DNA from: Cryobacterium luteum
GTDB lineage: Bacteria > Actinomycetota > Actinomycetes > Actinomycetales > Microbacteriaceae
Direction of reading: 5' to 3'
Assembly: GCF_900110125.1 (NCBI RefSeq)
Contig: NZ_FOCN01000004.1
Coordinates: 124,001 to 188,000 of the forward strand
Length of the DNA stretch: 64,000 nt
In this document: piece by piece, positions 1 to 64,000 of the stretch
Layout: each line of letters begins with the position of its first letter
How positions within the stretch are numbered: position 1 is the stretch's first letter
The notes under the pieces: model-generated
The model's input: the letters and a program-made list of their open reading frames with translations, nothing else
Told to the model about the DNA's origin: nothing
Databases searched by the model: none
Translations under genes and position numbers: made by a program

Positions 1-585
1 GGTCTGTTCACCGAAGCCCTGGGGGTGCTCAACTGGCACGCCTCGCACGGGCACTGCCCGCGCTGCGGTGCCGCCACCACGGTCGAAGAGGGTGGCTGGG
101 TGCGTCGCTGCCCCGTCGATAACAGCCAGGTTTTTCCGCGCACCGACCCCGCCGTGATCGTGCTCATCACCGACGCCGACGACCGTATCCTGCTCGGCTC
201 CAACGCCATGTGGGAGAACAACCGCTATTCGCTGCTCGCCGGCTTCGTCGAACCCGGCGAGGCACTGGAAGCGGCCGTGATCCGCGAAATGTTCGAGGAA
301 TCCGGCCTCCGAGTCACCGATCCGGTCTACGTCGGATCGCAGCCGTGGCCATTCCCAGCCTCGGTCATGTGCGGCTTCACCGCCCGACTCGCCGACGACC
401 AGCAGGCTCATGACCTGCTGCCGGACGGTGCGGAGATTCTGGCGCTGCGCTGGTTCAGCCGTCAGGAACTGAGCGAGGCCGGCGAGTGGATGCTGCTGCC
501 CGGCCCGTCCTCCATCGCGCACGCCATGATCGAACGCTGGCTCGGCGCTCCACTTTCGGCCGCACCCGAATTGATCCGTCCGTGA
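1..585 (+). CDS. nudC: NAD(+) diphosphatase NudC, 3' part (partial)
   Basis: The frame is already open at base 1, so the start and N-terminal domain lie outside the window; 194 codons are visible. NudC hydrolyses NAD(H) to NMN(H) plus AMP and can remove NAD caps from RNA. Visible are a zinc-ribbon remnant (CPRC near codon 19, then RCPVD near codon 37), the Nudix box G-x5-E-x7-REMFEESGL (about codons 81-103) and the NudC signature SQPWPF ten residues after it. The stop TGA overlaps the helicase start in GTGA, so the two genes are probably translationally coupled. The second zinc knuckle reads CPVD rather than CxxC, so zinc binding is uncertain. Confidence 0.95.
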   Translation, partial: GLFTEALGVLNWHASHGHCPRCGAATTVEEGGWVRRCPVDNSQVFPRTDPAVIVLITDADDRILLGSNAMWENNRYSLLAGFVEPGEALEAAVIREMFEESGLRVTDPVYVGSQPWPFPASVMCGFTARLADDQQAHDLLPDGAEILALRWFSRQELSEAGEWMLLPGPSSIAHAMIERWLGAPLSAAPELIRP

Positions 586-2309
586 CGGTGCCCGTCCAGG
601 TCACCACCGATTCGTTGCTGAACGGCCTCGACGAACAACAGCGCATAGCGGCTGAGGCGCTCATCGGCCCGGTGTGCATGCTCGCCGGCGCCGGCACCGG
701 CAAGACCCGCGCCATCACCCACCGCATCGCGCTCGGTGTGCTGACCGGTGCCTACGCCCCCAACCGGGTCATGGCGCTCACCTTCACCAGCCGTTCAGCC
801 GCCGAATTGCGCGGTCGGCTGCGTCAGCTCGGTGCCGGTGGAGTGGCGGCCCGCACCTTTCACGCCGCCGCGCTGTCGCAGCTGAACTACTTCTGGCCGC
901 ACGTCGTCGGCGGCCAGGCGCCGCGCATTCTCGACGGCAAGGGCCGCATTCTCGGCCATGCCGCCGAGGCCCTGCACCTCAAAATCGATACGGCCACCCT
1001 GCGCGACCTCGCCGCCGAGGTGGAATGGCGCAAAACCAGCGGCCTGAGCATCGAGCAGTACGCGGCCGGCAGCTCCCGCCGCAGCCTGCCGGGCCGGCTC
1101 GATATCGACCAGGTCGTGGCTCTGCAACAGACCTACGAGAAGCTCAAAGACGAACGCAAACAAATCGACTTCGAAGACGTACTGCTCGCCATGGCCGGCA
1201 TGATCGAAGCCGAACCGTCGGTGGCCCTGCAGGTGCGCGAGCAGTACCGGTTCTTCGTTGTCGACGAATACCAGGACGTTTCGCCGCTGCAGCACGACCT
1301 GCTCGCGCTCTGGCTCGGTGATCGCCGCGACCTGTGCGTCGTCGGCGACGCCAGCCAGACCATCTACTCCTTCGCCGGCGCCCGCAGCGATTATCTTCTC
1401 GATTTTCCCAAGCACTACGAAGACGCCACGGTCGTGCGGCTCGAGCAGAACTACCGGTCGACCGCGCCGATCGTCGCCACGGCGAACCAGCTCATGCGCG
1501 GCCGTTCCGGCGCCCTCACCCTGCACGCCGCGCAAACCCGCACCGGTGCCGATCCGACGGTGCGCGGGTATGCCTCCGATATGGCCGAGGCCCGTGGCGT
1601 CGCCGAGCAGATTCTGCAGCTCATCGACACCGGCACGAAACCCGAAGACGTGGCCGTGTTGTTCCGGGTCAACGTGCAGGCGGCGCTGCTCGAAACGGCG
1701 CTGACCGAGGTGGGGGTGAGCTACCAGATTCGCGGGGCCAAACGGTTCTTCGACCTGCCCGAGGTGAAGCAGGCCGTGATGAGCCTGCGCGCGGCATCCG
1801 TTTCCATCATCGGGGAACCGCTGTTCAAATCGGTCAGCGACGTGCTGCGTTCCCTCGGCTGGAGCCAGACTGCGCCGGAGACCCGCGGGGCGGTGCAGTC
1901 CCGGTGGGAATCACTCAACGCCCTAATGGGCCTGGTCGACCAGGCCGCCCCCGGTACCACCTTTCGGCAGTTCACCGATGAGCTGATGGAACGGCAGGCC
2001 GGCCAGCACGAACCGACGGTGTCTGCGGTGACCCTGGCCACCATGCACTCGGCCAAGGGTCTCGAATGGGACGTCGTGTTCGTGGTCGGACTCAGCGAGG
2101 GTCTCGTGCCGATCAGCTACGCGAGCACGTTCGAGCAGGTCGACGAGGAACGCCGGTTGCTCTACGTCGGCATCACTCGGGCCCGACGACGACTCGCGCT
2201 GAGCTGGTCGTCGTCGGGCCCGCAGGCTCGCGCAGCGCGGGTACGGTCCCGCTTTCTGGAAGAGCTTGGCAGCCGCACCGTTCGTGGTGCCGGTGGGCAG
2301 ACCAGGTGA
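582..2309 (+). CDS. uvrD2: ATP-dependent DNA helicase, UvrD2-like, short form
   Basis: Superfamily 1A 3'-5' DNA helicase of 575 aa. It has the Q motif LDEQQRIAAE, Walker A AGAGTGKT (about residues 35-42), motif II VVDEYQD (about 226), motif III GDASQTIY, motif IV QNYRST, motif V TMHSAKGLEWD and motif VI YVGITRARRRL. The GTG at 582 overlaps the nudC stop; a second in-frame GTG at 588 is an alternative. The protein ends about 30 residues after motif VI. As I recall mycobacterial UvrD2, it continues into a tetracysteine motif and an HRDC domain, so this is a short form. Its 3' end overlaps the convergent ThiF-like gene by 137 bp. Confidence 0.93.
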   Translation: MTVPVQVTTDSLLNGLDEQQRIAAEALIGPVCMLAGAGTGKTRAITHRIALGVLTGAYAPNRVMALTFTSRSAAELRGRLRQLGAGGVAARTFHAAALSQLNYFWPHVVGGQAPRILDGKGRILGHAAEALHLKIDTATLRDLAAEVEWRKTSGLSIEQYAAGSSRRSLPGRLDIDQVVALQQTYEKLKDERKQIDFEDVLLAMAGMIEAEPSVALQVREQYRFFVVDEYQDVSPLQHDLLALWLGDRRDLCVVGDASQTIYSFAGARSDYLLDFPKHYEDATVVRLEQNYRSTAPIVATANQLMRGRSGALTLHAAQTRTGADPTVRGYASDMAEARGVAEQILQLIDTGTKPEDVAVLFRVNVQAALLETALTEVGVSYQIRGAKRFFDLPEVKQAVMSLRAASVSIIGEPLFKSVSDVLRSLGWSQTAPETRGAVQSRWESLNALMGLVDQAAPGTTFRQFTDELMERQAGQHEPTVSAVTLATMHSAKGLEWDVVFVVGLSEGLVPISYASTFEQVDEERRLLYVGITRARRRLALSWSSSGPQARAARVRSRFLEELGSRTVRGAGGQTR

Positions 2310-3045
2310 CCTTCGCGGTCACGGCGTTCAGACGCAGCGACCGGGCGAACACAGTGGATCGGCCGGTTTCCAGCCGATCCTGTACGAGCCCGGCCACCCG
2401 GGCGGCGACTTCAAAGCTCAGCCGCGCGGTTTCACTCGGGGCTTGCCGTGGCGCGAGTTGGCAGGCCATCGCCGGCCAGGCCGGATCGTCGTCGACGTGT
2501 GCGAGTTCGAGGCAGGTCAGGCAGGGACCGAGGCCCGGTTCGACGAGCGGTCCGACCCGCACGGCGCTGTCGCTGAACACCACCGGAAGGTGCGGAATGT
2601 CGCGGCGCAACCAGCGCCCGTGACGCTCGGGGGAGAAGACATACTGGCCGATCAGCACGGCCAGCTCGGGGTCCTGGCCCGGTGGCGGCTCCTCGATGCC
2701 GAGGTTGGCGAGCAGGCTCCGTACACGCAGTGCGGTGGGTCCGACGCCGTCCACGAGCACGGTGCGCGCCGGCGGGGTGACCGGCGTCTCCGCGTCGTCG
2801 GCAACGTAGATCAAAACCGGTTCGAGCAGCTCGAGCAGGTGCGTAACCTCGGCAGCGGATGCCCCGGCCAGCGTTCCGAGCAGCATCGCGCCCGATCGAT
2901 GCACGCCCGCGGCGAGGGCTGACAGTACGGCCTCGTGGGCGACGGTCAACCCGCCGATGGTCACGACAGCCTCGTCCACGCCCAGCTGTACGCAATTCGG
3001 TGTGCGCCACACCAGTGGGTATCGAGGATTCAGTCGAAGGGCCAT
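2173..3045 (-). CDS. ThiF / TOMM cyclodehydratase-like protein (orphan)
   Basis: A 290-aa protein resembling the E1-like (ThiF) part of azoline cyclodehydratases that bind RiPP leader peptides. The typical stretch GPCLTCLELAHVDDDPAW lies in the C-terminal half, and the middle region (TVLVDGVGPTALRVRSLLANLG) resembles a degenerate nucleotide-binding fold without a clear GxGxxG. No YcaO, dehydrogenase or precursor gene is nearby. I recall a conserved hypothetical protein at this place in mycobacteria (Rv3196, beside uvrD2 and the DUF2342 gene), so a housekeeping role is more likely than natural-product synthesis. ATG at 3045 (MALRLNPRYP) was chosen over an upstream in-frame ATG at 3090 because the extension looks non-coding. 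The last 46 codons are antisense to uvrD2. Confidence 0.72.
   Translation of the reverse strand: MALRLNPRYPLVWRTPNCVQLGVDEAVVTIGGLTVAHEAVLSALAAGVHRSGAMLLGTLAGASAAEVTHLLELLEPVLIYVADDAETPVTPPARTVLVDGVGPTALRVRSLLANLGIEEPPPGQDPELAVLIGQYVFSPERHGRWLRRDIPHLPVVFSDSAVRVGPLVEPGLGPCLTCLELAHVDDDPAWPAMACQLAPRQAPSETARLSFEVAARVAGLVQDRLETGRSTVFARSLRLNAVTAKVTWSAHRHHERCGCQALPESGTVPALREPAGPTTTSSARVVVGPE
2179..2221. terminator. 15-bp perfect inverted repeat inside the uvrD2/ThiF convergent overlap
   Basis: Arms 2179-2193 and 2207-2221 are exact reverse complements (GGGCCCGACGACGAC and its complement) around a 13-base loop. The hairpin lies within the coding overlap of the two convergent genes, where it could act as a two-way terminator or pause site. 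No T-run follows, so intrinsic termination is uncertain. Confidence 0.5.
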
Positions 3046-3182
3046 GCCGACATGATGACGCACTTGTCGCGCGCATAATCGGTTCTCCACAGGCGAGTTT
3101 GTGCCACAAAGAGGGTGCGGGCGCGCTCACATCGAATATTGGGATTCAGTGTTCACGCGGCCCGCACCTCGATGAGTGGTCG

Positions 3183-4244
3183 CTAGTAGCGGATGACCAC
3201 GCGACCGTCGATCTTGCCGCGCTTCATCTCGTCGAGCACCTCGTTGACCTCCTCGATGCGGCGTTCGGAGACCGTGGGGTGAATCTGTCCGCGGGCGTAG
3301 AACTGCAGGGCTTCTTCCATGTCCTGACGGGTGCCCACGATGGAGCCGCGAATGGTGAGGCCCTTGAGCACGATGTCGAAGATCGGAGCGGGGAAGTCTC
3401 CCGGCGGCAGGCCGTTGAAGACGATGGTGCCGCCACGCCGGGTCATGCCGATGGCTTGGCCGAAAGCTGCCGGGTGTACCGCGGTCACGAGCACGCCGTG
3501 CACACCGCCGGTTGCTTTCTGAATGGCCGCGACGGGGTCTTCGTCGCGCGCGTTGACCACGATTTCGGCACCGTGCTTACGAGCGAGGGCGAGCTTGTCG
3601 TCGGCGATGTCGACGGCCGCAACGCGCAGGCCCATCGCCTTGGCGTATTGCACGGCGATGTGACCGAGGCCACCGATACCGGAGATGACCACCCACTGGC
3701 CGGGACGCGCCTCGGTCATCTTGAGGCCCTTGTACACGGTGACGCCGGCGCACAGCACCGGGGCGATCTCCACCGGGTCGGCGCCGTGGGGAATGCGCAC
3801 AGCGAAGCGGGAATCGACGAGCATGTACTGCCCGAACGAACCGTCGACGCTGTAGCCGCCGTTCTGTTGGGCTTCGCACAGGGTTTCCCAGCCGGTGCGG
3901 CAGTACTGGCAGCTGCCGCAGGCGCTCCACAGCCAGGCGTTGCCGACGAGGTCGCCGATGGCGAGGTCGTCGACGCCCGCGCCGAGGGCAACGATTTCGC
4001 CGACACCTTCGTGGCCGGGAATGAACGGCGGGCTCGGCTTCACCGGCCAGTCACCCTCCACAGCGTGCAGGTCGGTGTGGCAGACACCGCTGCTGATTAG
4101 TTTCACCAGGGCCTGGCCGGGGCCGGGTGTTGGTACGGCAACCTCATCAATGGTGAGGTGCTGGCCGAACTCGCGCACGACGGCCGCGTGCATGGTCGTC
4201 GGCACTCGGGTCGACGTGCTCGTGGTGCTCTCGGTTATTGTCAT
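3183..4244 (-). CDS. adhP: Zinc-dependent alcohol dehydrogenase, AdhP type
   Basis: Medium-chain dehydrogenase of 353 aa that oxidises primary alcohols or reduces aldehydes with NAD(H). Catalytic zinc ligands lie in SGVCHTDLH and PGHEGVG; the structural zinc site is CGSCQYC followed by the Cys of ETLCEAQ. The Rossmann motif GIGGLG is followed by AVDIADDK, whose Asp indicates NAD rather than NADP. ATG at 4244 is preceded by AAGGAG at good spacing. The N-terminus has about 17 Ser/Thr-rich residues before MHAAVVREFG, so a later start at 4193 is possible but lacks such a ribosome site. It stands alone between the ThiF-like and DUF2342 genes. Confidence 0.93.
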   Translation of the reverse strand: MTITESTTSTSTRVPTTMHAAVVREFGQHLTIDEVAVPTPGPGQALVKLISSGVCHTDLHAVEGDWPVKPSPPFIPGHEGVGEIVALGAGVDDLAIGDLVGNAWLWSACGSCQYCRTGWETLCEAQQNGGYSVDGSFGQYMLVDSRFAVRIPHGADPVEIAPVLCAGVTVYKGLKMTEARPGQWVVISGIGGLGHIAVQYAKAMGLRVAAVDIADDKLALARKHGAEIVVNARDEDPVAAIQKATGGVHGVLVTAVHPAAFGQAIGMTRRGGTIVFNGLPPGDFPAPIFDIVLKGLTIRGSIVGTRQDMEEALQFYARGQIHPTVSERRIEEVNEVLDEMKRGKIDGRVVIRY

Positions 4245-4304
4245 TGCCAAACTCCTTCGTTTGGGACATTTCGTCCGTTGCACGACGGTAGATCAGCAAA
4301 GGTT

Positions 4305-4320
4305 GCCGCAACGTTGCGGC
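4305..4320. promoter_or_regulatory. 16-bp perfect palindrome upstream of adhP
   Basis: GCCGCAACGTTGCGGC is its own reverse complement. It lies 61-76 bases upstream of the adhP start and 25 bases past the stop of the DUF2342 gene, so it may be an operator for adhP or part of a weak terminator. No T-run follows on the minus strand, which favours an operator. Confidence 0.4.
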
Positions 4321-4344
4321 CCTCGTTGCGGGGTAGGACGAAAC

Positions 4345-5727
4345 CTATTCCTCGTGCGGACGCTCGGCTCCGTCGTCGCGCAGCAGGTCCTCGAGCGCCT
4401 GGTCGACGTCATCGAGCACCTCGGGTTCGCCGCGAGCCACGCTCATGAGACGGGCGATCAACCGCTGGGGATCGTCGATGTCCTCCGATGTCGGCAGCAG
4501 GTCGGGGTGCGACCAGAGCGCGTCGCGCGCTTCGTTACCCACGGCATCCGTCACGGCCTGCCACATGGCTGCGGCCTCGCGCAGGCGTCGTGGACGCAGT
4601 TCGAGTCCGACGAGCGTCGCAAAAGCCGATTCGGCCGGCCCACCAGAGGCCCGGCGGCGCTTGACCGTCTCAGCGATGGCATCCGCTTTGGGCAGTCGGA
4701 CGGTGGCACGCGCGGTGACGACGTCGACCCAGCCCTCAACCAGGGCGAGCATGGTCTCGAGCCTGGACAGGGCCGAAATCTGCGATTCGGATTTCTGCTG
4801 GATGAGTGAACCGTCGACCATGGCTTGCCGCAGGTCTTCGGGGTTGGACGGGTCGAAGCTGCCGGCCAGCTCTTCCAGCCGGCTGGAGTCGATGCTGATG
4901 CCGCGCGCGTAGGCGGTGACCGCGCTGGTCAGGTGCAGGCGCAACCAGCGGGCATGCCGAAACAGACGAGCGTGTGCGATCTCACGCACGGCGAGATAGA
5001 TCTGCACCTGGTCGGCGGGAACGTCGAGGCCGGCGCCGAAATCAGCGACATTCTGAGGGAGCAGAGCGGCCTGTTGCTCGCCGAGCAGCGGAATGCCGAC
5101 GTCGCCGCCGCTGACGACCTCGCTGGCCAGCTGGCCGACGACCTGGCCGAGCTGCATGGCAAACAGAGTGCCGCCGATGCTGCGCACGAGCTGGCTCGCA
5201 TTGGCCACCATGCCCTGCATCTCTTCGGGCACCTGCTCGGCGAACACCCGGGTGAGGGAATCGGAGATGCTCGTCGCGACGGGTTCGGCGAGTTGGGTCC
5301 ACAGCGGCATCGTGGCGGTGACCCACTCCCGACGGGTCATCAGGCGTGGTTCGACGGTGAGTTCGGCCACGGTGATGACGTCATCGAGCCAGAGTGCTGC
5401 GATGTGGAAGGCCTGACGCAGCTGCGTCTGCTGCTCATCGGTCGCCGGGAGCTGCCCGTTGGCCGCTCGCTGCTGACCCTGGGTGAGCGCAATCTGCCAG
5501 TCCACTCCGGTGCCCTGTGCGTTCATGGCGCCCTGCAGTTGTTGCATGAGGGCGGCGACGCTGGCCGGGTCATTGGGCAGACCGGCAGCACCGGCAAGCT
5601 GGCTCGGGTCGATGCCGCTCTTGCCGCTCAGAATGTCGCGCAGCATGTCCCGGAACTCATCGCCGGGGTTGTTATCTCCGGGCTCGCCCGGGTTCTGATC
5701 CTTCGGGGGTAAGGAGTCTTCGGCCAC
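4345..5727 (-). CDS. DUF2342 zincin-like protein
   Basis: A 460-aa member of the actinobacterial DUF2342 family, annotated as putative zinc-dependent metalloproteases or F420-biosynthesis-associated proteins; no activity is established to my knowledge. The family core is present: VREIAHARLFRHARWL (about residues 245-260), in place of a canonical HExxH, and the downstream ALVEGWVDVV block. The first 45 residues are Pro/Gly/Asp-rich and probably disordered. The start is a GTG at 5727 with GAGGGG upstream. It is divergent from the Lon/PDZ protease gene across 135 bp, an arrangement I recall from mycobacteria. Confidence 0.8.
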   Translation of the reverse strand: MAEDSLPPKDQNPGEPGDNNPGDEFRDMLRDILSGKSGIDPSQLAGAAGLPNDPASVAALMQQLQGAMNAQGTGVDWQIALTQGQQRAANGQLPATDEQQTQLRQAFHIAALWLDDVITVAELTVEPRLMTRREWVTATMPLWTQLAEPVATSISDSLTRVFAEQVPEEMQGMVANASQLVRSIGGTLFAMQLGQVVGQLASEVVSGGDVGIPLLGEQQAALLPQNVADFGAGLDVPADQVQIYLAVREIAHARLFRHARWLRLHLTSAVTAYARGISIDSSRLEELAGSFDPSNPEDLRQAMVDGSLIQQKSESQISALSRLETMLALVEGWVDVVTARATVRLPKADAIAETVKRRRASGGPAESAFATLVGLELRPRRLREAAAMWQAVTDAVGNEARDALWSHPDLLPTSEDIDDPQRLIARLMSVARGEPEVLDDVDQALEDLLRDDGAERPHEE

Positions 5728-5795
5728 TTCAGGCCCCTCTCAGTTGCATACTTCTACGCTAGTGCGAGTAGCCCGCCCGGGGCTGGGAAATATCC

Positions 5796-5801
5796 TAGGC
5801 T
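5796..5801 (+). promoter_or_regulatory. Candidate -10 box for the Lon/PDZ protease gene
   Basis: TAGGCT, 62 bases before the GTG at 5863, which would give a short leader carrying the GGAAGGAG ribosome site. No clear -35 is seen. Confidence 0.35.
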
Positions 5802-5862
5802 GAAGGGCTTGCTGTGCGCCCGTCGCGAACACGGCCAGAAACCTCAACACGGAAGGAGCACG

Positions 5863-6969
5863 GTGGCTCTCTTCACCGATGACTCACCGGCATCTCAGGG
5901 TGCACGGCGTGGTCGCCCATCGATCGGCTGGACGGCACTGTTGATCGCTCTGGTCGCCGGTGTGATCCTCGGCATCATGCCGGCCCCGTACGTCATCGAG
6001 CAGCCGGGCCCGGTCTACAACACCCTCGGCTCCGCCACCGACGCCGACGACGTCGAAACCGCGCTCATCACCATTCCCGATGAGACGACCTACCCGACCG
6101 GCGGCAGGCTCGACCTGCTCACCGTGTCCCTGCTCGGCAACAGGGAGAACCGCCCAAGCTGGCTCAGCGTCGCCAGAGCCTGGCTCGACCCGAGTGAGGC
6201 CGTTCTGCCCATCGACCAGGTTTTCCCCGCGAACGTCAGCACCGAACAGCGGGACGCCAGGGCCAGCGCCGACATGATCAACTCCCAACAGGATGCCATC
6301 GCTGCCGCACTCACTCACCTCGGCTACGACTACCCCACGACGGTTTCGGTGGTCAGCCTGCCCGACGGCTCCCCGGCCAAGGGAGTGATCGAACCCGAGG
6401 ACCAGATCTCCGCTGTGAACGGGACATCGGTGGCCAACGTCGCCGAGCTGCGTGCCGCACTGCAGACCAACGGCGCCGAGACGGCGGCGCGTCTCGACAT
6501 CGTGCGGGGCGGGGCCGCCCAGACCGTCGAGGTCACCCCGATCGACAACGATGGCACGATCGTGGCCGGGGTCAATGTGACGGTCGCCTACGATTTTCCC
6601 TTCGACGTGCAGATCCAGCTCGACAAGGTCGGCGGGCCGAGCGCCGGCATGATGTTCGCGCTGGGCATCATCGACAAGCTCACCCCGGGAGAACTGCAAG
6701 GCGGCGAGAACGTGGCCGGCACCGGAACGATCGACCAATCCGGCGCGATCGGCCCGATCGGCGGCATTCAACAGAAGCTCTTTGGTGCGGTTGAGAACGA
6801 CGCAACCTGGTTTCTCGCCCCCGCCGACAACTGCGATGAGGTGACCGGCAATATCCCCGACGGCCTGACGGTCTTCTCCGTCGCAACCCTCGACGAGGCG
6901 CTCACCGTCCTCGACGCAATCAAAACCGGCGCCGATACGAGCGCCCTGCCGAGCTGCCCGGCCGGGTAG
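5863..6969 (+). CDS. Membrane-anchored Lon-like/PDZ protease, YlbL family
   Basis: A 368-aa serine protease with one N-terminal membrane segment (about residues 20-42), a PDZ region (about 170-225) and a C-terminal Lon-type (S16) proteolytic domain. The catalytic Ser is in GGPSAGMMF and the catalytic Lys in GGIQQKLFGA, so the Ser-Lys dyad is intact. There is no ATPase domain. It probably trims or degrades exported or membrane proteins on the outer face. GTG at 5863 is fixed by GGAAGGAG just upstream. It is followed by the UPF0182 gene on the same strand 124 bp later. Confidence 0.9.
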   Translation: MALFTDDSPASQGARRGRPSIGWTALLIALVAGVILGIMPAPYVIEQPGPVYNTLGSATDADDVETALITIPDETTYPTGGRLDLLTVSLLGNRENRPSWLSVARAWLDPSEAVLPIDQVFPANVSTEQRDARASADMINSQQDAIAAALTHLGYDYPTTVSVVSLPDGSPAKGVIEPEDQISAVNGTSVANVAELRAALQTNGAETAARLDIVRGGAAQTVEVTPIDNDGTIVAGVNVTVAYDFPFDVQIQLDKVGGPSAGMMFALGIIDKLTPGELQGGENVAGTGTIDQSGAIGPIGGIQQKLFGAVENDATWFLAPADNCDEVTGNIPDGLTVFSVATLDEALTVLDAIKTGADTSALPSCPAG

Positions 6970-7093
6970 CACAGCGAAAAGCTCGCAATGATGACTCTCT
7001 CAGGAGCGCCTAAGTAAGATGGAGGTTGACCCTGATCACAGCGTTCTTTAGTGATCGCCCTGTACCTAATGACTGAGCGCAAGAGGCCAATAC

Positions 7094-10018
7094 GTGAGTT
7101 CATCAGCAGCCGACAACGCCCCCCGGCGCGGCCGAGCCCCGCTAGCAATCACCGCAGCGATTATCGCGGGGTTGGTGATCCTGTTCTTTATCTTCGCCGG
7201 TCTGTATACCGATGTGCTGTGGTTCGACCAACTCGGGTTCCTGAGCGTGCTGACCACCCAGTGGATCGCGGGAACCCTGCTTTTTCTGATCGGGTTCGTC
7301 GCCATGGCTGTGCCGGTCTGGGTGAGCATTCAGCTGGCCTATCGCCTGCGCCCGGTCTACGCAAAGCTCAACTCGCAGCTCGATCGCTACCAGCAGGTCA
7401 TCGAGCCGCTGCGCCGCCTGGCGATGTACGGTATCCCCGCTCTCCTCGGCCTCTTCGCCGGTGTCGCTGCCGCCACCCGCTGGCAGACCGTGCTCATGTG
7501 GCTCAACCGCACCGAGACCGGGCGCGTTGACCCCCAGTTCAACCTGGACATCTCCTTCTACTTGATGGACCTGCCGTTCTACCAGGCCGTGCTCGCCTTC
7601 GCATCCGCTGTGGTACTCATCGCGGCGCTCGTCGCTGTTGCGACGAGCTACCTGTACGGTTCCATCCGGGTGTCCGGCCGTGAGGTACTCATCTCCAAAG
7701 CTGCGCGCGTGCAGATCGCCGTCACCGCGGCACTGTACCTGTTGCTGCAGGCCGTGAGCATCTGGTTCGACCAGTACTCCACCCTGACCAACCAGGGTTC
7801 CCTCATCACCGGCGCCGGCTACACCGATGTGAACGCCACCATTCCCGGCCGGGCTATCCTTGCCGGAATCGCCGCCGTCGTCGCTCTGCTCTTCATCCTC
7901 ACGGCCATCATCGGCCGCTGGCGCCTGCCGGTCATCGGCACCGCCCTGCTAATCGTCTCGAGCCTGCTGATCGGCTCGCTCTACCCGTGGGTCGTGGAGC
8001 GGTTCCAGGTGGAGCCGAACGCCAAGGCGCTTGAAGCTCAATATATCGAACGGAATATTGATCTCACCCGGGATGCTTATGACGTCGCCGACATCGAGGA
8101 GATCCCCTACAACGCGAAGACCACGGCAGAACCGGGTGCCCTCCGCGCGGACGCCGCGACGACCGCGAACATTCGCATTCTCGACCCGGCCCTGGTCAGC
8201 GACTCCTTCCGCCAGCTGGAGCAGTTCCGTCAGTACTACCAGTTTCCCGACAACCTCAACGTCGACCGATACATGATCGATGGGGTGTCTCAGGATACCG
8301 TCGTTGCCGTGCGCGACCTCAACATCGATGGTTTGAATACCGGTAACACCTGGGTCAACTCGAAGACCGTCTACACCCACGGCTATGGCGTGGTGGCCGC
8401 CTACGGCAACCAGCGCTCGGTCGACGGGCAGCCGGTGTTCCTCGAATCGGGCATCCCCACGAGTGGTGCCCTCGGTAAGTACGAACCGCGCATCTACTTC
8501 GGTGAGACCTCGCCCGAGTACTCCATCGTGGGTGACGAAGATGGTGCTGACCCGATCGAACTCGACTATCCGTCGGGCGAAGAGGGGGCCGGCCAGACCT
8601 ACACGACCTTCTCCGGCGACGGCGGACCGAAACTCGACAACGCGTTCAAAAAACTCATCTATGCGCTGAAGTTCCAGTCCGAGCAGATCTTCCTGGCCTC
8701 GTCGGTCAACGACCAGTCGGAGATTCTCTACGATCGTGACCCGGTCACTCGCGTGCAAAAAGTTGCGCCGTACCTGACGATCGACTCCGACGCCTACCCC
8801 TCTGTCGTCGATGGTCGAGTGAAGTGGATCGTGGACGGGTACACGACTTCGGCGAACTACCCGTACTCGTCGCCGGTGAGCCTGAGTGAGGCCATCGCCG
8901 ACACGCAGACCCCGCCGCAGCCGTACGCTCTCGACAGCATCAACTACATGCGCAACTCGGTCAAGGCCACTGTCGACGCCTACAGCGGTGAGGTTACGCT
9001 CTATGCCTGGGACGACGAAGAACCGCTGCTGCAGACCTGGCAGAAAATCTTCCCCTCGACGCTCAAGCCCATGAGCGACATGAGCGGCGATCTGATGAGC
9101 CACGTGCGCTACCCGGCCGACATGTTCAAGGTGCAGCGCGCCATTCTCGGTCAGTATCACGTGACCGACCCTGGGTCGTTTTACTCCAAGGACGACGCCT
9201 GGATCTCACCGAATGACCCGGACTCCCCGCCGACCAACCCCACTCTGCAGCCGCCGTACTACCTCACCATGCAGGTTCCCGGATCCGACAAACCGTCGTT
9301 CTCGCTGTACTCGACGTTCCAGCCCGAAGCCACCGGTGAATCCAGCCGTAACGTGCTCTACGGCTACCTCGCCGTGGACGCCGATGCCGGGGCCGAAGAC
9401 GGCGTGCGAGCGGATGGCTACGGTCAGCTCAGACTGCTCAACCTGCCCAAGGACGGCACCGTTCCCGGCCCCGGCCAGGTGCAGAACGTCTTCAACGCCG
9501 ACCCCACCGTCTCGACCGAACTCAACCTGCTGCGGCAGGGATCCTCGACCGTGCTCAACGGCAACCTGCTGACCCTCCCGGTCGGTGGTGGCCTGCTCTA
9601 CGTGCAGCCGGTCTACGTGAAGTCCACTGGTGAGACCAGCTATCCGCTGCTGCAAAAGGTGCTCGTGGCCTTCGGCGACCAGATCGCGTTCGAGGACACC
9701 CTCGACGGTGCACTCGACGTACTATTCGGCGGCGACTCGGGGGCGACGGCCGGTGATACGGGCGTGCCAGATGACGCCACGACGAACAACGGCGGCGAAC
9801 CATCGACCGACCCCACCACGGGCAGCACGGATGTGCCGACCGGTTCGACGGGAGACGCCACGACGGATGCTGAGCTCAAGGCTCTGCTCGCCGTCGCCAA
9901 GACGGCGCTCGCTGAAAAGGCGGCGGCCCTGGCCGCCGGAAACTTCGCCGACTACGGCACGGCAGACGCCAAGCTGGAAGAGACGATCGCGAGCATGCTC
10001 GCCCTCCTCGGCGAGTAA
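7094..10018 (+). CDS. UPF0182 family large membrane protein
   Basis: A 974-aa member of UPF0182 (COG1615), function unknown. Seven predicted membrane segments fall in the first 300 residues (the first about 14-38), followed by a large domain of about 550 residues that is probably extracellular, and a Thr/Asp/Gly-rich linker (about 878-925) before a short helical tail ending in ALLGE. Length fits the family, which is around 900-1000 aa. The start is GTG at 7094 with AAGAGG upstream. It ends just before a very strong terminator. Confidence 0.9.
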   Translation: MSSSAADNAPRRGRAPLAITAAIIAGLVILFFIFAGLYTDVLWFDQLGFLSVLTTQWIAGTLLFLIGFVAMAVPVWVSIQLAYRLRPVYAKLNSQLDRYQQVIEPLRRLAMYGIPALLGLFAGVAAATRWQTVLMWLNRTETGRVDPQFNLDISFYLMDLPFYQAVLAFASAVVLIAALVAVATSYLYGSIRVSGREVLISKAARVQIAVTAALYLLLQAVSIWFDQYSTLTNQGSLITGAGYTDVNATIPGRAILAGIAAVVALLFILTAIIGRWRLPVIGTALLIVSSLLIGSLYPWVVERFQVEPNAKALEAQYIERNIDLTRDAYDVADIEEIPYNAKTTAEPGALRADAATTANIRILDPALVSDSFRQLEQFRQYYQFPDNLNVDRYMIDGVSQDTVVAVRDLNIDGLNTGNTWVNSKTVYTHGYGVVAAYGNQRSVDGQPVFLESGIPTSGALGKYEPRIYFGETSPEYSIVGDEDGADPIELDYPSGEEGAGQTYTTFSGDGGPKLDNAFKKLIYALKFQSEQIFLASSVNDQSEILYDRDPVTRVQKVAPYLTIDSDAYPSVVDGRVKWIVDGYTTSANYPYSSPVSLSEAIADTQTPPQPYALDSINYMRNSVKATVDAYSGEVTLYAWDDEEPLLQTWQKIFPSTLKPMSDMSGDLMSHVRYPADMFKVQRAILGQYHVTDPGSFYSKDDAWISPNDPDSPPTNPTLQPPYYLTMQVPGSDKPSFSLYSTFQPEATGESSRNVLYGYLAVDADAGAEDGVRADGYGQLRLLNLPKDGTVPGPGQVQNVFNADPTVSTELNLLRQGSSTVLNGNLLTLPVGGGLLYVQPVYVKSTGETSYPLLQKVLVAFGDQIAFEDTLDGALDVLFGGDSGATAGDTGVPDDATTNNGGEPSTDPTTGSTDVPTGSTGDATTDAELKALLAVAKTALAEKAAALAAGNFADYGTADAKLEETIASMLALLGE

Positions 10019-10031
10019 CTCCGCCCGCACG

Positions 10032-10076
10032 ACCCAGACAAGCCCCCACCCGTCTCGGGTGGGGGCTTGTCTGGGT
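10032..10076 (+). terminator. Terminator after the UPF0182 gene, 20-bp perfect stem
   Basis: Arms 10032-10051 and 10057-10076 are exact reverse complements around the loop GTCTC, 14 bases after the stop codon. The stem contains a C5/G5 block. Only a short TT follows, but the stem is very stable. Confidence 0.85.
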
Positions 10077-10170
10077 TATGCCCATGGTGTTTGATACCTG
10101 TAGAGGTTCAATTCTCGGCACCAATTTGCGATATAACTCCAAAGTGGTCGGCCGTGCTTTGAGGGTGTGC

Positions 10171-10176
10171 TAAATT
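10171..10176 (+). promoter_or_regulatory. Candidate extended -10 box for the first tRNA-fMet
   Basis: TAAATT preceded by TGC (extended -10 pattern TGnTAnnnT), 11 bases before the mature tRNA 5' end. No good -35 is seen. Confidence 0.4.
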
Positions 10177-10187
10177 TGTACTTGTAG

Positions 10188-10261
10188 CGCGGGGTGGAGC
10201 AGTTCGGTAGCTCGCTGGGCTCATAACCCAGAGGTCGTAGGTTCAAATCCTGCCCCCGCAA
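10188..10261 (+). tRNA. tRNA-fMet (CAT), initiator, copy 1
   Basis: A 74-nt cloverleaf with anticodon CAT in loop CTCATAA. Initiator hallmarks are the unpaired C1:A72 at the acceptor end and three consecutive G:C pairs in the anticodon stem (CTGGG/CCCAG). The T arm is GTAGG-TTCAAAT-CCTGC. CCA is not encoded (A73 is followed by CAG). It is identical to the copy at 12818. Confidence 0.97.
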
Positions 10262-10300
10262 CAGAGAAGTCCAGATCAGATTAAGGTCTGATTCGGCGCA

Positions 10301-10335
10301 AAACCGGCGTGGCCCTTGGCCACGCCGGTTTTTTT
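10301..10335. terminator. Two-way intrinsic terminator between tRNA-fMet and the PRISE reductase
   Basis: Arms 10301-10314 and 10318-10331 form a 14-bp perfect stem around CTT, and the plus strand continues into a run of T. On the minus strand the stem also ends in a short T run, so it can terminate the convergent reductase transcript. Confidence 0.88.
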
Positions 10336-10389
10336 GTACGTCCGGTGGAGTTGCCCCAGCTTGCCTGCGCAGCAGGCGAGCGTTGGCAC

Positions 10390-11484
10390 TCAGACGTCGG
10401 CTTGCGGGATGAGCTTCTCGGCGCGGTACCGGTCGAAGAGCGATGTGAAGGAGTCGATCGTGCGGTGGTGCGGGGTGAAACCCGCAAGACGACTCTTGGT
10501 GATATCGGTGAAGACTTCGATGTTGCGGCCCAGGTCGGCGTCGGTGTGCCACCACGATGCGATGCGCCCAAGATCCGATTCGACAAGGCCGTGTTGGGCG
10601 GCAAGTTCAGCCCAGACCGGTTCCAGGCCGGCCATCTGAACCTCAAGTGGGCGCGGCTCGTCGACAAATCCTTCCGGCTCGACCCCGAAGTAGGCGGCGA
10701 TCTTCGGCCACATCGCACGCCAACGAAAGACATCACCGTTGACCACATTGAAAGCCTCGTTGACGCCGGCATCTGTTGTCGCTGCCCAGACCATCTGCTC
10801 GGCGAGGATCGTCGCATCCGTCATGTCGGTGACGCCGTTCCACTGGGTCGCGCTGCCGGGGAACACGAACGGGATATGCAGGTGCTTGCACAGGGCGGCC
10901 TGGGCGGAGAGCGTCAGGCCCATGTTCATGAGGTTGCCGACCGCGTGGCCGATCACGGTGTGCGAGCGGTGCACCGACCAGGTGAATCCCTGGCGAGTGG
11001 ATGCCGCGAACAACTCGTCCTCCTGCGCGTAGTAGAAGTTCGCCACGTCGAGTCGCGGTACGTCTTCGCTGAACGGGGTGTCGGGCATGTCGCCCTGCCC
11101 GTAAGCCTCGAACGGGCCGAGGTAGTGCTTGAGACCGGTTACCAGGGCAACGTGACGCACCGGCGCGTGGGCGAGCGCAGCGAGGAGGTCGCGCACCATG
11201 CCGGCATTGACCTCGATATTGAGCTCCTCGGTGGCCTGACGGGACCACGCCGTGAAGAAGACCTGCTCGGGCATTTCGTCGGCCAGCGCTCGGTTGAGGT
11301 CCGTGGCGGAGCGCAGGTCGGCCTGGATCCAGCGCACGCCGGGCAGCTTGCGACCGCTGCGGCGGGCCAGGGCCAAGACGCGCCACCCCTCGGCGGAGAG
11401 CTGGTCGACAACGGCGGATCCGGTGATGCCGGAGGCTCCGACGACGAGGGCGGTGCGGGTGTGGGGCTGAGTTGTAATAGTCAT
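10390..11484 (-). CDS. PRISE-type short-chain reductase (progesterone 5-beta-reductase/iridoid synthase-like)
   Basis: A 364-aa NADPH-binding protein of the atypical SDR group named PRISE, which reduces activated C=C bonds of enones. The N-terminal nucleotide motif is GASGITGS, followed by ARRS, which suits NADP. PRISE signatures are TGLKHYLGPF, carrying the active-site Lys, and NFYYAQEDELF, carrying the active-site Tyr, with a typical TWSVHRSHTVIG block after them. The substrate is unknown. ATG at 11484 has no clear ribosome site. It faces a two-way terminator and sits between two initiator tRNA genes. Confidence 0.82.
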   Translation of the reverse strand: MTITTQPHTRTALVVGASGITGSAVVDQLSAEGWRVLALARRSGRKLPGVRWIQADLRSATDLNRALADEMPEQVFFTAWSRQATEELNIEVNAGMVRDLLAALAHAPVRHVALVTGLKHYLGPFEAYGQGDMPDTPFSEDVPRLDVANFYYAQEDELFAASTRQGFTWSVHRSHTVIGHAVGNLMNMGLTLSAQAALCKHLHIPFVFPGSATQWNGVTDMTDATILAEQMVWAATTDAGVNEAFNVVNGDVFRWRAMWPKIAAYFGVEPEGFVDEPRPLEVQMAGLEPVWAELAAQHGLVESDLGRIASWWHTDADLGRNIEVFTDITKSRLAGFTPHHRTIDSFTSLFDRYRAEKLIPQADV

Positions 11485-11673
11485 TACTCAGTGCAACCAC
11501 CTGGGGTGAAGCGTATTCCGTGCCGGTAAGTCGCGAAGCCGGGCAGGCTCCTGCGCGCGGGAGTGTCGCTCCTGACAGGGACCAGCAGTATTTCCCAACG
11601 CCGTCGTCAACTGGACGGGCAGGACTCAGCTTTCTCCTAGCAAACTTCGATTACGCCATGCGACCATCCCGAA

Positions 11674-11679
11674 TAGGTT
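11674..11679 (+). promoter_or_regulatory. Candidate -10 box for the haloperoxidase-like gene
   Basis: TAGGTT 31 bases before the start, giving a short leader that ends in AAGGAGAG. The rest of the 226-bp space to the divergent reductase gene shows no clear repeats. Confidence 0.35.
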
Positions 11680-11710
11680 CGAGGCATCATCCCAACTATA
11701 AGGAGAGAAA

Positions 11711-12559
11711 ATGCCGTTCCTCACCGTTTCCACCCCAACCGATCCCGACGTCGAACTGCACTATGAGGACGTCGGCGTCGGGAAGCCCGTCGTGCTGATT
11801 CACGGCTGGCCCCTCAGCGGCAGATCGTGGGAGGGCCAGGTGCCCGCACTCGTGGACGCCGGCTACCGGGTGATCACCTACGACCGCCGCGGCTTCGGCC
11901 AATCAGCACAGCCGTGGAACGGATACGACTACGACACGTTTGCGGCCGACCTCAAGGCCGTGCTTGACACCCTCGATCTGCGCGACGCCACCCTCATCGG
12001 ATTCTCGATGGGCGGCGGTGAACTCGCCCGCTACGTCGGCACTTACGGCACTGACCGAGTCGCCAAGCTTGTGTTCGCGAGCGCGGTGACGCCGTACCTG
12101 TGGAAGTCGGAGGACAACCCTGACGGCGGCGTCGATGCGGGACTGGCTCAGTGGTTCCACGACGGCCTGACCGGCGACCGGCCGGCATTCCTGCACGAAT
12201 TTCTTCAGATGTTCTTTACCGCCGGTAAGCCGTCGTTGGTCAACAAGCCCAAGGTCAGCTCCGAGCAGATTGCCTACAACCTCGACATCGCAGAAATCGC
12301 GTCACCCAAGGGCACGCTTGACTGCACGACCGCGTTTGCGACGACAGATTTTCGCGACGACCTGACGAGAATTGCCGTGCCGACCCTGGTGATACACGGC
12401 GATTCCGACACGATCGTTCCGTTTGAGGTCAGCGGCAAGCGCACCCACGAGGCCATACCTTCCAGCGAACTTGTGCTGATCTACAATGCCCCGCACGGAC
12501 TCACCGTTTCACACAAAGACGAGTGGAACCGGCATGTACTGGAGTTCCTGGGTAAGTAG
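11711..12559 (+). CDS. Alpha/beta hydrolase, non-heme haloperoxidase-like
   Basis: A 282-aa alpha/beta hydrolase of the cofactor-free haloperoxidase (perhydrolase/arylesterase) group. The oxyanion region is LIHGWPLSG, the nucleophile Ser is in GFSMGGGELARY, the acid in IHGDSDTIVP and the His in NAPHGLTVSH; all three catalytic residues are present. The family makes peracids from carboxylic acids and peroxide and hydrolyses esters; the natural substrate is not evident. ATG at 11711 has a strong site, AAGGAGAGAAA. No signal peptide, so it is cytoplasmic. Confidence 0.9.
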   Translation: MPFLTVSTPTDPDVELHYEDVGVGKPVVLIHGWPLSGRSWEGQVPALVDAGYRVITYDRRGFGQSAQPWNGYDYDTFAADLKAVLDTLDLRDATLIGFSMGGGELARYVGTYGTDRVAKLVFASAVTPYLWKSEDNPDGGVDAGLAQWFHDGLTGDRPAFLHEFLQMFFTAGKPSLVNKPKVSSEQIAYNLDIAEIASPKGTLDCTTAFATTDFRDDLTRIAVPTLVIHGDSDTIVPFEVSGKRTHEAIPSSELVLIYNAPHGLTVSHKDEWNRHVLEFLGK

Positions 12560-12572
12560 CACCCACAAGGAC

Positions 12573-12603
12573 GGCCTGTCGCTGGACGGTGACGGGCCTT
12601 CTT
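12573..12603 (+). terminator. Probable terminator after the haloperoxidase-like gene
   Basis: GGCCTGTC (12573-12580) pairs with GACGGGCC (12591-12598) with one T:G pair, followed by TTCTT. The ten-base loop and short T tract make it moderate. Confidence 0.5.
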
Positions 12604-12817
12604 GGGGGCGTGGCATTCGCTTGTCAGGTGGTGAACGGCGACCCCTGCACGGATCGTTCTCCCGCCGCAATCGGATGACTTGGCGAGAGCGTGCCAACGG
12701 GGCCGATCGGTCACGAAAAGTGAGGTAAACTAAAACCACCAACGTAGACAGCTGGATCAGAAACCCTCAATCTGACCACGCTTCTTCGTAGGATGACCGC
12801 CATGTCGCGGTTTACGG

Positions 12818-12891
12818 CGCGGGGTGGAGCAGTTCGGTAGCTCGCTGGGCTCATAACCCAGAGGTCGTAGGTTCAAATCCTGCCCCCGCAA
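12818..12891 (+). tRNA. tRNA-fMet (CAT), initiator, copy 2
   Basis: Identical over all 74 bases to the copy at 10188, with the same C1:A72 mismatch and three G:C pairs in the anticodon stem. The first ten bases after it are also nearly identical (ACAGAAAAGT against ACAGAGAAGT), while the upstream flanks differ. CCA is not encoded. Confidence 0.97.
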
Positions 12892-13051
12892 CAGAAAAGT
12901 TGCGCCACAGGTGGCCCGCCCGTCGGAAGAATCGTCGCAACGATGAATCCTGCGGCTGATGGATCGCCAGAGAATGAAGAGACCAAGCCCAATCTCTCGA
13001 CCGGAAGTAGGTCCGGTGACTTCGGCTTCGCTTCTCGGCCGATATTTGGCT

Positions 13052-13429
13052 CTAGTCTGTGGCGGTGCGTGGAATAAGCCAGTTGAGAGCATCGTGCACT
13101 TCCTGGACCTTCAGTGGTTTCGTGATGTAGGCATCGCAGCCGGCGTCTCTCGCTCTCGCTTCATCGCGCGCCGTCGCCATCGCCGTGAGGGCAATCACGG
13201 GAATGAAGGCCGTCACCGGGTCGTGTTTGAGTAGGGCTGTCGCGGCGAATCCGTCCATACCAGGAAGCTGAACATCCATCAGGATTACATCGGGAAGCTC
13301 GCTACGCGCCAGCAACAGACCGCTCTCAGCATCGACGGCTTCCATGGAGGTATGCCCTGCGCCACGCACGAGCAGCTTGGCCAGCCTCATGTTAATCGCA
13401 TTGTCTTCGATAATCAGTATCTTGCCCAC
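13052..13429 (-). CDS. Single-domain response regulator (DivK/CheY-like)
   Basis: A 125-aa receiver domain with no output domain. The acidic pocket is IIEDN, the phospho-acceptor Asp is in VILMDVQLPGMDG, the conserved Thr in ALTAMA and the Lys in YITKPL, so it should be phosphorylatable. It starts with GTG at 13429, only 5 bases after the stop codon of the hybrid kinase gene, with AAGGA overlapping the kinase 3' end. It is therefore co-transcribed with the kinase and is the likely final receiver of a phosphorelay. Confidence 0.92.
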   Translation of the reverse strand: MGKILIIEDNAINMRLAKLLVRGAGHTSMEAVDAESGLLLARSELPDVILMDVQLPGMDGFAATALLKHDPVTAFIPVIALTAMATARDEARARDAGCDAYITKPLKVQEVHDALNWLIPRTATD

Positions 13430-13434
13430 CGGTA

Positions 13435-16377
13435 TCAGTTCCTTGAGCGTCGGGCGCCCGCGGACAGCGCACGCCTAACCTCATCCAGGAAAGCGTGCCG
13501 ATTAAACCTATTGGCGCCGATAACGCTTACCGGCTGGGACGGGTCGCTGTCGACCGCTGCCGTCTCCTGATGGGTTAGCGCCTTACCCGTAACGACGAGC
13601 ACGGGGATGTGCTCGGTCGTTGAGTCGTGCTGCAGGGCCAGCAAAACCTGATAGCCGCTGAATTCCTCCATCATGAGGTTCAGGAGAATCAAATCCGGGC
13701 GCAGCCGTAAGGCCATTTCAATGGAGTCCTCCTTAGAGGAGGCGCTTTCAATGACGTACTCGGGTCTGGTTAAATATTGGGCGATCACCTCAACGGTTTC
13801 GGGATCGTCGTCGGCGACGAGCACCCGGCGTGTACGGCGGGCGTCGGGACTGAGCCCGAGCGCTTCAAGCGCCTGCTGCAGGGCCTCCTGGCTAATGGGT
13901 TTCTCCAGCACGGCCGCCGCGCCGTGAGTCAACGCGAGACTCACATCGCCATTACCAGCGATGAGGACTATCGGAACGGCAGCGAACTCCGAGTATTCGT
14001 GCAGTCGAAGCAGGAATCCCCAGCCGTCGGCTCCGGTCAAGCGAACGTCGAGGGTGATGACGCTGAGCTGCTGAGTGCGTGAAATTTCCAACCCCTCCTT
14101 GCCTGTGCCCGCGACGATGACACGAAAATCTTCCGCCTCGAGCAGGACCTGCAGCATTTGGGCACCCTCAGCATCGTCGTCGATGACCAGGGCGACGTGT
14201 TGCTCCGGCGTATTGTCGTCTTCCGCCGTCTGCTGCCGACTCCTGCTCGGCGGGCGTGTTGGTTTGCTGTCCGGACTATCCGTCGACCGGGCTCGGGTGT
14301 CGCTGTCAGGTTTGATACTTGTCGCGTCTGCAGACGCCACGGCCCTGTCATCGATAGGTGGCGCCTGCGGTGGATTGCGGTCCTCGTCGGACGCCCCGCT
14401 CCTGACCTGAACGTCATTGTAATCACCGTTCGGCGCCGCGTTATGTGGACGCACCACCTCGCCGGCGACTATCGCTTGACCATCTTCCACCGCGCTCGGT
14501 GCGCCGCCGGGGGTGCTGTCGAGTCGAGGTGTGTTCCGGGCGACGGGCAGAGTCGGCGCTGGGCCCGAGGTTTCTCTACCCGTGAGAACAGCGTCGGACT
14601 CCAAGATCTTTATACCCGCGCCCGACCACTCCGGGGCTTGGTCGTCAGTCGGACCCAACGGAAGCCAGACGACGAAGCTGGAACCCACGCCCTCCTCGCT
14701 GGCAACGGCTACGGTCCCCCCTTGAATCTCGACCAGCTGTTTCACAGTGGCAAGGCCCAAACCGGTTCCCTCAAATCGTCGTGCCAAAGAGCTGTCGATT
14801 TGACTAAAGGCGAGAAAAAGCTTGGACAAATTCTCGGGAGAAATACCTATTCCGGTGTCATCAACTCGTATTTCCAAAAATGTGTCGACATCACTCTTTG
14901 GCAGGGGGAAATCATGAACGGGCCGCGATCCGTCGATCGTCCCTACTGCGTTTCGTGCCACTCGCTTCGCTGACAGTGTTACATCCCCATGGTCGGGAGT
15001 GAACTTGACCGCATTTGCGAGCAGGTTGTACACAATTTGTTTGACCTTGCGCCGGTCAAGCAGCGGTGTTCCGACACAGTCCGCAGCCTTGAAGGTGAGC
15101 TGGAGGCTGTGCAGAGCCGCCGTATCACGAACGATCGTGAGGCTTTCCTCCAATAAAAACCGGACGTCCACAGGTTCCAGCTCGATATCCACCATTCCCG
15201 CCTCAACTTTGGACAGATCGAGGATGTCATTGATCAGGGAGAGGAGGTGAAGGCCACTGGAATGGATATCTCCGGTGTACTCACGCTGCGATTCAGTCAA
15301 ATCCCCGGCGAAGCCTTCCTTGAGGGCCTCGGAAAAACCGATGATCGCGTTCAGCGGGGTCCGCAATTCGTGGGACATCGTAGCCAGGAACTCCGTTTTC
15401 ATTCGGTTGGCGCGTTCCAACTCGATATTCGTCTTCTGCAACGCGCGTTCGAAACGCTTACGTTCAGTCACATCACGGGCCGAGGCGAACACGCCCTGCA
15501 CAACCCGATCTCGATCGTAAAATGTTGCCGCGTTATACGAGACGTCCGTATCATCGCCATTGAGCGCCCGAACTGTAAGTTCATAGTCACTGACCCTGCC
15601 CTCGTTGAGCGCTCGTTTGATGGCCGTATCTGCTCGGACGGGGTCGACGAAGAAGTTGCGACACGGAGCACCAATCAATTCATCTCTGGTGCGCCCCGTC
15701 AATTCAATCGTCTGCTGGTTTACATCCGAGATGATGCCGTTCGTATCCGTCATCATCAGCGCATCGATGTTGGACTCGATCAAAGATCGGGTATAGAACT
15801 GCTGATCCCGAAGCTTTTGATCGAGAGCGGACTGCGCGAGGGCTGCCTGATAGCGCGCCGTATTATCGGTGCTGATGAGCAAATAGCCGATAATTTCGGC
15901 GTCACTGTCCCGCAACGCCGAAACCGAAACGGTTGTCGGAAAGCGGCTACCGTCTTTGCGAATTGCCGTGAGTTCATAAACGTCTTCAATTCCCCGGCTC
16001 GCTTTGTAGACCATGGTTTCAAATCCCGGCTGAATTGTCTTACCGAAATCCGCGCTCAATTTCGCTGCCCGGGCAGCGATCTCTGCAGGGTCGTGCATGA
16101 TTCCCGGAACCACCTTGTTGACTACCTCGTCAGCGGTGTAGCCGAGCATGCGTTGAGCGCCCACATTGAAAATCTGAATGACACCCTTCGCGTCGGTAGC
16201 GACACTGACAAAATTTGCGCTATTGAAGATCGCATTTTGCAAACTAACGGTTTGTTCCAGCAAATTCTTATCGGCCACGTCCTTTTGAGCGGTGGAATAC
16301 TCGTCATTGGTGAGGGTCGGCTCTTCGGGGTCCATTCCCTCGTCAGTCGACTGGTTTGTAACTCCGGACTCTGTCAT
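13435..16377 (-). CDS. Hybrid sensor histidine kinase: two PAS, kinase core, two receivers
   Basis: A cytosolic 980-aa protein without membrane segments. Order: PAS (about residues 45-165), PAS (about 195-300, ending DVTERKR), HisKA with the phospho-His in MSHELRTPLNAI (about 336), ATPase domain with NLLANAVKFT, DTGIGIS and GTGLGLA, a charged linker of about 150 residues, receiver 1 (Asp in VITLDVRL, about 775; Lys in LEKPIS) and receiver 2. In receiver 2 the phospho-acceptor is Asn (LILLNLMMEE, about 900) and the usual KP motif is lost (GANRFNR), so it looks like a pseudo-receiver. ATG at 16377 has GAGGTG upstream; a TTG 8 codons earlier is less likely. Confidence 0.93.
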   Translation of the reverse strand: MTESGVTNQSTDEGMDPEEPTLTNDEYSTAQKDVADKNLLEQTVSLQNAIFNSANFVSVATDAKGVIQIFNVGAQRMLGYTADEVVNKVVPGIMHDPAEIAARAAKLSADFGKTIQPGFETMVYKASRGIEDVYELTAIRKDGSRFPTTVSVSALRDSDAEIIGYLLISTDNTARYQAALAQSALDQKLRDQQFYTRSLIESNIDALMMTDTNGIISDVNQQTIELTGRTRDELIGAPCRNFFVDPVRADTAIKRALNEGRVSDYELTVRALNGDDTDVSYNAATFYDRDRVVQGVFASARDVTERKRFERALQKTNIELERANRMKTEFLATMSHELRTPLNAIIGFSEALKEGFAGDLTESQREYTGDIHSSGLHLLSLINDILDLSKVEAGMVDIELEPVDVRFLLEESLTIVRDTAALHSLQLTFKAADCVGTPLLDRRKVKQIVYNLLANAVKFTPDHGDVTLSAKRVARNAVGTIDGSRPVHDFPLPKSDVDTFLEIRVDDTGIGISPENLSKLFLAFSQIDSSLARRFEGTGLGLATVKQLVEIQGGTVAVASEEGVGSSFVVWLPLGPTDDQAPEWSGAGIKILESDAVLTGRETSGPAPTLPVARNTPRLDSTPGGAPSAVEDGQAIVAGEVVRPHNAAPNGDYNDVQVRSGASDEDRNPPQAPPIDDRAVASADATSIKPDSDTRARSTDSPDSKPTRPPSRSRQQTAEDDNTPEQHVALVIDDDAEGAQMLQVLLEAEDFRVIVAGTGKEGLEISRTQQLSVITLDVRLTGADGWGFLLRLHEYSEFAAVPIVLIAGNGDVSLALTHGAAAVLEKPISQEALQQALEALGLSPDARRTRRVLVADDDPETVEVIAQYLTRPEYVIESASSKEDSIEMALRLRPDLILLNLMMEEFSGYQVLLALQHDSTTEHIPVLVVTGKALTHQETAAVDSDPSQPVSVIGANRFNRHAFLDEVRRALSAGARRSRN

Positions 16378-16545
16378 GCCCAGCACCTCTTCCGTAAACA
16401 ATCGATTGGGAGCTTCAGGGCCACCGTGCCGAGGCGACCCTTTGCCCGCGGCAAGAAGTTCTCGAGTAATTTACCTCACAATGACCTCCAGTGCACCCCA
16501 TTTGGGGGGCAACTTCACAAGACGCTCCGAAGTGATGTGGTGCCG

Positions 16546-16551
16546 TAGCGT
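16546..16551 (+). promoter_or_regulatory. Leaderless -10 box for the maleylpyruvate-isomerase-like gene
   Basis: TAGCGT, then 7 bases, then ATG at 16559. There is no Shine-Dalgarno sequence, which fits transcription starting at the start codon. Confidence 0.5.
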
Positions 16552-16558
16552 TGCAGAC

Positions 16559-17284
16559 ATGAGCAATGACGCCAAAGCAATCAATAACACCGAGCCGGCC
16601 AATACCGAGCTGGCCAGTGCGCGAGCGGCAACCACGTTCGTGGCCGACCTTCTGTGCAGTCTTTCCGACGCCCAACTCGACGCGGATTCTCTCCTCCCAG
16701 GCTGGACCCGGCGTCACGTCGTAGCGCACCTGGCCCAGAACGCGCTGGCCGTCGGCCGTCTGGTGAGCTGGGCGGCGACCGGGGTCGAGACGCCGATGTA
16801 TGAATCCCGTGAGGTGCGCGATCGCGATATCGATGAGACCGCACTCCTCGCCCCAAGCACCCTATGCGCACTGTTCCGCGACACCGCTACCGCTCTCGAT
16901 GAGGCCTGGCTGGCCCTCCCGGAGTCGCGGTGGTCCTGTGAGGTGCGCGGCGGGCAGGGTCGCGTGGTGCCGGCATCCGCTACCCTCTGGATGCGCACCC
17001 GGGAGCTTTGGGTACACGGCGTCGACCTGAACGCCGGTGCGGGGTTCGACGCCCTCCCCGAGCGGATGCTGCGGCGCACGCTGGTCGACGTGGTCGCGTC
17101 GTGGCCTGCGGACCGCATCCGTCTCGATTTAACGGGGCCGACCGTGGAGAGCATCGGCGACCAGAACGCTCAGAACTCAATCTCCGGCAGCCTGGCCGAC
17201 GTCACCGGGTGGGCCACGGGCCGCACAACGCTGGGAATTTCGTCGAGCGAATCACCCGTTCCGACGGCTCCCAACTGGCTCTGA
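16559..17284 (+). CDS. Mycothiol-dependent maleylpyruvate isomerase family protein (DinB-like fold)
   Basis: A 241-aa protein of the MDMPI/DinB-2 family, whose founding member isomerises maleylpyruvate with mycothiol in gentisate breakdown. The N-terminal pattern GWTRRHVVAHLAQNA and the later ELWVHGVDL carry the metal-binding His/Glu residues. No gentisate genes are nearby, so the substrate may be another mycothiol-dependent reaction. The start at 16559 lacks a ribosome site but has a -10 box 7 bases before it. It is divergent from the hybrid kinase and convergent with the GntR gene (21 bp between). Confidence 0.8.
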   Translation: MSNDAKAINNTEPANTELASARAATTFVADLLCSLSDAQLDADSLLPGWTRRHVVAHLAQNALAVGRLVSWAATGVETPMYESREVRDRDIDETALLAPSTLCALFRDTATALDEAWLALPESRWSCEVRGGQGRVVPASATLWMRTRELWVHGVDLNAGAGFDALPERMLRRTLVDVVASWPADRIRLDLTGPTVESIGDQNAQNSISGSLADVTGWATGRTTLGISSSESPVPTAPNWL

Positions 17285-17305
17285 AAGCACACGCGGCCAC
17301 GATTG

Positions 17306-18070
17306 TTACTTCTCGACCAGGGTAACTTCGAAGGAATAGAGGTCGGGACGGTAGCAGTGCCGGCCGAACTCGATCGCGCGCCCGGAGTTGTCGAAGGCGG
17401 TGCGGTCCATCGTGAGCAGGGCGGAATTCTTCTCAATCTCGAGCAGGCCGGCCTCGTCGTTGGTCGACGTGCGGGCACCGATGTGCTGGCGTGCCACGCG
17501 CATCGTCACGCCGCGCGAACGCAGCACCTGGTACAGGCCGTGCGCGACGAGGTCAGCGGCTTCGATGCCGATGAATTCCTTGGGCAGCCAGTTTTCCATC
17601 ACGGCTACTGGCACGTCGTCGGCCAGGCGCACCCGGCGCAGGTGGAGTGTGGGACTGCCCTCGTCGACGCCGAGACGCTCCGCTGTCCTCACATCCGCTG
17701 CCTGCGATTCGAGGGTCAGCAGGTGGGTGGAGGGCACCTTGTGCGTGTTCGTCAGGTCGTCGTAGAGGCTCGTCAGTTCGACCTTGCGGGTCACCTGGCC
17801 GTGCACAACCTGCGTGCCGATGCCGCGACGGCGCACGAGCAAACCCTTATCGACGATTTCCTGGATGGCACGACGCACGGTCGGGCGACTCAGGCCCAGC
17901 CGCTGGCCGAGGGCGACCTCGTTCTCCAGCCGCGACCCGGCGGGAAGCTCGCCGCTGAGGATGGCCTTTTCGATGCGTTGGGACACCTGAAAATACAGCG
18001 GAATAGGGCCGGATCGTTCCAGGTCCATGAACATCTCCATGGGTAAGGTCTTTTTGTCCTGCACGCTCAT
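17306..18070 (-). CDS. GntR-family regulator, HutC/UTRA type
   Basis: A 254-aa repressor-type regulator: GntR winged helix at the N-terminus (PLYFQVSQRIEKAI, then LGLSRPTVRRAIQEIVDKGLLVRRRGIGT) and a UTRA ligand domain (about residues 95-250, ending FEFGRHCYRPD-like). Ligands of this class are often sugars, amino sugars or histidine intermediates. AAGGGG precedes the ATG at 18070. A perfect palindrome 50 bases upstream is probably its own operator. Its target genes are not evident; neighbours are unrelated. Confidence 0.9.
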   Translation of the reverse strand: MSVQDKKTLPMEMFMDLERSGPIPLYFQVSQRIEKAILSGELPAGSRLENEVALGQRLGLSRPTVRRAIQEIVDKGLLVRRRGIGTQVVHGQVTRKVELTSLYDDLTNTHKVPSTHLLTLESQAADVRTAERLGVDEGSPTLHLRRVRLADDVPVAVMENWLPKEFIGIEAADLVAHGLYQVLRSRGVTMRVARQHIGARTSTNDEAGLLEIEKNSALLTMDRTAFDNSGRAIEFGRHCYRPDLYSFEVTLVEK

Positions 18071-18119
18071 GGCACCCCTTCACTGTCGAGTGAACTGACC
18101 AGCCCAGGGCTTTGGCCAG

Positions 18120-18131
18120 TTGTCATGACAA
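18120..18131. promoter_or_regulatory. GntR operator-like perfect palindrome TTGTCATGACAA
   Basis: Twelve bases that equal their own reverse complement, in the only intergenic space upstream of the GntR gene. On the minus strand it overlaps a possible -10 (TATTGT), as expected for self-repression. Spacing and symmetry suit HutC-type GntR proteins. Confidence 0.6.
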
Positions 18132-18160
18132 TATCAGGTCATGCTTTTGTTGATAGTAAT

Positions 18161-19303
18161 TCAAGTACCGAGGCTGGCCACCGCAGCAACGGCGACACGA
18201 ACGGATGCCGCGGCCTCGGCCGTTTCCGCCGCCGTCGTACCGGCGCCCAGCGTGAACCGCACGGCCGTCTGGGCCACGTCGGCCGACAGGCCCATCGCGG
18301 TGAGCACGTGCGAGGGCTCGCTGCTGCCGGCCGCGCAGGCGGACCCACTCGAACAGACGATGCCGCGCTGTTCGAGCTCGAGCAGCACCGCCTCGCCGCT
18401 GGTGCCCGGAAAGACGAAGGACGCGGTGCCCGGCAGACGCTCGGTCGGGTGGCCGGTGAGCTGGGCCGACGGCGTTTCGCGCAGCACGGTCTCGATGAAT
18501 TCGTCGCGGAGGGTGCTCGTGCGGCTCACCGACGCGGCACGCTCCTCGACGGCGAGGCGCAGCGCCACGGCCAGGGCGACCGCACCGGCAACGTTTTCGG
18601 TGCCGCTGCGTTTGCCGCGTTCCTGGCCGCCGCCGTGGAGCAGTGGTTCGATCACCAGGCGCCCGCGCAGAAAGACCGCTCCGATGCCGGGGGGAGCGCC
18701 GAGCTTGTGCCCGGAGAGGCTCAGCGCGTCGACGCCGAGCCGTGTGACGTTCAGGTCGAGCCAGCCGCCAGCCTGCACCGCGTCGGTGTGGAACGGTACG
18801 CCGGCCGCGTGGGTTGTCAGGGCGAGCTCGGCGAGCGGCTGCACCGTGCCGACCTCGTTGTTGGCGTAGTGCACCGAGACCAGGGTGGTGTCGGGGCGGA
18901 GCGCGCGGGCCAGGCCGGCGGGATCGACGCGGCCGGCGGCATCCACCGGCAGCACGGTCACCTCGAAACCGTGCAGCCGGCGCAGGTAGTCACACGATTC
19001 CAGCACGGCTTCGTGCTCGATCGGGGAGGTCACCAGGTGGCGGCCGCGCGGGGCGCCGAGGGCTATCCCCTTGATGGCGAGGTTGTCGCTTTCGGTGCCG
19101 CCGCTGGTGAAGGTGACTTCGCCGGGGCGGCAGCCGAGCGATCGGGCCACGCTGGTGCGCGCCTCCCGTAGGGCGGTCGCCGCCGCCTCGCCGACCTGGT
19201 GATGGCTTGACGGGTTGCCGAAACCGCCGGTCAGGTGCGGCCACATGGCTTCGAGCGCCTCCCGACGCACCGGGGTCGTCGCGGCATTGTCCAGGTAAAT
19301 CAT
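18161..19303 (-). CDS. Cysteine desulfurase of the NAD operon (NifS/IscS type)
   Basis: PLP enzyme of 380 aa that moves sulfur from cysteine to an active-site Cys. The PLP Lys is in LSGHKLGAP, the substrate region is VHYANNEVGT and the active Cys sits in CSSGSACAAGSSEPSHVL. Downstream of nadC by 4 bases in the nadA-nadB-nadC operon, it most likely supplies sulfur for the 4Fe-4S cluster of quinolinate synthase, as known for NadA-linked NifS proteins. It is the last gene of the operon. Confidence 0.93.
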   Translation of the reverse strand: MIYLDNAATTPVRREALEAMWPHLTGGFGNPSSHHQVGEAAATALREARTSVARSLGCRPGEVTFTSGGTESDNLAIKGIALGAPRGRHLVTSPIEHEAVLESCDYLRRLHGFEVTVLPVDAAGRVDPAGLARALRPDTTLVSVHYANNEVGTVQPLAELALTTHAAGVPFHTDAVQAGGWLDLNVTRLGVDALSLSGHKLGAPPGIGAVFLRGRLVIEPLLHGGGQERGKRSGTENVAGAVALAVALRLAVEERAASVSRTSTLRDEFIETVLRETPSAQLTGHPTERLPGTASFVFPGTSGEAVLLELEQRGIVCSSGSACAAGSSEPSHVLTAMGLSADVAQTAVRFTLGAGTTAAETAEAAASVRVAVAAVASLGT

Positions 19304-19307
19304 GGGT

Positions 19308-20186
19308 TCACAGAGCGAACCCGGCCGGCGTGTTCACCCGAATGGCGATATCGAGGCCCAGGTCGAGGGAGTGCACGCTGTGCGTGAGCGCCCCCACCGA
19401 GATGACATCGACACCGGATGCCGCGATCTCGCGCACCGTCGCCAGTGAGACGCCACCGCTCGCCTCGACGGTGGCCCGCCCGGCGACCTGTGTGACGCCT
19501 TTCAGCAGGTCTTCCGGGCTGAAATTGTCGAGCATGATCGTGTCGATACCGGCGGCGAGCACGTCTTCGATCTGGTCGAGGCGGTCGACCTCCACCTCGA
19601 AGTGGGTGGTGTGCGAGAGCTTCGCGCGCCCGGCGCGCAGCGCCTCGGTGAGGCCGAGTGGACCGGCGGCGAGCACGGCGAGGTGGTTGTCCTTGGCCAT
19701 CACGGTGTCGGAGAGGCTGAACCGGTGGTTGTGGCCGCCGCCGTCGCGCACGGCCGCTCGTTCCAGGGCGCGCAGGCCGGGGGTGGTCTTGCGGGTGTCG
19801 ACGATGCGGGCCTGGGTGCCGGCCGTCTCGGCGACATATCGGGCGGTCAGGGTGGCGATTCCGCTCATCCGCTGTACGAAGTTGAGGCCGATGCGCTCGG
19901 CCTGCAGGATGCCGCGGGCCGGGCCGGTCACCTCGGCGAGCGTGGCGCCCGTGCTGAACGGTTCGCCGTCGGTGACGAACCGGTGCACCTCGATGCGGGG
20001 GTCGGTCAGCGCGAACGCGGCGGCGAACACGGCGCCGCCGCTGAACACGCCGGGTTCGCGCGCCTCGAGCCTGGCCGTCGCGACGGCGTCTTCGGGAATG
20101 AGCACGGCCGAGGTGAGATCGCCCCAGGGGGCGTCCTCATCGAGAGCAGCCTGCACGACGACGGTGATGGCGTGGTTGGTCAGCAT
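19308..20186 (-). CDS. nadC: Quinolinate phosphoribosyltransferase (carboxylating)
   Basis: A 292-aa enzyme that converts quinolinate and PRPP into nicotinate mononucleotide, CO2 and PPi. Typical motifs are EDAPWGDLTS near the start, ERIGLNFVQRMSGIAT, the substrate-binding IVDTRKTTPGLR, AVRDGGGHNHR and the C-terminal VEASGGV and ISVGALTHS. ATG at 20186 overlaps the nadB stop by 7 bases. Third step of de novo NAD synthesis, co-transcribed with nadA and nadB. Confidence 0.97.
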   Translation of the reverse strand: MLTNHAITVVVQAALDEDAPWGDLTSAVLIPEDAVATARLEAREPGVFSGGAVFAAAFALTDPRIEVHRFVTDGEPFSTGATLAEVTGPARGILQAERIGLNFVQRMSGIATLTARYVAETAGTQARIVDTRKTTPGLRALERAAVRDGGGHNHRFSLSDTVMAKDNHLAVLAAGPLGLTEALRAGRAKLSHTTHFEVEVDRLDQIEDVLAAGIDTIMLDNFSPEDLLKGVTQVAGRATVEASGGVSLATVREIAASGVDVISVGALTHSVHSLDLGLDIAIRVNTPAGFAL

Positions 20187-21805
20187 GCGATGGCCTCCCG
20201 GGCCGGAACGAGTTCGAGGGTTTGCGAGACTGAGCGGGCCAGGTCGGGCCGGGTATCGGGAAAGTCCGAGCGGAAGTGCGCGCCTCGGGACTCTTCGCGC
20301 GCCAGTGCTGCGGCCACGAGCAGCCGGCCGAGGTCGAGCAGGTTGCGGTCTTCGAGGGCGGCGACCGAGGTGCTGCTGGCGGGCGGCGCCGTGCACTCGG
20401 CGAGGCTGGCCGCGGTACTCGTGAGACCCGCGCCCGAGCGGTGCACGCCGGCGAAATCCCAGAGGAATCGCTGCAGTTTTCGGCGATCGACCAGCGTTGC
20501 GAGATCGGCTGGCGATGAACCTGGGGCGGTCTCGGGGAGCAGGCCCGGGATCGTGCTGGTCGAGAGCGAGTGGGGGAGATCTGCCGGCCGGGATGTGCTC
20601 GCCCGCCCCGGCTCGCCGAGCGCACGCACCGCGCGGTCGGCGAACACGGCCGCCTCGAGCAGGGAGTTGGAGGCGAGCCGGTTGGCGCCGTGGGCTCCGG
20701 TGCGGGCGACCTCACCGACGGCGAAGAGCCCGGGCAGGGAGGTGCGGGCCCAGGCATCCGTTTTGACGCCGCCCATCCAATAGTGCGCGGCCGGTGCCAC
20801 CGGAATGGCAGCGACGGCCCAGTCGAGTCCGGCCGCCCGGCAGGCGGCGGTAATGGTGGGGAACCGGGTTTCGAGCAGTTCGCGGCCGAGCGCGGTTGCG
20901 TCCAGCAATACCGGGGCGCCGCCCTGCCGTTCCATCTGGCGGGCGATGGCGCGGGCGACGACGTCGCGCGGCGCGAGTTCGGCGTCGGGATGCTCGGCGA
21001 GCATGAAGCGCTCGCCGCGGGAGCCCAGCAGTACGGCGCCTTCGCCACGCACCGCCTCCGACACGAGGGGGGTGCCGGGTGCTGCGAGGGCGGTCGGGTG
21101 AAATTGGTAGAACTCCAGATCGGCGACGGATGCCCCCGCCCGCCATGCCGCCGCTACCCCGTCTCCGGTCGCGACCGAGGGGTTGGTGGTGTGCGAAAAG
21201 AGGGCGCCGGCTCCGCCGGTGGCGAGGATGACGGCGTCGGCGTCGATGTTGTGCTGCACACCGTGCGGGCACAGAACGCGGCCGCCGCGCACTACGCCGT
21301 CGTCGACCAGCAGATCGACGAGCATGGTGTGCTCCCGCACGTCGATGGCGGCTCGGCGTCGTACGGTCGCCACGAGCGCCGCTTCGACCGCAGCTCCGGT
21401 GGCGTCGCCGCCGGCGTGCACCACCCGCGAGCGGGAATGGGCAGCTTCCAGCCCGCGGGCGACACCGGATTCGTCGCGGTCGAAATCCACGCCGAAGCGG
21501 ATGAGATCGCGCACTCGCGCCGGTCCCTCGGCACAGAGCACCCGAACGGCGGCGGGGTCGCACAGCCCGGCGCCGGCGCGCAGCGTGTCGAGCACGTGTG
21601 CGTCGACGGAGTCGTCCCGGAACAGGGCTGCGGCGATGCCGCCCTGTGCATAACGGGTGTTGCTCTCGGGCAGCACCGACTTCGTGACGAGCACGACGTG
21701 GTGGCCGGCATCCGCTGCACGCACCGCGGCGAGCAAACCTCCCAGGCCGCTGCCGATGACGAGGATCGAGAGGGTGTCAGGCGCGGTCCTGTCAGGCGCC
21801 GTCAT
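20180..21805 (-). CDS. nadB: L-aspartate oxidase
   Basis: A 541-aa FAD enzyme that oxidises aspartate to iminoaspartate for quinolinate synthesis. It has the dinucleotide fold GSGLGGLLAA, SNTRYAQGGIAA, the active-site stretch EFYQFHPTAL, HYWMGGVKTD and GANRLASNSLLE. The C-terminal region after about residue 400 is Ser/Ala-rich and diverged but of normal length. The start lies one base after the nadA stop (TGAGATG), a tight coupling that suits channelling of the unstable iminoaspartate to NadA. Confidence 0.96.
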   Translation of the reverse strand: MTAPDRTAPDTLSILVIGSGLGGLLAAVRAADAGHHVVLVTKSVLPESNTRYAQGGIAAALFRDDSVDAHVLDTLRAGAGLCDPAAVRVLCAEGPARVRDLIRFGVDFDRDESGVARGLEAAHSRSRVVHAGGDATGAAVEAALVATVRRRAAIDVREHTMLVDLLVDDGVVRGGRVLCPHGVQHNIDADAVILATGGAGALFSHTTNPSVATGDGVAAAWRAGASVADLEFYQFHPTALAAPGTPLVSEAVRGEGAVLLGSRGERFMLAEHPDAELAPRDVVARAIARQMERQGGAPVLLDATALGRELLETRFPTITAACRAAGLDWAVAAIPVAPAAHYWMGGVKTDAWARTSLPGLFAVGEVARTGAHGANRLASNSLLEAAVFADRAVRALGEPGRASTSRPADLPHSLSTSTIPGLLPETAPGSSPADLATLVDRRKLQRFLWDFAGVHRSGAGLTSTAASLAECTAPPASSTSVAALEDRNLLDLGRLLVAAALAREESRGAHFRSDFPDTRPDLARSVSQTLELVPAREAIAC

Positions 21806-21806
21806 C

Positions 21807-23117
21807 TCAGGCGCCGACCAGGATCGGCGGCCGGGCCGCCAGCATCCGTTCGAGGGCTACCCGCGCATGTCCGGCGATGTCGGCCGACACGGTGATCTGA
21901 TTGAGCACCCGGGAGGGCGCTTCGCCGCCGCCGACGAGGGCTTCGAGCACCCAGGCCAGGTAGCCGGCGTGGATGCGGTACATGGTTGAGCAGGGGCAGA
22001 TCACCGGGTCGAGGCAGAAGATCTTGTGCTCGGGGTGCCTGGCGGCGAGGCGGTTGACCAGGTTGATCTCGGTGCCGATGGCGAAGGTCGTTCCGGCCGG
22101 GGCGGCGGCGATGGCCTTGGCGATGTAGTCGGTGGAGCCGGCCGCGTCGGCGGCGTCGACCACAGCCATCGGGCATTCCGGGTGCACCAAGACCCGCACG
22201 CCCGGGTGTTCGGCGCGCGCGGCGTCGATCTGCGGCACGGTGAAACGGCGGTGCACGCTGCAGAAACCGTGCCACAGCACGACTCGGGCGGCGTCGAGCT
22301 CGGCGGCGGTGTTGCCGCCGAGCGGCTTGGTCGGGTTCCACATCGGCATCTGCGTCAGCGGAACGCCCATGGCCTTGGCGGTATTGCGGCCGAGGTGCTG
22401 GTCGGGAAAGAACAGCACCCGCTGGCCGCGTTCGAAGGCCCACTCGAGCACGGTCTGCGCGTTCGACGAGGTGCAGACGATGCCGCCGTGCTCGCCGCAG
22501 AAACCCTTGAGGGCTGCGGAGGAATTCATGTAGGTGACCGGAATCACCGGAACCCGGCCGGAGGCATCTGCTTCGCTGCCGTAGAGCGCTTCGAGCTGCT
22601 CCCAGCACTCGGTGACGGAGTCGATGTCGGCCATGTCGGCCATCGAGCAGCCGGCGGCGAGGTTCGGCAGGATGACGGCCTGCTCGGGCCCGGAGAGCAG
22701 GTCGGCGGTTTCGGCCATGAAGTGCACGCCGCAGAACACGATCGCGGCCGCGTCGGGGCGGCTCTGGGTGGCCTGGGCAAGTTGAAAGGAGTCGCCGACG
22801 AAATCGGCGTGGCGCAGCACTTCGTCGCGCTGGTAGAAGTGGCCGAGAACGACCACCGAGTCGCCGAGCACGTTCTTGGCTTCAACGATACGGGCGCTGA
22901 GTTCCTCGGGTGACGCGGTGCGGTAGCGCTCCGGCAGCGCGCCCTGCCGGGGGGACCCGGCCGGAATCACATCGCCCATCGACGAACCCGGGCCGTAGCC
23001 GGGCGCGGCCGCGTCGAACTCCCACGGCGGGGCGGCCAGGTCGGGGCTGCAGGTGCTGCCGGCGGCCTGGCCGGTATCGATGAGACGAATGGTGGTCTCG
23101 ACCGAGGGAATCGTCAT
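21807..23117 (-). CDS. nadA: Quinolinate synthase
   Basis: A 436-aa 4Fe-4S enzyme that condenses iminoaspartate with dihydroxyacetone phosphate. Cluster Cys candidates are in FCGVHFMAE, in HPECPM and near the C-terminus in CLDPVICPCSTMYRI. Other family blocks are LGHFYQRDEV, ILPNLAAGCSMADM, YMNSSAALK, FFPDQHLGRNTA and W-HGFCSVH. The first 70 residues are an extension before the conserved core. ATG at 23117 has AAGGAG 8 bases upstream. It follows nrtR by 41 bp. Confidence 0.97.
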   Translation of the reverse strand: MTIPSVETTIRLIDTGQAAGSTCSPDLAAPPWEFDAAAPGYGPGSSMGDVIPAGSPRQGALPERYRTASPEELSARIVEAKNVLGDSVVVLGHFYQRDEVLRHADFVGDSFQLAQATQSRPDAAAIVFCGVHFMAETADLLSGPEQAVILPNLAAGCSMADMADIDSVTECWEQLEALYGSEADASGRVPVIPVTYMNSSAALKGFCGEHGGIVCTSSNAQTVLEWAFERGQRVLFFPDQHLGRNTAKAMGVPLTQMPMWNPTKPLGGNTAAELDAARVVLWHGFCSVHRRFTVPQIDAARAEHPGVRVLVHPECPMAVVDAADAAGSTDYIAKAIAAAPAGTTFAIGTEINLVNRLAARHPEHKIFCLDPVICPCSTMYRIHAGYLAWVLEALVGGGEAPSRVLNQITVSADIAGHARVALERMLAARPPILVGA

Positions 23118-23158
23118 GGCCGTGCTCCTTGAGAGATGGTGAGAAGAGAGAAAGCGGG

Positions 23159-23878
23159 TTAGAGCGTCGGCCCGGGCGGATCGTGCTCGCTGGCCCGATC
23201 GTCATACCGATACAGCCGCGCTGGCCGATGCCGGGCCCCGGCCACGTGCTGATCGGTGCTGATCACGCTGCCCGACGCCTCGATCGAACGGCGAAAATTG
23301 GCCGGGTCGAGCGCCTTCTGCAGCACGGCCTCGTGCACCTCGCGCAGTTGCGCGAGGGTGAACGTGTCACCGAGAAAGGCGTGCGCGATGCGCGAATACT
23401 CCACCTTGGTACGCAGCCGCCACAGGGCGTATTCCACGACGCGGTTGTGGTCGAAGGCGAGCGGCGGCAGCGCGTCGGCCGCGAACCAGCGCACGTTCTC
23501 CCCAACGGATGCCCGCTCCGCAACCTCCGACCGCACCAGCGCCCAGTACACCACGGAAACCACCCGCAGTCCGGGGGAGCGGTCGATATCACCGAAGGTG
23601 TAGAGCTGCTCGAGGTAGCGCGGGGAGAGGTCGGTCGTTTCGCGCAGGGTGCGCGCGGCGGCCGAGGCGAGTTCCTCGTCGGCCGGCAACCAGCCACCGG
23701 GCAACGCCCAAAGGCCGAGAAAAGGGTCGCGGGTGCGGCGCACCAGCGGCAGCCAGAGAGTCTTGTGCCCCGATTTCTCGTCGGGTCGCAGGGCGAAGAT
23801 CACCGTGGATACGGCCAGGGTCGCCTGAGCGCTGCCGCGTGAGAGCGGGCTCTGCTCGGTCAGGTGATGGTCCAGCAC
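23159..23878 (-). CDS. nrtR: NrtR, Nudix-type repressor of NAD genes
   Basis: A 239-aa protein with a Nudix-like domain (about residues 20-150) and a C-terminal winged helix (about 155-225, FTLAQLREVHEAVLQKALDPANFRR). The Nudix box is broken: after GGWLPADEEL it reads RTLRETTDL in place of RExxEExGU, so hydrolysis is unlikely and ADP-ribose sensing is expected, as known for NrtR. The GTG at 23878 has weak GGA upstream. It lies at the head of nadA-nadB-nadC-desulfurase and probably represses this operon together with itself. Confidence 0.92.
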   Translation of the reverse strand: MLDHHLTEQSPLSRGSAQATLAVSTVIFALRPDEKSGHKTLWLPLVRRTRDPFLGLWALPGGWLPADEELASAAARTLRETTDLSPRYLEQLYTFGDIDRSPGLRVVSVVYWALVRSEVAERASVGENVRWFAADALPPLAFDHNRVVEYALWRLRTKVEYSRIAHAFLGDTFTLAQLREVHEAVLQKALDPANFRRSIEASGSVISTDQHVAGARHRPARLYRYDDRASEHDPPGPTL

Positions 23879-23923
23879 GGAAATCCAGTCGTAAAGGTCG
23901 AGGTGACTTTAACTGCTGGTCCC

Positions 23924-23943
23924 ATCATATAGTCAAACTGACT
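23924..23943 (-). promoter_or_regulatory. nrtR promoter -10 with candidate NrtR operator
   Basis: On the minus strand TATGAT (23924-23929) is a good -10. Directly upstream lies AGTCA-AAC-TGACT (23931-23943), five-base half-sites in dyad symmetry. The position, 53-65 bases before the nrtR start, suits a repressor site for the whole nrtR-nad operon. Confidence 0.5.
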
Positions 23944-23969
23944 CAAACACCGGGTATGACGAAAACGAA

Positions 23970-24731
23970 TTATGCCTCGCGCGCGGCGGCAGCACGGGCA
24001 CCGGCCCGGCTGATGCCCATGCCGGTGACGCCCCACAGCGTCACCCGGGCCATCGCTTCGACCGCGATGCGGGGACGCATCTTGGACGACCCGCGCACTC
24101 GCTCGACGAAAGTGATCGGCACCTCGACGACGCGCAGGTCGGCACGCACCGCGTGCAGCAACATCTCAATCTGAAAGCAGTAGCCGAGGCTGTCCACGCT
24201 GTTGAGGTCCATACGTTCGAGCGCGTGGGCAGAGTAGACCCGGTAGCCGCCGGTGGCGTCCCGCTGCGGAAGTCGCAGCAGTAGGCGGGAGTACAGCGAT
24301 CCGCCGCGGGAGAGGGCCCGGCGATGCCAGGGCCAATTCTCGATGGCGCCACCGGGCACCCATCGTGACCCCATCACCACGTCGGCCGTGGTCGCAGCCG
24401 CCAGCAAGCTCGCGAGTTGCTCCGGCAGATGGGAGCCGTCGGCGTCGAGCTGCACGAGTTGCGTGTAGCCGCGGTCGAGGCCCCAGCCGAATCCGTCGAG
24501 GTACGCCGCGCCGAGGCCGGTTTTCTCGGTGCGGTGCAGAACGTGAACGCTCGAATCCTGGGCTGCGATGCTGTCGGCGAGTGCGCCGGTTCCGTCGGGG
24601 GAGGCGTCATCGACGACCAGAATGTGCACCAGGGGCACACTCGAGCGCAGCCGTTCCACGATCGAGGCGATGTTCTCGGCCTCGTTGTAGGTCGGGACCA
24701 GTACCAGGGTGGTCGGCACAGGAATGGGCAT
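23970..24731 (-). CDS. Polyprenyl-phosphate mannosyltransferase (Ppm1/DPM-like GT2)
   Basis: A 253-aa GT2 enzyme that probably transfers mannose from GDP-mannose to polyprenyl phosphate on the cytosolic face. Motifs: VPTYNEAENI, VVDDASPDGT, LDADGSHLPE, MGSRWVPGG, and the acceptor-loop GGYRVYS and RVRGSSKM regions typical of dolichol-phosphate-mannose synthases. There is no membrane segment, as in the single-domain form. It begins 4 bases after the stop of the GT39-like gene, so the two are coupled. Confidence 0.92.
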   Translation of the reverse strand: MPIPVPTTLVLVPTYNEAENIASIVERLRSSVPLVHILVVDDASPDGTGALADSIAAQDSSVHVLHRTEKTGLGAAYLDGFGWGLDRGYTQLVQLDADGSHLPEQLASLLAAATTADVVMGSRWVPGGAIENWPWHRRALSRGGSLYSRLLLRLPQRDATGGYRVYSAHALERMDLNSVDSLGYCFQIEMLLHAVRADLRVVEVPITFVERVRGSSKMRPRIAVEAMARVTLWGVTGMGISRAGARAAAAREA

Positions 24732-24735
24732 GGGG

Positions 24736-26286
24736 TTACCTCGTCATTTCAATGATGCGGGTGCGATTGACCAGTGTCGTCTCGGCGACGTGGAATCCCT
24801 GGAGCGTGAGCGTGTGGACATCCGTTTCGCGGCGCGACTCGCCACTGCCCGAGTATTGCAGCAGCCAGATGCGGTTCAGGTCAGTAATGGCCGGCAGCAC
24901 GTCGCTCAGCGGAGCCACCTCGTCCCAGAGCCACCCCGTGTCGGCGTAGCGCCGGGTGAGCGTCACGTCGTGCAGGCCGACGAAAGCATCGGGGTACACG
25001 TGCATGGCCAGCCGCGGTACCCGCGACGGACGCACGCTCTGGTCGAACACGACACCGTCACCGGGCGTGGCCCTGGCCGCGATCACATCGGCAACCTGTC
25101 GCCAGTCGCTGCCCTCATTCTTGCCGAAGTCACCGCGCTGCACGGCGTAGGCCGGCACGATCGCGGTCAGAAGCGCCGCAACAGCCAGAGTGCGCACCCA
25201 GTTCGTGGCGAGTGCGGCCACACCGACGGCTATCACCACGCCCACCGCGGGGGCGCACAGTGAGAGGTAGCGCAGCGAATACATCGGTGTGACCAGTTGG
25301 GTGCCCACGAGCAGAATCGCGCTGGGCACCACCAGCCAGACCAGAAAAATCGTCAGTCCGGCGCGCCCCGGAAGGTTCTGGCTGCGATGCGCGCCGGGGC
25401 GGCGCAGAAATACCGCGAGAACGGCCACAATGATGAGCGACCAGGCCATGATCGCCACGGGAATGGTGTCGAACCACTGCATGACCGCCGCCTCGGTCAC
25501 CGTGACCGTCGGTCGTCGGCCGATGAACGCGATCTGTTCGCGCTGCGACGTTCCGATCAGAATGATCGGGGCGGCCAGCAGCAGCCCGAAGACGTTTGCC
25601 GCAAGCCAGGCAGCCACGTTGCGCCAGAGTGGATGCCGGCTCGCCGCCAGCACCACGATGACCGCGTGTACCGGAAGCAGCAGTGCCAGGAAGAGGAAGA
25701 CGTACATTCCGAGGGCGAGCAGCACGGAATAACCCAGCCACAGCATGACAAGTCGGCCGCGGCCGGCGGTGCCGCTGCGCAGCGTGTGCACGAGCAGCAC
25801 GGTGAGCCAGACCGCGATGGCCGTCGCGATGGCGGTGGACCGCGCCTCGGCGCCCATATAGGTGACCCGGGGGATCAGGGCGAAGATCAGTCCGCCGCCG
25901 ATGGCTACCCGCGATCCCATAAAGAACCGAGCCAGAACGACGGTCCCGGCCGCGGCGATCCCGATCGCGATCGCGCTCGGCAGCCGGGTGGAGAGTTCGG
26001 AGGCGCCGAACAGATCGATCCAGCCGTGCAGGAACAAGTAGTACAGGCCGTGAACGGCATCGACGCTGTCAAGCAGGCCGAACAGGGAGGGAAGCGATCG
26101 CTCGGCCGACATGATGCTCGCCGCCTCATCGCCCCAGAACGACGGCTGCCAGGACCACGCGACCGAGATCAGGAAGGCCGCGAAGCCGACCAGCCCGGCC
26201 GACCGCCCCGGTGTCAGGCCCCGCATCCGGCGTCGCCGCAGCACGACGGGTGCTGCGAGGTGTGGGGCGAGAACGGAGGTCACCAT
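24736..26286 (-). CDS. GT39/ArnT-like membrane glycosyltransferase
   Basis: A 516-aa protein with about ten membrane segments and a C-terminal soluble part of about 140 residues. The conserved acidic residue of the first outer loop is in SFWGDEAASI, as in polyprenyl-phosphate-dependent GT-C enzymes, followed by LYYLFLHGWIDLFG and STRLPSAIA. Such enzymes use a polyprenyl-phosphate sugar on the outer membrane face. Coupling to the Ppm1-like gene indicates polyprenyl-phosphate mannose as donor; the acceptor (protein or lipoglycan) cannot be told. Start at 26286 by position; no strong ribosome site. Confidence 0.85.
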   Translation of the reverse strand: MVTSVLAPHLAAPVVLRRRRMRGLTPGRSAGLVGFAAFLISVAWSWQPSFWGDEAASIMSAERSLPSLFGLLDSVDAVHGLYYLFLHGWIDLFGASELSTRLPSAIAIGIAAAGTVVLARFFMGSRVAIGGGLIFALIPRVTYMGAEARSTAIATAIAVWLTVLLVHTLRSGTAGRGRLVMLWLGYSVLLALGMYVFLFLALLLPVHAVIVVLAASRHPLWRNVAAWLAANVFGLLLAAPIILIGTSQREQIAFIGRRPTVTVTEAAVMQWFDTIPVAIMAWSLIIVAVLAVFLRRPGAHRSQNLPGRAGLTIFLVWLVVPSAILLVGTQLVTPMYSLRYLSLCAPAVGVVIAVGVAALATNWVRTLAVAALLTAIVPAYAVQRGDFGKNEGSDWRQVADVIAARATPGDGVVFDQSVRPSRVPRLAMHVYPDAFVGLHDVTLTRRYADTGWLWDEVAPLSDVLPAITDLNRIWLLQYSGSGESRRETDVHTLTLQGFHVAETTLVNRTRIIEMTR

Positions 26287-26388
26287 GCTAACTTACCCAG
26301 CATTGGTTAACGGGAGCCTTCGAAACCCCCGGAGTTGTCTGCAAACACCAATCCGGTCGCAGGTCGGCCCCGGCGTGGGAGGGCCAGC

Positions 26389-26394
26389 TAGGCT
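26389..26394 (+). promoter_or_regulatory. Leaderless -10 box for the nitrilase gene
   Basis: TAGGCT, 6 bases (TTCGCC), then ATG at 26401. No Shine-Dalgarno sequence is close enough to serve the ATG. Confidence 0.55.
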
Positions 26395-26400
26395 TTCGCC

Positions 26401-27246
26401 ATGACTCCAGTCGTTGATCCGCACCCCGCCGACGTGCACCACGCAGACGCGGTCGGCGTGGCGGTCGCCCAGTTCGCCCCGAGCAACGACCGGGCGCACA
26501 ATCGCGCGATACTGCGGCAGCTGGCGACGACCGCCGCCGCTCGCGGAGCCCGGCTCGTGGTCTTTCCCGAGTATTCGGCGTTCTTCGAACCGCGACTCGG
26601 TCCGGCGTTTGTCGCCGCAGCCGAAGCGATCGATGGCGATTTCGTGACGGCGCTGGCCGAACTGTCCACCGAGCTCGGAATCCACATCGTGGCCGGCATG
26701 CTCGAAACGTGCGAGGATCCGACCCGGTTTTCGAACACCCTCGTCGCCGTCGATCCGGCCGGTCAGCTGGTGGCAACCTATCGCAAACTTCACTTGTATG
26801 ACGCGTTCGGTGACCGCGAATCGGAGTGGGTGCTGCCCGGTGCGGTGACCGACCCTGAAACGTTCGTCGTCGGCGGCCTCGTGGTGGCGCTGCAGACCTG
26901 TTACGACATCCGCTTTCCCGAAGTTACCCGGCGACTCGTCGATGCGGGAGCCACCCTCGTGCTCGTGCCGGCGGAATGGGTGCGCGGCCCGCTCAAGGAG
27001 CAGCACTGGCGCACCCTGCTGACCGCTCGGGCGTTGGAAAACACCGTCTTCGTTGCCGCCGCCGATCACACCCCGCCGATCGGGGTCGGTACCAGCCTGA
27101 TCATCGACCCGATGGGGGTTGCTGTCGCGAGCCTCGGCGAGGCAGCGGATGTTGCCGTCGCGTTTCTGGCGCCGGCTCGTGTCGCCGCGGTGCGTGCGAT
27201 CAATCCGGCCCTCGCGCTTCGGCGGTTCGCCGTCGTTCCACGCTGA
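26401..27246 (+). CDS. Carbon-nitrogen hydrolase (nitrilase superfamily)
   Basis: A 281-aa amidase-type protein with the full Glu-Lys-Cys triad: VVFPEYSAFF (Glu), ATYRKLHLYD (Lys) and ALQTCYDIRFPE (Cys). The arrangement resembles the Nit1/omega-amidase and deaminated-glutathione amidase branch, but the substrate cannot be fixed from sequence. The first 20 residues are His/Asp/Pro-rich. The start is leaderless. It is divergent from the GT39-like gene. Confidence 0.88.
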   Translation: MTPVVDPHPADVHHADAVGVAVAQFAPSNDRAHNRAILRQLATTAAARGARLVVFPEYSAFFEPRLGPAFVAAAEAIDGDFVTALAELSTELGIHIVAGMLETCEDPTRFSNTLVAVDPAGQLVATYRKLHLYDAFGDRESEWVLPGAVTDPETFVVGGLVVALQTCYDIRFPEVTRRLVDAGATLVLVPAEWVRGPLKEQHWRTLLTARALENTVFVAAADHTPPIGVGTSLIIDPMGVAVASLGEAADVAVAFLAPARVAAVRAINPALALRRFAVVPR

Positions 27247-27299
27247 TCCGGCCGGGCTGCAAATAGGCGGGGCTGCGAACAGGCCCGGATGCGCACCGG

Positions 27300-27692
27300 C
27301 TAGCGTTCGGTGACGCTCGCCTTGGTCGCGCGGGTCTGAGCGGCCGCTCGGATACCGATGGCCGGTTCCACCTTGGGCGGCAGGTCCGCGTCGACCGCTG
27401 CGCTTTCCTCTGCGGTGACGACGAGGCCCTGTGAACTGTTGGCGGAGCGAGTGAGCTGGGCGACCCAGTTCGGATTGATGGTCGGCGCGTGGCCGCCGGC
27501 GAACTTGAAGTACAGCGGAATAGCCGGGTGTAGCCAGGCAGAGCTTCGACCGTCGCCGACCACGGCGGCATCACGCCAGGACAACAGAAAGCTCTCACCG
27601 CGGCGCAGCTTCTGAACGATGACGAGCTGCAGGTGGGCCAGCATCCGATCTTCAAATTCCACGACGACACGGTCGTACGTAAGAGAACCCAT
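27300..27692 (-). CDS. DUF7882 family small protein
   Basis: A 130-aa protein of a type common in Microbacteriaceae, often mislabelled ATP-dependent DNA ligase; no ligase motifs are present. The core, about residues 1-75, reads MGSLTYDRVVVEFEDRMLAH, LQLVIVQKLRRGESFLLSW and then PLYFKFAG. The C-terminal half is Ala/Ser-rich and variable. ATG at 27692 has GGAAG upstream; an open extension to 27842 is judged non-coding because the family begins at MGSLTYDR. Function unknown. Confidence 0.75.
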   Translation of the reverse strand: MGSLTYDRVVVEFEDRMLAHLQLVIVQKLRRGESFLLSWRDAAVVGDGRSSAWLHPAIPLYFKFAGGHAPTINPNWVAQLTRSANSSQGLVVTAEESAAVDADLPPKVEPAIGIRAAAQTRATKASVTER

Positions 27693-27835
27693 GATTGCCA
27701 CTTCCATTTCATTGCGATCGGTTGCGCTGAGTGAGAACACTGAGGCCGGAACGAATGAAAGCGAAGCGTGCACTTTGGTGTGGAACCGGGTACTGCTATT
27801 CACTGTCCTCCGTTCGGGGGACAAATACAAGGAAT

Positions 27836-28957
27836 TCAGCAAGTACCCAGCACGTGCGCGGCGGACACAATCGGCAGGGGAGCTGCGAATTCCAGCTGGA
27901 TCAGCACTTCCAACGGGCGTTCGATTTGGCTGAAGTGTCCAGCCCCGGGAATGGTGCTAATCCGACAGGTCGAGATCGCTGCGAGCATCCGCTCGTCGTC
28001 GGCGGCAGTGACGAAGACGTCGCGCTCTCCGTGCACGGAACGCACCGGGCAGCGGATCCGGGCCCAGGAGGCGGCCGCGTCGTAGGTGCCAGCCTGCGCG
28101 GCGGCCAGGACGAAGGCAGCCGGGCGTACCTCCGTGCCGAGCGCGGCGACAACGGTGGCGTCGATCGCCCGCGGCCGGCTGAAGAGGGGAGCGACCAACC
28201 CGCGCAGCAGACCAAGGCCCGAGGCCGCCCGCACCAGGCCGCGACCGATCAAACCGGTGACGCGCAGCATCCGCATGGTCAGCAGCAGTGCCGTGAAGGC
28301 GGGCATTACCGAGAACCGGCGAATGGGCTGGCGAACGCTGTCGATGATCGAGAACGATGTGGCCGAGACCAGGCCGACGGATGCCGTCGCCCGCGTTTCA
28401 CTCGCCGCCAGTTGCAGGGCGATGAACCCGCCCATCGAATGACCCACGACATTCCATTGCGCGTAGCCGAGGGAACGGGCCAGATCGGCGACCAGCTCGG
28501 CCATCCATTCCACGCCCAGCGGCGACTCGTCGGCGGGCGCGGGCGAATCGCCCCATCCCGGCAGGTCGGGAATGATGAGATCGGTCAGGTCGCGCGCGGT
28601 CGCATCGCCGGCCTGCAGCAGGGGAGTCCACGTCGTCCACGACCCGGCAGCGCCGTGCAACAGGATGGTCGCCGTCGTGCTGACGGTGCGGCGACCGTGG
28701 CGCACCCGAACCGTTCCGCCCGTCAGTCGCATGGTGCTCGTAGTCAGGCCGAAGTGGCGGGCGTCAGCATCGAGCGGGAACGGACTGTAGCCCAGCATGG
28801 TCGCGGGCGGAGCCGGCTTTGGCCGGGGCGGCGTCGGAACCGGCGCCGGAATCGGCTTCGGAGAGTCGGGTTCGCCGACGGACGTGACGGCCCGGTCTTG
28901 GATGATTGGCTGGGTCGAGCGGTTTCGGATCGCTGGTCGGGTCATCAGAATGCTCAT
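27836..28957 (-). CDS. Alpha/beta hydrolase
   Basis: The hydrolase domain spans about residues 85-360 of 373: oxyanion stretch LLHGAAGSWTTW, nucleophile Ser in VVGHSMGGFIAL, acid in VHGERDVFV and His in PGAGHFSQIERP. A central cap with the run VMPAFTALLLTMRMLRVTGLIGR could touch the membrane. The first 53 residues are Pro/Arg-rich (PKPIPAPVPTPPRPKP) and may be a real tail or an over-extension; an ATG at MLGYSPF (28798) is the alternative start. The substrate is unknown. Confidence 0.8.
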   Translation of the reverse strand: MSILMTRPAIRNRSTQPIIQDRAVTSVGEPDSPKPIPAPVPTPPRPKPAPPATMLGYSPFPLDADARHFGLTTSTMRLTGGTVRVRHGRRTVSTTATILLHGAAGSWTTWTPLLQAGDATARDLTDLIIPDLPGWGDSPAPADESPLGVEWMAELVADLARSLGYAQWNVVGHSMGGFIALQLAASETRATASVGLVSATSFSIIDSVRQPIRRFSVMPAFTALLLTMRMLRVTGLIGRGLVRAASGLGLLRGLVAPLFSRPRAIDATVVAALGTEVRPAAFVLAAAQAGTYDAAASWARIRCPVRSVHGERDVFVTAADDERMLAAISTCRISTIPGAGHFSQIERPLEVLIQLEFAAPLPIVSAAHVLGTC

Positions 28958-29158
28958 GCCTGTAGTTCGGTGCCGCGGTCACAGCGGATTGCCCGCCTGC
29001 ACGGCAAACCGGCACGGCCCGATGGGAAATGCCGACACGGCGACAAACGCGCAGCCGATTGGCAGGCAGGAATATCGAGTGACTCCAGTCCGTTGCCGCC
29101 TGTGGAGACGCACAAACCTGTTGCCTCCCCACGACTGCGAATTATGAAAGAAGTGCCC

Positions 29159-30232
29159 GTGAAACTGTTTTCCCCGCTGACCCTGGGCGACCTCGAACTT
29201 CCCAACCGTCTCGTCATGGCGCCGCTGACCCGCATCCGCTCCGGCCAGTCGGGTGTTCCCGGTGAACTCGTGGCCCTGCACTACACGCAGCGCGCCTCGC
29301 TCGGCCTGATTGTCAGCGAAGGCACCTACCCGAGCCACGCCGGCCAGGGCTTTCCCGGCCAGCCCGGACTGGTCGAGCCCGAACAGCTGGCCGGCTGGAA
29401 GGCTGTGACCGACTCGGTGCACGCCGCCGGCGGTCGCATCGTCGCCCAGGTCATGCACGCCGGTCGCGTCACCCACGAGTCCACCAACGGTGGCTTCCCG
29501 GTTGTGGGTCCGAGCGCAATCGCCATCAGCGGCACCACGCGCACCTACGACGGCAAGCAGGACTTTCCCGTGCCGCACGCGCTGACTGACGACGAGCTTC
29601 CCGGCATCATCGCCGAATTCGTGCTCGCATCGAAGAACGCCATCGCTGCCGGATTCGACGGCGTCGAGCTGCACGGCGCCAACGGCTACCTGCTGCACGA
29701 GTTCCTGTCGCCTGCCTCCAATGTGCGGGACGACGCCTTCGGCGGCTCACCAGAGAACCGTGCCCGGTTTGTCGTCGACGTGGTGACCGCCGTCACTCAG
29801 GCGATCGGCGCCGACAAGGTGGGCCTGCGCATCTCACCCGAACACAACATCCAGGACGCACGTGAAACGGATGCCGCTGACCTTGTCGCCACCTACGGCG
29901 CCCTCGTGGATGGGATCGCCCCGCTCGGACTGGCCTACCTGAGCGTGCTCCATGCCGATCCGCGCGGCGACCTCGTGCAGAACCTGCGCGCCCGGTTCGG
30001 CGGGGTCTTCCTCGTCAACAGCGGATTCGGCGCCATCACCGCGCGCGACGAGGCCCTCGGCCTCGTGCGGGACGACATTGCCGACGCCGTTGTTGTCGGT
30101 CGTGCCGCCATCGCCAACCCCGACCTGGTGCGTCGCTGGCGCGACAACCTGCCGGTGAACGAGCCCAACCCGATTACCTACTACGCCGACGGCGCCCGGG
30201 GCTACACCGACTATCCAGCCCTGGCTTCGTAA
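29159..30232 (+). CDS. Old Yellow Enzyme-family NADH:flavin oxidoreductase
   Basis: A 357-aa FMN enzyme that reduces alkenes conjugated to carbonyl or nitro groups. Family blocks: FSPLTLGDLELPNRLVMAPLTR, VMHAGRVTH, GFDGVELHGANGYLLHEFLSP with the proton-donor Tyr, and FGGSPENRARF. I take GTG at 29159 (MKLFSPLTLGD, the usual family start) over ATG at 29144; AAAGAAG precedes it. The same frame stays open far upstream only because it is antisense to the hydrolase gene. Confidence 0.93.
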   Translation: MKLFSPLTLGDLELPNRLVMAPLTRIRSGQSGVPGELVALHYTQRASLGLIVSEGTYPSHAGQGFPGQPGLVEPEQLAGWKAVTDSVHAAGGRIVAQVMHAGRVTHESTNGGFPVVGPSAIAISGTTRTYDGKQDFPVPHALTDDELPGIIAEFVLASKNAIAAGFDGVELHGANGYLLHEFLSPASNVRDDAFGGSPENRARFVVDVVTAVTQAIGADKVGLRISPEHNIQDARETDAADLVATYGALVDGIAPLGLAYLSVLHADPRGDLVQNLRARFGGVFLVNSGFGAITARDEALGLVRDDIADAVVVGRAAIANPDLVRRWRDNLPVNEPNPITYYADGARGYTDYPALAS

Positions 30233-30241
30233 CCCCGCGTC

Positions 30242-30266
30242 ACCCCCCCCTTCACGTGGGTGGGGT
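30242..30266 (+). terminator. Probable terminator after the Old Yellow Enzyme gene
   Basis: A C-rich arm and TGGGTGGGGT pair over nine positions with one mismatch around TTCACGT, 10 bases after the stop. No T-run. It runs directly into the inverted-repeat element. Confidence 0.45.
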
Positions 30267-30358
30267 GCATAACTCCTGCAATTCGTCTGGCGGCGGTGCA
30301 AGTTCCGCGTCTTTGCGGCGTTGAGAACCGGCTGGCGCAGAAAGTGCAGGAGTTATGC
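30267..30358. repeat. Small element with 14-bp perfect terminal inverted repeats
   Basis: GCATAACTCCTGCA (30267-30280) and its exact reverse complement (30345-30358) flank 64 bases with little coding potential. The right arm contains the aminotransferase stop codon (TAA within GCATAACT on the minus strand). It fills the space between two convergent genes. It could be a MITE-like or REP-like intergenic element, or a very long hairpin. Confidence 0.55.
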
Positions 30359-31582
30359 GCGGGGCAGGGCCGCCAGCTGGGCCGAGGCCTGCTCCAGCAG
30401 TTCAACCTTCTTGCAATAGGCGAACCGCACCAGGGGCGCGTACTCGGCCCGGTGGGTGGGGGAACAGAACGCGGTGATCGGTACCGCGACCACTCCGGCC
30501 AGCTCCGGCAAACGGCGACAGAGCTCGGCGCCGTCCGAAAAGCCGAGAGGGGTAGCGTCGGCCACGATGAAGTACGAGCCTTGAGGCACGCTGATGTCGA
30601 AGCCGGCCCTCTGCAGCCCGGTCGCGAGTACGTCCCGCTTGTGCTGCATCTCCGCGGCGATTGTGGCGAAGTAGGCGTCGGGCAGGTCGAGCCCCACCGC
30701 GATGGCCGGTTGAAACGGGGCAGCGTTCACGTAGGTGAGAAACTGTTTGACCGCCAGGATTGCCGTGACGATGGCAGCGGGGGCACTGAGCCAGCCGACC
30801 TTCCAGCCGGTAAGGCTGAACGTCTTGCCGCCCGAGGAGATGGTGACCGTGCGCTCCCACGCTCCCGGGAGGGTCGCGATGGGAATGTGCGGCGCGCCGA
30901 AGGTGAGGTGTTCATATACCTCGTCGGTGACGATGATCGCGTCGTGCCGGTGGGCGAGCTCCACGATCAGCTCGAGGGTGGCCCGGGGAAAGACCGCGCC
31001 GGTGGGATTGTGCGGATCGTTCACGATGATCAGCCGGGTGCGGTCGGTGACGGCGGCGCGCAGCGCATCGAGGTCGGGCTGAAAGTCGGGGGCGCGCAGC
31101 GGCACGGTACGATGGATGCCGCCCCCCAGGCCGATCAGTCCGCCGTAGGCATCGTAGAACGGTTCGAAGGTGACCACCTCGTCGCCCGGTTCGATCAACG
31201 CCAAAATCGTGGCGGCAAGCGCCTCCGTGGCCCCGGCAGTGACCAGGACTTCACTGCCCGGATCAACGGTCAGGCCGTAGAAACGCTGCTGGTGCCGGGC
31301 GATCGCGCCAAGCAGCACCGGCTGGCCGCGGCCGGGCGGATACTGGTTCATCCCGTCGCTGATCGCCTGGCGGGCCGCCTCGAGCACCAGAGCCGGCCCG
31401 TCTTCATCCGGAAAACCCTGGCCGAGGTTGATCGCCTGGGTGCGCACCGCGAGCGCGCTCATCTCGGCGAAGATACTCGCTGCGACGCTGCCGTCCTCGG
31501 CGAGCAGCCCCGCCCCGCGCGCTGTGCGTCGCCAGGCGCCGGAAATATTGCGTGTCTGGTCTGCCGGTGAGGAGTGCTGCAT
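30353..31582 (-). CDS. Class I/II PLP aminotransferase (YbdL/DapC/KAT-like)
   Basis: A 409-aa fold-type I aminotransferase. Motifs: INLGQGFPDEDGP, NQYPPGRGQPVLLGAIA, NDPHNPTGA, IIVTDEVYEHL, the PLP Lys in SSGGKTFSLTGWKVGW and the carboxylate-binding Arg in LVRFAYCK. The family includes methionine aminotransferase, kynurenine aminotransferase and actinobacterial succinyl-DAP aminotransferase; the branch cannot be resolved here. ATG at 31582 (MQHSSPADQ) has TAGTTT 7 bases before it; an ATG at 31624 is the alternative. Confidence 0.88.
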   Translation of the reverse strand: MQHSSPADQTRNISGAWRRTARGAGLLAEDGSVAASIFAEMSALAVRTQAINLGQGFPDEDGPALVLEAARQAISDGMNQYPPGRGQPVLLGAIARHQQRFYGLTVDPGSEVLVTAGATEALAATILALIEPGDEVVTFEPFYDAYGGLIGLGGGIHRTVPLRAPDFQPDLDALRAAVTDRTRLIIVNDPHNPTGAVFPRATLELIVELAHRHDAIIVTDEVYEHLTFGAPHIPIATLPGAWERTVTISSGGKTFSLTGWKVGWLSAPAAIVTAILAVKQFLTYVNAAPFQPAIAVGLDLPDAYFATIAAEMQHKRDVLATGLQRAGFDISVPQGSYFIVADATPLGFSDGAELCRRLPELAGVVAVPITAFCSPTHRAEYAPLVRFAYCKKVELLEQASAQLAALPRA

Positions 31583-31589
31583 GGGTTCC

Positions 31590-31595
31590 AAACTA
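31590..31595 (-). promoter_or_regulatory. Leaderless -10 box for the aminotransferase gene
   Basis: On the minus strand TAGTTT, 7 bases, then ATG at 31582. This supports the shorter start. Confidence 0.4.
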
Positions 31596-31647
31596 TCGCC
31601 TCGGCAAGGTCTCGGCTCGATCATTGAATGCTCTCAGGGCGTACATA

Positions 31648-31665
31648 CCGAACGTTCAGGTTCGG
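31648..31665 (+). promoter_or_regulatory. Inverted repeat upstream of the HtrA gene
   Basis: CCGAAC-GTTCAG-GTTCGG, six-base half-sites 35-52 bases before the start. A regulator site is plausible. It is not a standard actinobacterial LexA box because the spacer is two bases too long. Confidence 0.35.
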
Positions 31666-31699
31666 GCGCAAAGCTGGCAACGCTTGGAAGGAGCACCCG

Positions 31700-33310
31700 A
31701 TGACCGATAACACCAAGGATTCCGGCACCACCCCCGATCCGGCCGATGATGCCGCCGCGTTCGCCGTGACTGAGTCCGGCGAGGCAACCCAACCCACTTC
31801 GCCGGCCGCCCCGACCGGTCCGCCGGCTCCGCCCGCGCAGCCCGCCGACGCACAGCCCGACGCACAGAGCGCCGACGCCGCACCGGTCCGAAACACAGCA
31901 GACCAGGCGCAGACCATCGCCTACCCGACGGATGCCTTCGGTCGACCGATCGAGACCCCCACAGCGTCGACGTCCCCCTACGCTCCGAGTGTCGCTCCAC
32001 CGACCTACGCCACCGCGAATACTTACCCCACCGACTCCTCTTCAACGGACGCCTACCCCGGGCAGCCGTTCCCCGCCGCCAAATCCCGGGAGCCCGGTCG
32101 ACGCAAGGGCAGCGTGGCTCTGATCGCCGCGCTCGCCATCGGCGCCCTCGTCGGCGGATCGTCCGGAGCCGGCATCACCGCCCTCATAATGAGCAACCAG
32201 AACAATGGCGTGCCAGTCAGCCAGGCGGCCGGTCCCAGCAATGTCGTGGTCAATGACAGCACGAGCGTCAACCAGATCACCGCCGTCGCCGCAAAGGCCT
32301 CGCCAAGCGTTGTTACCATCGACGTCGCCAATGGTGCCTCCGGCGGTACCGGATCCGGCGTCATCCTCACCGAGGACGGCTATGTCCTCACCAACACGCA
32401 CGTCGTCACCCTCGACGGTGCAGCGTCGGACGTGACCATCGAGGTCAAGAGTAATGACGGCAAGCTGTACACCGCCACACTCGTCGGAACCGACCCCATC
32501 TCCGACCTCGCCGTGATCAAACTCACCGACGCCAGCGGCCTCACCCCGATCAGCTGGGGGGATTCTTCCGAGCTCAACGTCGGCGACAGTGCCATCGCCA
32601 TCGGTGCCCCCCTCGGTCTGTCCGGCACGGTCACCGACGGCATCGTCAGCGCTCTCAACCGCAGCATCACCGTCGCGAGCTCGGCCGCGCCGAGCTCGCC
32701 CGACGAAACGGTGCCCGACGAGGGCCAGAGCCAGAACCCGTTCTTCTTCGACTTCCCCGACCAAAACGGTGAACAATCGCAGGGTTCCCAGTCGGCCACC
32801 GCCAGCATTGCGCTCCCCGTCATCCAAACGGATGCCGCCATCAACCCGGGAAACTCCGGAGGCGCCCTGCTCAACGGCCAGGGTGAGCTGATCGGCATCA
32901 ATGTTGCCATTGCGAGCGCCGGCACCACCACGGCATCGTCGGCGGCGGGCAGCATCGGTGTCGGCTTCTCCATCCCGTCGAACTTCGCCAAGCGCATCGC
33001 TGATGAGATCATCGCCAACGGAGCGGCCACCCACGGCCTGCTCGGGGCGAGCGTTAAGGACGCCTCGAGTTCCACCAGCAGCACGGTGGGCGCCCTCATC
33101 GTCGAAGCCACCTCGGGTGGGGCGGCCGAGAAGGCCGGTCTGGCCGAGGGAGACGTGGTCACCAACTTCAACGGTGTGCCGATCACCGATTCCATCGACC
33201 TCACCGCGCAGGTTCGGGTGCTTCCGGCCGGCGGGACCGCCGACCTCACCTATGTGCGGGACGGCAAATCGATCACCGTCTCGGTCACGGTCGGCGAGCT
33301 CGCCAGCTAA
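31700..33310 (+). CDS. HtrA/DegP-like membrane serine protease with PDZ domain
   Basis: A 536-aa envelope protease. Order: a cytosolic Pro/Ala/Asp-rich tail (about residues 1-135), one membrane segment (about 138-168), a trypsin-like domain with His in LTNTHVV, Asp in DPISDLAVIKL and Ser in NPGNSGGALL, and a C-terminal PDZ domain (about 450-530). The triad is complete, so it should be active in protein quality control outside the membrane. An insertion rich in Ser/Asp/Gln/Phe (about 330-365) interrupts the protease domain. ATG at 31700 has GGAAGGAG 7 bases upstream. Confidence 0.94.
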   Translation: MTDNTKDSGTTPDPADDAAAFAVTESGEATQPTSPAAPTGPPAPPAQPADAQPDAQSADAAPVRNTADQAQTIAYPTDAFGRPIETPTASTSPYAPSVAPPTYATANTYPTDSSSTDAYPGQPFPAAKSREPGRRKGSVALIAALAIGALVGGSSGAGITALIMSNQNNGVPVSQAAGPSNVVVNDSTSVNQITAVAAKASPSVVTIDVANGASGGTGSGVILTEDGYVLTNTHVVTLDGAASDVTIEVKSNDGKLYTATLVGTDPISDLAVIKLTDASGLTPISWGDSSELNVGDSAIAIGAPLGLSGTVTDGIVSALNRSITVASSAAPSSPDETVPDEGQSQNPFFFDFPDQNGEQSQGSQSATASIALPVIQTDAAINPGNSGGALLNGQGELIGINVAIASAGTTTASSAAGSIGVGFSIPSNFAKRIADEIIANGAATHGLLGASVKDASSSTSSTVGALIVEATSGGAAEKAGLAEGDVVTNFNGVPITDSIDLTAQVRVLPAGGTADLTYVRDGKSITVSVTVGELAS

Positions 33311-33349
33311 GCACGCGCTCCTTCCTGCGCTCTTCCCAGCACGACCGCA

Positions 33350-33385
33350 CAGAACGCGTCGCCGGCTCGCCGGCGGCGCGTTCTG
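33350..33385 (+). terminator. Hairpin after the HtrA gene
   Basis: Arms 33350-33366 and 33369-33385 pair over 17 positions with one T:G pair (CAGAACGCG outer part, CGCCGGC inner part). No T-run, so it may also be a stabilising 3' hairpin. Confidence 0.6.
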
Positions 33386-33424
33386 CGCGTGTGGCACCGG
33401 GCGTTCACCCAATTGCCGGGCTGG

Positions 33425-33430
33425 TAGGCT
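33425..33430 (+). promoter_or_regulatory. Candidate -10 box for the surface-polymer operon
   Basis: TAGGCT about 40 bases before the GTG at 33470, giving a short leader with GGAAGG. It would drive at least the first three genes, which are close or overlapping. Confidence 0.4.
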
Positions 33431-33469
33431 CGGTCGTCCTACCCAATAACCGGAAGGCTGGCCAGCCAG

Positions 33470-34513
33470 GTGCACCAACGCGGTACAGGACTTCCTCCCG
33501 GAGTGTCGTATGTGATGCCCGTGCTCAACGAGGCGACGCACGTACGGGCCGCCGTCGAGAGCCTCCTGGCTCAGGACTACGACGGACCGTTTGAGGTGAC
33601 CCTCGCACTCGGGCCGAGTATCGACGGAACGACCGAACTGGTCGAGGAAATGGCCGCTGTCGACGCGCGCATCCGCGTGGTACCCAACGATGTCGGCTCG
33701 ACCCCGGCCGGCCTGAACATCGCCATCCGCGCCTCCCGGTATGCCGTTGTCATTCGCGTGGACGCCCACTCCGTACTGCCTCCCGACTATGCGCGCATCG
33801 CGGTCGAGACGCTCGAGCGTACCGGCGCCGACAACGTCGGCGGCATCATGGATGCCCGCGGCATCAGTGCTTTCGAGCGGGCCGTTGCCCGCGCCTACGG
33901 CACCCGCATCGGCCTCGGCGGCACGCCGCACCACGTCGGTGGCGCGGAAGGTGCCGCCGAAACCGTGTACCTCGGCTGTTTCCGCACCGAGAGCATCCTG
34001 AAGGTCGGACTGTTCGACGAGGGCGTCAAACGCGGCCAGGACTGGGATTTGAACCGTCGTCTCCGCGAAGCCGGTGGCCAGGTCTGGTTCACCCCACTCT
34101 TGCGCGTGCTCTATCGCCCCCGGCCGACCCTGGCCCAACTGGCCCGGCAGATGCTCTCCACCGGGCTCTGGCGTGGCGAGCTGGCGCGGCGCTATCCGGC
34201 GGCCAACGGCATCCGTTACTTCGTGCCGCCCGCCATGGTGCTCGGTGTCGCTGTCGGCCTGCTCCTGGGGATCGGGGGGATCGTGCAGGCCATGCTCGGT
34301 GCTGTGCCGTGGCTGCTGCTCGGGCTGGTCGTACCCGCCGGTTACCTGCTCATCGTCGTTATCGCGACGATCGCGGTGGCCAGGCCGGACGGATTTCGTG
34401 CGTCACTGCACTTTCTCGTAGTCTTGCCCTGCATCCACTTCTGCTGGGGAATCGGATTCGTGCTCGGCTATCTCAAGCTCACCACCAACATCACGGCACA
34501 CACGGGAAGGTGA
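33470..34513 (+). CDS. GT2 glycosyltransferase, ExoA-like, membrane-bound
   Basis: A 347-aa enzyme with a GT-A domain (SYVMPVLNEATHV near the start, GPSIDGTTE, the DxD-type VIRVDAHS, and QDWDLNRRLREAG as acceptor ED-like motif) and two or three C-terminal membrane segments (about residues 240-330). ExoA-type enzymes add sugars to lipid-linked carriers at the inner membrane face. The start is GTG at 33470 (MHQRGTGLPPGV); GTG at 33503 is an alternative. First gene of a surface-polymer operon; the next gene begins 4 bases after its stop. Confidence 0.88.
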   Translation: MHQRGTGLPPGVSYVMPVLNEATHVRAAVESLLAQDYDGPFEVTLALGPSIDGTTELVEEMAAVDARIRVVPNDVGSTPAGLNIAIRASRYAVVIRVDAHSVLPPDYARIAVETLERTGADNVGGIMDARGISAFERAVARAYGTRIGLGGTPHHVGGAEGAAETVYLGCFRTESILKVGLFDEGVKRGQDWDLNRRLREAGGQVWFTPLLRVLYRPRPTLAQLARQMLSTGLWRGELARRYPAANGIRYFVPPAMVLGVAVGLLLGIGGIVQAMLGAVPWLLLGLVVPAGYLLIVVIATIAVARPDGFRASLHFLVVLPCIHFCWGIGFVLGYLKLTTNITAHTGR

Positions 34514-34517
34514 GCAG

Positions 34518-35342
34518 ATGACCAGTTCGCCCCAGATCTCGCCCAACCGGCAAGACCGACCGGAGTCGATCGCTCAGCTGCGCGCCGTCGCGCAGCCTCC
34601 CGAGGTGCGCCTGCGCGCCAACGCGGAGCACTGGACGGCGAGCCTGTACCTGCGCGACCTGTCGCCCTACCTCACCTGGATGCTGCTGAAGACGCGGATC
34701 TCGGCCAACGGCGTGACCGCGCTCATGATCCTGGCCGGCTGGTCGACCGCCGGTGCATTGCTGATCCCCGGAATTTGGGGCGCCCTGCTCGCCCTCGCGC
34801 TCAGCCAGGTTCAGATGCTCATCGACTGCAGCGACGGCGAAGTCGCGCGGTGGCGCGGCACATCATCGCCCGCCGGGGTATTCCTCGACAAGGTCGGTCA
34901 CTATTCAACCGAGTCGCTCATCCCGATCGCGCTCGGAATTCGCGCGGCCGCCTACCCGTTCGAGTCGCCGAACGATTTTCTGTGGACCAGCCTGGCGCTG
35001 CTGCTCGCGCTCATCATCGTGCTGAACAAAGCCCTCAACGATATGGTGCACGTCGCCCGGGCCAACGCCGGCTTGACGAAACTCGCCGACACCCACGGCG
35101 AGAAGACACCCACCTCAAGCGTGATCGCCCGGGTGCGCCGACTCGCCCGTTTTATGCCCTTCCACCGGCTGTACCACTCGGTCGAACTGACCATGGTCAT
35201 CTTCGCCGCGGCCGTCCTCGGGCTGTTCCTCGGGCAGCCGCTGGTTGACCGGGCCGTACTCATCGTTCTGGTGCCGCTCGCATTCTTGTCGCTCATCGGT
35301 CATTTCGTGGCCATTATGGCGTCCAAGCGTGTCCGTTCCTGA
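34518..35342 (+). CDS. CDP-alcohol phosphatidyltransferase family protein
   Basis: A 274-aa membrane enzyme that would transfer a phosphoalcohol from a CDP-alcohol to an acceptor. The signature D-xx-DG-xx-AR-x8-G-x3-D-x3-D is present as DCSDGEVAR (about residues 103-111) then GVFLDKVGH, but the last Asp, the proposed base, is His. About six membrane segments follow. The first 40 residues are soluble. ATG at 34518 has GGAAGGTGAG. It lies between two GT2 genes, and a cytidylyltransferase gene 6 kb away could supply its CDP-alcohol. A role in a phosphodiester-linked glycopolymer is inferred. Confidence 0.85.
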   Translation: MTSSPQISPNRQDRPESIAQLRAVAQPPEVRLRANAEHWTASLYLRDLSPYLTWMLLKTRISANGVTALMILAGWSTAGALLIPGIWGALLALALSQVQMLIDCSDGEVARWRGTSSPAGVFLDKVGHYSTESLIPIALGIRAAAYPFESPNDFLWTSLALLLALIIVLNKALNDMVHVARANAGLTKLADTHGEKTPTSSVIARVRRLARFMPFHRLYHSVELTMVIFAAAVLGLFLGQPLVDRAVLIVLVPLAFLSLIGHFVAIMASKRVRS

Positions 35343-36222
35343 AGCTGACGCCGACCTGCCCACCGTCGGCGTCGTGGTGCTCACCCAGGGCACCCGGCCG
35401 GCGGATCTTGATCGGGGCATCCGCTCGGTGCTGGCTCAGCAGGATGTGACCCTCGACGTGGTCTGTGTCGGCAACGGCTGGCAGCCGGCCGACCTGCCCG
35501 TCGGCGTGCAGGCGCTCTCTCTGCCGACCAACCTCGGCATACCTGCCGGCCGCAACCGCGGGGTGTCCAGGGTCACCGGAGACTACCTGTTCTTTCTCGA
35601 CGATGACGCGAGCATTCCTGACCCGCATTTTCTTCGGGACGCGATTGCGCAGCTGCGCGCCGACCCGACCATCGGGCTGCTGCAGCCGCGGGTCGAAGAC
35701 CCGACCGGGGTTCTGTCGCCGCGGCGCTGGATTCCCCGCATTCGCAAGGGTGAGGCCACCACGCCCGGACCGGTGTTCTCGGTCTGGGAGGGCGCGGTGC
35801 TGCTGCCGCGCGTCGTTTTCGACGCCACCGGCGGCTGGGCTGAACCGTTCTTCTACGCCCACGAAGGCATCGAACTGGCCTGGCGGGTCTGGGATCAGGG
35901 TCGGGTCGCCTGGTATGCCGGCGACCTCGTCGCCCATCATCCGGTCATTCTGCCCACCCGGCACGCCGACTACTACCGGCTGAACGCCCGCAACCGGGTC
36001 TGGCTGGCCCGCCGCAATTTACCGGCCCTGTTTGTGCCGCTCTACGTGGGTTCCTGGACGGCGATCCAGGTGCTGCGCTGGGCGCCCGCCAACCGGCCCG
36101 CCCTGCGCGCCTGGTTCGGCGGCTGGCGCGAAGGGTGGCGCAGCGACCCGGGGCCGCGGCATCCGCTGCGAGCGCGCACGGTCTGGCGCATGACCCGCGC
36201 GGGGCGACCGCCGATCATCTAA
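35329..36222 (+). CDS. GT2 family glycosyltransferase
   Basis: A 297-aa GT-A enzyme: VGVVVLTQGTRPADL, NLGIPAGRNRGV, the metal-binding FFLDDDASIPD and the late YAHEGIELAWRVWDQG. No clear membrane segment, though residues near 235-250 are hydrophobic. GTG at 35329 overlaps the CDP-alcohol transferase gene by 14 bases, a sign of coupling. The proposed role is adding one sugar of the surface polymer. Confidence 0.88.
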   Translation: MSVPEADADLPTVGVVVLTQGTRPADLDRGIRSVLAQQDVTLDVVCVGNGWQPADLPVGVQALSLPTNLGIPAGRNRGVSRVTGDYLFFLDDDASIPDPHFLRDAIAQLRADPTIGLLQPRVEDPTGVLSPRRWIPRIRKGEATTPGPVFSVWEGAVLLPRVVFDATGGWAEPFFYAHEGIELAWRVWDQGRVAWYAGDLVAHHPVILPTRHADYYRLNARNRVWLARRNLPALFVPLYVGSWTAIQVLRWAPANRPALRAWFGGWREGWRSDPGPRHPLRARTVWRMTRAGRPPII

Positions 36223-36229
36223 CGAAAGG

Positions 36230-36235
36230 TAGTCT
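36230..36235 (+). promoter_or_regulatory. Leaderless -10 box for the TagF-like gene
   Basis: TAGTCT, 6 bases (GGTTCG), then GTG at 36242. It gives the TagF-like gene its own start within the cluster. Confidence 0.55.
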
Positions 36236-36241
36236 GGTTCG

Positions 36242-37516
36242 GTGGTAATTCGGAAAGACGTCAGGCGTGCAGTCAAACTGGTCAAGGATGTTGTGGCCTC
36301 CCGCAAGGCCCAGCACAAGCTCCGCGGCCCGCTGAAATCAAGAGAGCTCCGCGCCGACAACCACTTCAAGATCGCCGTGTACTTTGCCGACGGACCGGTC
36401 AACATGTACCAGATGCGGCAGTGGTATCAGCCGCTCGCCACACTCGCTAAGACCTGGCCGGTACTCGTGCTCAGCCGCACCGGCGGCGGCACCCTCAAAC
36501 TCATGGACGAGTCGCCGATCCCGGTTGCCTACGCGCGCACGGTACCGCAGCTCGAACAGATCGTCGCCGAGCAGGACATCCGCATCGTGTTCTATGTCAA
36601 TCAGAACCCGCGCAACTTTCAGATGATGCGGTACGGGCGCTGCTGGCACGTTTTCATCAACCACGGTGAGAGCGACAAGATGTACATGATCACCAACCAG
36701 TTCAAGGCCTACGACTATTCGCTCGTTGCCGGCGACGCCGCACTGGCCCGACTCGACCGGGTGCTTTGGGACTACGACTTCGACAAGCGCGCCCTCAAGA
36801 TCGGGCGCCCCCAGGCCGACTACTTCAGCGGGGAACTGCCCTATCGGCCCGATGAACGCCAGGTCGTGCTCTACGCGCCCACCTGGGAGGGGGACCGGGC
36901 CGCCGCCGCCTACGGCTCCGTGGCGACCCACGGGGTCGCGCTCGTCACCGCTCTGCTGGCCACCGGCCGGCACCGGGTCATCTACCGGCCACACCCGCGC
37001 AGCGGCGTCGTCGACCACCGCTACGGTGCCTCCAACAAGGTCATCATCGCTGCCATCGCTGCGGCGAACGCCCGCGATGTGACCGCGCAGCACGTTTACG
37101 ACTTTGGCCCCGACCTCGGCTGGCAACTCGCCGCAGCGGATGTCGCCATCGTCGACATCTCCGCCATGGTCTACGACCGCCTCGCCACCGGAAAACCGCT
37201 CATCATCACCCGACCGGTGAACCCGACGGCCGTGATCGATACCAGCGGCTACCTCTCCGACTGCGAGTGGCTGCCGGCCGAGCAGGCCGCCGATATCGTG
37301 ACGCAGGTTGAACGGCTCACCCACGATGACGCTGCGGTGGAACGCCTGCAGGGCTGGGTACAGCGCTATTTCGGCGACACCACCCCCGGCGTCGCGACGG
37401 AACGACTGCACGCGGCAGTGCAGCACCTGATGGACGAGTGGGACAGGTTCGCGGCCATGCACGACGCAGACATCGCGATCATTCCCGATCCCGCGTTGAT
37501 TCCCGACCAGGAATAG
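36242..37516 (+). CDS. CDP-glycerol glycerophosphotransferase-like protein (TagB/TagF family)
   Basis: A 424-aa protein like teichoic-acid glycerophosphotransferases, which move polyol phosphate from CDP-polyol to a growing chain. Family blocks: FINHGESDKMY (catalytic His region), VVAGDAALARL, KIGRPQADYF, VLYAPTWEGDR, VIYRPHPRSG with the second key His, and VAIVDISAMVYDRLATGKPLI. No membrane segment; membrane-associated by charge. The start is leaderless GTG. It ends 9 bases from the convergent unknown gene. Confidence 0.88.
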   Translation: MVIRKDVRRAVKLVKDVVASRKAQHKLRGPLKSRELRADNHFKIAVYFADGPVNMYQMRQWYQPLATLAKTWPVLVLSRTGGGTLKLMDESPIPVAYARTVPQLEQIVAEQDIRIVFYVNQNPRNFQMMRYGRCWHVFINHGESDKMYMITNQFKAYDYSLVAGDAALARLDRVLWDYDFDKRALKIGRPQADYFSGELPYRPDERQVVLYAPTWEGDRAAAAYGSVATHGVALVTALLATGRHRVIYRPHPRSGVVDHRYGASNKVIIAAIAAANARDVTAQHVYDFGPDLGWQLAAADVAIVDISAMVYDRLATGKPLIITRPVNPTAVIDTSGYLSDCEWLPAEQAADIVTQVERLTHDDAAVERLQGWVQRYFGDTTPGVATERLHAAVQHLMDEWDRFAAMHDADIAIIPDPALIPDQE

Positions 37517-37525
37517 TCCGAAGCG

Positions 37526-38371
37526 CTACGACCCGGCAGGCTCCGTCGGCTCTGAAACGGATGCCGGCGGCTCGGCCGCTCCGGCCCGTACCGACCGGCC
37601 TCCGCGCTTTTCCCGCACCGAGATCTCCCGCACGCGCAGGTCCAGATCCGGCTGGAATCCGGCTGGTGCCGGACCGAAGGCGAGCCGTGACGCGTGCATG
37701 ACCTTCTTACCCAGAATATGGTTTCCGGCACCGCCGATCACCGCTCCGATGCCGAACGGCAAGGCCTTGCCGAGCAGGCTGGCGCTGCCCCGGGTGGCGA
37801 ACTGCCGCAGGAAAGCACTCTTCAGCCGGTCGGTGAGCGGGCCGAGAATAGCCCGGGGCAGACTGTTGGTGATGAGTTCACCCCAGTACGTGGTTCGTGC
37901 CGTTCCCGAGCCGGTCACCTGCCCGGCGAGCTGGCGGACCAGGTCGCTGCCCTCCCGACCCAGCATCATGGTCATGACGAGGGCACGGGCGCGGTCGGGG
38001 TCGTCAACGGCGATGCCGTGCACCTCACTCACCGACTGGGTGAACAGGGCCGTCGCTTCGAGAAAACCGGCGGTCTCCACACCGGAGAGTGCGAGGGTGA
38101 TTCCAGTCCCGACGCCGGGAATGACCGCGGTGGCGCCGACGGCGGCACCGCCGGTCGTGACCGCTGCGACGTAGCGCTTTTCCAGGATGCGCACGATCTG
38201 CTCGGGGGAAGCATGGGGATTGCGACGTCGGATGCTGCGAATGTGCGCGAGCACAACGGGCCGGTGAATGGCCAGGATCCGATCGAAACCCTTGACGAAT
38301 CCGGTTGGTAGTGCGCCGCCCTGCGGAGTGCCGCCGGTTGACGACAGCATCGGTGTACTCTTCCTGGCCAT
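37526..38371 (-). CDS. Unknown protein with glycine-zipper membrane segments
   Basis: A 281-aa protein I do not recognise. Two Gly/Ala-rich hydrophobic stretches resemble glycine zippers (about residues 75-110, GGAAVGATAVIPGVGTG; and about 205-225, FGIGAVIGGAGNHILG), separated by a helical region with MTMMLGREGSDLVRQLAG. The C-terminal 45 residues are Arg/Pro/Glu-rich and look disordered. It recalls EcsC-like proteins in layout, but I cannot confirm this. ATG at 38371 has GAGGAAGG. It interrupts the surface-polymer cluster. Confidence 0.7.
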   Translation of the reverse strand: MARKSTPMLSSTGGTPQGGALPTGFVKGFDRILAIHRPVVLAHIRSIRRRNPHASPEQIVRILEKRYVAAVTTGGAAVGATAVIPGVGTGITLALSGVETAGFLEATALFTQSVSEVHGIAVDDPDRARALVMTMMLGREGSDLVRQLAGQVTGSGTARTTYWGELITNSLPRAILGPLTDRLKSAFLRQFATRGSASLLGKALPFGIGAVIGGAGNHILGKKVMHASRLAFGPAPAGFQPDLDLRVREISVREKRGGRSVRAGAAEPPASVSEPTEPAGS

Positions 38372-38463
38372 TAGTCGCCTTCCTCGCGCCCGTCTACAAA
38401 TACTATCTTTCACGAAATGTCCACCCGCTAGTCAAGACGCCCCTGTGCCGCTACAACTGAGGA

Positions 38464-38802
38464 ATGCTTTCGCCTAAGTCAGAAGCGTCCCGACTGCTCG
38501 GACTCCGCCTGCGCGAGCGCCGCCTGGCGCTCGCGCTCAACCAGCAGGACGTCGCCCTGCTCGCCGGACTCAACGTGTCCAATTACGCCCGAATCGACCG
38601 CGGGCGCGGCAATCCCACGATGTACACGCTCATCCGAGTTGCGGCCGTGCTGCAACTCGAAATCAGCGAGCTCGTTGCCGGTCTGGCCGTCGAGCAGCTG
38701 CCGCCGACCCACGACGGCTACCTCGCGATCGAATTTCGTCGGTCACAGGACAGTCAGGTCCGTCGACGACTCGATGAGGGTCAGGCCGGTTTGATGCCGT
38801 AG
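38464..38802 (+). CDS. Small XRE-family HTH regulator
   Basis: A 112-aa protein with one Cro/C1-type helix-turn-helix (about residues 10-66: LGLRLRERRLALALNQQDVALLAGL, then YARIDRGRGNPTMYTLIRVAAVLQL given here in parts). The remaining 45 residues are a short tail with FRRSQDSQVRRRL. GAGGA touches the ATG directly, so initiation may be leaderless (TACAAC lies 6 bases upstream). Its last 22 bases overlap the convergent exporter ATPase gene. Targets unknown; the surface-polymer genes are candidates by position. Confidence 0.8.
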   Translation: MLSPKSEASRLLGLRLRERRLALALNQQDVALLAGLNVSNYARIDRGRGNPTMYTLIRVAAVLQLEISELVAGLAVEQLPPTHDGYLAIEFRRSQDSQVRRRLDEGQAGLMP

Positions 38803-39551
38803 TCGGCGTTATACCGGGCGAGCACGTCGGTGATCGGCGCGTCGAGCACCAGATCACCCTTGTCGAGATAGAGACCCCTGGTGCAGAAGCGCCGCAGGTC
38901 GCGCTCGTTGTGCGAGACGATGAACAGCGTGCGACCGCCGGCCAAAAGTTCCTCGATGCGACGGTAACATTTCTCCCGAAAGGCCTTGTCGCCGACGGCT
39001 AGAACCTCATCGACCAGCAGGATCGGTTCCTCCAGCCGGGAAATCACCGCGAAAGCGATCCGCACTTTCATTCCGCTGGACAGATGCTTGTACGGCGTAT
39101 CGATGAAATCGGCGATCTCGGCGAATTCGATGATTTCGTCAAAGCGTTCGGTGATCTGCCTGCGGGTCATCCCGTGCAGGCCCGCCGTCAGGTAGACGTT
39201 GTCGCGCACGCTCAGGTCGTCGACGAAACCGCCTGTGATCTCGATCAGCGGTGCCACACCCTCGGTGACGCGCACGGAACCTTCATCGGGCAGCACGACC
39301 CCGGTGACGAGCTTGAGCAGGGTGGACTTACCCTGCCCGTTGCGCCCGACGACGCCGATGGCCTCGCCCGGTTGCACGGTGAAGCTCACATGCTGCAGGG
39401 CCCAGAACTCGCCCGGCCGGCTGCGCCTCCTGCTCGCACCGAACAGATCCTTGAAATTGCGACGTCCTCGCCGATTCCGGCGAAAGCGGATGCCGACATC
39501 CTGCAGCGAGATAACCGGCGTTACTGTCGGCGGCGCTTTCACCTGCGTCAT
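38781..39551 (-). CDS. Polysaccharide/teichoic acid ABC exporter, ATPase (TagH/Wzt-like)
   Basis: A 256-aa ATPase: Walker A VVGRNGQGKST, signature LSSGMKVRIAF, Walker B ILLVDEVLAVGD and switch His in IVSHNERDL. The GVAPLIEITGGF and YKHLSSGM wording is typical of the TagH/RfbE/Wzt branch that exports lipid-linked polymers. There is no C-terminal carbohydrate-binding domain, so it is the short form. The ATG overlaps the permease stop by one base (TGATG). Confidence 0.93.
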   Translation of the reverse strand: MTQVKAPPTVTPVISLQDVGIRFRRNRRGRRNFKDLFGASRRRSRPGEFWALQHVSFTVQPGEAIGVVGRNGQGKSTLLKLVTGVVLPDEGSVRVTEGVAPLIEITGGFVDDLSVRDNVYLTAGLHGMTRRQITERFDEIIEFAEIADFIDTPYKHLSSGMKVRIAFAVISRLEEPILLVDEVLAVGDKAFREKCYRRIEELLAGGRTLFIVSHNERDLRRFCTRGLYLDKGDLVLDAPITDVLARYNADYGIKPA

Positions 39552-40351
39552 CAGATCTCCTTCAACACGGCGCGTTCGGTGCGGCGGAAGACGAGCAGTC
39601 CGAGCCCGAGGAAGACGAGGGACATGATCACGCTGATCCCGACGGCAAACCAGTCGAGCTGTTCGGGAAAGAAGGCTGCCCGATACAGACTGAAAATACC
39701 GCTGAGCGGGTTGAACGCCGCCCAGAAGTGCAGCTCGGGCGGTAGGTCGCTGGTGCCATAGATGATGGGGGAGGCATAGAACAGAAAACGCAGGATGAGC
39801 TTGACGGCCCGTTCCAGGTCGCGGAAGAACACCACGAGCGGGGCGACGAGAAGCCCGACACCCGCGGTCAATATCGCCTGGATCACGATGGCGAGGGGGA
39901 AGAACACGGCGTCGACGTTGAGTTCGGCACCGTACAGGAGCGCGAACAGCACCAGCACCGGGATGGACGCCAGAAACTCGATGCCCTTGGACAGCACCAG
40001 ACGGTTCACCCAGATGGTGCGGGGTATCCGCGTCGAGCGGATGAGCTTCGCCTCGCGCAGAAAGGCTCGGGTACAGTCGGAGACCGCACCGTTGAACCAC
40101 ATCCAGGGCAGCAGGGCCGCCAGCAGGAACACGATGTACGGGTCGCTGCCGGCGCTGCGGTCAAAGACCTGGGTGAAGACGAACCAGTAGATGCCGGCCA
40201 TCACGAGCGGGTCGAGGATGGACCAGAAGTAGCCGAGCACCGAGGTGGAATAGCGCACCCGCAGGTCGCGCTGCGTCAGCAACCACAGCGAATGCCGATA
40301 CCGGGCGATCGGCGTGCGCTGTTCGGGGCGCACCTGGGCGTAACTACTCAC
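39551..40351 (-). CDS. Polysaccharide/teichoic acid ABC exporter, permease (TagG/Wzm-like)
   Basis: A 266-aa ABC-2 membrane protein with six membrane segments; LLTQRDLRVRYSTSVLGYFWSILDPLVM is the interfacial and first-helix region shared by TagG/Wzm (given here in outline), and FYASPIIYG lies before the last helices. It pairs with the ATPase that follows. GTG at 40351 (VSSYAQVRPEQ) has TACGAT 7 bases upstream. Earlier in-frame codons run back into the neighbouring gene and are rejected. Confidence 0.92.
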   Translation of the reverse strand: MSSYAQVRPEQRTPIARYRHSLWLLTQRDLRVRYSTSVLGYFWSILDPLVMAGIYWFVFTQVFDRSAGSDPYIVFLLAALLPWMWFNGAVSDCTRAFLREAKLIRSTRIPRTIWVNRLVLSKGIEFLASIPVLVLFALLYGAELNVDAVFFPLAIVIQAILTAGVGLLVAPLVVFFRDLERAVKLILRFLFYASPIIYGTSDLPPELHFWAAFNPLSGIFSLYRAAFFPEQLDWFAVGISVIMSLVFLGLGLLVFRRTERAVLKEI

Positions 40352-40358
40352 GCGGTCT

Positions 40359-40364
40359 ATCGTA
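40359..40364 (-). promoter_or_regulatory. Leaderless -10 box for the exporter operon
   Basis: On the minus strand TACGAT, 7 bases, then GTG at 40351. It supports independent transcription of the exporter genes. Confidence 0.45.
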
Positions 40365-40431
40365 TGGGAGCGCGGGGAGCGTTCCGCGCCAGCCTGGCCG
40401 GTGACGAAACCCCGACGCCGTGGCTTAGGTC

Positions 40432-40485
40432 TTTCCGGCGGCACAGGGGTTTCCGGCGGAACAGGGGTTTCGGATGGTGCCGGAC
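40432..40485. repeat. Three tandem 18-bp units between cytidylyltransferase and exporter genes
   Basis: TTTCCGGCGGNACAGGGG recurs with 18-base period beginning at 40432, 40450 and 40468; the third unit is diverged. It lies in the 142-bp space downstream of the cytidylyltransferase gene. No gene is evident there. Confidence 0.5.
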
Positions 40486-40493
40486 CGGGTCGG

Positions 40494-41216
40494 TCAGACG
40501 AACAGGTTGGCGCGCTCGAGGTCCTCGGCGAAGTCCACCTCGACGGCGTAGAAGTCGGAGATGTTGACCGGCTCCACCAGCATGCGGTTCTGTTCGATCG
40601 CGAGCTCGATGCCACGCTCAAAGTAGTCCTGGTCGGCCACCTTGTTCAGCTGACGGATGAGGGTAGCCTTGTCAGCGCTCGATACGTAGTTGATGCCGAC
40701 GGCTTCGCCGAGGCCGCCCTTGACGGTCTTCGAGAGCTCCTTGATGTAACCTTCGGCACTCGTCGTGTACTTGACCTCTTCATCGGACACCTTGTCGGTG
40801 TTCACGGTGACGAAGGATTGATCGCGAGCCATCATGGCCGCAGCGCGGTCGAGGATGGCCGGGTCGAAGACCACGTCGCCGTTCATCCAGAGCACGCCAC
40901 CGGGTTTGGAGGCCTGCAGGGCACGCAGCAGGCTCTTCGAGGTATTGGTCTGGTCGTATTCTTCGTTGTAAACGAAGGATGCCTGCGGGAACGCTTCGAT
41001 GATGTGCTCAAGCTTGTATCCGACGACGATCGTGACCTTGGCGGCTTTGCCGAAGGCGTGTGCGATGTTGTCGAACTGCTGCTGCATGATCGTGCGGCCG
41101 TCATTCAGCTCGGTGAGCGGCTTCGGCAGTGAGCGCCCGAGACGGCTGCCCATACCGGCCGCCAGAATGACCACCTGCGTTTTAGTTGCTCGCGCTTTGA
41201 CTGCGTGCGTCGTCAC
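40494..41216 (-). CDS. Nucleotidyltransferase, phosphocholine/alditol cytidylyltransferase-like
   Basis: A 240-aa NTP-transferase: VVILAAGMGSRLGRSLPKPL with the signature Gly-rich loop and Lys, then VVGYKLEHI, VYNEEYDQTNTSKSLL and the metal-binding WMNGDVVFD. Wording such as NxSxSL and GDVVFD resembles LicC-type CTP:phosphocholine and related CTP:phospho-alcohol enzymes. It would make the CDP-alcohol used by the CDP-alcohol transferase or TagF-like protein of this locus. GTG at 41216 has GAGGAG at perfect spacing. Confidence 0.85.
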   Translation of the reverse strand: MTTHAVKARATKTQVVILAAGMGSRLGRSLPKPLTELNDGRTIMQQQFDNIAHAFGKAAKVTIVVGYKLEHIIEAFPQASFVYNEEYDQTNTSKSLLRALQASKPGGVLWMNGDVVFDPAILDRAAAMMARDQSFVTVNTDKVSDEEVKYTTSAEGYIKELSKTVKGGLGEAVGINYVSSADKATLIRQLNKVADQDYFERGIELAIEQNRMLVEPVNISDFYAVEVDFAEDLERANLFV

Positions 41217-41464
41217 GATTATCTCCTCAAGAATGGTTAGGGCTAGGCCGCAAAACCCCATCAGTACTGAAGAGTTTGCCCAGGATTCACCCACATGTTC
41301 ACGTAAAGACACACCGTTATGTCATCCTCACCATAACCCGTCGGGCTGTTCCGAGGGAAGAAACGGCTCAGCACGTGTCCATTTCGTGACCCGGCGTGGA
41401 GCGCACTCACAGGTTGAAACGGGTGCTTCTGGCCCGTCCGCACGCCCCGGTCGGCGGTCCTTGG

Positions 41465-41470
41465 TAGGTT
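41465..41470 (+). promoter_or_regulatory. Leaderless -10 box for the repeat-tailed ABC ATPase gene
   Basis: TAGGTT, 6 bases (AGCGGA), then GTG at 41477. AGCGGA is too close to serve as a ribosome site. This supports translation of the full repeat region. Confidence 0.55.
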
Positions 41471-41476
41471 AGCGGA

Positions 41477-43072
41477 GTGACTTTTGTGCCGCCCCACTCC
41501 GAATCCGGCGATGACTCCGTCACGGGCCGTGCTGCCGATTCGCAAGCTCAGCCCATTGGCGCGCCAGGGGTCGCTACGCCACCCGTCGCCAAGCCGGCCG
41601 TTCGTAAGCCGGCCGTTCGTCGGCCGGCGGTTGGTAAACCGACCGGTGCTAGACCGACCGTACGTGCAACGACGGCGGCCAAGTCAACAGTCGCTAAGCC
41701 TGCTGTTGCCAAGCCTGCTGTTGCCAAGCCTGCCGTTGCCAAGCCTGCCGCAGCCAGGACGACGGTGACCAAGCCGACCGTAGCCGCGCCGACCGTAGCC
41801 GCGCCGACCGTAGCCGCGCCGACCGTAGCCGAGCCAACGGCGGCTCAGCCCACGGTGATCGGAGCAACCGCTGGGCAGCCGCCCGCCGAAGCCGGAGTTG
41901 CCGAGCCGGCGGTGCGGAAGCCGGCGGTGCGGAAGCCGGCGGTGCGGAAGCCGGCCGTGCGGAAGCCGGCCGTGCAGACGCCGGCCGTGCAGACGCCAGC
42001 GGTGCGGAAGCCTGCGGTGCGGAAGCCGGTTGGGTCCGAATCGACATCGGCGACAAGCGCGGGGGTACCGACGTCGTTTGGTGTTGTTCGGGCCACGGCG
42101 CAGGTGCTCGCCGAGAACGCAACCGACGAGACGACACGTCCGTACGTGACCCGCGACGCCCTGGTGACGACCCCGCCGCCCGCGACGGTCGCGGTCGTGC
42201 GGCAATCGGTCGATACGTCGGCAGCGACACCGACGATCGGCACCACGTCAACAGCGAAGCCGGTGCCCCAGCCGACACCGGCTGTCGCAACACCCGTAGC
42301 GGCAGCCCCGGCACCGATTGTCATCGAAGCTCGCGGTCTGGTCAAACGCTTCGGCCACACCGTTGCGGTGTCGGATCTGGACCTGACCGTTCGGGCCGGA
42401 TCGTTCTACGGCATCGTCGGACCCAACGGTGCCGGAAAAACCACGACCCTGTCGATGATCACCGGGCTGCTGCGTCCGACCGCCGGAACCGCCCTCGTGC
42501 ACGGCATCGACGTCTGGGCCAGGCCCAACGAGGCGAAGCGGGTGATCGGCGTACTTCCCGACCGGCTTCGGCTCTTCGATCGTCTGACCGGCGCCCAGCT
42601 CCTCTATTACGCCGGCACCCTGCGTGGTCTCGACAATGATACGGTGCGCAGCCGGTCGGCTGACCTTGCCGCGGCGTTCGGCCTCGAAGATGCCCTCAAT
42701 CGTCTCGTCGCCGACTACTCGGCCGGCATGACCAAGAAGATCGCCCTGGCCTGCGCGATGATTCATTCCCCGCGCGTGCTGGTGCTCGATGAGCCGTTCG
42801 AGTCGGTCGACCCGGTGTCGGCGGTCAATGTCACGGAGATTTTGCAGAAATATGTGGCTGCCGGAGGAACAGTCGTGCTGTCCAGCCACGGCATGGACCT
42901 GATCCAACGGGTGTGCGATCACGTCGCCATCATCGTGCAGGGCCGCGTGCTCGCCGCCGGCACCATCGACGATGTTCGCGGCCAGAAGACACTGGAGGAT
43001 CGATTCGTCGAGCTTGCCGGTGGGCGCAAGGTCGCGGAGGGCATGGAATGGTTGCACAATTTTTCGGACTGA
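41477..43072 (+). CDS. ABC transporter ATPase with long Lys/Pro/Ala/Val pentapeptide-repeat N-terminus
   Basis: A 531-aa protein. Residues about 35-190 are five-residue repeats of the types AKPAV, APTVA and RKPAV; a Thr/Ala/Pro linker follows to about 280. The rest is a normal ABC-2 type ATPase: Walker A GPNGAGKTTT, signature YSAGMTKKIALA, Walker B VLVLDEPFESVD and switch His in LSSHGMD. The tail resembles basic histone-H1-like or HupB-like tails, with about one Lys/Arg per five residues in the basic blocks. An internal in-frame GTG at 42263 could give a tail-less form. It overlaps the membrane partner by 25 bases. Confidence 0.85.
   Translation: MTFVPPHSESGDDSVTGRAADSQAQPIGAPGVATPPVAKPAVRKPAVRRPAVGKPTGARPTVRATTAAKSTVAKPAVAKPAVAKPAVAKPAAARTTVTKPTVAAPTVAAPTVAAPTVAEPTAAQPTVIGATAGQPPAEAGVAEPAVRKPAVRKPAVRKPAVRKPAVQTPAVQTPAVRKPAVRKPVGSESTSATSAGVPTSFGVVRATAQVLAENATDETTRPYVTRDALVTTPPPATVAVVRQSVDTSAATPTIGTTSTAKPVPQPTPAVATPVAAAPAPIVIEARGLVKRFGHTVAVSDLDLTVRAGSFYGIVGPNGAGKTTTLSMITGLLRPTAGTALVHGIDVWARPNEAKRVIGVLPDRLRLFDRLTGAQLLYYAGTLRGLDNDTVRSRSADLAAAFGLEDALNRLVADYSAGMTKKIALACAMIHSPRVLVLDEPFESVDPVSAVNVTEILQKYVAAGGTVVLSSHGMDLIQRVCDHVAIIVQGRVLAAGTIDDVRGQKTLEDRFVELAGGRKVAEGMEWLHNFSD
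41580..42030 (+). repeat. 15-bp tandem repeats encoding pentapeptides
   Basis: Separate homogeneous blocks: AAGCCTGCTGTTGCC-type units (about 41698-41745), GCGCCGACCGTAGCC-type units (about 41787-41830) and AAGCCGGCGGTGCGG-type units (about 41927-42025). Within a block, copies are nearly identical at DNA level, which points to recent slippage or recombination. Confidence 0.85.
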
Positions 43073-44622
43073 AACTCCGGCTCCTCGCCAATCTTTTTCG
43101 TCGTAGTCCCTGGCAGGTCGTCGGCCTCGTGCTCGGTCTGCTGTACGGCCTCAGCGTTGCCGTTTCCCTGCTCATCGCCCTGATCAGCCTGCGCTTCGTC
43201 GGAGACCCGGTCATCATCCGCGATGCGCTCACGGTGGCCGGATCCATCGTGATCCTCGGTTTTCTGGTCATCCCGATCGTGGTCGGTATCGACGACAGCA
43301 TGGACCCCCGCAAGTTCGCCTTTCTGGGAATCCCGAACCGGTCCCTCTCGCTCGGCCTGGCCGGTTCGGCGTTGATCGGAGTTCCGACCCTCACGCTTTC
43401 GATCGTGCTGCTCGGCACCGTTGTCACCTGGTCGCGCGGCGTCGGGCAGACCCTGCTCGCCCTGATCTCGGCCGCCCTGATCCTCGTTACCTGCATCCTG
43501 CTGTCCCGGGTGAGCGCATCCGTTGCCGCATTTCTGCTGTCGACCAGGCGATCACGCGAATTCACCGGGCTGATCGGTGTCGTACTCCTCGTGTTGGTCT
43601 CCCCGATCGTCGTGGTGCTGCTCAGCACGGACTGGGGCCGTCACGGCCGCACCCTGCTCGGCACCCTGGCGGCGGTTCTGGGCTGGACGCCGCTCGGCGC
43701 AGCCTGGGCCGTTCCGGGAGACGCCTCCACTGGCGCCTGGGGCGCGGCGATTCTGAAGCTGCTCATTGCCGTGGGATCGGCCTACGCCCTCTGGCTGATC
43801 TGGCAATTCGTCGTGGCCCGCATGCTCGTGTCGCCCGGGCGCGAAGCGGCGGCGAAGCAGTATTCCGGGCTGGGCTGGTTCGACCGGCTGCCGCACAGTT
43901 CCGTCGGCGCGATCGCAGCCCGCACCTTCACCTACTGGGCGCGGGACTCGCGCTACTGGGTGTCGCTGATCATGATTCCGATCGTGCCGATCATCGCGAT
44001 CCTGCCGTTGAGCTTCGTCGGCGTGCCGTTGCACGACCTCGCCCTGGTGCCAGTCCCGCTCATGTGCATCTTCCTCGGCTGGACCATGCACAACGACGTC
44101 GCCTATGACAGCACCGCGATCTGGCTGCACGTGGCGTCGGGCACCAGGGGGGCGGCTGACCGGATCGGACGCCTCATTCCCGCTCTTTCCGTCGGCATCC
44201 CTCTGATTGGAATCGGCTCCGCCATCAGCATTTCGGTCTATGGGGACTGGTCGGTGCTTCCGTCGATGCTGGGCGTGAGTACCTGCATCCTCCTGGCTGG
44301 TCTGGGCTTCTCCAGCTACACCTCGACCCGTTTTCCCTATCCGGTGACCAAACCCGGTGACAGCCCGTTCGCCCAGCCTCAGGCCTCGGACACCGCCTCG
44401 GCTCTCGTGCAGTCGCTCACCTTCATCGGATCGATCGTGGTGGCGCTGCCGGCGCTCGTCTTCGCCTACCTCGGACTCGTCGAGGACCCGGTCTGGCATC
44501 TGCGCGCGCTCGGTGCCGGCCTGGGCCTGGGCCTGGTAGCCGTCGTCGTGGGCGTCTGGGTCGGCTCGCGTGCCTTCGACCGGCGCGGACCGGAAATGAT
44601 CGCTTCCGCTCAGCGCGCCTGA
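43048..44622 (+). CDS. ABC-2 type membrane protein, partner of the repeat-tailed ATPase
   Basis: A 524-aa integral membrane protein with about 12 membrane segments; no catalytic motif. Interfacial pieces such as FTYWARDSRYWVSL lie in the middle. Layout and the 25-base overlap with the ATPase gene indicate a two-gene exporter of unknown cargo. ATG at 43048 has GGAGGG upstream, inside the ATPase gene. Confidence 0.82.
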   Translation: MVAQFFGLKLRLLANLFRRSPWQVVGLVLGLLYGLSVAVSLLIALISLRFVGDPVIIRDALTVAGSIVILGFLVIPIVVGIDDSMDPRKFAFLGIPNRSLSLGLAGSALIGVPTLTLSIVLLGTVVTWSRGVGQTLLALISAALILVTCILLSRVSASVAAFLLSTRRSREFTGLIGVVLLVLVSPIVVVLLSTDWGRHGRTLLGTLAAVLGWTPLGAAWAVPGDASTGAWGAAILKLLIAVGSAYALWLIWQFVVARMLVSPGREAAAKQYSGLGWFDRLPHSSVGAIAARTFTYWARDSRYWVSLIMIPIVPIIAILPLSFVGVPLHDLALVPVPLMCIFLGWTMHNDVAYDSTAIWLHVASGTRGAADRIGRLIPALSVGIPLIGIGSAISISVYGDWSVLPSMLGVSTCILLAGLGFSSYTSTRFPYPVTKPGDSPFAQPQASDTASALVQSLTFIGSIVVALPALVFAYLGLVEDPVWHLRALGAGLGLGLVAVVVGVWVGSRAFDRRGPEMIASAQRA

Positions 44623-44641
44623 CTCAAACGGGCCGAGTGCC

Positions 44642-44647
44642 TAGACT
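44642..44647 (+). promoter_or_regulatory. Leaderless -10 box for the DUF3039 gene
   Basis: TAGACT, 6 bases (GGTGCC), then ATG at 44654; no Shine-Dalgarno sequence. Confidence 0.55.
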
Positions 44648-44653
44648 GGTGCC

Positions 44654-44938
44654 ATGAGTGAATTTCGTGCGAGCATTGCAGAACCCGGCCAGCCCGGCGG
44701 CGGAACGTCCACGCTCGACCGTGAACTCGAAGAACTGCTGAACCAGGAGCAGATCGAGCCCGGCGACCACGAACGGTTTTCGCACTACGTGCCCAAAGAC
44801 AAGATTCTCGAATCGGCCATCTCGGGCAAGCCGGTCAAGGCGCTGTGCGGCAAGAAATGGCTGCCGGGCCGCGATCCCGAGAAGTTTCCGGTGTGCCCGA
44901 CCTGCAAGGCCATTTACGAGAAGATGAAAGCCAAGTAG
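44654..44938 (+). CDS. DUF3039 protein
   Basis: A 94-aa actinobacterial protein of unknown function. After an acidic first half (LDRELEELLNQEQIEPGDHE) comes a likely metal site: HYVPKDKI, then ALCGKKW and VCPTCKAIYE, giving His plus three Cys. It is widespread and usually single-copy in actinobacteria. It starts leaderless and ends 4 bases from the convergent pncB stop. Confidence 0.85.
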   Translation: MSEFRASIAEPGQPGGGTSTLDRELEELLNQEQIEPGDHERFSHYVPKDKILESAISGKPVKALCGKKWLPGRDPEKFPVCPTCKAIYEKMKAK

Positions 44939-44942
44939 TCCA

Positions 44943-46304
44943 TCACCGGTAGGTCGTGGGGATGACGGCCTCGCCGCGCCCCAACCGGAACGCCTCGATC
45001 GGCAGTTCCTGCATAACGGATGCGTTGTGCGCGCGGGCGCGCAGCGTTCCGGCCGGTCCCAGATAGCGTTCATCGACGGCGCCGTCGACGATCAGTGGAA
45101 CCAGCAGGGCGCGTTCCAGTCCGCTGCGGGAATCGAATTGGGCGTCGGGACCGTCCCCGAGCACCACGATCTCTTCCTGGGCGGTACCGACGGCGTCCAC
45201 TCGGCGCAGCGCGCTTTTACGGCCGCCGATGGACAGCTTCGCGGTCGACGTCTTGGCGACGGAGATCCAGTCTTCGCCGTGACCCTTGTGGGCGACGAGC
45301 TTGTAGACCAGTCCGGCAGCGGGCTCGCCCGACCCGGTGACCACCGAGGTGCCGACGCCGAAGGCATCCACCGGGCTGGCCGACAGAGCCGCGATGGCGA
45401 ACTCGTCGAGGTCGCTCGTAACGGTGATCTTGGTGTTGACCGCGCCGAGGGCGTCGAGCTGTGCCCGGGCCGCAGCGACGACGGTGGGCAGATCACCCGA
45501 GTCGATGCGTATTGAGCCGAGTTCCGGCCCCGCGATCTTCACCGCCAGGGCGATTCCGGCCGGCACGTCGTAGGTGTCCACGAGGAGAGTCGTGGCGGAA
45601 CCGAAGGCATCCACTTGCGCCTGGAACGCGTCTTCTTCGGTGTCGTGCAGCAGAATGAACGAGTGGGCGGCTGTTCCCATGGTGGGCAGGCCCCACTGGC
45701 GGCCGGCCTCGAGGTTGCTCGTCGACGCGAAACCGGCAATGTACGCGGCACGAGCGGCGGCGACGGCTGAATGCTCGTTGGTTCGGCGTGAACCCATTTC
45801 GGCGATCGGACGACCGAGGCTCACCGACACCATGCGGGCGGCGGCGCTGGCGACCGAGATGTCGTAGTTGAGCACGCTGAGTATGAGGGTCTCCAGAATG
45901 ACGCCCTCGGCGAAGGTACTCTCCACCAGCAGCAACGGTGAGCCGGGAAAGTACGCTTCGCCCTCCTGGTAACCCCAGACGTCGCCGCTGAAGGCATAGT
46001 CGGCCAGGTAGTCGAGGGTTGGGGTGCGCACGACGTTGTTCTCGGCGAGCCAGGTCAGTTCTTCGGTCTCGAAGCGAAATTGGCGGATCAGCTCGAGCAG
46101 ACGACCGGTGCCGGCGACGATGCCGTAACGACGGCCGGTGGGCAGGCGTCGGGCGAAGGCCTCGAACATGCACTCCCGATCGGCGGTACCGCTCTGGATG
46201 GCGGCGTCCACCATCGTGAGCTCGTAGCGGTCGGTGCGCAGGGCGGGCGGCCGGGCGGCCGTTCCGCGGGGCGCCGGAACGGAGAAAGCGGGGGACGGGG
46301 TCAC
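44943..46304 (-). CDS. pncB: Nicotinate phosphoribosyltransferase
   Basis: A 453-aa enzyme of the NAD salvage route: nicotinate + PRPP + ATP to nicotinate mononucleotide. Motifs: [17 protein letters not shown] at the N-terminus, [48 protein letters not shown] and VYKLVAHKG. The start is GTG at 46304 with TAAGCT 7 bases upstream and no ribosome site. It is divergent from murI across only 41 bp. With nadABC and nudC it shows that de novo, salvage and breakdown routes coexist. Confidence 0.95.
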
Positions 46305-46311
46305 CCGGCAC

Positions 46312-46317
46312 AGCTTA
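46312..46317 (-). promoter_or_regulatory. Leaderless -10 box for pncB
   Basis: On the minus strand TAAGCT, 7 bases, then GTG at 46304. It lies 14 bases from the murI -10 on the other strand. Confidence 0.5.
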
Positions 46318-46331
46318 TCCGCTTGGCGGGC

Positions 46332-46337
46332 TAGGCT
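46332..46337 (+). promoter_or_regulatory. Leaderless -10 box for murI
   Basis: TAGGCT, 8 bases, then GTG at 46346. Back to back with the pncB -10. Confidence 0.5.
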
Positions 46338-46345
46338 TGATCTCC

Positions 46346-47203
46346 GTGACGGATGCACCGATTGGTATTTTCGATTCCGGAGTCGGCGGCCTGACCGTCG
46401 CCCGGGCGATCAAGGACCAGCTGCCCAACGAATCCATTCTCTATATCGGTGACACGGCCCACTCGCCGTACGGACCGAAGAAGATCGCCGACGTGCGTGG
46501 ATTCGCCTTGGATGTGCTCGATGATCTCGTGGCGCAAGACGTGAAGATGCTCGTCATCGCGTGCAACACAGCGTCGGCGGCCATGCTGCGGGATGCCAGG
46601 GAACGCTACAGCGTGCCCGTGATCGAAGTGATCCAGCCGGCCGTGCGACGTGCCGTTTCAACGACCCGTAACCAGCGCGTGGGCGTCATCGGCACCCTCG
46701 GCACCGTCAACTCTCGTGCCTACAACGATGCCTTCGCCGCAGCGCCCCAGATTGCCCTAATCAGCCAGGCCTGCCCACGATTCGTCGAGTTCGTCGAAGC
46801 CGGCGTCACGACCGGCGCCGAGGTGCTGGCCGTCGCCGAAGAATACCTGGCACCGCTGCGTGCAGCCGAGGTCGATACCCTCGTGCTCGGATGCACCCAC
46901 TATCCGTTTCTGCGCGGCGCCATCTCTTATGTCATGGGAGAAGGCGTCACCCTGGTCTCAAGCGACACCGAAACCGCCAACGACGTCTACCGGGTGCTGG
47001 TCGGCCAGGGCCTGGAGCGCGCACGCACGAGCCCGCCCAGCTACCGTTACGAGGCCACCGGCGACAGTGCCGAATATTTTCTCGCCCTCGCCCACCGCCT
47101 CATGGGACCGGAGGTCAGCCGGGTCGACCTGATCGAGACCGGCACCCTCAACCTCAGCGCGCTGGCAACGCCCACCTTTTCCCCGCTGCACCCGAACCAC
47201 TAG
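46346..47203 (+). CDS. murI: Glutamate racemase
   Basis: A 285-aa enzyme that makes D-glutamate for peptidoglycan. The two catalytic Cys are in IACNTASA and LGCTHYPFL; other marks are [23 protein letters not shown] and the C-terminal TGD region. GTG at 46346 is taken as the start because the -10 box lies just before it; a TTG three codons earlier overlaps that box. First gene of murI-rph-rdgB. Confidence 0.96.
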
Positions 47204-47212
47204 GAGTACACC

Positions 47213-47959
47213 GTGACTGAGATCCTGCGCGCCGATGGCCGCACCAACGACGCACTGCGCCCGATCACCATCGAGCGCGGCTGGAGCGACCAGGCTGAAG
47301 GTTCGGCGCTGATCTCCTACGGCCGCACCAAGGTGCTGTGCACGGCGTCATTCACCAACGGCGTTCCGCGCTGGATGAGCGGTAAGGGCAAGGGCTGGGT
47401 CACCGCCGAATACTCGATGTTGCCGCGTTCGACCAACAGCCGTATGGACCGCGAATCGGTCAAGGGCAAGATCGGTGGCCGCACCCACGAGATCAGCCGG
47501 CTGATCGGTCGCAGCCTGCGCGCGGTCGTCGACATGAAGGCGCTGGGCGAGAACACGCTCGTTCTGGACTGTGACGTGCTGCAGGCCGATGGCGGCACCC
47601 GCACTGCGGCCATCACCGGCGCGTATGTCGCCCTCGCCGACGCCCTCGAATGGGGACGCACGAAGAAATTCATCGCCCAGAAGGCGCAGCCGCTTCTCGA
47701 CAGCGTCTCGGCTGTCTCCGTCGGAATCATCGCCGGGGTTCCGATGCTCGATCTCGCCTATACCGAAGACGTGCGTGCCGACACCGACATGAACGTCGTC
47801 GTGACCGGACGCGGCAAGTTCGTGGAGGTGCAGGGCACCGCCGAAGCTGCACCGTTCGACCGCAGCGAACTCGACACGCTGCTCGACCTCGCCCTCAAGG
47901 GCGCCGTCACCCTGACGGAGTTTCAGACCGGTGCGCTGACCATGGCTCGGGAGCGTTGA
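47213..47959 (+). CDS. rph: Ribonuclease PH
   Basis: A 248-aa phosphate-dependent 3' exonuclease that trims tRNA precursors. Motifs: [24 protein letters not shown] region, [35 protein letters not shown] with phosphate-binding Arg residues, and [22 protein letters not shown] at 47213 with TAGGAG 6 bases upstream. Ends two bases before the rdgB start. Because neither nearby tRNA-fMet encodes CCA, 3' trimming followed by CCA addition is needed in this organism. Confidence 0.97.
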
Positions 47960-47961
47960 GC

Positions 47962-48552
47962 GTGCAGATCGTTCTCGCCACGCACAACGCCCATAAGGTC
48001 GAAGAGTTGCGGCGCATCCTGGCTCCTCAGCTGCCGGGCGTGGAGGTGCTCGCCTATGACGGCCCCGAACCCATCGAAGACGGCACCACCTTCGCCGAGA
48101 ACGCCCTGATCAAGGCGCGCGCAGCCGCCGCCCAAACCGGGCTACCGGCGATCGCCGACGACTCGGGCATCTGCGTCGATATTCTCGGCGGGGCTCCCGG
48201 CATCTTTTCGGCGCGCTGGTCCGGGCCGGCCAAAGACGCCGGCGAGAACCTGCGCCTGCTGCTCTGGCAGCTCAGCGACGTTCCCGAGCAACACCGCGAC
48301 GCCCACTTCACCTGTGTGGCGGCACTCGCCCTGCCCGATGGCACCGAGCGGTCCGTGACCGGTGAGTGGCCGGGGCAGCTTCTGTTCGAACCGGCCGGTG
48401 CCAACGGCTTCGGCTACGACCCGATCTTTCTGCCCGAGGGCTACGCGATCTCGGCCGCAGAGCTCTCGGCGCACGTCAAGAACCAGGTCAGCCATCGGGC
48501 GATCGCCTTCGAGGGCCTCGTTCCGATGCTGCGCGAGGTGCTCGGCTCGTAG
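47962..48552 (+). CDS. rdgB: Non-canonical purine NTP pyrophosphatase (RdgB/HAM1)
   Basis: A 196-aa enzyme that cleaves ITP, dITP and XTP to monophosphates. Motifs: VLATHNAHKVEEL, TFAENALIKARAAA, IADDSGICVD, GIFSARW, GANGFGYDPIFLPEG and VSHRAIAF. GTG at 47962, two bases after the rph stop. murI-rph-rdgB is a common actinobacterial order. Confidence 0.96.
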   Translation: MQIVLATHNAHKVEELRRILAPQLPGVEVLAYDGPEPIEDGTTFAENALIKARAAAAQTGLPAIADDSGICVDILGGAPGIFSARWSGPAKDAGENLRLLLWQLSDVPEQHRDAHFTCVAALALPDGTERSVTGEWPGQLLFEPAGANGFGYDPIFLPEGYAISAAELSAHVKNQVSHRAIAFEGLVPMLREVLGS

Positions 48553-48621
48553 CCGTCGAGCGCTGAGAACGGCACTCATTCCCAACTAGACGCGCGGCTG
48601 GCGAGCGACCCGGCGCAGCCC

Positions 48622-48627
48622 TAACCT
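48622..48627 (+). promoter_or_regulatory. Leaderless -10 box for the CDF exporter gene
   Basis: TAACCT, 6 bases (TGAGCC), then ATG at 48634. Confidence 0.5.
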
Positions 48628-48633
48628 TGAGCC

Positions 48634-49542
48634 ATGGGCCATGATCACGCGCACGGCACCGGATCGAACCGGCGGCGATTGTCGATCGCAATCGGCATCG
48701 TGGCAGCGGTGCTGCTGCTCGAGGTGATCGGAGCCTGGCTCACCGGTTCGCTTGCCCTGCTCGCCGATGCCGGCCACATGCTGTCCGATCTGTTGGGGTT
48801 GATCGTGGCGTTGACCGCGACGATGGTGGCGGCGCGGCCGGCCACCGACCGGGCCACCTTCGGCTTTCAACGCGCCGAGGTTTTCGGTGCCCTCATCAAC
48901 GGGCTGATCCTCATCGTCGTCGCCGGTGTCGTCTCCGTCGCAGCGATCACTCGGCTGATCAGTGCGAGTGACGCCGAGGTACTCGGCACCCCGATGCTCG
49001 TCGTCGCCGTCATCGGGCTCGCCGCCAATCTCGCCGCGATGGTGCTGCTCCGTCCCGCCGCCGCCAAGTCGATCAACATGCGCGGCGCGTACCTCGAGGT
49101 GCTCGGCGACGCGTTGGGATCGGTCGCCGTCATCGTCGCCGCCATCATCATTCTCACCACCGGCTTCGCCCAAGCGGATGCCGTCGCCTCGCTCGTCATC
49201 GCCGGGATGATCGTGCCGCGCGCCTACCTTCTGCTGCGCGACGTCGTTCGGGTGTTCAGTCAGTCCACCCCGGCCGACACCGACGTGACGGAGATTCGGC
49301 GTCACCTGCTCGGTACCGCCGGCGTCGTCGCCGTGCACGACGTGCACGTCTGGGCCATGACGAGCGGGGCCCACGTGTTCACCGCGCACATCGTCGTCGA
49401 GCCGACCGTACTCGCGGCCGGCACCGACGCCCTGCTCGACGAGCTGTGCGGGTGCCTCGCCGTGCACTTCGACGTCGCCCACTCCACCTTTCAGCTGGAA
49501 CCGGCCGAGCACGCCGAACACGAAGACCACCAGCACCGCTGA
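48634..49542 (+). CDS. Cation diffusion facilitator (zinc/cobalt/cadmium exporter, CzcD/ZitB type)
   Basis: A 302-aa metal/proton antiporter with six membrane segments (about residues 15-205) and a cytosolic metal-sensing domain. Transport-site residues are in DAGHMLSD (helix 2) and EVLGDALGS (helix 5), giving the HxxxD and xxxxD pairs of zinc-type CDFs. His-rich ends (MGHDHAHGTG and AEHEDHQHR) are typical metal-binding tails. Leaderless start. Confidence 0.93.
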   Translation: MGHDHAHGTGSNRRRLSIAIGIVAAVLLLEVIGAWLTGSLALLADAGHMLSDLLGLIVALTATMVAARPATDRATFGFQRAEVFGALINGLILIVVAGVVSVAAITRLISASDAEVLGTPMLVVAVIGLAANLAAMVLLRPAAAKSINMRGAYLEVLGDALGSVAVIVAAIIILTTGFAQADAVASLVIAGMIVPRAYLLLRDVVRVFSQSTPADTDVTEIRRHLLGTAGVVAVHDVHVWAMTSGAHVFTAHIVVEPTVLAAGTDALLDELCGCLAVHFDVAHSTFQLEPAEHAEHEDHQHR

Positions 49543-49563
49543 CTGATTCAGAGGCTGACCCGA

Positions 49564-50301
49564 TCAGGCCTCGTGACGCCCGTCATGGTTGGTGTTGAAC
49601 GTCTCCGGGTCGAGCAGGTGGCTGCCCGTAGCGGCGGTGAGCTGTCCGCGGAGCCGACGCGCCTTCACGACCGACAGCACGTAGTGGTACACCGTGGGAA
49701 TGAGGGTTATGACGACCGCACCGAGCAGAATCAGGTCAATGTACGTCGTGACAAAATCGGCCACGGGCGGAATATAGCCGAGAAAGTATCCGGCAAAGGT
49801 CAGTCCGGCGCCCCAGAGCAGCGCCCCGATCAGGTTGTACAGGGTGTACTTGCGGTAATCCATATGGCCGACGCCGGCCGCCACCGGTGCGAAGGTACGC
49901 ACGATCGGCACGAACCGGGCGACGATCACGGCAACGCCGCCGAAGCGCACAAAGAACGCATTGGTCCGGTCGACGTTTTTGATGCTGAACAAGCCGGATT
50001 CTTTACGCTCGAAAACGCGCGGACCGAATTTATGCCCGATCAGGTAGCCGACTTCACCGCCCAGAAACGCGGCAAATCCGATGGCCAGGGCAACCCACCA
50101 GATATCGATCTGGATGACACCGGCGGCGGGAAAAGCCAGCAGGCCCGTGATGACGAGCAGAGTGTCTCCGGGCAGCAGAAAACCCACGAGCAGCCCGGTC
50201 TCCGCGAAGACGATCGCGCAGACGACAAGAAGGGCCCACGGACCGGCCGATTCAATGATCTGGGTCGGGTCGAGCCAGGGGATCAAAGCGGTGTGAATCA
50301 C
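49564..50301 (-). CDS. DedA family membrane protein 1
   Basis: A 245-aa SNARE-associated/DedA protein: FAETGLLVGFLLPGDTLL, FLGGEVGYLIGHKFG and the conserved VARFVPIVRTFAPVAAGVG (re-entrant loop with Arg and Pro), about five membrane segments. DedA proteins act in lipid carrier recycling or membrane homeostasis. The C-terminal 45 residues are charged. GTG at 50301 with AGGAG 8 bases upstream. A second DedA gene lies 118 bp upstream on the same strand. Confidence 0.92.
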   Translation of the reverse strand: MIHTALIPWLDPTQIIESAGPWALLVVCAIVFAETGLLVGFLLPGDTLLVITGLLAFPAAGVIQIDIWWVALAIGFAAFLGGEVGYLIGHKFGPRVFERKESGLFSIKNVDRTNAFFVRFGGVAVIVARFVPIVRTFAPVAAGVGHMDYRKYTLYNLIGALLWGAGLTFAGYFLGYIPPVADFVTTYIDLILLGAVVITLIPTVYHYVLSVVKARRLRGQLTAATGSHLLDPETFNTNHDGRHEA

Positions 50302-50419
50302 GGAGTCAGCTCCTGTTGGCGTGCGGGCAGACGATCGGGTTACGACGGCGGGTGGCGAGACACAGGGTATCGCCTAATCGTGAGAAAGTGCCCGTCGTCA
50401 CACCCCCGAATCGGGGTGG

Positions 50420-51094
50420 TCAGGGAACGAAGAGGGGTGCGTCGTCGCAGGCGGCGGCATCCGCTCTGCGCTGCGCGCGGTCGAGGCGCCAGGTGCGAAA
50501 CCCCACCACGATCGAGGCCGTGATGAGTACCCCCGCGATGATGTAGGCCGCACTCTTGACGCCGGGAATCGTCGCCGCGTAGTAGCCGGTGAGGGTGAGC
50601 CCGACCCCCCAGGACAGTGCGCCGAGCAGGTTGCTGGAGAGGAACTTGTAATAGTTCATGCGGCCGACGCCGGCGACGACGGGAACGAACACCCGGGCCC
50701 ACGGCATGAACCGGGCGACGACTACCGACCACCAGCCGAATTTGCGATAGAACGACTCGGTCTTGAGGACCGCGGCCTGGGTGCGTCGGCCGCCGTGCCG
50801 CTCCAGGTAGCCGCGACCGTAGTGGCGGCCGAGCAGAAAACCCACCTGGTCGCCGAGGAACGCCGCAATGCCGGTGCCGATCACCAGGATCACAATGTTG
50901 ATATTGCCGGTGGAGGCGGCGACGAGCCCGGAACCGAACAAGAGCGAGTCCCCGGTGATGAACGGTATGAACACGCCCAGAAAGAGTGCCGTACCGGCGA
51001 ACACCAGACCCCAAATGAGCAGGTAGAACAAAACGGCTCCCGTGTGCGAGAGAACGTCGTTCAACGTGCTGTCTAGTGCTGAAATCTGGACCAT
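50420..51094 (-). CDS. DedA family membrane protein 2, starting one base after tRNA-Leu
   Basis: A 224-aa DedA protein: FAGTALFLGVFIPFITGDSLLFG, FLGDQVGFLLGRHYG and VARFMPWARVFVPVVAGVG. Compared with DedA 1 it keeps the Arg/Pro motif but has ITGDS in place of PGDT. ATG at 51094 is one base from the 3' end of tRNA-Leu on the same strand, leaving no room for a ribosome site outside the tRNA. The next in-frame candidate is a TTG at codon 11 within a hydrophilic N-terminus. Processing of the tRNA 3' end would give an almost leaderless mRNA. Confidence 0.9.
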   Translation of the reverse strand: MVQISALDSTLNDVLSHTGAVLFYLLIWGLVFAGTALFLGVFIPFITGDSLLFGSGLVAASTGNINIVILVIGTGIAAFLGDQVGFLLGRHYGRGYLERHGGRRTQAAVLKTESFYRKFGWWSVVVARFMPWARVFVPVVAGVGRMNYYKFLSSNLLGALSWGVGLTLTGYYAATIPGVKSAAYIIAGVLITASIVVGFRTWRLDRAQRRADAAACDDAPLFVP

Positions 51095-51095
51095 G

Positions 51096-51177
51096 TGCGG
51101 GAGAGGGGACTTGAACCCCCACGCTCGAAAGCACAGGAACCTAAATCCTGCGTGTCTGCCAATTCCACCACTCCCGC
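51096..51177 (-). tRNA. tRNA-Leu (TAG)
   Basis: An 82-nt class II tRNA. Acceptor GCGGGAG/CTCCCGC, D arm with GGCAGAC, anticodon stem CAGGA/TCCTG with loop TTTAGGT (anticodon TAG, codon CUA), a long variable arm and T arm GGGGG-TTCAAGT-CCCCT. Discriminator A; CCA not encoded. Confidence 0.96.
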
Positions 51178-51187
51178 CGGTGTGGTC

Positions 51188-52123
51188 CTAGTCTACGTGG
51201 CTGGGTCTGCCGTCGCCGAGCAGCGCTGCCGAGAACGATTCCATCTGGGCGCGAATCATTCCCACGAGCGCTGCCACCGCCGGCAGTCGCAACGACTCGC
51301 TGCGCACGACCATCCAGTACGGCAGCCGTTCCTGAAACTCCTTGGGCAGCAGACGCACCAGATCCGCATGCTGATCGGCCATGAAACAGGGCAGAAAACC
51401 GATTCCGGCACCCGCCCGGGTGCCTTCCACGTGCACGAACACGTTGGTGGAACTGAGCGACTCACGCATCGCTGGCACCAATCGCCGCGGCGCGTCGAGA
51501 TCGTCGACCTGCAGCATGGAATCCACGAAATAGACCAGCGGATGCTCGGTCAGCTCGGCAATCGTGGTCGGGGTGCCGTGCCCCTGCAAGTACCGGCGGG
51601 AGGCGTACATGCCGAGGTTGTAGTAACCGAGCAGAATCGACTCCGCCCGGTGCACCTGAGGTTCGCCGACGACGATTTCGATGTCGAGTCCCGAACGGTG
51701 CTGCAGGGCGCGCCGGGTGACCGTGACGATTTCGACCCGCAACAGCGGATGCCGTCGCTGCAGAGCGGCAACGGCCGGAGCAGCGATGTAGGCGCTGAAG
51801 CCGTCCGTAGCCGACATACGCACGACGCCGGAAAGCTGCTGGGCGTCGTCCTCGGAACCGCGCAGCAGAGTCACAGCAGCTTCCACCCCCTCTGCCGCGG
51901 TGCGGGCGCGCAGCCCCAGCTCGGTCAGCTCCCAGCCGCCCAGGGCGCGGGCCAGCAGACGACCGTCGAGAGCCTTTTCCAGGGCGGCGATGCGCCGGGA
52001 CACGGTGGTGTGGTTGAGCCCCAGGCTCTCCGCCGCGGTCGTGAATCGCCCGGTGCGCGCGACGGCCAGAAAAATGAGCAGGTCATCGGGAGTGGGGGCG
52101 GTGCCAGCCGGCGGAAAGGTCAT
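51188..52123 (-). CDS. LysR-family regulator
   Basis: A 311-aa regulator with an N-terminal winged helix (LLIFLAVARTGRFTTAAESLGLNHTTVSRRIAALEKAL in outline) and a periplasmic-binding-like ligand domain (about residues 90-290). ATG at 52123 is chosen because CATAAT lies 7 bases upstream; an ATG at 52141 is also in frame. It is divergent from the MHS transporter gene and probably controls it and the 3-hydroxybutyrate dehydrogenase gene. Confidence 0.9.
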   Translation of the reverse strand: MTFPPAGTAPTPDDLLIFLAVARTGRFTTAAESLGLNHTTVSRRIAALEKALDGRLLARALGGWELTELGLRARTAAEGVEAAVTLLRGSEDDAQQLSGVVRMSATDGFSAYIAAPAVAALQRRHPLLRVEIVTVTRRALQHRSGLDIEIVVGEPQVHRAESILLGYYNLGMYASRRYLQGHGTPTTIAELTEHPLVYFVDSMLQVDDLDAPRRLVPAMRESLSSTNVFVHVEGTRAGAGIGFLPCFMADQHADLVRLLPKEFQERLPYWMVVRSESLRLPAVAALVGMIRAQMESFSAALLGDGRPSHVD

Positions 52124-52130
52124 ATCTGCA

Positions 52131-52136
52131 ATTATG
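52131..52136 (-). promoter_or_regulatory. Leaderless -10 box for the LysR gene
   Basis: On the minus strand CATAAT, 7 bases, then ATG at 52123. The rest of the 160-bp divergent space to the transporter gene shows no clear LysR box by eye. Confidence 0.4.
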
Positions 52137-52283
52137 CACATGGGCTCTGTCGTTTTGGCTCTTGTTGCCCGCCCGTCCTGCGGGAATACTCAGTCAAGTC
52201 GTGCTTCTGTTAGAACGACCAATTTCTTCCCGCACACCTCTCAGGCCAAGTACGTGTCATCGACGACACAAAGGAGACAGACA

Positions 52284-53690
52284 ATGAGTGTCAATCAACG
52301 CGTGGGGACTGCCGGTTCCGGTAAGGCCGCTCGCAGCGCCGGTAGTGAAACCGAAAAATCCGGCCTCAAGAAAATCGTCGCCGCCTCCATGGTCGGAACG
52401 GTCGTGGAGTGGTACGAGTTCTTCCTGTACGCCACTGCCGCGAGCCTGGTTTTCGGCACCGTCTTCTTTCCGAACGCCGGCAGCGAACTCGACGGAATTA
52501 TCGCGGCCTTCCTCACCTACGCGGTGGGCTTCATCGCCCGCCCGCTCGGTGGCATCGTGTTCGGCCAGATCGGTGACAAACTCGGCCGCAAGCACACCCT
52601 GCAGGTGACGATCATCATGGTCGGTGCCGCTACCTTCCTCATGGGCTGCCTGCCCGGTTTCGACACCATCGGTTACTGGGCACCCGCCCTGCTCGTTGCC
52701 CTCCGTTTCATTCAGGGCTTCGCCGTCGGTGGCGAATGGGGCGGCGCCGTTCTGCTTGTCGCCGAGCACAGCCCGAACGCCTCCCGCGGTTTCTGGTCGA
52801 GCTGGCCCCAGGCCGCCGTTCCGGTGGGAAATCTGCTCGCCACCCTCGTACTGCTGACCATGACCTGGATCCTTCCGCCCGAACAGTTCCTCAGCTGGGG
52901 CTGGCGGGTAGCGTTCTGGCTCTCCGCAATCATCGTCGTGATCGGCTACTACATCCGCACGCACGTCAGCGAAGCACCGATCTTCCTCGAGGCCCGTGCC
53001 CAGGTTGAGGCCGAGAAGGCCGTCAACTACGGCGTGCTCGAGGTCGTGAAGAAGTACCCCAAGGGCATCCTCGGAGCCATGGGACTGCGCTTCGCCGAAA
53101 ATATCCTGTACTACATCATCGTAAGCTTCACGATCGTCTACCTGAAGACAGTGCACGAGTACGACACCGGCCAGCTCTTGGTCGCCCTGCTCATTGCCCA
53201 CGTCGTGCACTTCATCGTGATTCCGCAGGTCGGCCGGCTGTCCGACCGCCTCGGTCGCAAGCCCGTCTACCTCGCCGGAGCTGTGCTGGGTGCCAGCTGG
53301 GCATTCTTCGCCTTCCCGATGTTCGACACCCTGAACCCGGTGCTGATCATTCTCGCCGTGACGGTCGGCCTCTGCTTCCACGCCCTGATGTACGCCGGTC
53401 AGCCCGCGATCATGGCCGAGATGTTCCCGACCCGCATGCGCTACTCGGGTGTATCCCTCGGCTACCAAGTCACGTCGATTCTGGCCGGATCGATGGCACC
53501 GATCATCGCCGCCGCACTGCTGCAGGAGTACAACACCTGGGTTCCGGTCGCGATCTACATCATGATCGCCTGCGCCATCACCGTGGTTGCCGTGGTCACC
53601 CTCAAGGAGACCAAGGGAGTGTCACTGCGCGAGGTCGACGCCGTGGACGCCCGCAAGCACGGGCTCGAGCCCGTCGGCACGGGCAACTGA
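52284..53690 (+). CDS. MHS-family MFS symporter
   Basis: A 468-aa, 12-helix proton symporter of the metabolite:H+ symporter group (alpha-ketoglutarate, shikimate, proline/betaine carriers). Marks: ASMVGTVVEWYEFFLY, the loop GQIGDKLGRKHTL, ALRFIQGFAVGGEWGGA and the second-half GRLSDRLGRKP. A Ser/Gly/Lys-rich N-terminal tail of 25 residues precedes helix 1. ATG at 52284 with AAGGAGACAGACA. Position between a LysR gene and bdhA suggests uptake of a C4 hydroxy- or keto-acid; this is inferred. Confidence 0.93.
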   Translation: MSVNQRVGTAGSGKAARSAGSETEKSGLKKIVAASMVGTVVEWYEFFLYATAASLVFGTVFFPNAGSELDGIIAAFLTYAVGFIARPLGGIVFGQIGDKLGRKHTLQVTIIMVGAATFLMGCLPGFDTIGYWAPALLVALRFIQGFAVGGEWGGAVLLVAEHSPNASRGFWSSWPQAAVPVGNLLATLVLLTMTWILPPEQFLSWGWRVAFWLSAIIVVIGYYIRTHVSEAPIFLEARAQVEAEKAVNYGVLEVVKKYPKGILGAMGLRFAENILYYIIVSFTIVYLKTVHEYDTGQLLVALLIAHVVHFIVIPQVGRLSDRLGRKPVYLAGAVLGASWAFFAFPMFDTLNPVLIILAVTVGLCFHALMYAGQPAIMAEMFPTRMRYSGVSLGYQVTSILAGSMAPIIAAALLQEYNTWVPVAIYIMIACAITVVAVVTLKETKGVSLREVDAVDARKHGLEPVGTGN

Positions 53691-53716
53691 CCCGGCTCAA
53701 GTAACCCGGCTCGCAG

Positions 53717-53745
53717 GAGGCGGGGTGTCGACGGCACCCCGCCTC
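53717..53745 (+). terminator. Hairpin between the MHS transporter and 3-hydroxybutyrate dehydrogenase genes
   Basis: GAGGCGGGGTG and its exact complement, 11 bp around TCGACGG. No T-run, so it may reduce rather than stop read-through into bdhA. Confidence 0.5.
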
Positions 53746-53788
53746 TCGCCGACCCTTCCCGCAGCGATCACGCGATCAAAGGAACACC

Positions 53789-54604
53789 ATGACTGACCTC
53801 ACCGACGCCATCAGCACTAGCACCGTGCCCGTCCGAACGGCCGAGCAGCCCCTCACCGGGCGTCGCGCCCTCGTTACCGGTGGTGCGAGCGGCATCGGCG
53901 CCGCCGTTGTTCGGGCGCTGGCCGCCCGCGGCGCGCACGTCGTGGTCGCCGACATCGATACCGCGGGTGCCACCGCCCTGGCCGACGAGGTGGGCGGATC
54001 AATCTGGACCGTCAACCTGATGGATACCGACGCCCTCACCGACGACACCCTCGCGACCGCGCTGCACGGCGTCGATATTCTGGTCAACAACGCGGGAATC
54101 CAGCGCATCAACCCGATTCAGGATTTCAATCCGGCCGACTTCCACAACATTCTCACCCTCATGCTCGAGGCACCGTTCCTGCTGATTCGGGCGGCGCTGC
54201 CGCAGATGTACGCGGCAAAGTTCGGGCGAATCATCAACGTGTCGTCGGTGCACGGCATTCGAGCCTCCCCGTTCAAGAGCGCCTACGTTTCGGCCAAGCA
54301 CGGGTTGGAGGGCCTGTCCAAGGTGACTGCCCTCGAGGGGGGCGCGTACGGGGTCACCAGCAACTGCGTCGCTCCCGGCTATGTGCGCACGCCGCTGGTG
54401 GAGAAGCAGATCACCGACCAGGCCCTTGTGCACGGCATTCCGGAGGCCGAGGTACTCAGCAAGATCATGCTGACCGAGAGTGCGATCAAACGGCTGGTCG
54501 AACCATCCGAGGTCGGCTCCCTCGTGGCCTGGCTCGCCTCCGACGACGCCGCAATGGTCACCGGATCGAGTTACACGATGGACGGCGGATGGTCGGCCCG
54601 CTAG
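53789..54604 (+). CDS. bdhA: 3-hydroxybutyrate dehydrogenase (SDR)
   Basis: A 271-aa short-chain dehydrogenase that interconverts 3-hydroxybutyrate and acetoacetate with NAD. NAD motif TGGASGIGAAVV, VVADID (Asp prefers NAD), NNAG, catalytic Ser in INVSSVHGI, and Tyr/Lys in AYVSAKHGLEGL. The specific wording NNAGIQ, GIRASPFKSAYV, VRTPLVEKQI and HGIPEAEV matches bacterial 3HB dehydrogenases. AAAGGAACACC precedes the ATG. Confidence 0.92.
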   Translation: MTDLTDAISTSTVPVRTAEQPLTGRRALVTGGASGIGAAVVRALAARGAHVVVADIDTAGATALADEVGGSIWTVNLMDTDALTDDTLATALHGVDILVNNAGIQRINPIQDFNPADFHNILTLMLEAPFLLIRAALPQMYAAKFGRIINVSSVHGIRASPFKSAYVSAKHGLEGLSKVTALEGGAYGVTSNCVAPGYVRTPLVEKQITDQALVHGIPEAEVLSKIMLTESAIKRLVEPSEVGSLVAWLASDDAAMVTGSSYTMDGGWSAR

Positions 54605-54618
54605 CACAAGCGCTGCCT

Positions 54619-54662
54619 TAGGTCGCAACGGATGCCCCGGCATCCGTTGCGACCTATTTTTT
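54619..54662 (+). terminator. Strong intrinsic terminator after bdhA
   Basis: Arms 54619-54636 and 54639-54656 pair perfectly over 18 bases (the innermost pairs open to form a real loop), followed by six T. The stem is built on GGATGCC/GGCATCC, a word frequent through the window. Confidence 0.93.
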
Positions 54663-54752
54663 GCCGTCGGTATTTTTGCTGGTCAGGAGGCCAAGACACA
54701 AGCCCTGTGGAGAGATCGCACGAAGATCGGTAAATAAGGCCATCATGCGGGG

Positions 54753-55985
54753 ATGACCGAAGCCGTTCGTATCATCACAGATCAGGTGCGCCAGCGGGTG
54801 CGCCGCGAGGGCGTCGACCTCGCGGCCAACCACGCATTGGTGGAGCAGTACGTGCGGGACGAGTTGCGCCGCTACAGTGAGCGGGCGCTCGGCGGGAGCG
54901 CCCCGATGATCGCCGACGAGCAGCAGGCCACCCGCGAGGTCGTCGCCGCGCTGACCGGATTCGGCGTACTGCAGCCGTTTCTCGACGATCCCGAGATCGA
55001 AGAGATCTGGATCAACGGCCCAGCGCGGGTGTTCGTGGCACGCGACGGGGTACCCGAACTGACCACGCTGCTGCTCGGCGAACAAGACGTTCGTGACCTG
55101 GTCGAGCGGATGCTGCAGGCATCCGGTCGCCGAGTCGACCTCTCGTCCCCCTTCGTCGACGCCTCGCTGCCGGACGGTTCCCGGCTGCACGTGGTGATCC
55201 CCGACATAACGCGCAAATACTGGGCGGTGAATATTCGCAAGTTCACCCGGCGCATCCGTGATCTGAACCAGCTCGTCGGGCTGGGCGCCCTCACCCAGCA
55301 GGCCGCCGATTTTCTGCGAATCTGTGTGCTGGGCGGCCAGAACATTCTGGTGTCCGGAGCCACCCAGACCGGCAAGACCACGATGCTCAACGCCCTGCTC
55401 TCCTCGACGCGGCCGGGCGAACGTATCGTAACGGTGGAGGAGACCTTCGAACTCGACCTCTCCGCCCGTGACGTGGTCGCGATGCAGTGCCGGCAGCCGA
55501 GCCTCGAGGGCACCGGGGAGATCACCCTGCGGCGGCTGATCAAGGAGTCACTGCGGATGCGTCCAGACCGGCTCGTGGTCGGTGAGGTGCGCGAAGCCGA
55601 AAGCCTCGACCTACTCATCGCTCTGAATAGCGGACTGCCCGGCATGTGCTCGATTCACGCCAACAGTGCCAGGGACGCGCTCGCGAAGCTCTCAACGCTG
55701 CCGTTGCTGGCCGGTCGCAACATCGACTCGTCGTTTGTGCTGCCGACGGTGGCCGGCTGTATCGACATCGTGGTGCACTGCGAGATCGATCGGCACGGCC
55801 GCCGCCGGGTCACCGAGATCATCGCACCGAGCGGCCAGCTCGCCGGCTCGACCATCGAGGCGAGCCCCCTGTTCCTGTCGCCACACGGCCACCTCGAACC
55901 GACCGGCTCCCACCCCACCAAACTCGCCAAGTTTCGTGCGGCCGGCGTCGACCCGGCATCGGTGTTGCGGCAGGGAGCCGCATGA
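54753..55985 (+). CDS. tadA: Tad pilus secretion ATPase (TadA/CpaF)
   Basis: A 410-aa type II/IV secretion ATPase that powers Tad/Flp pilus assembly. N-terminal domain with TGFGVLQPFLDDPEIEEIWING in outline, Walker A GATQTGKTTM (about residue 205), Asp box VTVEETFEL, Walker B RPDRLVVGEVR and the His box SIHANSARDAL. First gene of a compact operon; its stop overlaps the next start (ATGA). Confidence 0.95.
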   Translation: MTEAVRIITDQVRQRVRREGVDLAANHALVEQYVRDELRRYSERALGGSAPMIADEQQATREVVAALTGFGVLQPFLDDPEIEEIWINGPARVFVARDGVPELTTLLLGEQDVRDLVERMLQASGRRVDLSSPFVDASLPDGSRLHVVIPDITRKYWAVNIRKFTRRIRDLNQLVGLGALTQQAADFLRICVLGGQNILVSGATQTGKTTMLNALLSSTRPGERIVTVEETFELDLSARDVVAMQCRQPSLEGTGEITLRRLIKESLRMRPDRLVVGEVREAESLDLLIALNSGLPGMCSIHANSARDALAKLSTLPLLAGRNIDSSFVLPTVAGCIDIVVHCEIDRHGRRRVTEIIAPSGQLAGSTIEASPLFLSPHGHLEPTGSHPTKLAKFRAAGVDPASVLRQGAA

Positions 55986-56839
55986 CTCTCGTGCTGGGGT
56001 GCCTACTCGGGAGTGGGCTGGTGCTGGTGCTCGCCCCGTTCCTTTGGCCGGCGAATTCTGCAACCAGGCGGGCCGGAGTGGGGGAACGGATGCGGGTGCG
56101 CCTGGCTCAGGGCGGGCTGCGGGCGGTGCCGGTGCCCGCGTTCCTGGCGCTGTCGGTGATCGTGGGGGTGGCATCCGCTGCACTGATGCACGGAATCTTC
56201 GCTGTTCTCGCGCTCAGTGCGGTCGCCGGACTGGCCGGGCTGCTGTTGCCGTGGCTGATCGTGTCGTGGCGGTCGGCAGCGCGGCGTCGGGCCAACCGCA
56301 CCGTGTGGCCCGATGTCGTCGACCACCTGGTGTCGGCGCTGCGTTCCGGGCTGGCCCTGCCCGACAGCGTGAGCAGCCTCGCGCAGGCGGGGCCGGCCGC
56401 GACCCGCACGGCGTTTGCGCAATTCGAGCGCGAGTACCGGGCCACCGGCAACTTCAGCTACTGCGTCGACGAACTCAAACGTTCCCTCGCCGACCCGGTC
56501 GCCGATCGCATTCTGGAGACCCTGCGCATGGCGCGGGAGGTCGGCGGCAGCGACCTCACCGTCGTGCTGCGCAGCCTGGCCGCCTGGTTGCGCCAGGATG
56601 CCGCCGTGCGGCTCGAAGTGGAAGCCCGCCAGTCCTGGGTGGTGAACGCGGCCCGGTTGGGAGTCGCCGCGCCGTGGATCATTCTGGTGCTCCTCGCTTC
56701 GCGTCCCGAAGCGGCCATCGCCTACAACTCGCCCGCCGGTGTCGTCGTGATCGCGAGCGGCCTCGCGCTGTCGGTCATCGCGTATCGCGTGATGATCGCC
56801 CTCGGTCGCCTGCCCGAGGAACGCCGGTGGTTCTCGTGA
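55982..56839 (+). CDS. tadB: Tad pilus inner-membrane platform protein TadB
   Basis: A 285-aa T2SSF-type platform protein: membrane segments at about 1-20 and 45-90, the cytosolic GspF domain with LVSALRSGLALPDSVSSLAQ and AREVGGSDLTVVLRSLAAWLRQD (outline), and two C-terminal helices. ATG at 55982 lies in the ATGA overlap with tadA. Confidence 0.9.
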   Translation: MTLVLGCLLGSGLVLVLAPFLWPANSATRRAGVGERMRVRLAQGGLRAVPVPAFLALSVIVGVASAALMHGIFAVLALSAVAGLAGLLLPWLIVSWRSAARRRANRTVWPDVVDHLVSALRSGLALPDSVSSLAQAGPAATRTAFAQFEREYRATGNFSYCVDELKRSLADPVADRILETLRMAREVGGSDLTVVLRSLAAWLRQDAAVRLEVEARQSWVVNAARLGVAAPWIILVLLASRPEAAIAYNSPAGVVVIASGLALSVIAYRVMIALGRLPEERRWFS

Positions 56840-56852
56840 ACCGGCGCGGCCG

Positions 56853-57800
56853 ATGAGCGCCGCGCTGGGTTCGTCGGCCCTGGGGTGGGCCGTGCTGTGC
56901 GGGAGCGCCCTCGGAGTGGGGCTGTGGTCGCTCGTGAGTCTGACGCCACGGCTGACCCGGCCGCGCCTGATGGACCGGGTGGTGCCGTACATCCTCGACA
57001 TTTCCCCGGAAGCGCGCCGCGTTCAGGCTCGGCGAACGGTGAACCCGATCCCGGTGCTGGGCAGCCTGTTCGCGCCGCTGGTGCGTACGCTCACGCGGGG
57101 GCTGTCGAGTCTTCTCGGGGGCAGCGACACCATTGCGCGACGCCTGCACCAGTCGGGGTCGGCGAAGACAGCCCTGGAATTTCGCTCTGTTCAGCTCGTC
57201 TGGGCCCTGCTGGCCTTCGCTGCCGGAACGGTGATCACCCTCGTGGTGCTGCCGGACCTGCTGTTGCCCGCCCGCCTTGCCCTACCGTTCGTGGCCTCGT
57301 TTGGTGGCGCCATGCTGCGGGATTGGCTGCTCCAGCGGGCAGCGGCCGCACGACTGGCCCGCATGCGCAGTGAACTGCCGACCATTCTGGAATTCCTCAC
57401 CCTGTCGTTGTCGGCGGGGGAAGGCATCCTGGATTCGATCCGCCGGGTGTCGCGCACGAGTTCGGGGGAGTTGTCGCGGGAATTCGCCGGGGTGGTCGCC
57501 GATGTGCACACCGGGGTTCCGATCGCGGCGGCGTTGCAGACGCTGTCACGGGACATCCAGCTGCCGGAGGTGACCCGGTTCGTCGACCAGGTCACCGGTG
57601 CCCTGGACCGGGGGTCGCCGCTCGCCGAGGTTTTGCGGGCGCAAGCGCAGGATTCCCGCGACCAGACCAAGCGCACGCTGCTGGAACTGGCCGGCAAAAA
57701 AGAAGTGGCGATGCTTGTGCCGCTGGTCTTCCTGATTCTTCCGATGACCGTTCTGTTCGCTGTTTTCCCCGGACTCGTTGTGCTTCAGGCCGGGTTCTGA
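56853..57800 (+). CDS. tadC: Tad pilus platform protein TadC
   Basis: A 315-aa second T2SSF-type protein: N-terminal helix, then SDTIARRLHQSGSAK, a double helix near 110-155, the GspF stretch LPTILEFLTLSLSAGEGILDSIRRV (outline) and a last helix pair ending VVLQAGF. It begins 14 bases after tadB. Confidence 0.9.
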   Translation: MSAALGSSALGWAVLCGSALGVGLWSLVSLTPRLTRPRLMDRVVPYILDISPEARRVQARRTVNPIPVLGSLFAPLVRTLTRGLSSLLGGSDTIARRLHQSGSAKTALEFRSVQLVWALLAFAAGTVITLVVLPDLLLPARLALPFVASFGGAMLRDWLLQRAAAARLARMRSELPTILEFLTLSLSAGEGILDSIRRVSRTSSGELSREFAGVVADVHTGVPIAAALQTLSRDIQLPEVTRFVDQVTGALDRGSPLAEVLRAQAQDSRDQTKRTLLELAGKKEVAMLVPLVFLILPMTVLFAVFPGLVVLQAGF

Positions 57801-57840
57801 TTTCCACAGCACCATCCACCCCTCAAGAAAAGAGAATGAG

Positions 57841-58017
57841 ATGACCCGAATGATGCTTCGCTTCAACCGCCTGCTTCGCGATGAAACGGGCGATGTACCC
57901 GGCTGGGTGCTGATCACCCTGATGACCGCTGGTTTGGTTCTGATCATCTGGGCACTCGCCGGCCCCGCCCTCAGCGGGGTGTTCCAGCAGGCCATGGACC
58001 GCGTCAGCAGTTTCTGA
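57841..58017 (+). CDS. Small pilin-like protein (candidate Flp subunit)
   Basis: A 58-aa protein with a short basic N-terminus (MTRMMLRFNRLLRDETG), one hydrophobic helix (WVLITLMTAGLVLIIWALAG) and a short amphipathic tail. Size and place right after tadC fit the Flp major pilin. The residue five after a presumed Gly cleavage site is not the usual Glu, so processing and identity are uncertain. ATG at 57841 with AAGAG upstream. Confidence 0.65.
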   Translation: MTRMMLRFNRLLRDETGDVPGWVLITLMTAGLVLIIWALAGPALSGVFQQAMDRVSSF

Positions 58018-58025
58018 CCTTCGGC

Positions 58026-58457
58026 ATGTACCCGCATTGCGAGCGGATGCTGCGCCTCGCCCGGCTGCGCCCTCACCGGCAGCGCGGCGAGGCGGGGTCC
58101 GTCGTGGCCGAATTCGTCATGGTGGTGTCGCTTCTGACCTTCCTGACGCTCATGGTCATGCAACTCGCCCTCGCGCTGCACATTCGCAACACCGTGCTCG
58201 ACGCCGCCGCCGAGGGGGCCCGCTATGCCACGCTCGCCGACAGCAACCTGGCAGCGGGAGCCCAACGCACACGCGACCTGATCACGACGGCCATCGGGGC
58301 GAGCTATGCCTCCGAGGTCACCGCCCAGCACGGGGTGAGCGCCGGATACCCGACGGTCGAAGTGCGGGTGAGGGCGCCGCTGCCGCTGATGGGACTGCTT
58401 GGGGCCCCACGCGGGTTGGAGGTGGTCGCTCGTGCCGCGGTCGAAACGCTCGAGTAG
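58026..58457 (+). CDS. TadE-like pseudopilin 1
   Basis: A 143-aa protein with a type III (TadE) signal: basic start, then G-SVVAEF with Glu at +5 and a hydrophobic helix (VMVVSLLTFLTLMVMQLALAL outline). NTVLDAAAEGARYA after it is the usual TadE continuation. ATG at 58026, or 58047 where GAGCGG precedes. Minor pilus component. Confidence 0.82.
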   Translation: MYPHCERMLRLARLRPHRQRGEAGSVVAEFVMVVSLLTFLTLMVMQLALALHIRNTVLDAAAEGARYATLADSNLAAGAQRTRDLITTAIGASYASEVTAQHGVSAGYPTVEVRVRAPLPLMGLLGAPRGLEVVARAAVETLE

Positions 58458-58890
58458 CGGCTCGGAATCGGGTTCGGCGTCGCTCGAGTTCATCACGGCG
58501 GGCCTGATCCTGCTGGTTCCGCTGGTCTACCTGGTACTGGCGCTATCGGCGTTGCAGGGTGGTGCGCTCGCCGTGGAGGGCGCCGCCCGACAGGCAGCCC
58601 GCGTCTATGTGCAGTCTCCGGATGCGGTCACCGCCACCGCGCGGGCCCACCGTGCGGTGGCGTTCGCGCTCGAGGACTACGGCCTCGACCCGGGTGATGC
58701 CGAGGTGCAGATCGACTGCGCCGGCGGTGCGAGTCACTGCCTGACCCGTCGGGGCCTCGTGACGGTCACCGTGCGCATCGGCATCACTCTGCCGCTGGTC
58801 CCCGACCTGCTCGCCGTGAACCAGAGCGCGAGCATTCCAATGACGGCGGCGTCGACCCAGATCGTGTCAAGGTTCGGCGGCCTCGGATGA
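58432..58890 (+). CDS. TadE-like pseudopilin 2
   Basis: A 152-aa protein with SGSASLEFITAG (Glu at +5 after Gly) and a helix LILLVPLVYLVLALSALQ, then VEGAARQAARVYV. A Cys pair (DCAGGASHC) in the outer domain could form a disulfide. GTG at 58432 overlaps the previous gene by 26 bases. Confidence 0.82.
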   Translation: MPRSKRSSSGSESGSASLEFITAGLILLVPLVYLVLALSALQGGALAVEGAARQAARVYVQSPDAVTATARAHRAVAFALEDYGLDPGDAEVQIDCAGGASHCLTRRGLVTVTVRIGITLPLVPDLLAVNQSASIPMTAASTQIVSRFGGLG

Positions 58891-59333
58891 CCGGGCGCCG
58901 ACCGCACACATCGAACCAGGACGGATCCACCCTGCTGCTCGTCATCTTCTACGGCTTTCTGGCGCTCTGCCTCGTGCTCGTGGCCCTGTCGGCGACGTCG
59001 CTCTATCTCGAACACAAACGGTTGCTGAGCTTCGCCGATGGGGCCGCGCTCGCCGGATCCGAGGCGTTCACCCTGGATGCGGTGCAGGTCGGCGTCGCCG
59101 GGCCACGGCCCCGGCTGCGTTCGGATGACGTGGCGGCCGCGGTCGATGAGTATCTGCGCCTCGTGCCCCACGACTCGTTCGAGGCGCTGTCGGTGACGAG
59201 CGCGGCATCCGCTGACGGGCAGAGCGCGTCGGTGACGCTGCGCTCGTGGTGGCGCCCGCCGGTACTCACGCTCGTGGTCCCCGACGGTGTGCCGCTCGAG
59301 GTGACGGTGGTCTCCCGTGCGGTGTTCCACTAG
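58887..59333 (+). CDS. TadG-like pilus-associated protein
   Basis: A 148-aa protein with one N-terminal membrane helix after DGSTLLLVIFYGF and a typical ADGAALAGSEAF stretch, as in Flp-pilus-associated TadG/RseP-like small proteins. The Glu +5 is missing (Leu). Overlaps the previous gene by 4 bases (ATGA). Last gene of the Tad operon. Confidence 0.8.
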   Translation: MTGRRPHTSNQDGSTLLLVIFYGFLALCLVLVALSATSLYLEHKRLLSFADGAALAGSEAFTLDAVQVGVAGPRPRLRSDDVAAAVDEYLRLVPHDSFEALSVTSAASADGQSASVTLRSWWRPPVLTLVVPDGVPLEVTVVSRAVFH

Positions 59334-59421
59334 CCGGTCCCGGTCCGCGAAGTAGGTGCACGCAAAGTGGCACTGGTAATTTCAGGATGAAAGCGTACTA
59401 TACACAGACACGTAGTCGACA

Positions 59422-59450
59422 TGAAGCCTCCTACCTCGTAGGAGGCTTCA
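59422..59450 (+). terminator. Hairpin after the Tad operon
   Basis: TGAAGCCTCCTAC and its exact reverse complement around CTC (13-bp stem), then CGCTTTGG. Weak T-run, strong stem, 88 bases after the last Tad stop. Confidence 0.7.
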
Positions 59451-59597
59451 CGCTTTGGTACCGACGTCGACCCTCGTGCCAGCCCCGGTCCCCGGTTGGT
59501 AGTGCTGGCGACCCTCGGTCGTCGTTCACCCGGGCTGGTCGCCGCCGGATGACGTGGCCCAGGATGGCGGCTGAGTACCACCGAGATCGGCTGCGAA

Positions 59598-59870
59598 ATG
59601 ATGAATGTACTACTGGACGATCGGGTTGTCGAACAGCTCGACTTCGACTCTCTTCTGCCCTGCGAGGGCGTGCATCACGATCGCGGATTGAGCGGTCACG
59701 ATCCGGCCGAATCGGGCGGCTACATGGTGATTTCCCCCTGCTGCGGCCCCAAGGTGATCCAGTGCTGCTCGCGGGTTGACGCCATGCGGGTCTCCGGTGT
59801 GCTCTATTGCGGTGCCTGCCAACACGAGCACCTGACGAGCGAATACCAGTTCGTTCCGCTGGCGCTGTAG
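59598..59870 (+). CDS. Small Cys-rich protein, probable zinc-binding
   Basis: A 90-aa protein that I do not recognise by name. It has seven Cys, with SPCCGPKVIQCCS and LYCGACQHEH suggesting one or two zinc knuckles, and a His-rich stretch CEGVHHDRGLSGH. No membrane segment. The start is one of two adjacent ATGs (59598/59601); no ribosome site is visible. It stands alone between the Tad operon and the EamA gene. Confidence 0.65.
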   Translation: MMNVLLDDRVVEQLDFDSLLPCEGVHHDRGLSGHDPAESGGYMVISPCCGPKVIQCCSRVDAMRVSGVLYCGACQHEHLTSEYQFVPLAL

Positions 59871-59907
59871 GCGGCCTCCGCATTTCTCGAGCGGATGCCG
59901 CGAGCGG

Positions 59908-59913
59908 TACTGT
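59908..59913 (+). promoter_or_regulatory. Candidate -10 box for the EamA gene
   Basis: TACTGT with a likely start of transcription about 59920, giving a leader of under 30 bases with AGGAG before the GTG at 59948. Confidence 0.4.
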
Positions 59914-59947
59914 CGAGAGGTGCCCGGACGGCGCCGACAGGAGCAGT

Positions 59948-60832
59948 GTGCGTACCCAGCGGGAGAAGTTGAGCGGCGCCGGAGCGCAGCTAGCCACCGA
60001 GGTCAGCATCAACTTCGGGTCGTCACTGGCCGGACTGCTCATTCCGGTCGTCGGCTCGCCCCTCGTCGTCGCGGCCCGCCAGATCGTCATGGTCATTGTG
60101 GTGCTGCCGTTGGCCCGGCCCCGCCTGAGAAACCTGACCTGGGCCCACACCTGGCCACCGCTGGCCCTCGGTGTCGTGCTCGCCGTCATGAACCTCAGCT
60201 TTTACCAGGCCGTCAGCATGCTCGGACTCGGCGTCGCGGCGACGATCGAATTTCTCGGGCCGTTCGCTCTCGCCCTGGTGACCAGCCGCCGCATCCTGGA
60301 CTTCGTCTGCGCAGCGGCCGCCGCCGGGGGCGTGTTCTTACTGACTTGGTCGGACGGCACGCTCGACCCGCTCGGCATCGTGCTCGCGCTCACCGCGGCG
60401 GCCGCCTGGTTCTGCTACATCGTGCTGACCCGCCGCGTGGCGACGGAATTCGCCGGGCTTGAGGGCATCTCGATCGCGAGCGTGGTCAGCCTCATCATCG
60501 TGGTACCGATCGCGCTGGTCACCCTCGATCTCTCGGTCTTCACCTGGGGCGTGGTCGGGCTGCTGGTACTCGTGGGTATCGTGTCCTCGGCCTTTCCGTA
60601 TACGCTCGACACCTACATTCTGCGACGGATCAGCCCGCGGCTGTACGCGATCATCACGAGCTTCGGCCCGGTGATCGCGGCCGGTTTCGGCGCTCTCGTG
60701 CTCGGCGAGACCTTCACCCTGCTGCAGCAGATCGCCATCGTCGTCGTCTGCGTCGCCGCCGGAGCGGCGATCGCGACCCAGCGCGACCGCCCGACGTCTG
60801 ACCTCGAGCTGACCGCGACCGCGATCCCCTAG
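59948..60832 (+). CDS. EamA/RhtA-type exporter
   Basis: A 294-aa membrane protein with ten helices in two EamA repeats; FYQAVSMLGLGVAATIEFLGPFALAL and ISPRLYAIITSFGPVIAAGFGALVLGE (outline) are typical of RhtA-like threonine/homoserine or metabolite exporters. GTG at 59948 with AGGAG four bases upstream. Substrate unknown. Confidence 0.88.
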   Translation: MRTQREKLSGAGAQLATEVSINFGSSLAGLLIPVVGSPLVVAARQIVMVIVVLPLARPRLRNLTWAHTWPPLALGVVLAVMNLSFYQAVSMLGLGVAATIEFLGPFALALVTSRRILDFVCAAAAAGGVFLLTWSDGTLDPLGIVLALTAAAAWFCYIVLTRRVATEFAGLEGISIASVVSLIIVVPIALVTLDLSVFTWGVVGLLVLVGIVSSAFPYTLDTYILRRISPRLYAIITSFGPVIAAGFGALVLGETFTLLQQIAIVVVCVAAGAAIATQRDRPTSDLELTATAIP

Positions 60833-60864
60833 GGCGGGCTCCCCGGCATCCGCTCGTCGGCGGG

Positions 60865-61527
60865 CTATTCGACGCGCAGGCCGAGGTGGGCGGCGAGCAG
60901 CGGGGCGAGCAGACTCAGCTGGGCATCGTCGATCGTGGCACCGCGCAGGCCCTCGAGGCCGTGCACCGCCGAGAAGTCGCTCGAGCGCAGGTCGACGTCT
61001 TTGAGCCTGGCCCCGCCCGCATCGAGCGTGCCGATGCGGCAGTTCTGCAGTTCAAGGCGTTGCACGGTGGCGCTGCCGAGATCGAGCTCCTCGATGATGC
61101 AGTTGCTGATGAGCACATCGGTGAGGGTCGCGTTGCGCAGGTTCACGAAGTCGAGTTTGGAGCCGTCGATGTGCACCGAGCGCAACGTCGCCTCGTACGC
61201 CTCGACCGAACCGAGCCGGGCGTGCTCGATGCGCACGTCCCGCCAGCTGGAGCGCGGCGCGCTGAACACCGGCGCGTGCAGGTCGGCCAGGAGACACTCC
61301 GAAAAGGATGCCCCGCGCAGCCTGGTCTCGTGCAGGGAGGCTGTGCTGAATTCACACTCGCCGAAGGAGATGCCGGTGAGGTCGCGGCCATCGAGGTCAA
61401 CGTTTGTGTACCGCTCGGCCTCACGGGCATCGCCGGAGCGCAGGAGGGAGCCGTCGGCCTCGTCGAGGTCGGGCAGCGTGATGCGGTCGATGGAGGCGTG
61501 GCGGGTGCGGGTGCTGGGCTTCGCCAC
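60865..61527 (-). CDS. Pentapeptide-repeat protein
   Basis: A 220-aa protein with about 25 pentapeptide units of the A(D/N)LxX type from about residue 40 to 195 (NVDLDGRDLTGISFGECEFS, LRNATLTDVLISN, LELQNCRIGTLDAGGARLKD), forming a right-handed quadrilateral helix. Some members mimic DNA and protect gyrase; nothing here shows that role. GTG at 61527, two bases after the Ddn-like stop, so the two genes form an operon. Confidence 0.88.
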   Translation of the reverse strand: MAKPSTRTRHASIDRITLPDLDEADGSLLRSGDAREAERYTNVDLDGRDLTGISFGECEFSTASLHETRLRGASFSECLLADLHAPVFSAPRSSWRDVRIEHARLGSVEAYEATLRSVHIDGSKLDFVNLRNATLTDVLISNCIIEELDLGSATVQRLELQNCRIGTLDAGGARLKDVDLRSSDFSAVHGLEGLRGATIDDAQLSLLAPLLAAHLGLRVE

Positions 61528-61529
61528 CC

Positions 61530-61967
61530 TTAGGCGAGGGGTTCAAGCACGAAGACGGGAATCTCGCGGTCGGTCTTGACCTGGTAGGCGGCGTAGTCGG
61601 GGAACGCGGCCACGGCGCGTTCCCACCAGACGGCCTTCTCGTCACCGGTGACCTCGCGAGCACGCATGTCCCACTTCTGCGGGCCGTCCTGCAGCTCGAC
61701 TTCGGGGTGCGCCACGACGTTCGCGTACCAGACCGGGTTCTTGGGGCTGCCACCGAGGGAGGCAACGGCGGCGTACCGGCCGTCGTGCTCGACCCGCATG
61801 AGCGGGGCCTTGCGCAGCTTGCCGCTCTTCACGCCGACCGTCGTCAACACGATGACGGGCATGCCGCGCAGGGTCGTGCCCTCCATACCGCCGGACTTCT
61901 CGATCTGGTCGACCTGGTCGCGCACCCACTGGGAGGTGCTTGGTTCGTATTCTCCGATGAGGGGCAT
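61530..61967 (-). CDS. Ddn-like F420-dependent nitroreductase family protein
   Basis: A 145-aa split beta-barrel protein of the deazaflavin (F420H2)-dependent family. Typical are [49 protein letters not shown] (outline) and [16 protein letters not shown]. Members reduce quinones or nitro-compounds. ATG at 61967 with GGAG upstream; a farther in-frame start at 62009 is not needed. Its presence implies F420 in this organism. Confidence 0.9.
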
Positions 61968-62276
61968 GGTCGCTCCAACGCCCGGGCTGGCGAGAACATT
62001 CCGCGCCAACGTCGCTGGCGGGTCGTGGGCCGGCGCGTCCTGGGCTGGCGGGTTATTCTCGTGGCTAGTTCAGGAGATCCGGCCGTGCGGCCAGTCCTCA
62101 GGTGCGGGACTACGGGCCGGGCCGACAAGATGCGACAGATTTTCCTGAATTAGCCACAGGGGACGGGCCACAGGGGGAGGGGAATGAGGGGGGAGCGAGG
62201 GGGAGTGAGGGGAAGAGAAGAGGCTGAGTGAGGGAATGGGGCGGGGCGGGGGATGAGAGGGCGGGGAACGGGGAGG
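61968..62276. other. 309-bp space with strong strand asymmetry
   Basis: No gene seen. From about 62161 to 62276 the plus strand is almost all purine with many runs of four to six G. The transcript leaving the MFS gene on the minus strand would therefore be C/U-rich and G-poor over more than 100 bases, as in Rho loading sites. The left 190 bases hold only the Ddn-like gene leader and unremarkable sequence. Confidence 0.6.
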
Positions 62277-63644
62277 CTAGAGCAGGCTGCGTGGGCGGTG
62301 CGGGGCGAAGCGGGGGATGTAGCGGCCGAGCAGCACGGCGCCGAACAGTCCGAATACCCCGATGATGCCGCTCGCGATCGACAGCGAGGCGAGCGCGGTG
62401 ATGCCGGCCACGGCGAGCGGAGCTGCGGCGCTGCCGAAGTCGGCGGTGAACCGCCAGGCACCAAGGAACGGCGCCGGATGCCGCTGCGGAGCGAGGTCGG
62501 CGCCGAGGGTCATGAGCAGGCCGCTGCCGATGCCGTTGGCCAGGGCGAGGAACATCGCCACGCCGATGAACCAACCCACGGTGCTCGGCAGGTCGTGCGT
62601 GAAGGCGAGCGCGACGTGGCCGAGGCCGAGTCCGATCATCGACGGCACGGCGCTCCAGATGCGGCCGAAGCGGTCCATGATCTGGCCGCTGACGTAAAAC
62701 AAGAGAAAGTCGATGCCGCCGGCGATGCCGATGATCAGGGCCGTGTCGGGCGCGCTCACCCCGATGCTGACCGCCCAGAGCGGCAGCATGACGGTGCGAC
62801 TGGCCCGCATCGCGCCGACGAGCGCGGCGCCGGTGCCGAGGCGCACGAGCACGCCGCGGTGGGCGCGGATGGTCTGAAAGAGACCGGCAGCGGTGCCGGA
62901 CGTGGCGACATCCGGTAAAGCGGATGCCGCGTTCTCCGACCCAGCCTGCTCCGACCCGGAACGTTCCGACCCGGCCTGCTCCGAGCCAGCCCGCGACGGA
63001 CCGGAACGCCCAGACCCGGCCTGCTCCGAGCCAGCCCGCGCCGGACCGGCACCCGGAGTCGCCAGGCCCCGGGTGGGATCGGGCAGGATCACCAGCGTCG
63101 CGACGGCGAGAACGCAGCAGACGATGAACACCCAGAACGCCGCCTGGGTGCTGCCGGTGAGGTGGATGAGCGCGGCGGAGAGGAACGGGCCGACGAACCA
63201 GCCGGCCCGAAAAACTCCACCGAGGGTGGACAGGGCGCGGGCCCGGTAGACCAGCGGCACGTAGCTCGTCATGAAGGCGTGTCGGGCGAGGGCGAAGACG
63301 GCGGTGGCGATGCCGATCAGAAAGATGCCGAGGCCGAGTACGAGCGGGCTCGGCGCGACGATGCAGATGATGACGGCACCGATCGTGACCAGCGAGGCAT
63401 AGATCATGGAGTTGCGCTCGCCGATGCGGGCGACGATCCAGCCGCTGGGAATGTCGCCGACCAGTTCGCCGAACATGATCATGGCGGCGATCACCCCGGC
63501 GACGGCGAGCGTGGCGCCGAGGTCATTGGCGACCAGGGGAATGAGCGGAATGATTGCGCCCTCGCCGACCGAGAACAGCAGGGTGGGCAGAAACGCGGTC
63601 AGGGCGATGGACCGCAGGTTGAGGGGGCGCTGCGTATTGCTCAT
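62277..63644 (-). CDS. MFS transporter with repeat-rich central loop
   Basis: A 455-aa, 12-helix major facilitator. The first half has VGEGAIIPLIPLVANDLGA and GELVGDIPSGWIVARIGERN (motif A-like); the second half GQIMDRFGRIWSAVP. The central loop between helices 6 and 7 (about residues 200-245) consists of RAGSEQAGS-type repeats. Substrate unknown; probably an exporter. ATG at 63644 by comparison with the usual start before helix 1. Divergent from prfB. Confidence 0.88.
   Translation of the reverse strand: MSNTQRPLNLRSIALTAFLPTLLFSVGEGAIIPLIPLVANDLGATLAVAGVIAAMIMFGELVGDIPSGWIVARIGERNSMIYASLVTIGAVIICIVAPSPLVLGLGIFLIGIATAVFALARHAFMTSYVPLVYRARALSTLGGVFRAGWFVGPFLSAALIHLTGSTQAAFWVFIVCCVLAVATLVILPDPTRGLATPGAGPARAGSEQAGSGRSGPSRAGSEQAGSERSGSEQAGSENAASALPDVATSGTAAGLFQTIRAHRGVLVRLGTGAALVGAMRASRTVMLPLWAVSIGVSAPDTALIIGIAGGIDFLLFYVSGQIMDRFGRIWSAVPSMIGLGLGHVALAFTHDLPSTVGWFIGVAMFLALANGIGSGLLMTLGADLAPQRHPAPFLGAWRFTADFGSAAAPLAVAGITALASLSIASGIIGVFGLFGAVLLGRYIPRFAPHRPRSLL
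62942..63040. repeat. 45-bp period direct repeats in the MFS loop
   Basis: A 28-base word is identical at 62968-62995 and 63013-63040, with a partial third copy from 62942. On the minus strand it encodes repeats of Arg-Ala-Gly-Ser-Glu-Gln-Ala-Gly-Ser type. Confidence 0.8.
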
Positions 63645-63669
63645 CAGAGTCGATGCTACGCCAGCCCGG

Positions 63670-63675
63670 TAGGCT
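63670..63675 (+). promoter_or_regulatory. Candidate -10 box for prfB
   Basis: TAGGCT 9 bases before the ATG at 63685, giving a leader of only a few bases. No Shine-Dalgarno sequence. Confidence 0.4.
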
Positions 63676-63684
63676 GAACAGAAC

Positions 63685-64000
63685 ATGATTGACTTGGATT
63701 TCTCAGTACAGATCGCCGCGCTGCGGACCACGTTCGGCGACATCCGCTCGGTGATCGACATCGATCGACTGCGCGCGGACATCGACGACCTCAGCGGTGA
63801 GGCCGGCATGCCCGATTTGTGGGACGACACCGAGCACGCCCAGAAGGTGACCAGCGATCTCAGCCACCGGCAGTCGCAGCTCGCGCGCATCGAGAGCATC
63901 ACCACCAGGCTCGACGACCTCGAGACCCTGGTGGAGATGGCCAACGACGGCCAGGGCGACCAGGAACTGGCCGACGAGGCAACGGTGGAACTCGCGAGCC
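63685..64000 (+). CDS. prfB: Peptide chain release factor 2, 5' part (partial)
   Basis: The first 105 codons of RF2, cut by the window end. MIDLDFSVQIAALRTTFGDI and DLWDDTEHAQKVTSDLS are the usual start of actinobacterial RF2 and its coiled-coil domain. The frame runs on without a TGA near codon 25, so the programmed frameshift known from many bacteria is absent. The catalytic GGQ region lies outside the window. Confidence 0.93.
   Translation, partial: MIDLDFSVQIAALRTTFGDIRSVIDIDRLRADIDDLSGEAGMPDLWDDTEHAQKVTSDLSHRQSQLARIESITTRLDDLETLVEMANDGQGDQELADEATVELAS

Follow-up and report, generated by a model that had tools for sequence, protein, structure and literature searches.

A long, repeat-bearing and predicted disordered N-terminal tail on the ATPase of an ABC-2 type exporter in the Microbacteriaceae

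The ATPase of an ABC transporter is normally a compact domain. CFTR is a eukaryotic ABC transporter that also has a disordered regulatory region, and in both CFTR and Ycf1 the disordered region shares a chain with the membrane domains. For Ycf1, regulation through phosphorylation of its disordered domain has been described (PMC8917219). Among ABC-2 type exporters, the nearest relatives of the protein considered here are the DrrA/ABCA-like ATPases (PF00005; TIGR01188) and the mycobacterial efflux pump Rv1217c-Rv1218c (PDB 8k1m-8k1p), in which a permease chain of about 510-530 residues is likewise paired with a separate ATPase.

Here we describe an exporter ATPase in a 64,000-nucleotide stretch of the Cryobacterium luteum genome (contig NZ_FOCN01000004.1, positions 124,001 to 188,000), referred to below as the window. 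As in Ycf1 and CFTR, a disordered region, here a predicted one, is attached to an ABC transporter, but in this case it is an N-terminal tail of a bacterial ATPase that forms a chain of its own, and its phosphorylation is hypothetical. ABC ATPases and low-complexity basic tails are each known. A tail of this kind on an exporter ATPase, or the combination as a family-wide exporter trait, was not found in the literature searched, which included subscription journals only in small part.

The ATPase, its tail and the partner permease

The ATPase gene occupies 41477-43072 of the window, on the plus strand like every feature below unless stated otherwise, and encodes 531 amino acids between a GTG start and a TGA stop. 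Its ATPase domain (42311-43069) is complete, with Walker A motif GPNGAGKT at residues 315-322, signature YSAGM and Walker B motif LVLDEP, and this domain is the likeness to the DrrA/ABCA-like exporters. Pfam ABC_tran (PF00005) matches residues 299-441 with 95.1 bits against a cut-off of 25, and the first strand of an AlphaFold model lies at residue 281, which puts the beginning of the core at about residue 279-281. GPNGAGKT, DEP and the SAGM signature are invariant in a 44-row alignment of orthologues; SAGM departs from the canonical ABC signature, LSGGQ. The best curated model, TIGR01188 (drrA), gives 211.9 bits, below its cut-off of 312.45, and the protein does not qualify for the DrrA subfamily. 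The best solved relatives are the nucleotide-binding domains of ABCA3, ABCA4, ABCA7 and ABCA1, and PHROGs returned general ABC transporter and similar matches. Rv1218c is matched at 9.3e-34; the match starts at its residue 7, so Rv1218c has no comparable tail.

What separates the protein from these relatives is an extension of 278 residues (residues 1-278; 41477-42310), rich in Ala, Pro, Val, Thr, Lys and Arg and predicted to be disordered from composition, charge and AlphaFold, whereas 28 of 31 homologues from outside the family have a start signal no more than 49 residues from the core. The AlphaFold model, built from the 44-row alignment, contains neither helix nor strand in residues 1-260, and mean pLDDT per block is 37-58. 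About 155 residues of the extension (roughly 36-190) are repetitive, made of five-residue RKPAV, AKPAV and APTVA units that are encoded by 15-nt blocks between 41591 and 42029. Tandem Repeats Finder reported four 15-nt arrays with scores of 68-193 (threshold 50), at 41591-41645 (77% matches), 41696-41748 (97%), 41773-41835 (97%) and 41888-42029 (89%, 9.5 copies), and a repeat search located a 60-nt unit 14 times, for the most part spaced by 15 nt and with 60-100% identity to the reference copy. The repeats are thus genuine and keep the frame, and some of them are nearly identical in DNA. The original prediction of an ABC ATPase with a long, repeat-bearing tail is confirmed. No other protein of the same genome has a similar tail at E 0.001, the tail itself being the sole match. 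Another tandem repeat lies near the end of the window (62934-63049; 45-nt unit, 2.6 copies).

The partner permease (43048-44622; 524 aa) is predicted to consist of two ABC-2-like halves of long helices. Its start overlaps the ATPase stop, and this offset, inside the end of the ATPase gene, is the same at nearly all loci listed. Pfam, NCBIfam and PHROGs gave no match to the permease at E 0.001 (the Pfam and NCBIfam query being a slightly longer frame), and Foldseek found nothing for it at E 0.001. Both halves of the permease model align to ABC-2 type membrane domains, and further structural comparison gave middling matches. The top Foldseek match, to 8k1p of Rv1217c-Rv1218c, is weak (E 0.047, Foldseek probability 0.97, TM about 0.3, rmsd 10-13), as are the full-length superpositions on 8k1o and 8k1p (rmsd 10.3-10.4 over 402-411 residues); among the best 50 matches listed, only these two and the yeast-type Cdr1 (9ium) have alignments longer than 400 residues. 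At two loci the permease is farther from the ATPase than elsewhere, by about 2 kb (L086) and more than 3 kb (L059), in an insertion-like arrangement.

The exporter genes lie in a conserved neighbourhood, with a divergent NTP transferase gene on one side (40494-41219, minus strand) and a DUF3039 gene immediately after the permease (44654-44938), both identified by Pfam and neighbourhood comparison. The whole arrangement spans 38781-46358 of the window. In most named loci, several of whose contigs are too short to show gene order, one flank holds an ABC-2 type exporter pair (ATPase, then permease) and the NTP transferase, and the other holds the permease, DUF3039, a nicotinate phosphoribosyltransferase-like gene, presumably pncB, and a gene that we take to be murI. 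An NTP transferase gene was not detectable there at L086, L109 and L116. We assume a role in polysaccharide export for the exporter pair. Farther left are a group 2 glycosyltransferase gene and a CDP-glycerol glycerophosphotransferase-like gene, which make an envelope-polymer setting of the exporter plausible.

Start signal and translation of the tail

Orthologues were taken from the genus (57 of 57 genomes, the window's own included, matched the ATPase gene at E 1e-70), the order, the family (119 of 150 genomes at E 1e-95, the other 31 having no match at that threshold) and a named collection (80 loci). Family-level rows were defined by identity of at least 66% and hand removal of loci assigned to other families. 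Near-copies were dropped by identical sequence, and L048, a complete copy of the truncated L037, was lost in this way. A closed frame with a start box was found at 107 loci, 103 of them family-level and four from other families (L124, L129, L133 and L138). A different set, the 107 evaluable family loci, consists of the same 103 and four closed family loci that fail the start-box selection, namely L085, L109 and L116, in which the box has a weaker form, and L059, which has none. A further 46 loci lack a closed frame or the box; at family level these comprise the four closed loci just named and 15 open-ended ones (L037, L050, L064, L072, L087, L088, L091, L095, L107, L110, L123, L126, L175, L183 and L188). 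The loci are related by descent, and the counts below are accordingly not independent.

Six bases 5' of GTG 41477 lies TTGGTAGGTT (TGn followed by TAGGTT; 41461-41470), which we take to be an extended -10 element and which would make the start leaderless; the -10 box is thus present where it was originally described. A start box followed by a tail of at least 73 residues occurs in 103 of the 107 evaluable family orthologues, so the orthologues do not all start at the ATPase domain. Although these 103 loci were selected for having such a box, the strict form TTGnTAnnnT, present in 98 of them, precedes none of the 23066 other start triplets at these loci and none of the 865 other in-frame start triplets upstream of the ATPase. 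The other five have a looser form only (L094, L096, L097, L115 and L180). Spacing is 6 nt in 90 loci and 7 nt in 13, and the codon behind the box is GTG in 100 and ATG in three.

Starts close to the ATPase lack comparable signals. Between the 40th codon ahead of the core and the fifth codon inside it, an in-frame start codon is present in 91 of the 103 loci, a Shine-Dalgarno-like core accompanies such starts in only 12, and a leaderless-type signal in none. The reading frame of the tail also appears to be maintained. Among 17 close relatives, 431 of the 537 gaps between tails have a length divisible by three (all pairs with L001 and an unseeded random 40% of the others), compared with 0 of 17 gaps in a small upstream control. 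Over 18 pairs, dN/dS ranges from 0.18 to 0.50 for the tail and from 0 to 0.11 for the ATPase, and in 13 of the pairs the two differ tenfold or more, although these values depend on alignments of repeats; the tail is fast-evolving, as had been proposed. Together, the start box, the dearth of leaderless internal starts, the frame-keeping gaps and the dN/dS values make it very likely that the tail is translated from GTG 41477, as the original prediction held. Initiation at GTG 42263 or elsewhere near the ATPase was considered and rejected, the strict box being solely distal.

A TTCGTGAT/TTTGTGAT-like element, noticed by eye, recurs a few tens of nucleotides upstream of the start box in several genera (L105, L108, L111, L112, L113, L191, L192 and L193) and may belong to the divergent gene.

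Length, charge order and islands across the family

In the 103 family loci the tail is 73-614 residues long, with a median of 270. Of the 78 family genomes in which the best hit reaches 70% identity, 72 have an open frame of at least 340 aa (the 78 lengths were transcribed by hand). The other six, which were chosen for their short open frames, unlike the L061-type and other rows, have tails of 4-63 aa behind the same kind of start box. L109 and L116 are also short, with tails of 21-28 residues. The contig of L109 is filed under an Acidobacteria metagenome bin, a label that is probably wrong because the gene arrangement is that of Microbacteriaceae and the N-terminus resembles that of Amnibacterium. 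The 31 loci from outside the family comprise 24 with leaderless-type starts, four with Shine-Dalgarno-type starts and three with neither, as judged with a looser pattern that fits 163 of 23066 start triplets by chance and was applied to stretches of at most 120 codons.

In a tree built from 63 ATPase cores, the family form clusters together on a long branch with support of 100/99. Short-tailed family loci occupy at least two places in it: L116 stands beside the long-tailed L086, and six short-tailed loci fall in a group of 13 that has weak support and includes long-tailed loci as well. In this group L189, with a tail of four residues, is sister to the long-tailed L195, and the two carry the same genus code, g260 (G429 and G489). 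A second related ATPase, with 63-66% identity, occurs in six of the 57 Cryobacterium genomes; one such copy, L198 (G050), has a short N-terminus and an adjoining permease match, and groups with sequences from other families. G479 gave three matches of equal score at three places, which are either real copies or an assembly artefact.

From this comparison, the long tail is a trait of the Microbacteriaceae form of one exporter and not of transporter ATPases generally. It presumably arose in that form, most simply from a short N-terminus like those of the outside relatives; the state before the gain is a presumption, since the sequences from outside the family could be counterparts of the second copy instead of the family form. 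We likewise infer the direction of the later length changes, for which shortening in a few lineages is the simplest reading and repeated lengthening may be an alternative.

A, P, S, T, K, R, E, D, Q and G make up 78-96% of each of the 103 tails. A tail contains 0-13 aromatic and Cys residues, in most cases 0-3. Aromatic islands nevertheless occur in some of these aromatic-poor tails (L067, at about tail residues 430-442; L074, at about 389-401; L051, L054 and L056): FVWS(K/R)RWPFL in Okibacterium and Mycetocola, and (R/K)RPFW(K/R)L in one Cryobacterium group.

The window tail has a net charge of +20 over 278 aa, and the original description of it as basic is correct for this protein. It does not extend to the family, in which net charge is positive in only 66 of 103 tails, some are strongly acidic (L098, -49; L140, -46) and the sequence is not conserved either. 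What recurs is the order of charges. Over its first 20 residues the tail is negative at 94 of the 103 loci, neutral at five and positive at four, and the mean charge turns positive at about residues 30-90. A 30-residue window of +7 or more is present in 98 of 103, at a median position of 23% of the tail. Outside the close Cryobacterium clade, the mean charge then falls below zero and returns to positive values 10-30 residues ahead of the ATPase, and a patch of +5 per 15 residues lies within the last 60 tail residues in 60 of 86 loci; such a basic patch beside the ATPase is found in 0 of 17 loci of the close clade, the window included. The charge blocks follow in part from composition, since clustering exceeds that of shuffled tails in only 42 of 103 loci for basic and 50 of 103 for acidic residues. 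The recurring trait is the charge order with its acidic tip, and not net charge.

Individual clades also have non-repetitive conserved islands. In the window, VRATAQVLAENATDETTRPYVTRDALVTT (42086-42172) is such an island, found in 16 of the 17 close-clade Cryobacterium loci by pattern and in the 17th (L020) by profile; this close-clade island, DETTRPY[VA]TRDAL, is thus kept in all 17, with small changes in three. A RVAASLTTETTAAER-like island is present in 13 loci of what we call the Agromyces group. The two islands are not recognisably alike, and in profile searches neither rises above shuffled controls in other clades. A single motif common to all tails was rejected, as the two profiles find neither each other nor other clades. 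A general [DE]TT phosphosite motif was rejected as well, with 28 of the 86 loci outside the close clade having it and 26.3 expected by shuffling.

Possible functions of the tail

What does the tail do for the exporter? One possibility, which we favour tentatively and rate at slightly less than an even chance, is that it is a flexible, electrostatic tether at the cytoplasmic face of the pump. The transcript would start at or next to the GTG, and a leaderless start there would make the tail part of the main protein. Its length would change by in-frame slippage of the repeats, and two ATPase copies per pump, assuming a dimer, would carry two tails. The basic blocks may touch polyanions near the membrane, acidic lipids in the first place and nucleic acid or polyanionic glycolipid precursors in the second, and the acidic tip and acidic stretches may limit this binding and could fold back on the basic blocks. 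The tail would then tune the location, clustering or ATPase turnover of the pump and would not be needed for transport itself; the six genomes with tails of a few residues to a few tens suggest that its full length may be dispensable. The varying sign of the net charge, the strongly acidic tails and the close Cryobacterium clade without a basic patch beside the ATPase speak against a tether.

The strongest rival is that the tail is a nearly neutral accretion, without a specific job beyond staying soluble and in frame, since its rapid change and the short-tailed lineages also fit near-neutral drift. We consider this unlikely, though less so than the explanations that follow. If the N-terminus points into solvent, repeat slippage would lengthen the tail harmlessly, which would account for tandem repeats with near-identical DNA, hypervariable length, a dN/dS so far above that of the ATPase, the short tails of several lineages and outside-family N-termini that are short and often Pro-rich. 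Free loss is difficult to reconcile, however, with long open frames in nearly all of the 78 family genomes, and a dN/dS still under 1, the prevalence of the acidic tip and clade-wide islands such as DETTRPY[VA]TRDAL argue for some constraint.

Another reading is that the N-terminus has become a dedicated regulatory disordered domain, patterned in charge and with motifs particular to each clade, which would sense polyanions or phosphorylation and either gate the pump or set its position. This seems rather improbable at present. If it were true, the tail would be the bacterial equivalent of the regulatory regions known from eukaryotic ABC transporters.

It is less probable still that the basic repeats bind DNA or RNA in the manner of histone H1 and so attach the exporter to the nucleoid or its own mRNA, the idea put first in the original prediction. 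The tail had been called histone H1-like, and it shares Lys/Arg/Pro/Ala repeats with HC2 (PF07382), a histone H1-like family, and with other Lys/Pro/Ala-rich tails; the basic window tail and KPAAK-like units that recur in many of the 44 orthologous tails are in line with this idea. The HC2 model scores 32.4, however, below its cut-off of 40; the extensin-like PF02095 gives a low-complexity match of 59.2, below its cut-off of 105. Unlike HC2, the tail is attached to a membrane transporter ATPase, and the sign of its charge changes between orthologues, of which some have long acidic EP repeats (L105 and L108). The H1 likeness is therefore one of composition, and nucleic acid binding, possible for basic tails like that of the window, would fit the acidic ones poorly.

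Phosphorylation as a switch appears more doubtful again. Ser/Thr kinases would modify Thr-rich islands and FHA proteins would read them, comparable to the regulatory domains of eukaryotic ABCC transporters. What speaks for this are the DETTRPY island of the close clade and the TTETTAAER island of the Agromyces group. We take ETT to resemble the OdhI/GarA site. OdhI of Corynebacterium is reported to be phosphorylated at Thr14/Thr15 (PMC2784874). The genome encodes FHA domains, with nine matches all over the cut-off, but the ETT-hydrophobic-aromatic pattern is absent from the nine FHA loci, the islands are clade-specific and [DE]TT is not enriched outside the close clade.

Finally, an untranslated tail, with the true start internal (e.g., GTG 42263) and the upstream frame a by-product of GC-rich DNA, is very improbable: in-frame start codons near the ATPase are common and long antisense frames also occur at the locus, but almost all evaluable orthologues have the box ahead of the distal GTG and before no other in-frame start, and internal start signals, gaps and dN/dS all point the same way.

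In many members of the family the predicted disordered extension is at least as long as the ATPase that carries it, and it has been kept across most of the Microbacteriaceae. A near-constant start signal combined with a tail that changes freely, down to a few residues in some lineages, amounts to a natural experiment on what tails may do for a pump. Since one genus, g260, holds both a long-tailed and a short-tailed form, the question is open to a direct test.
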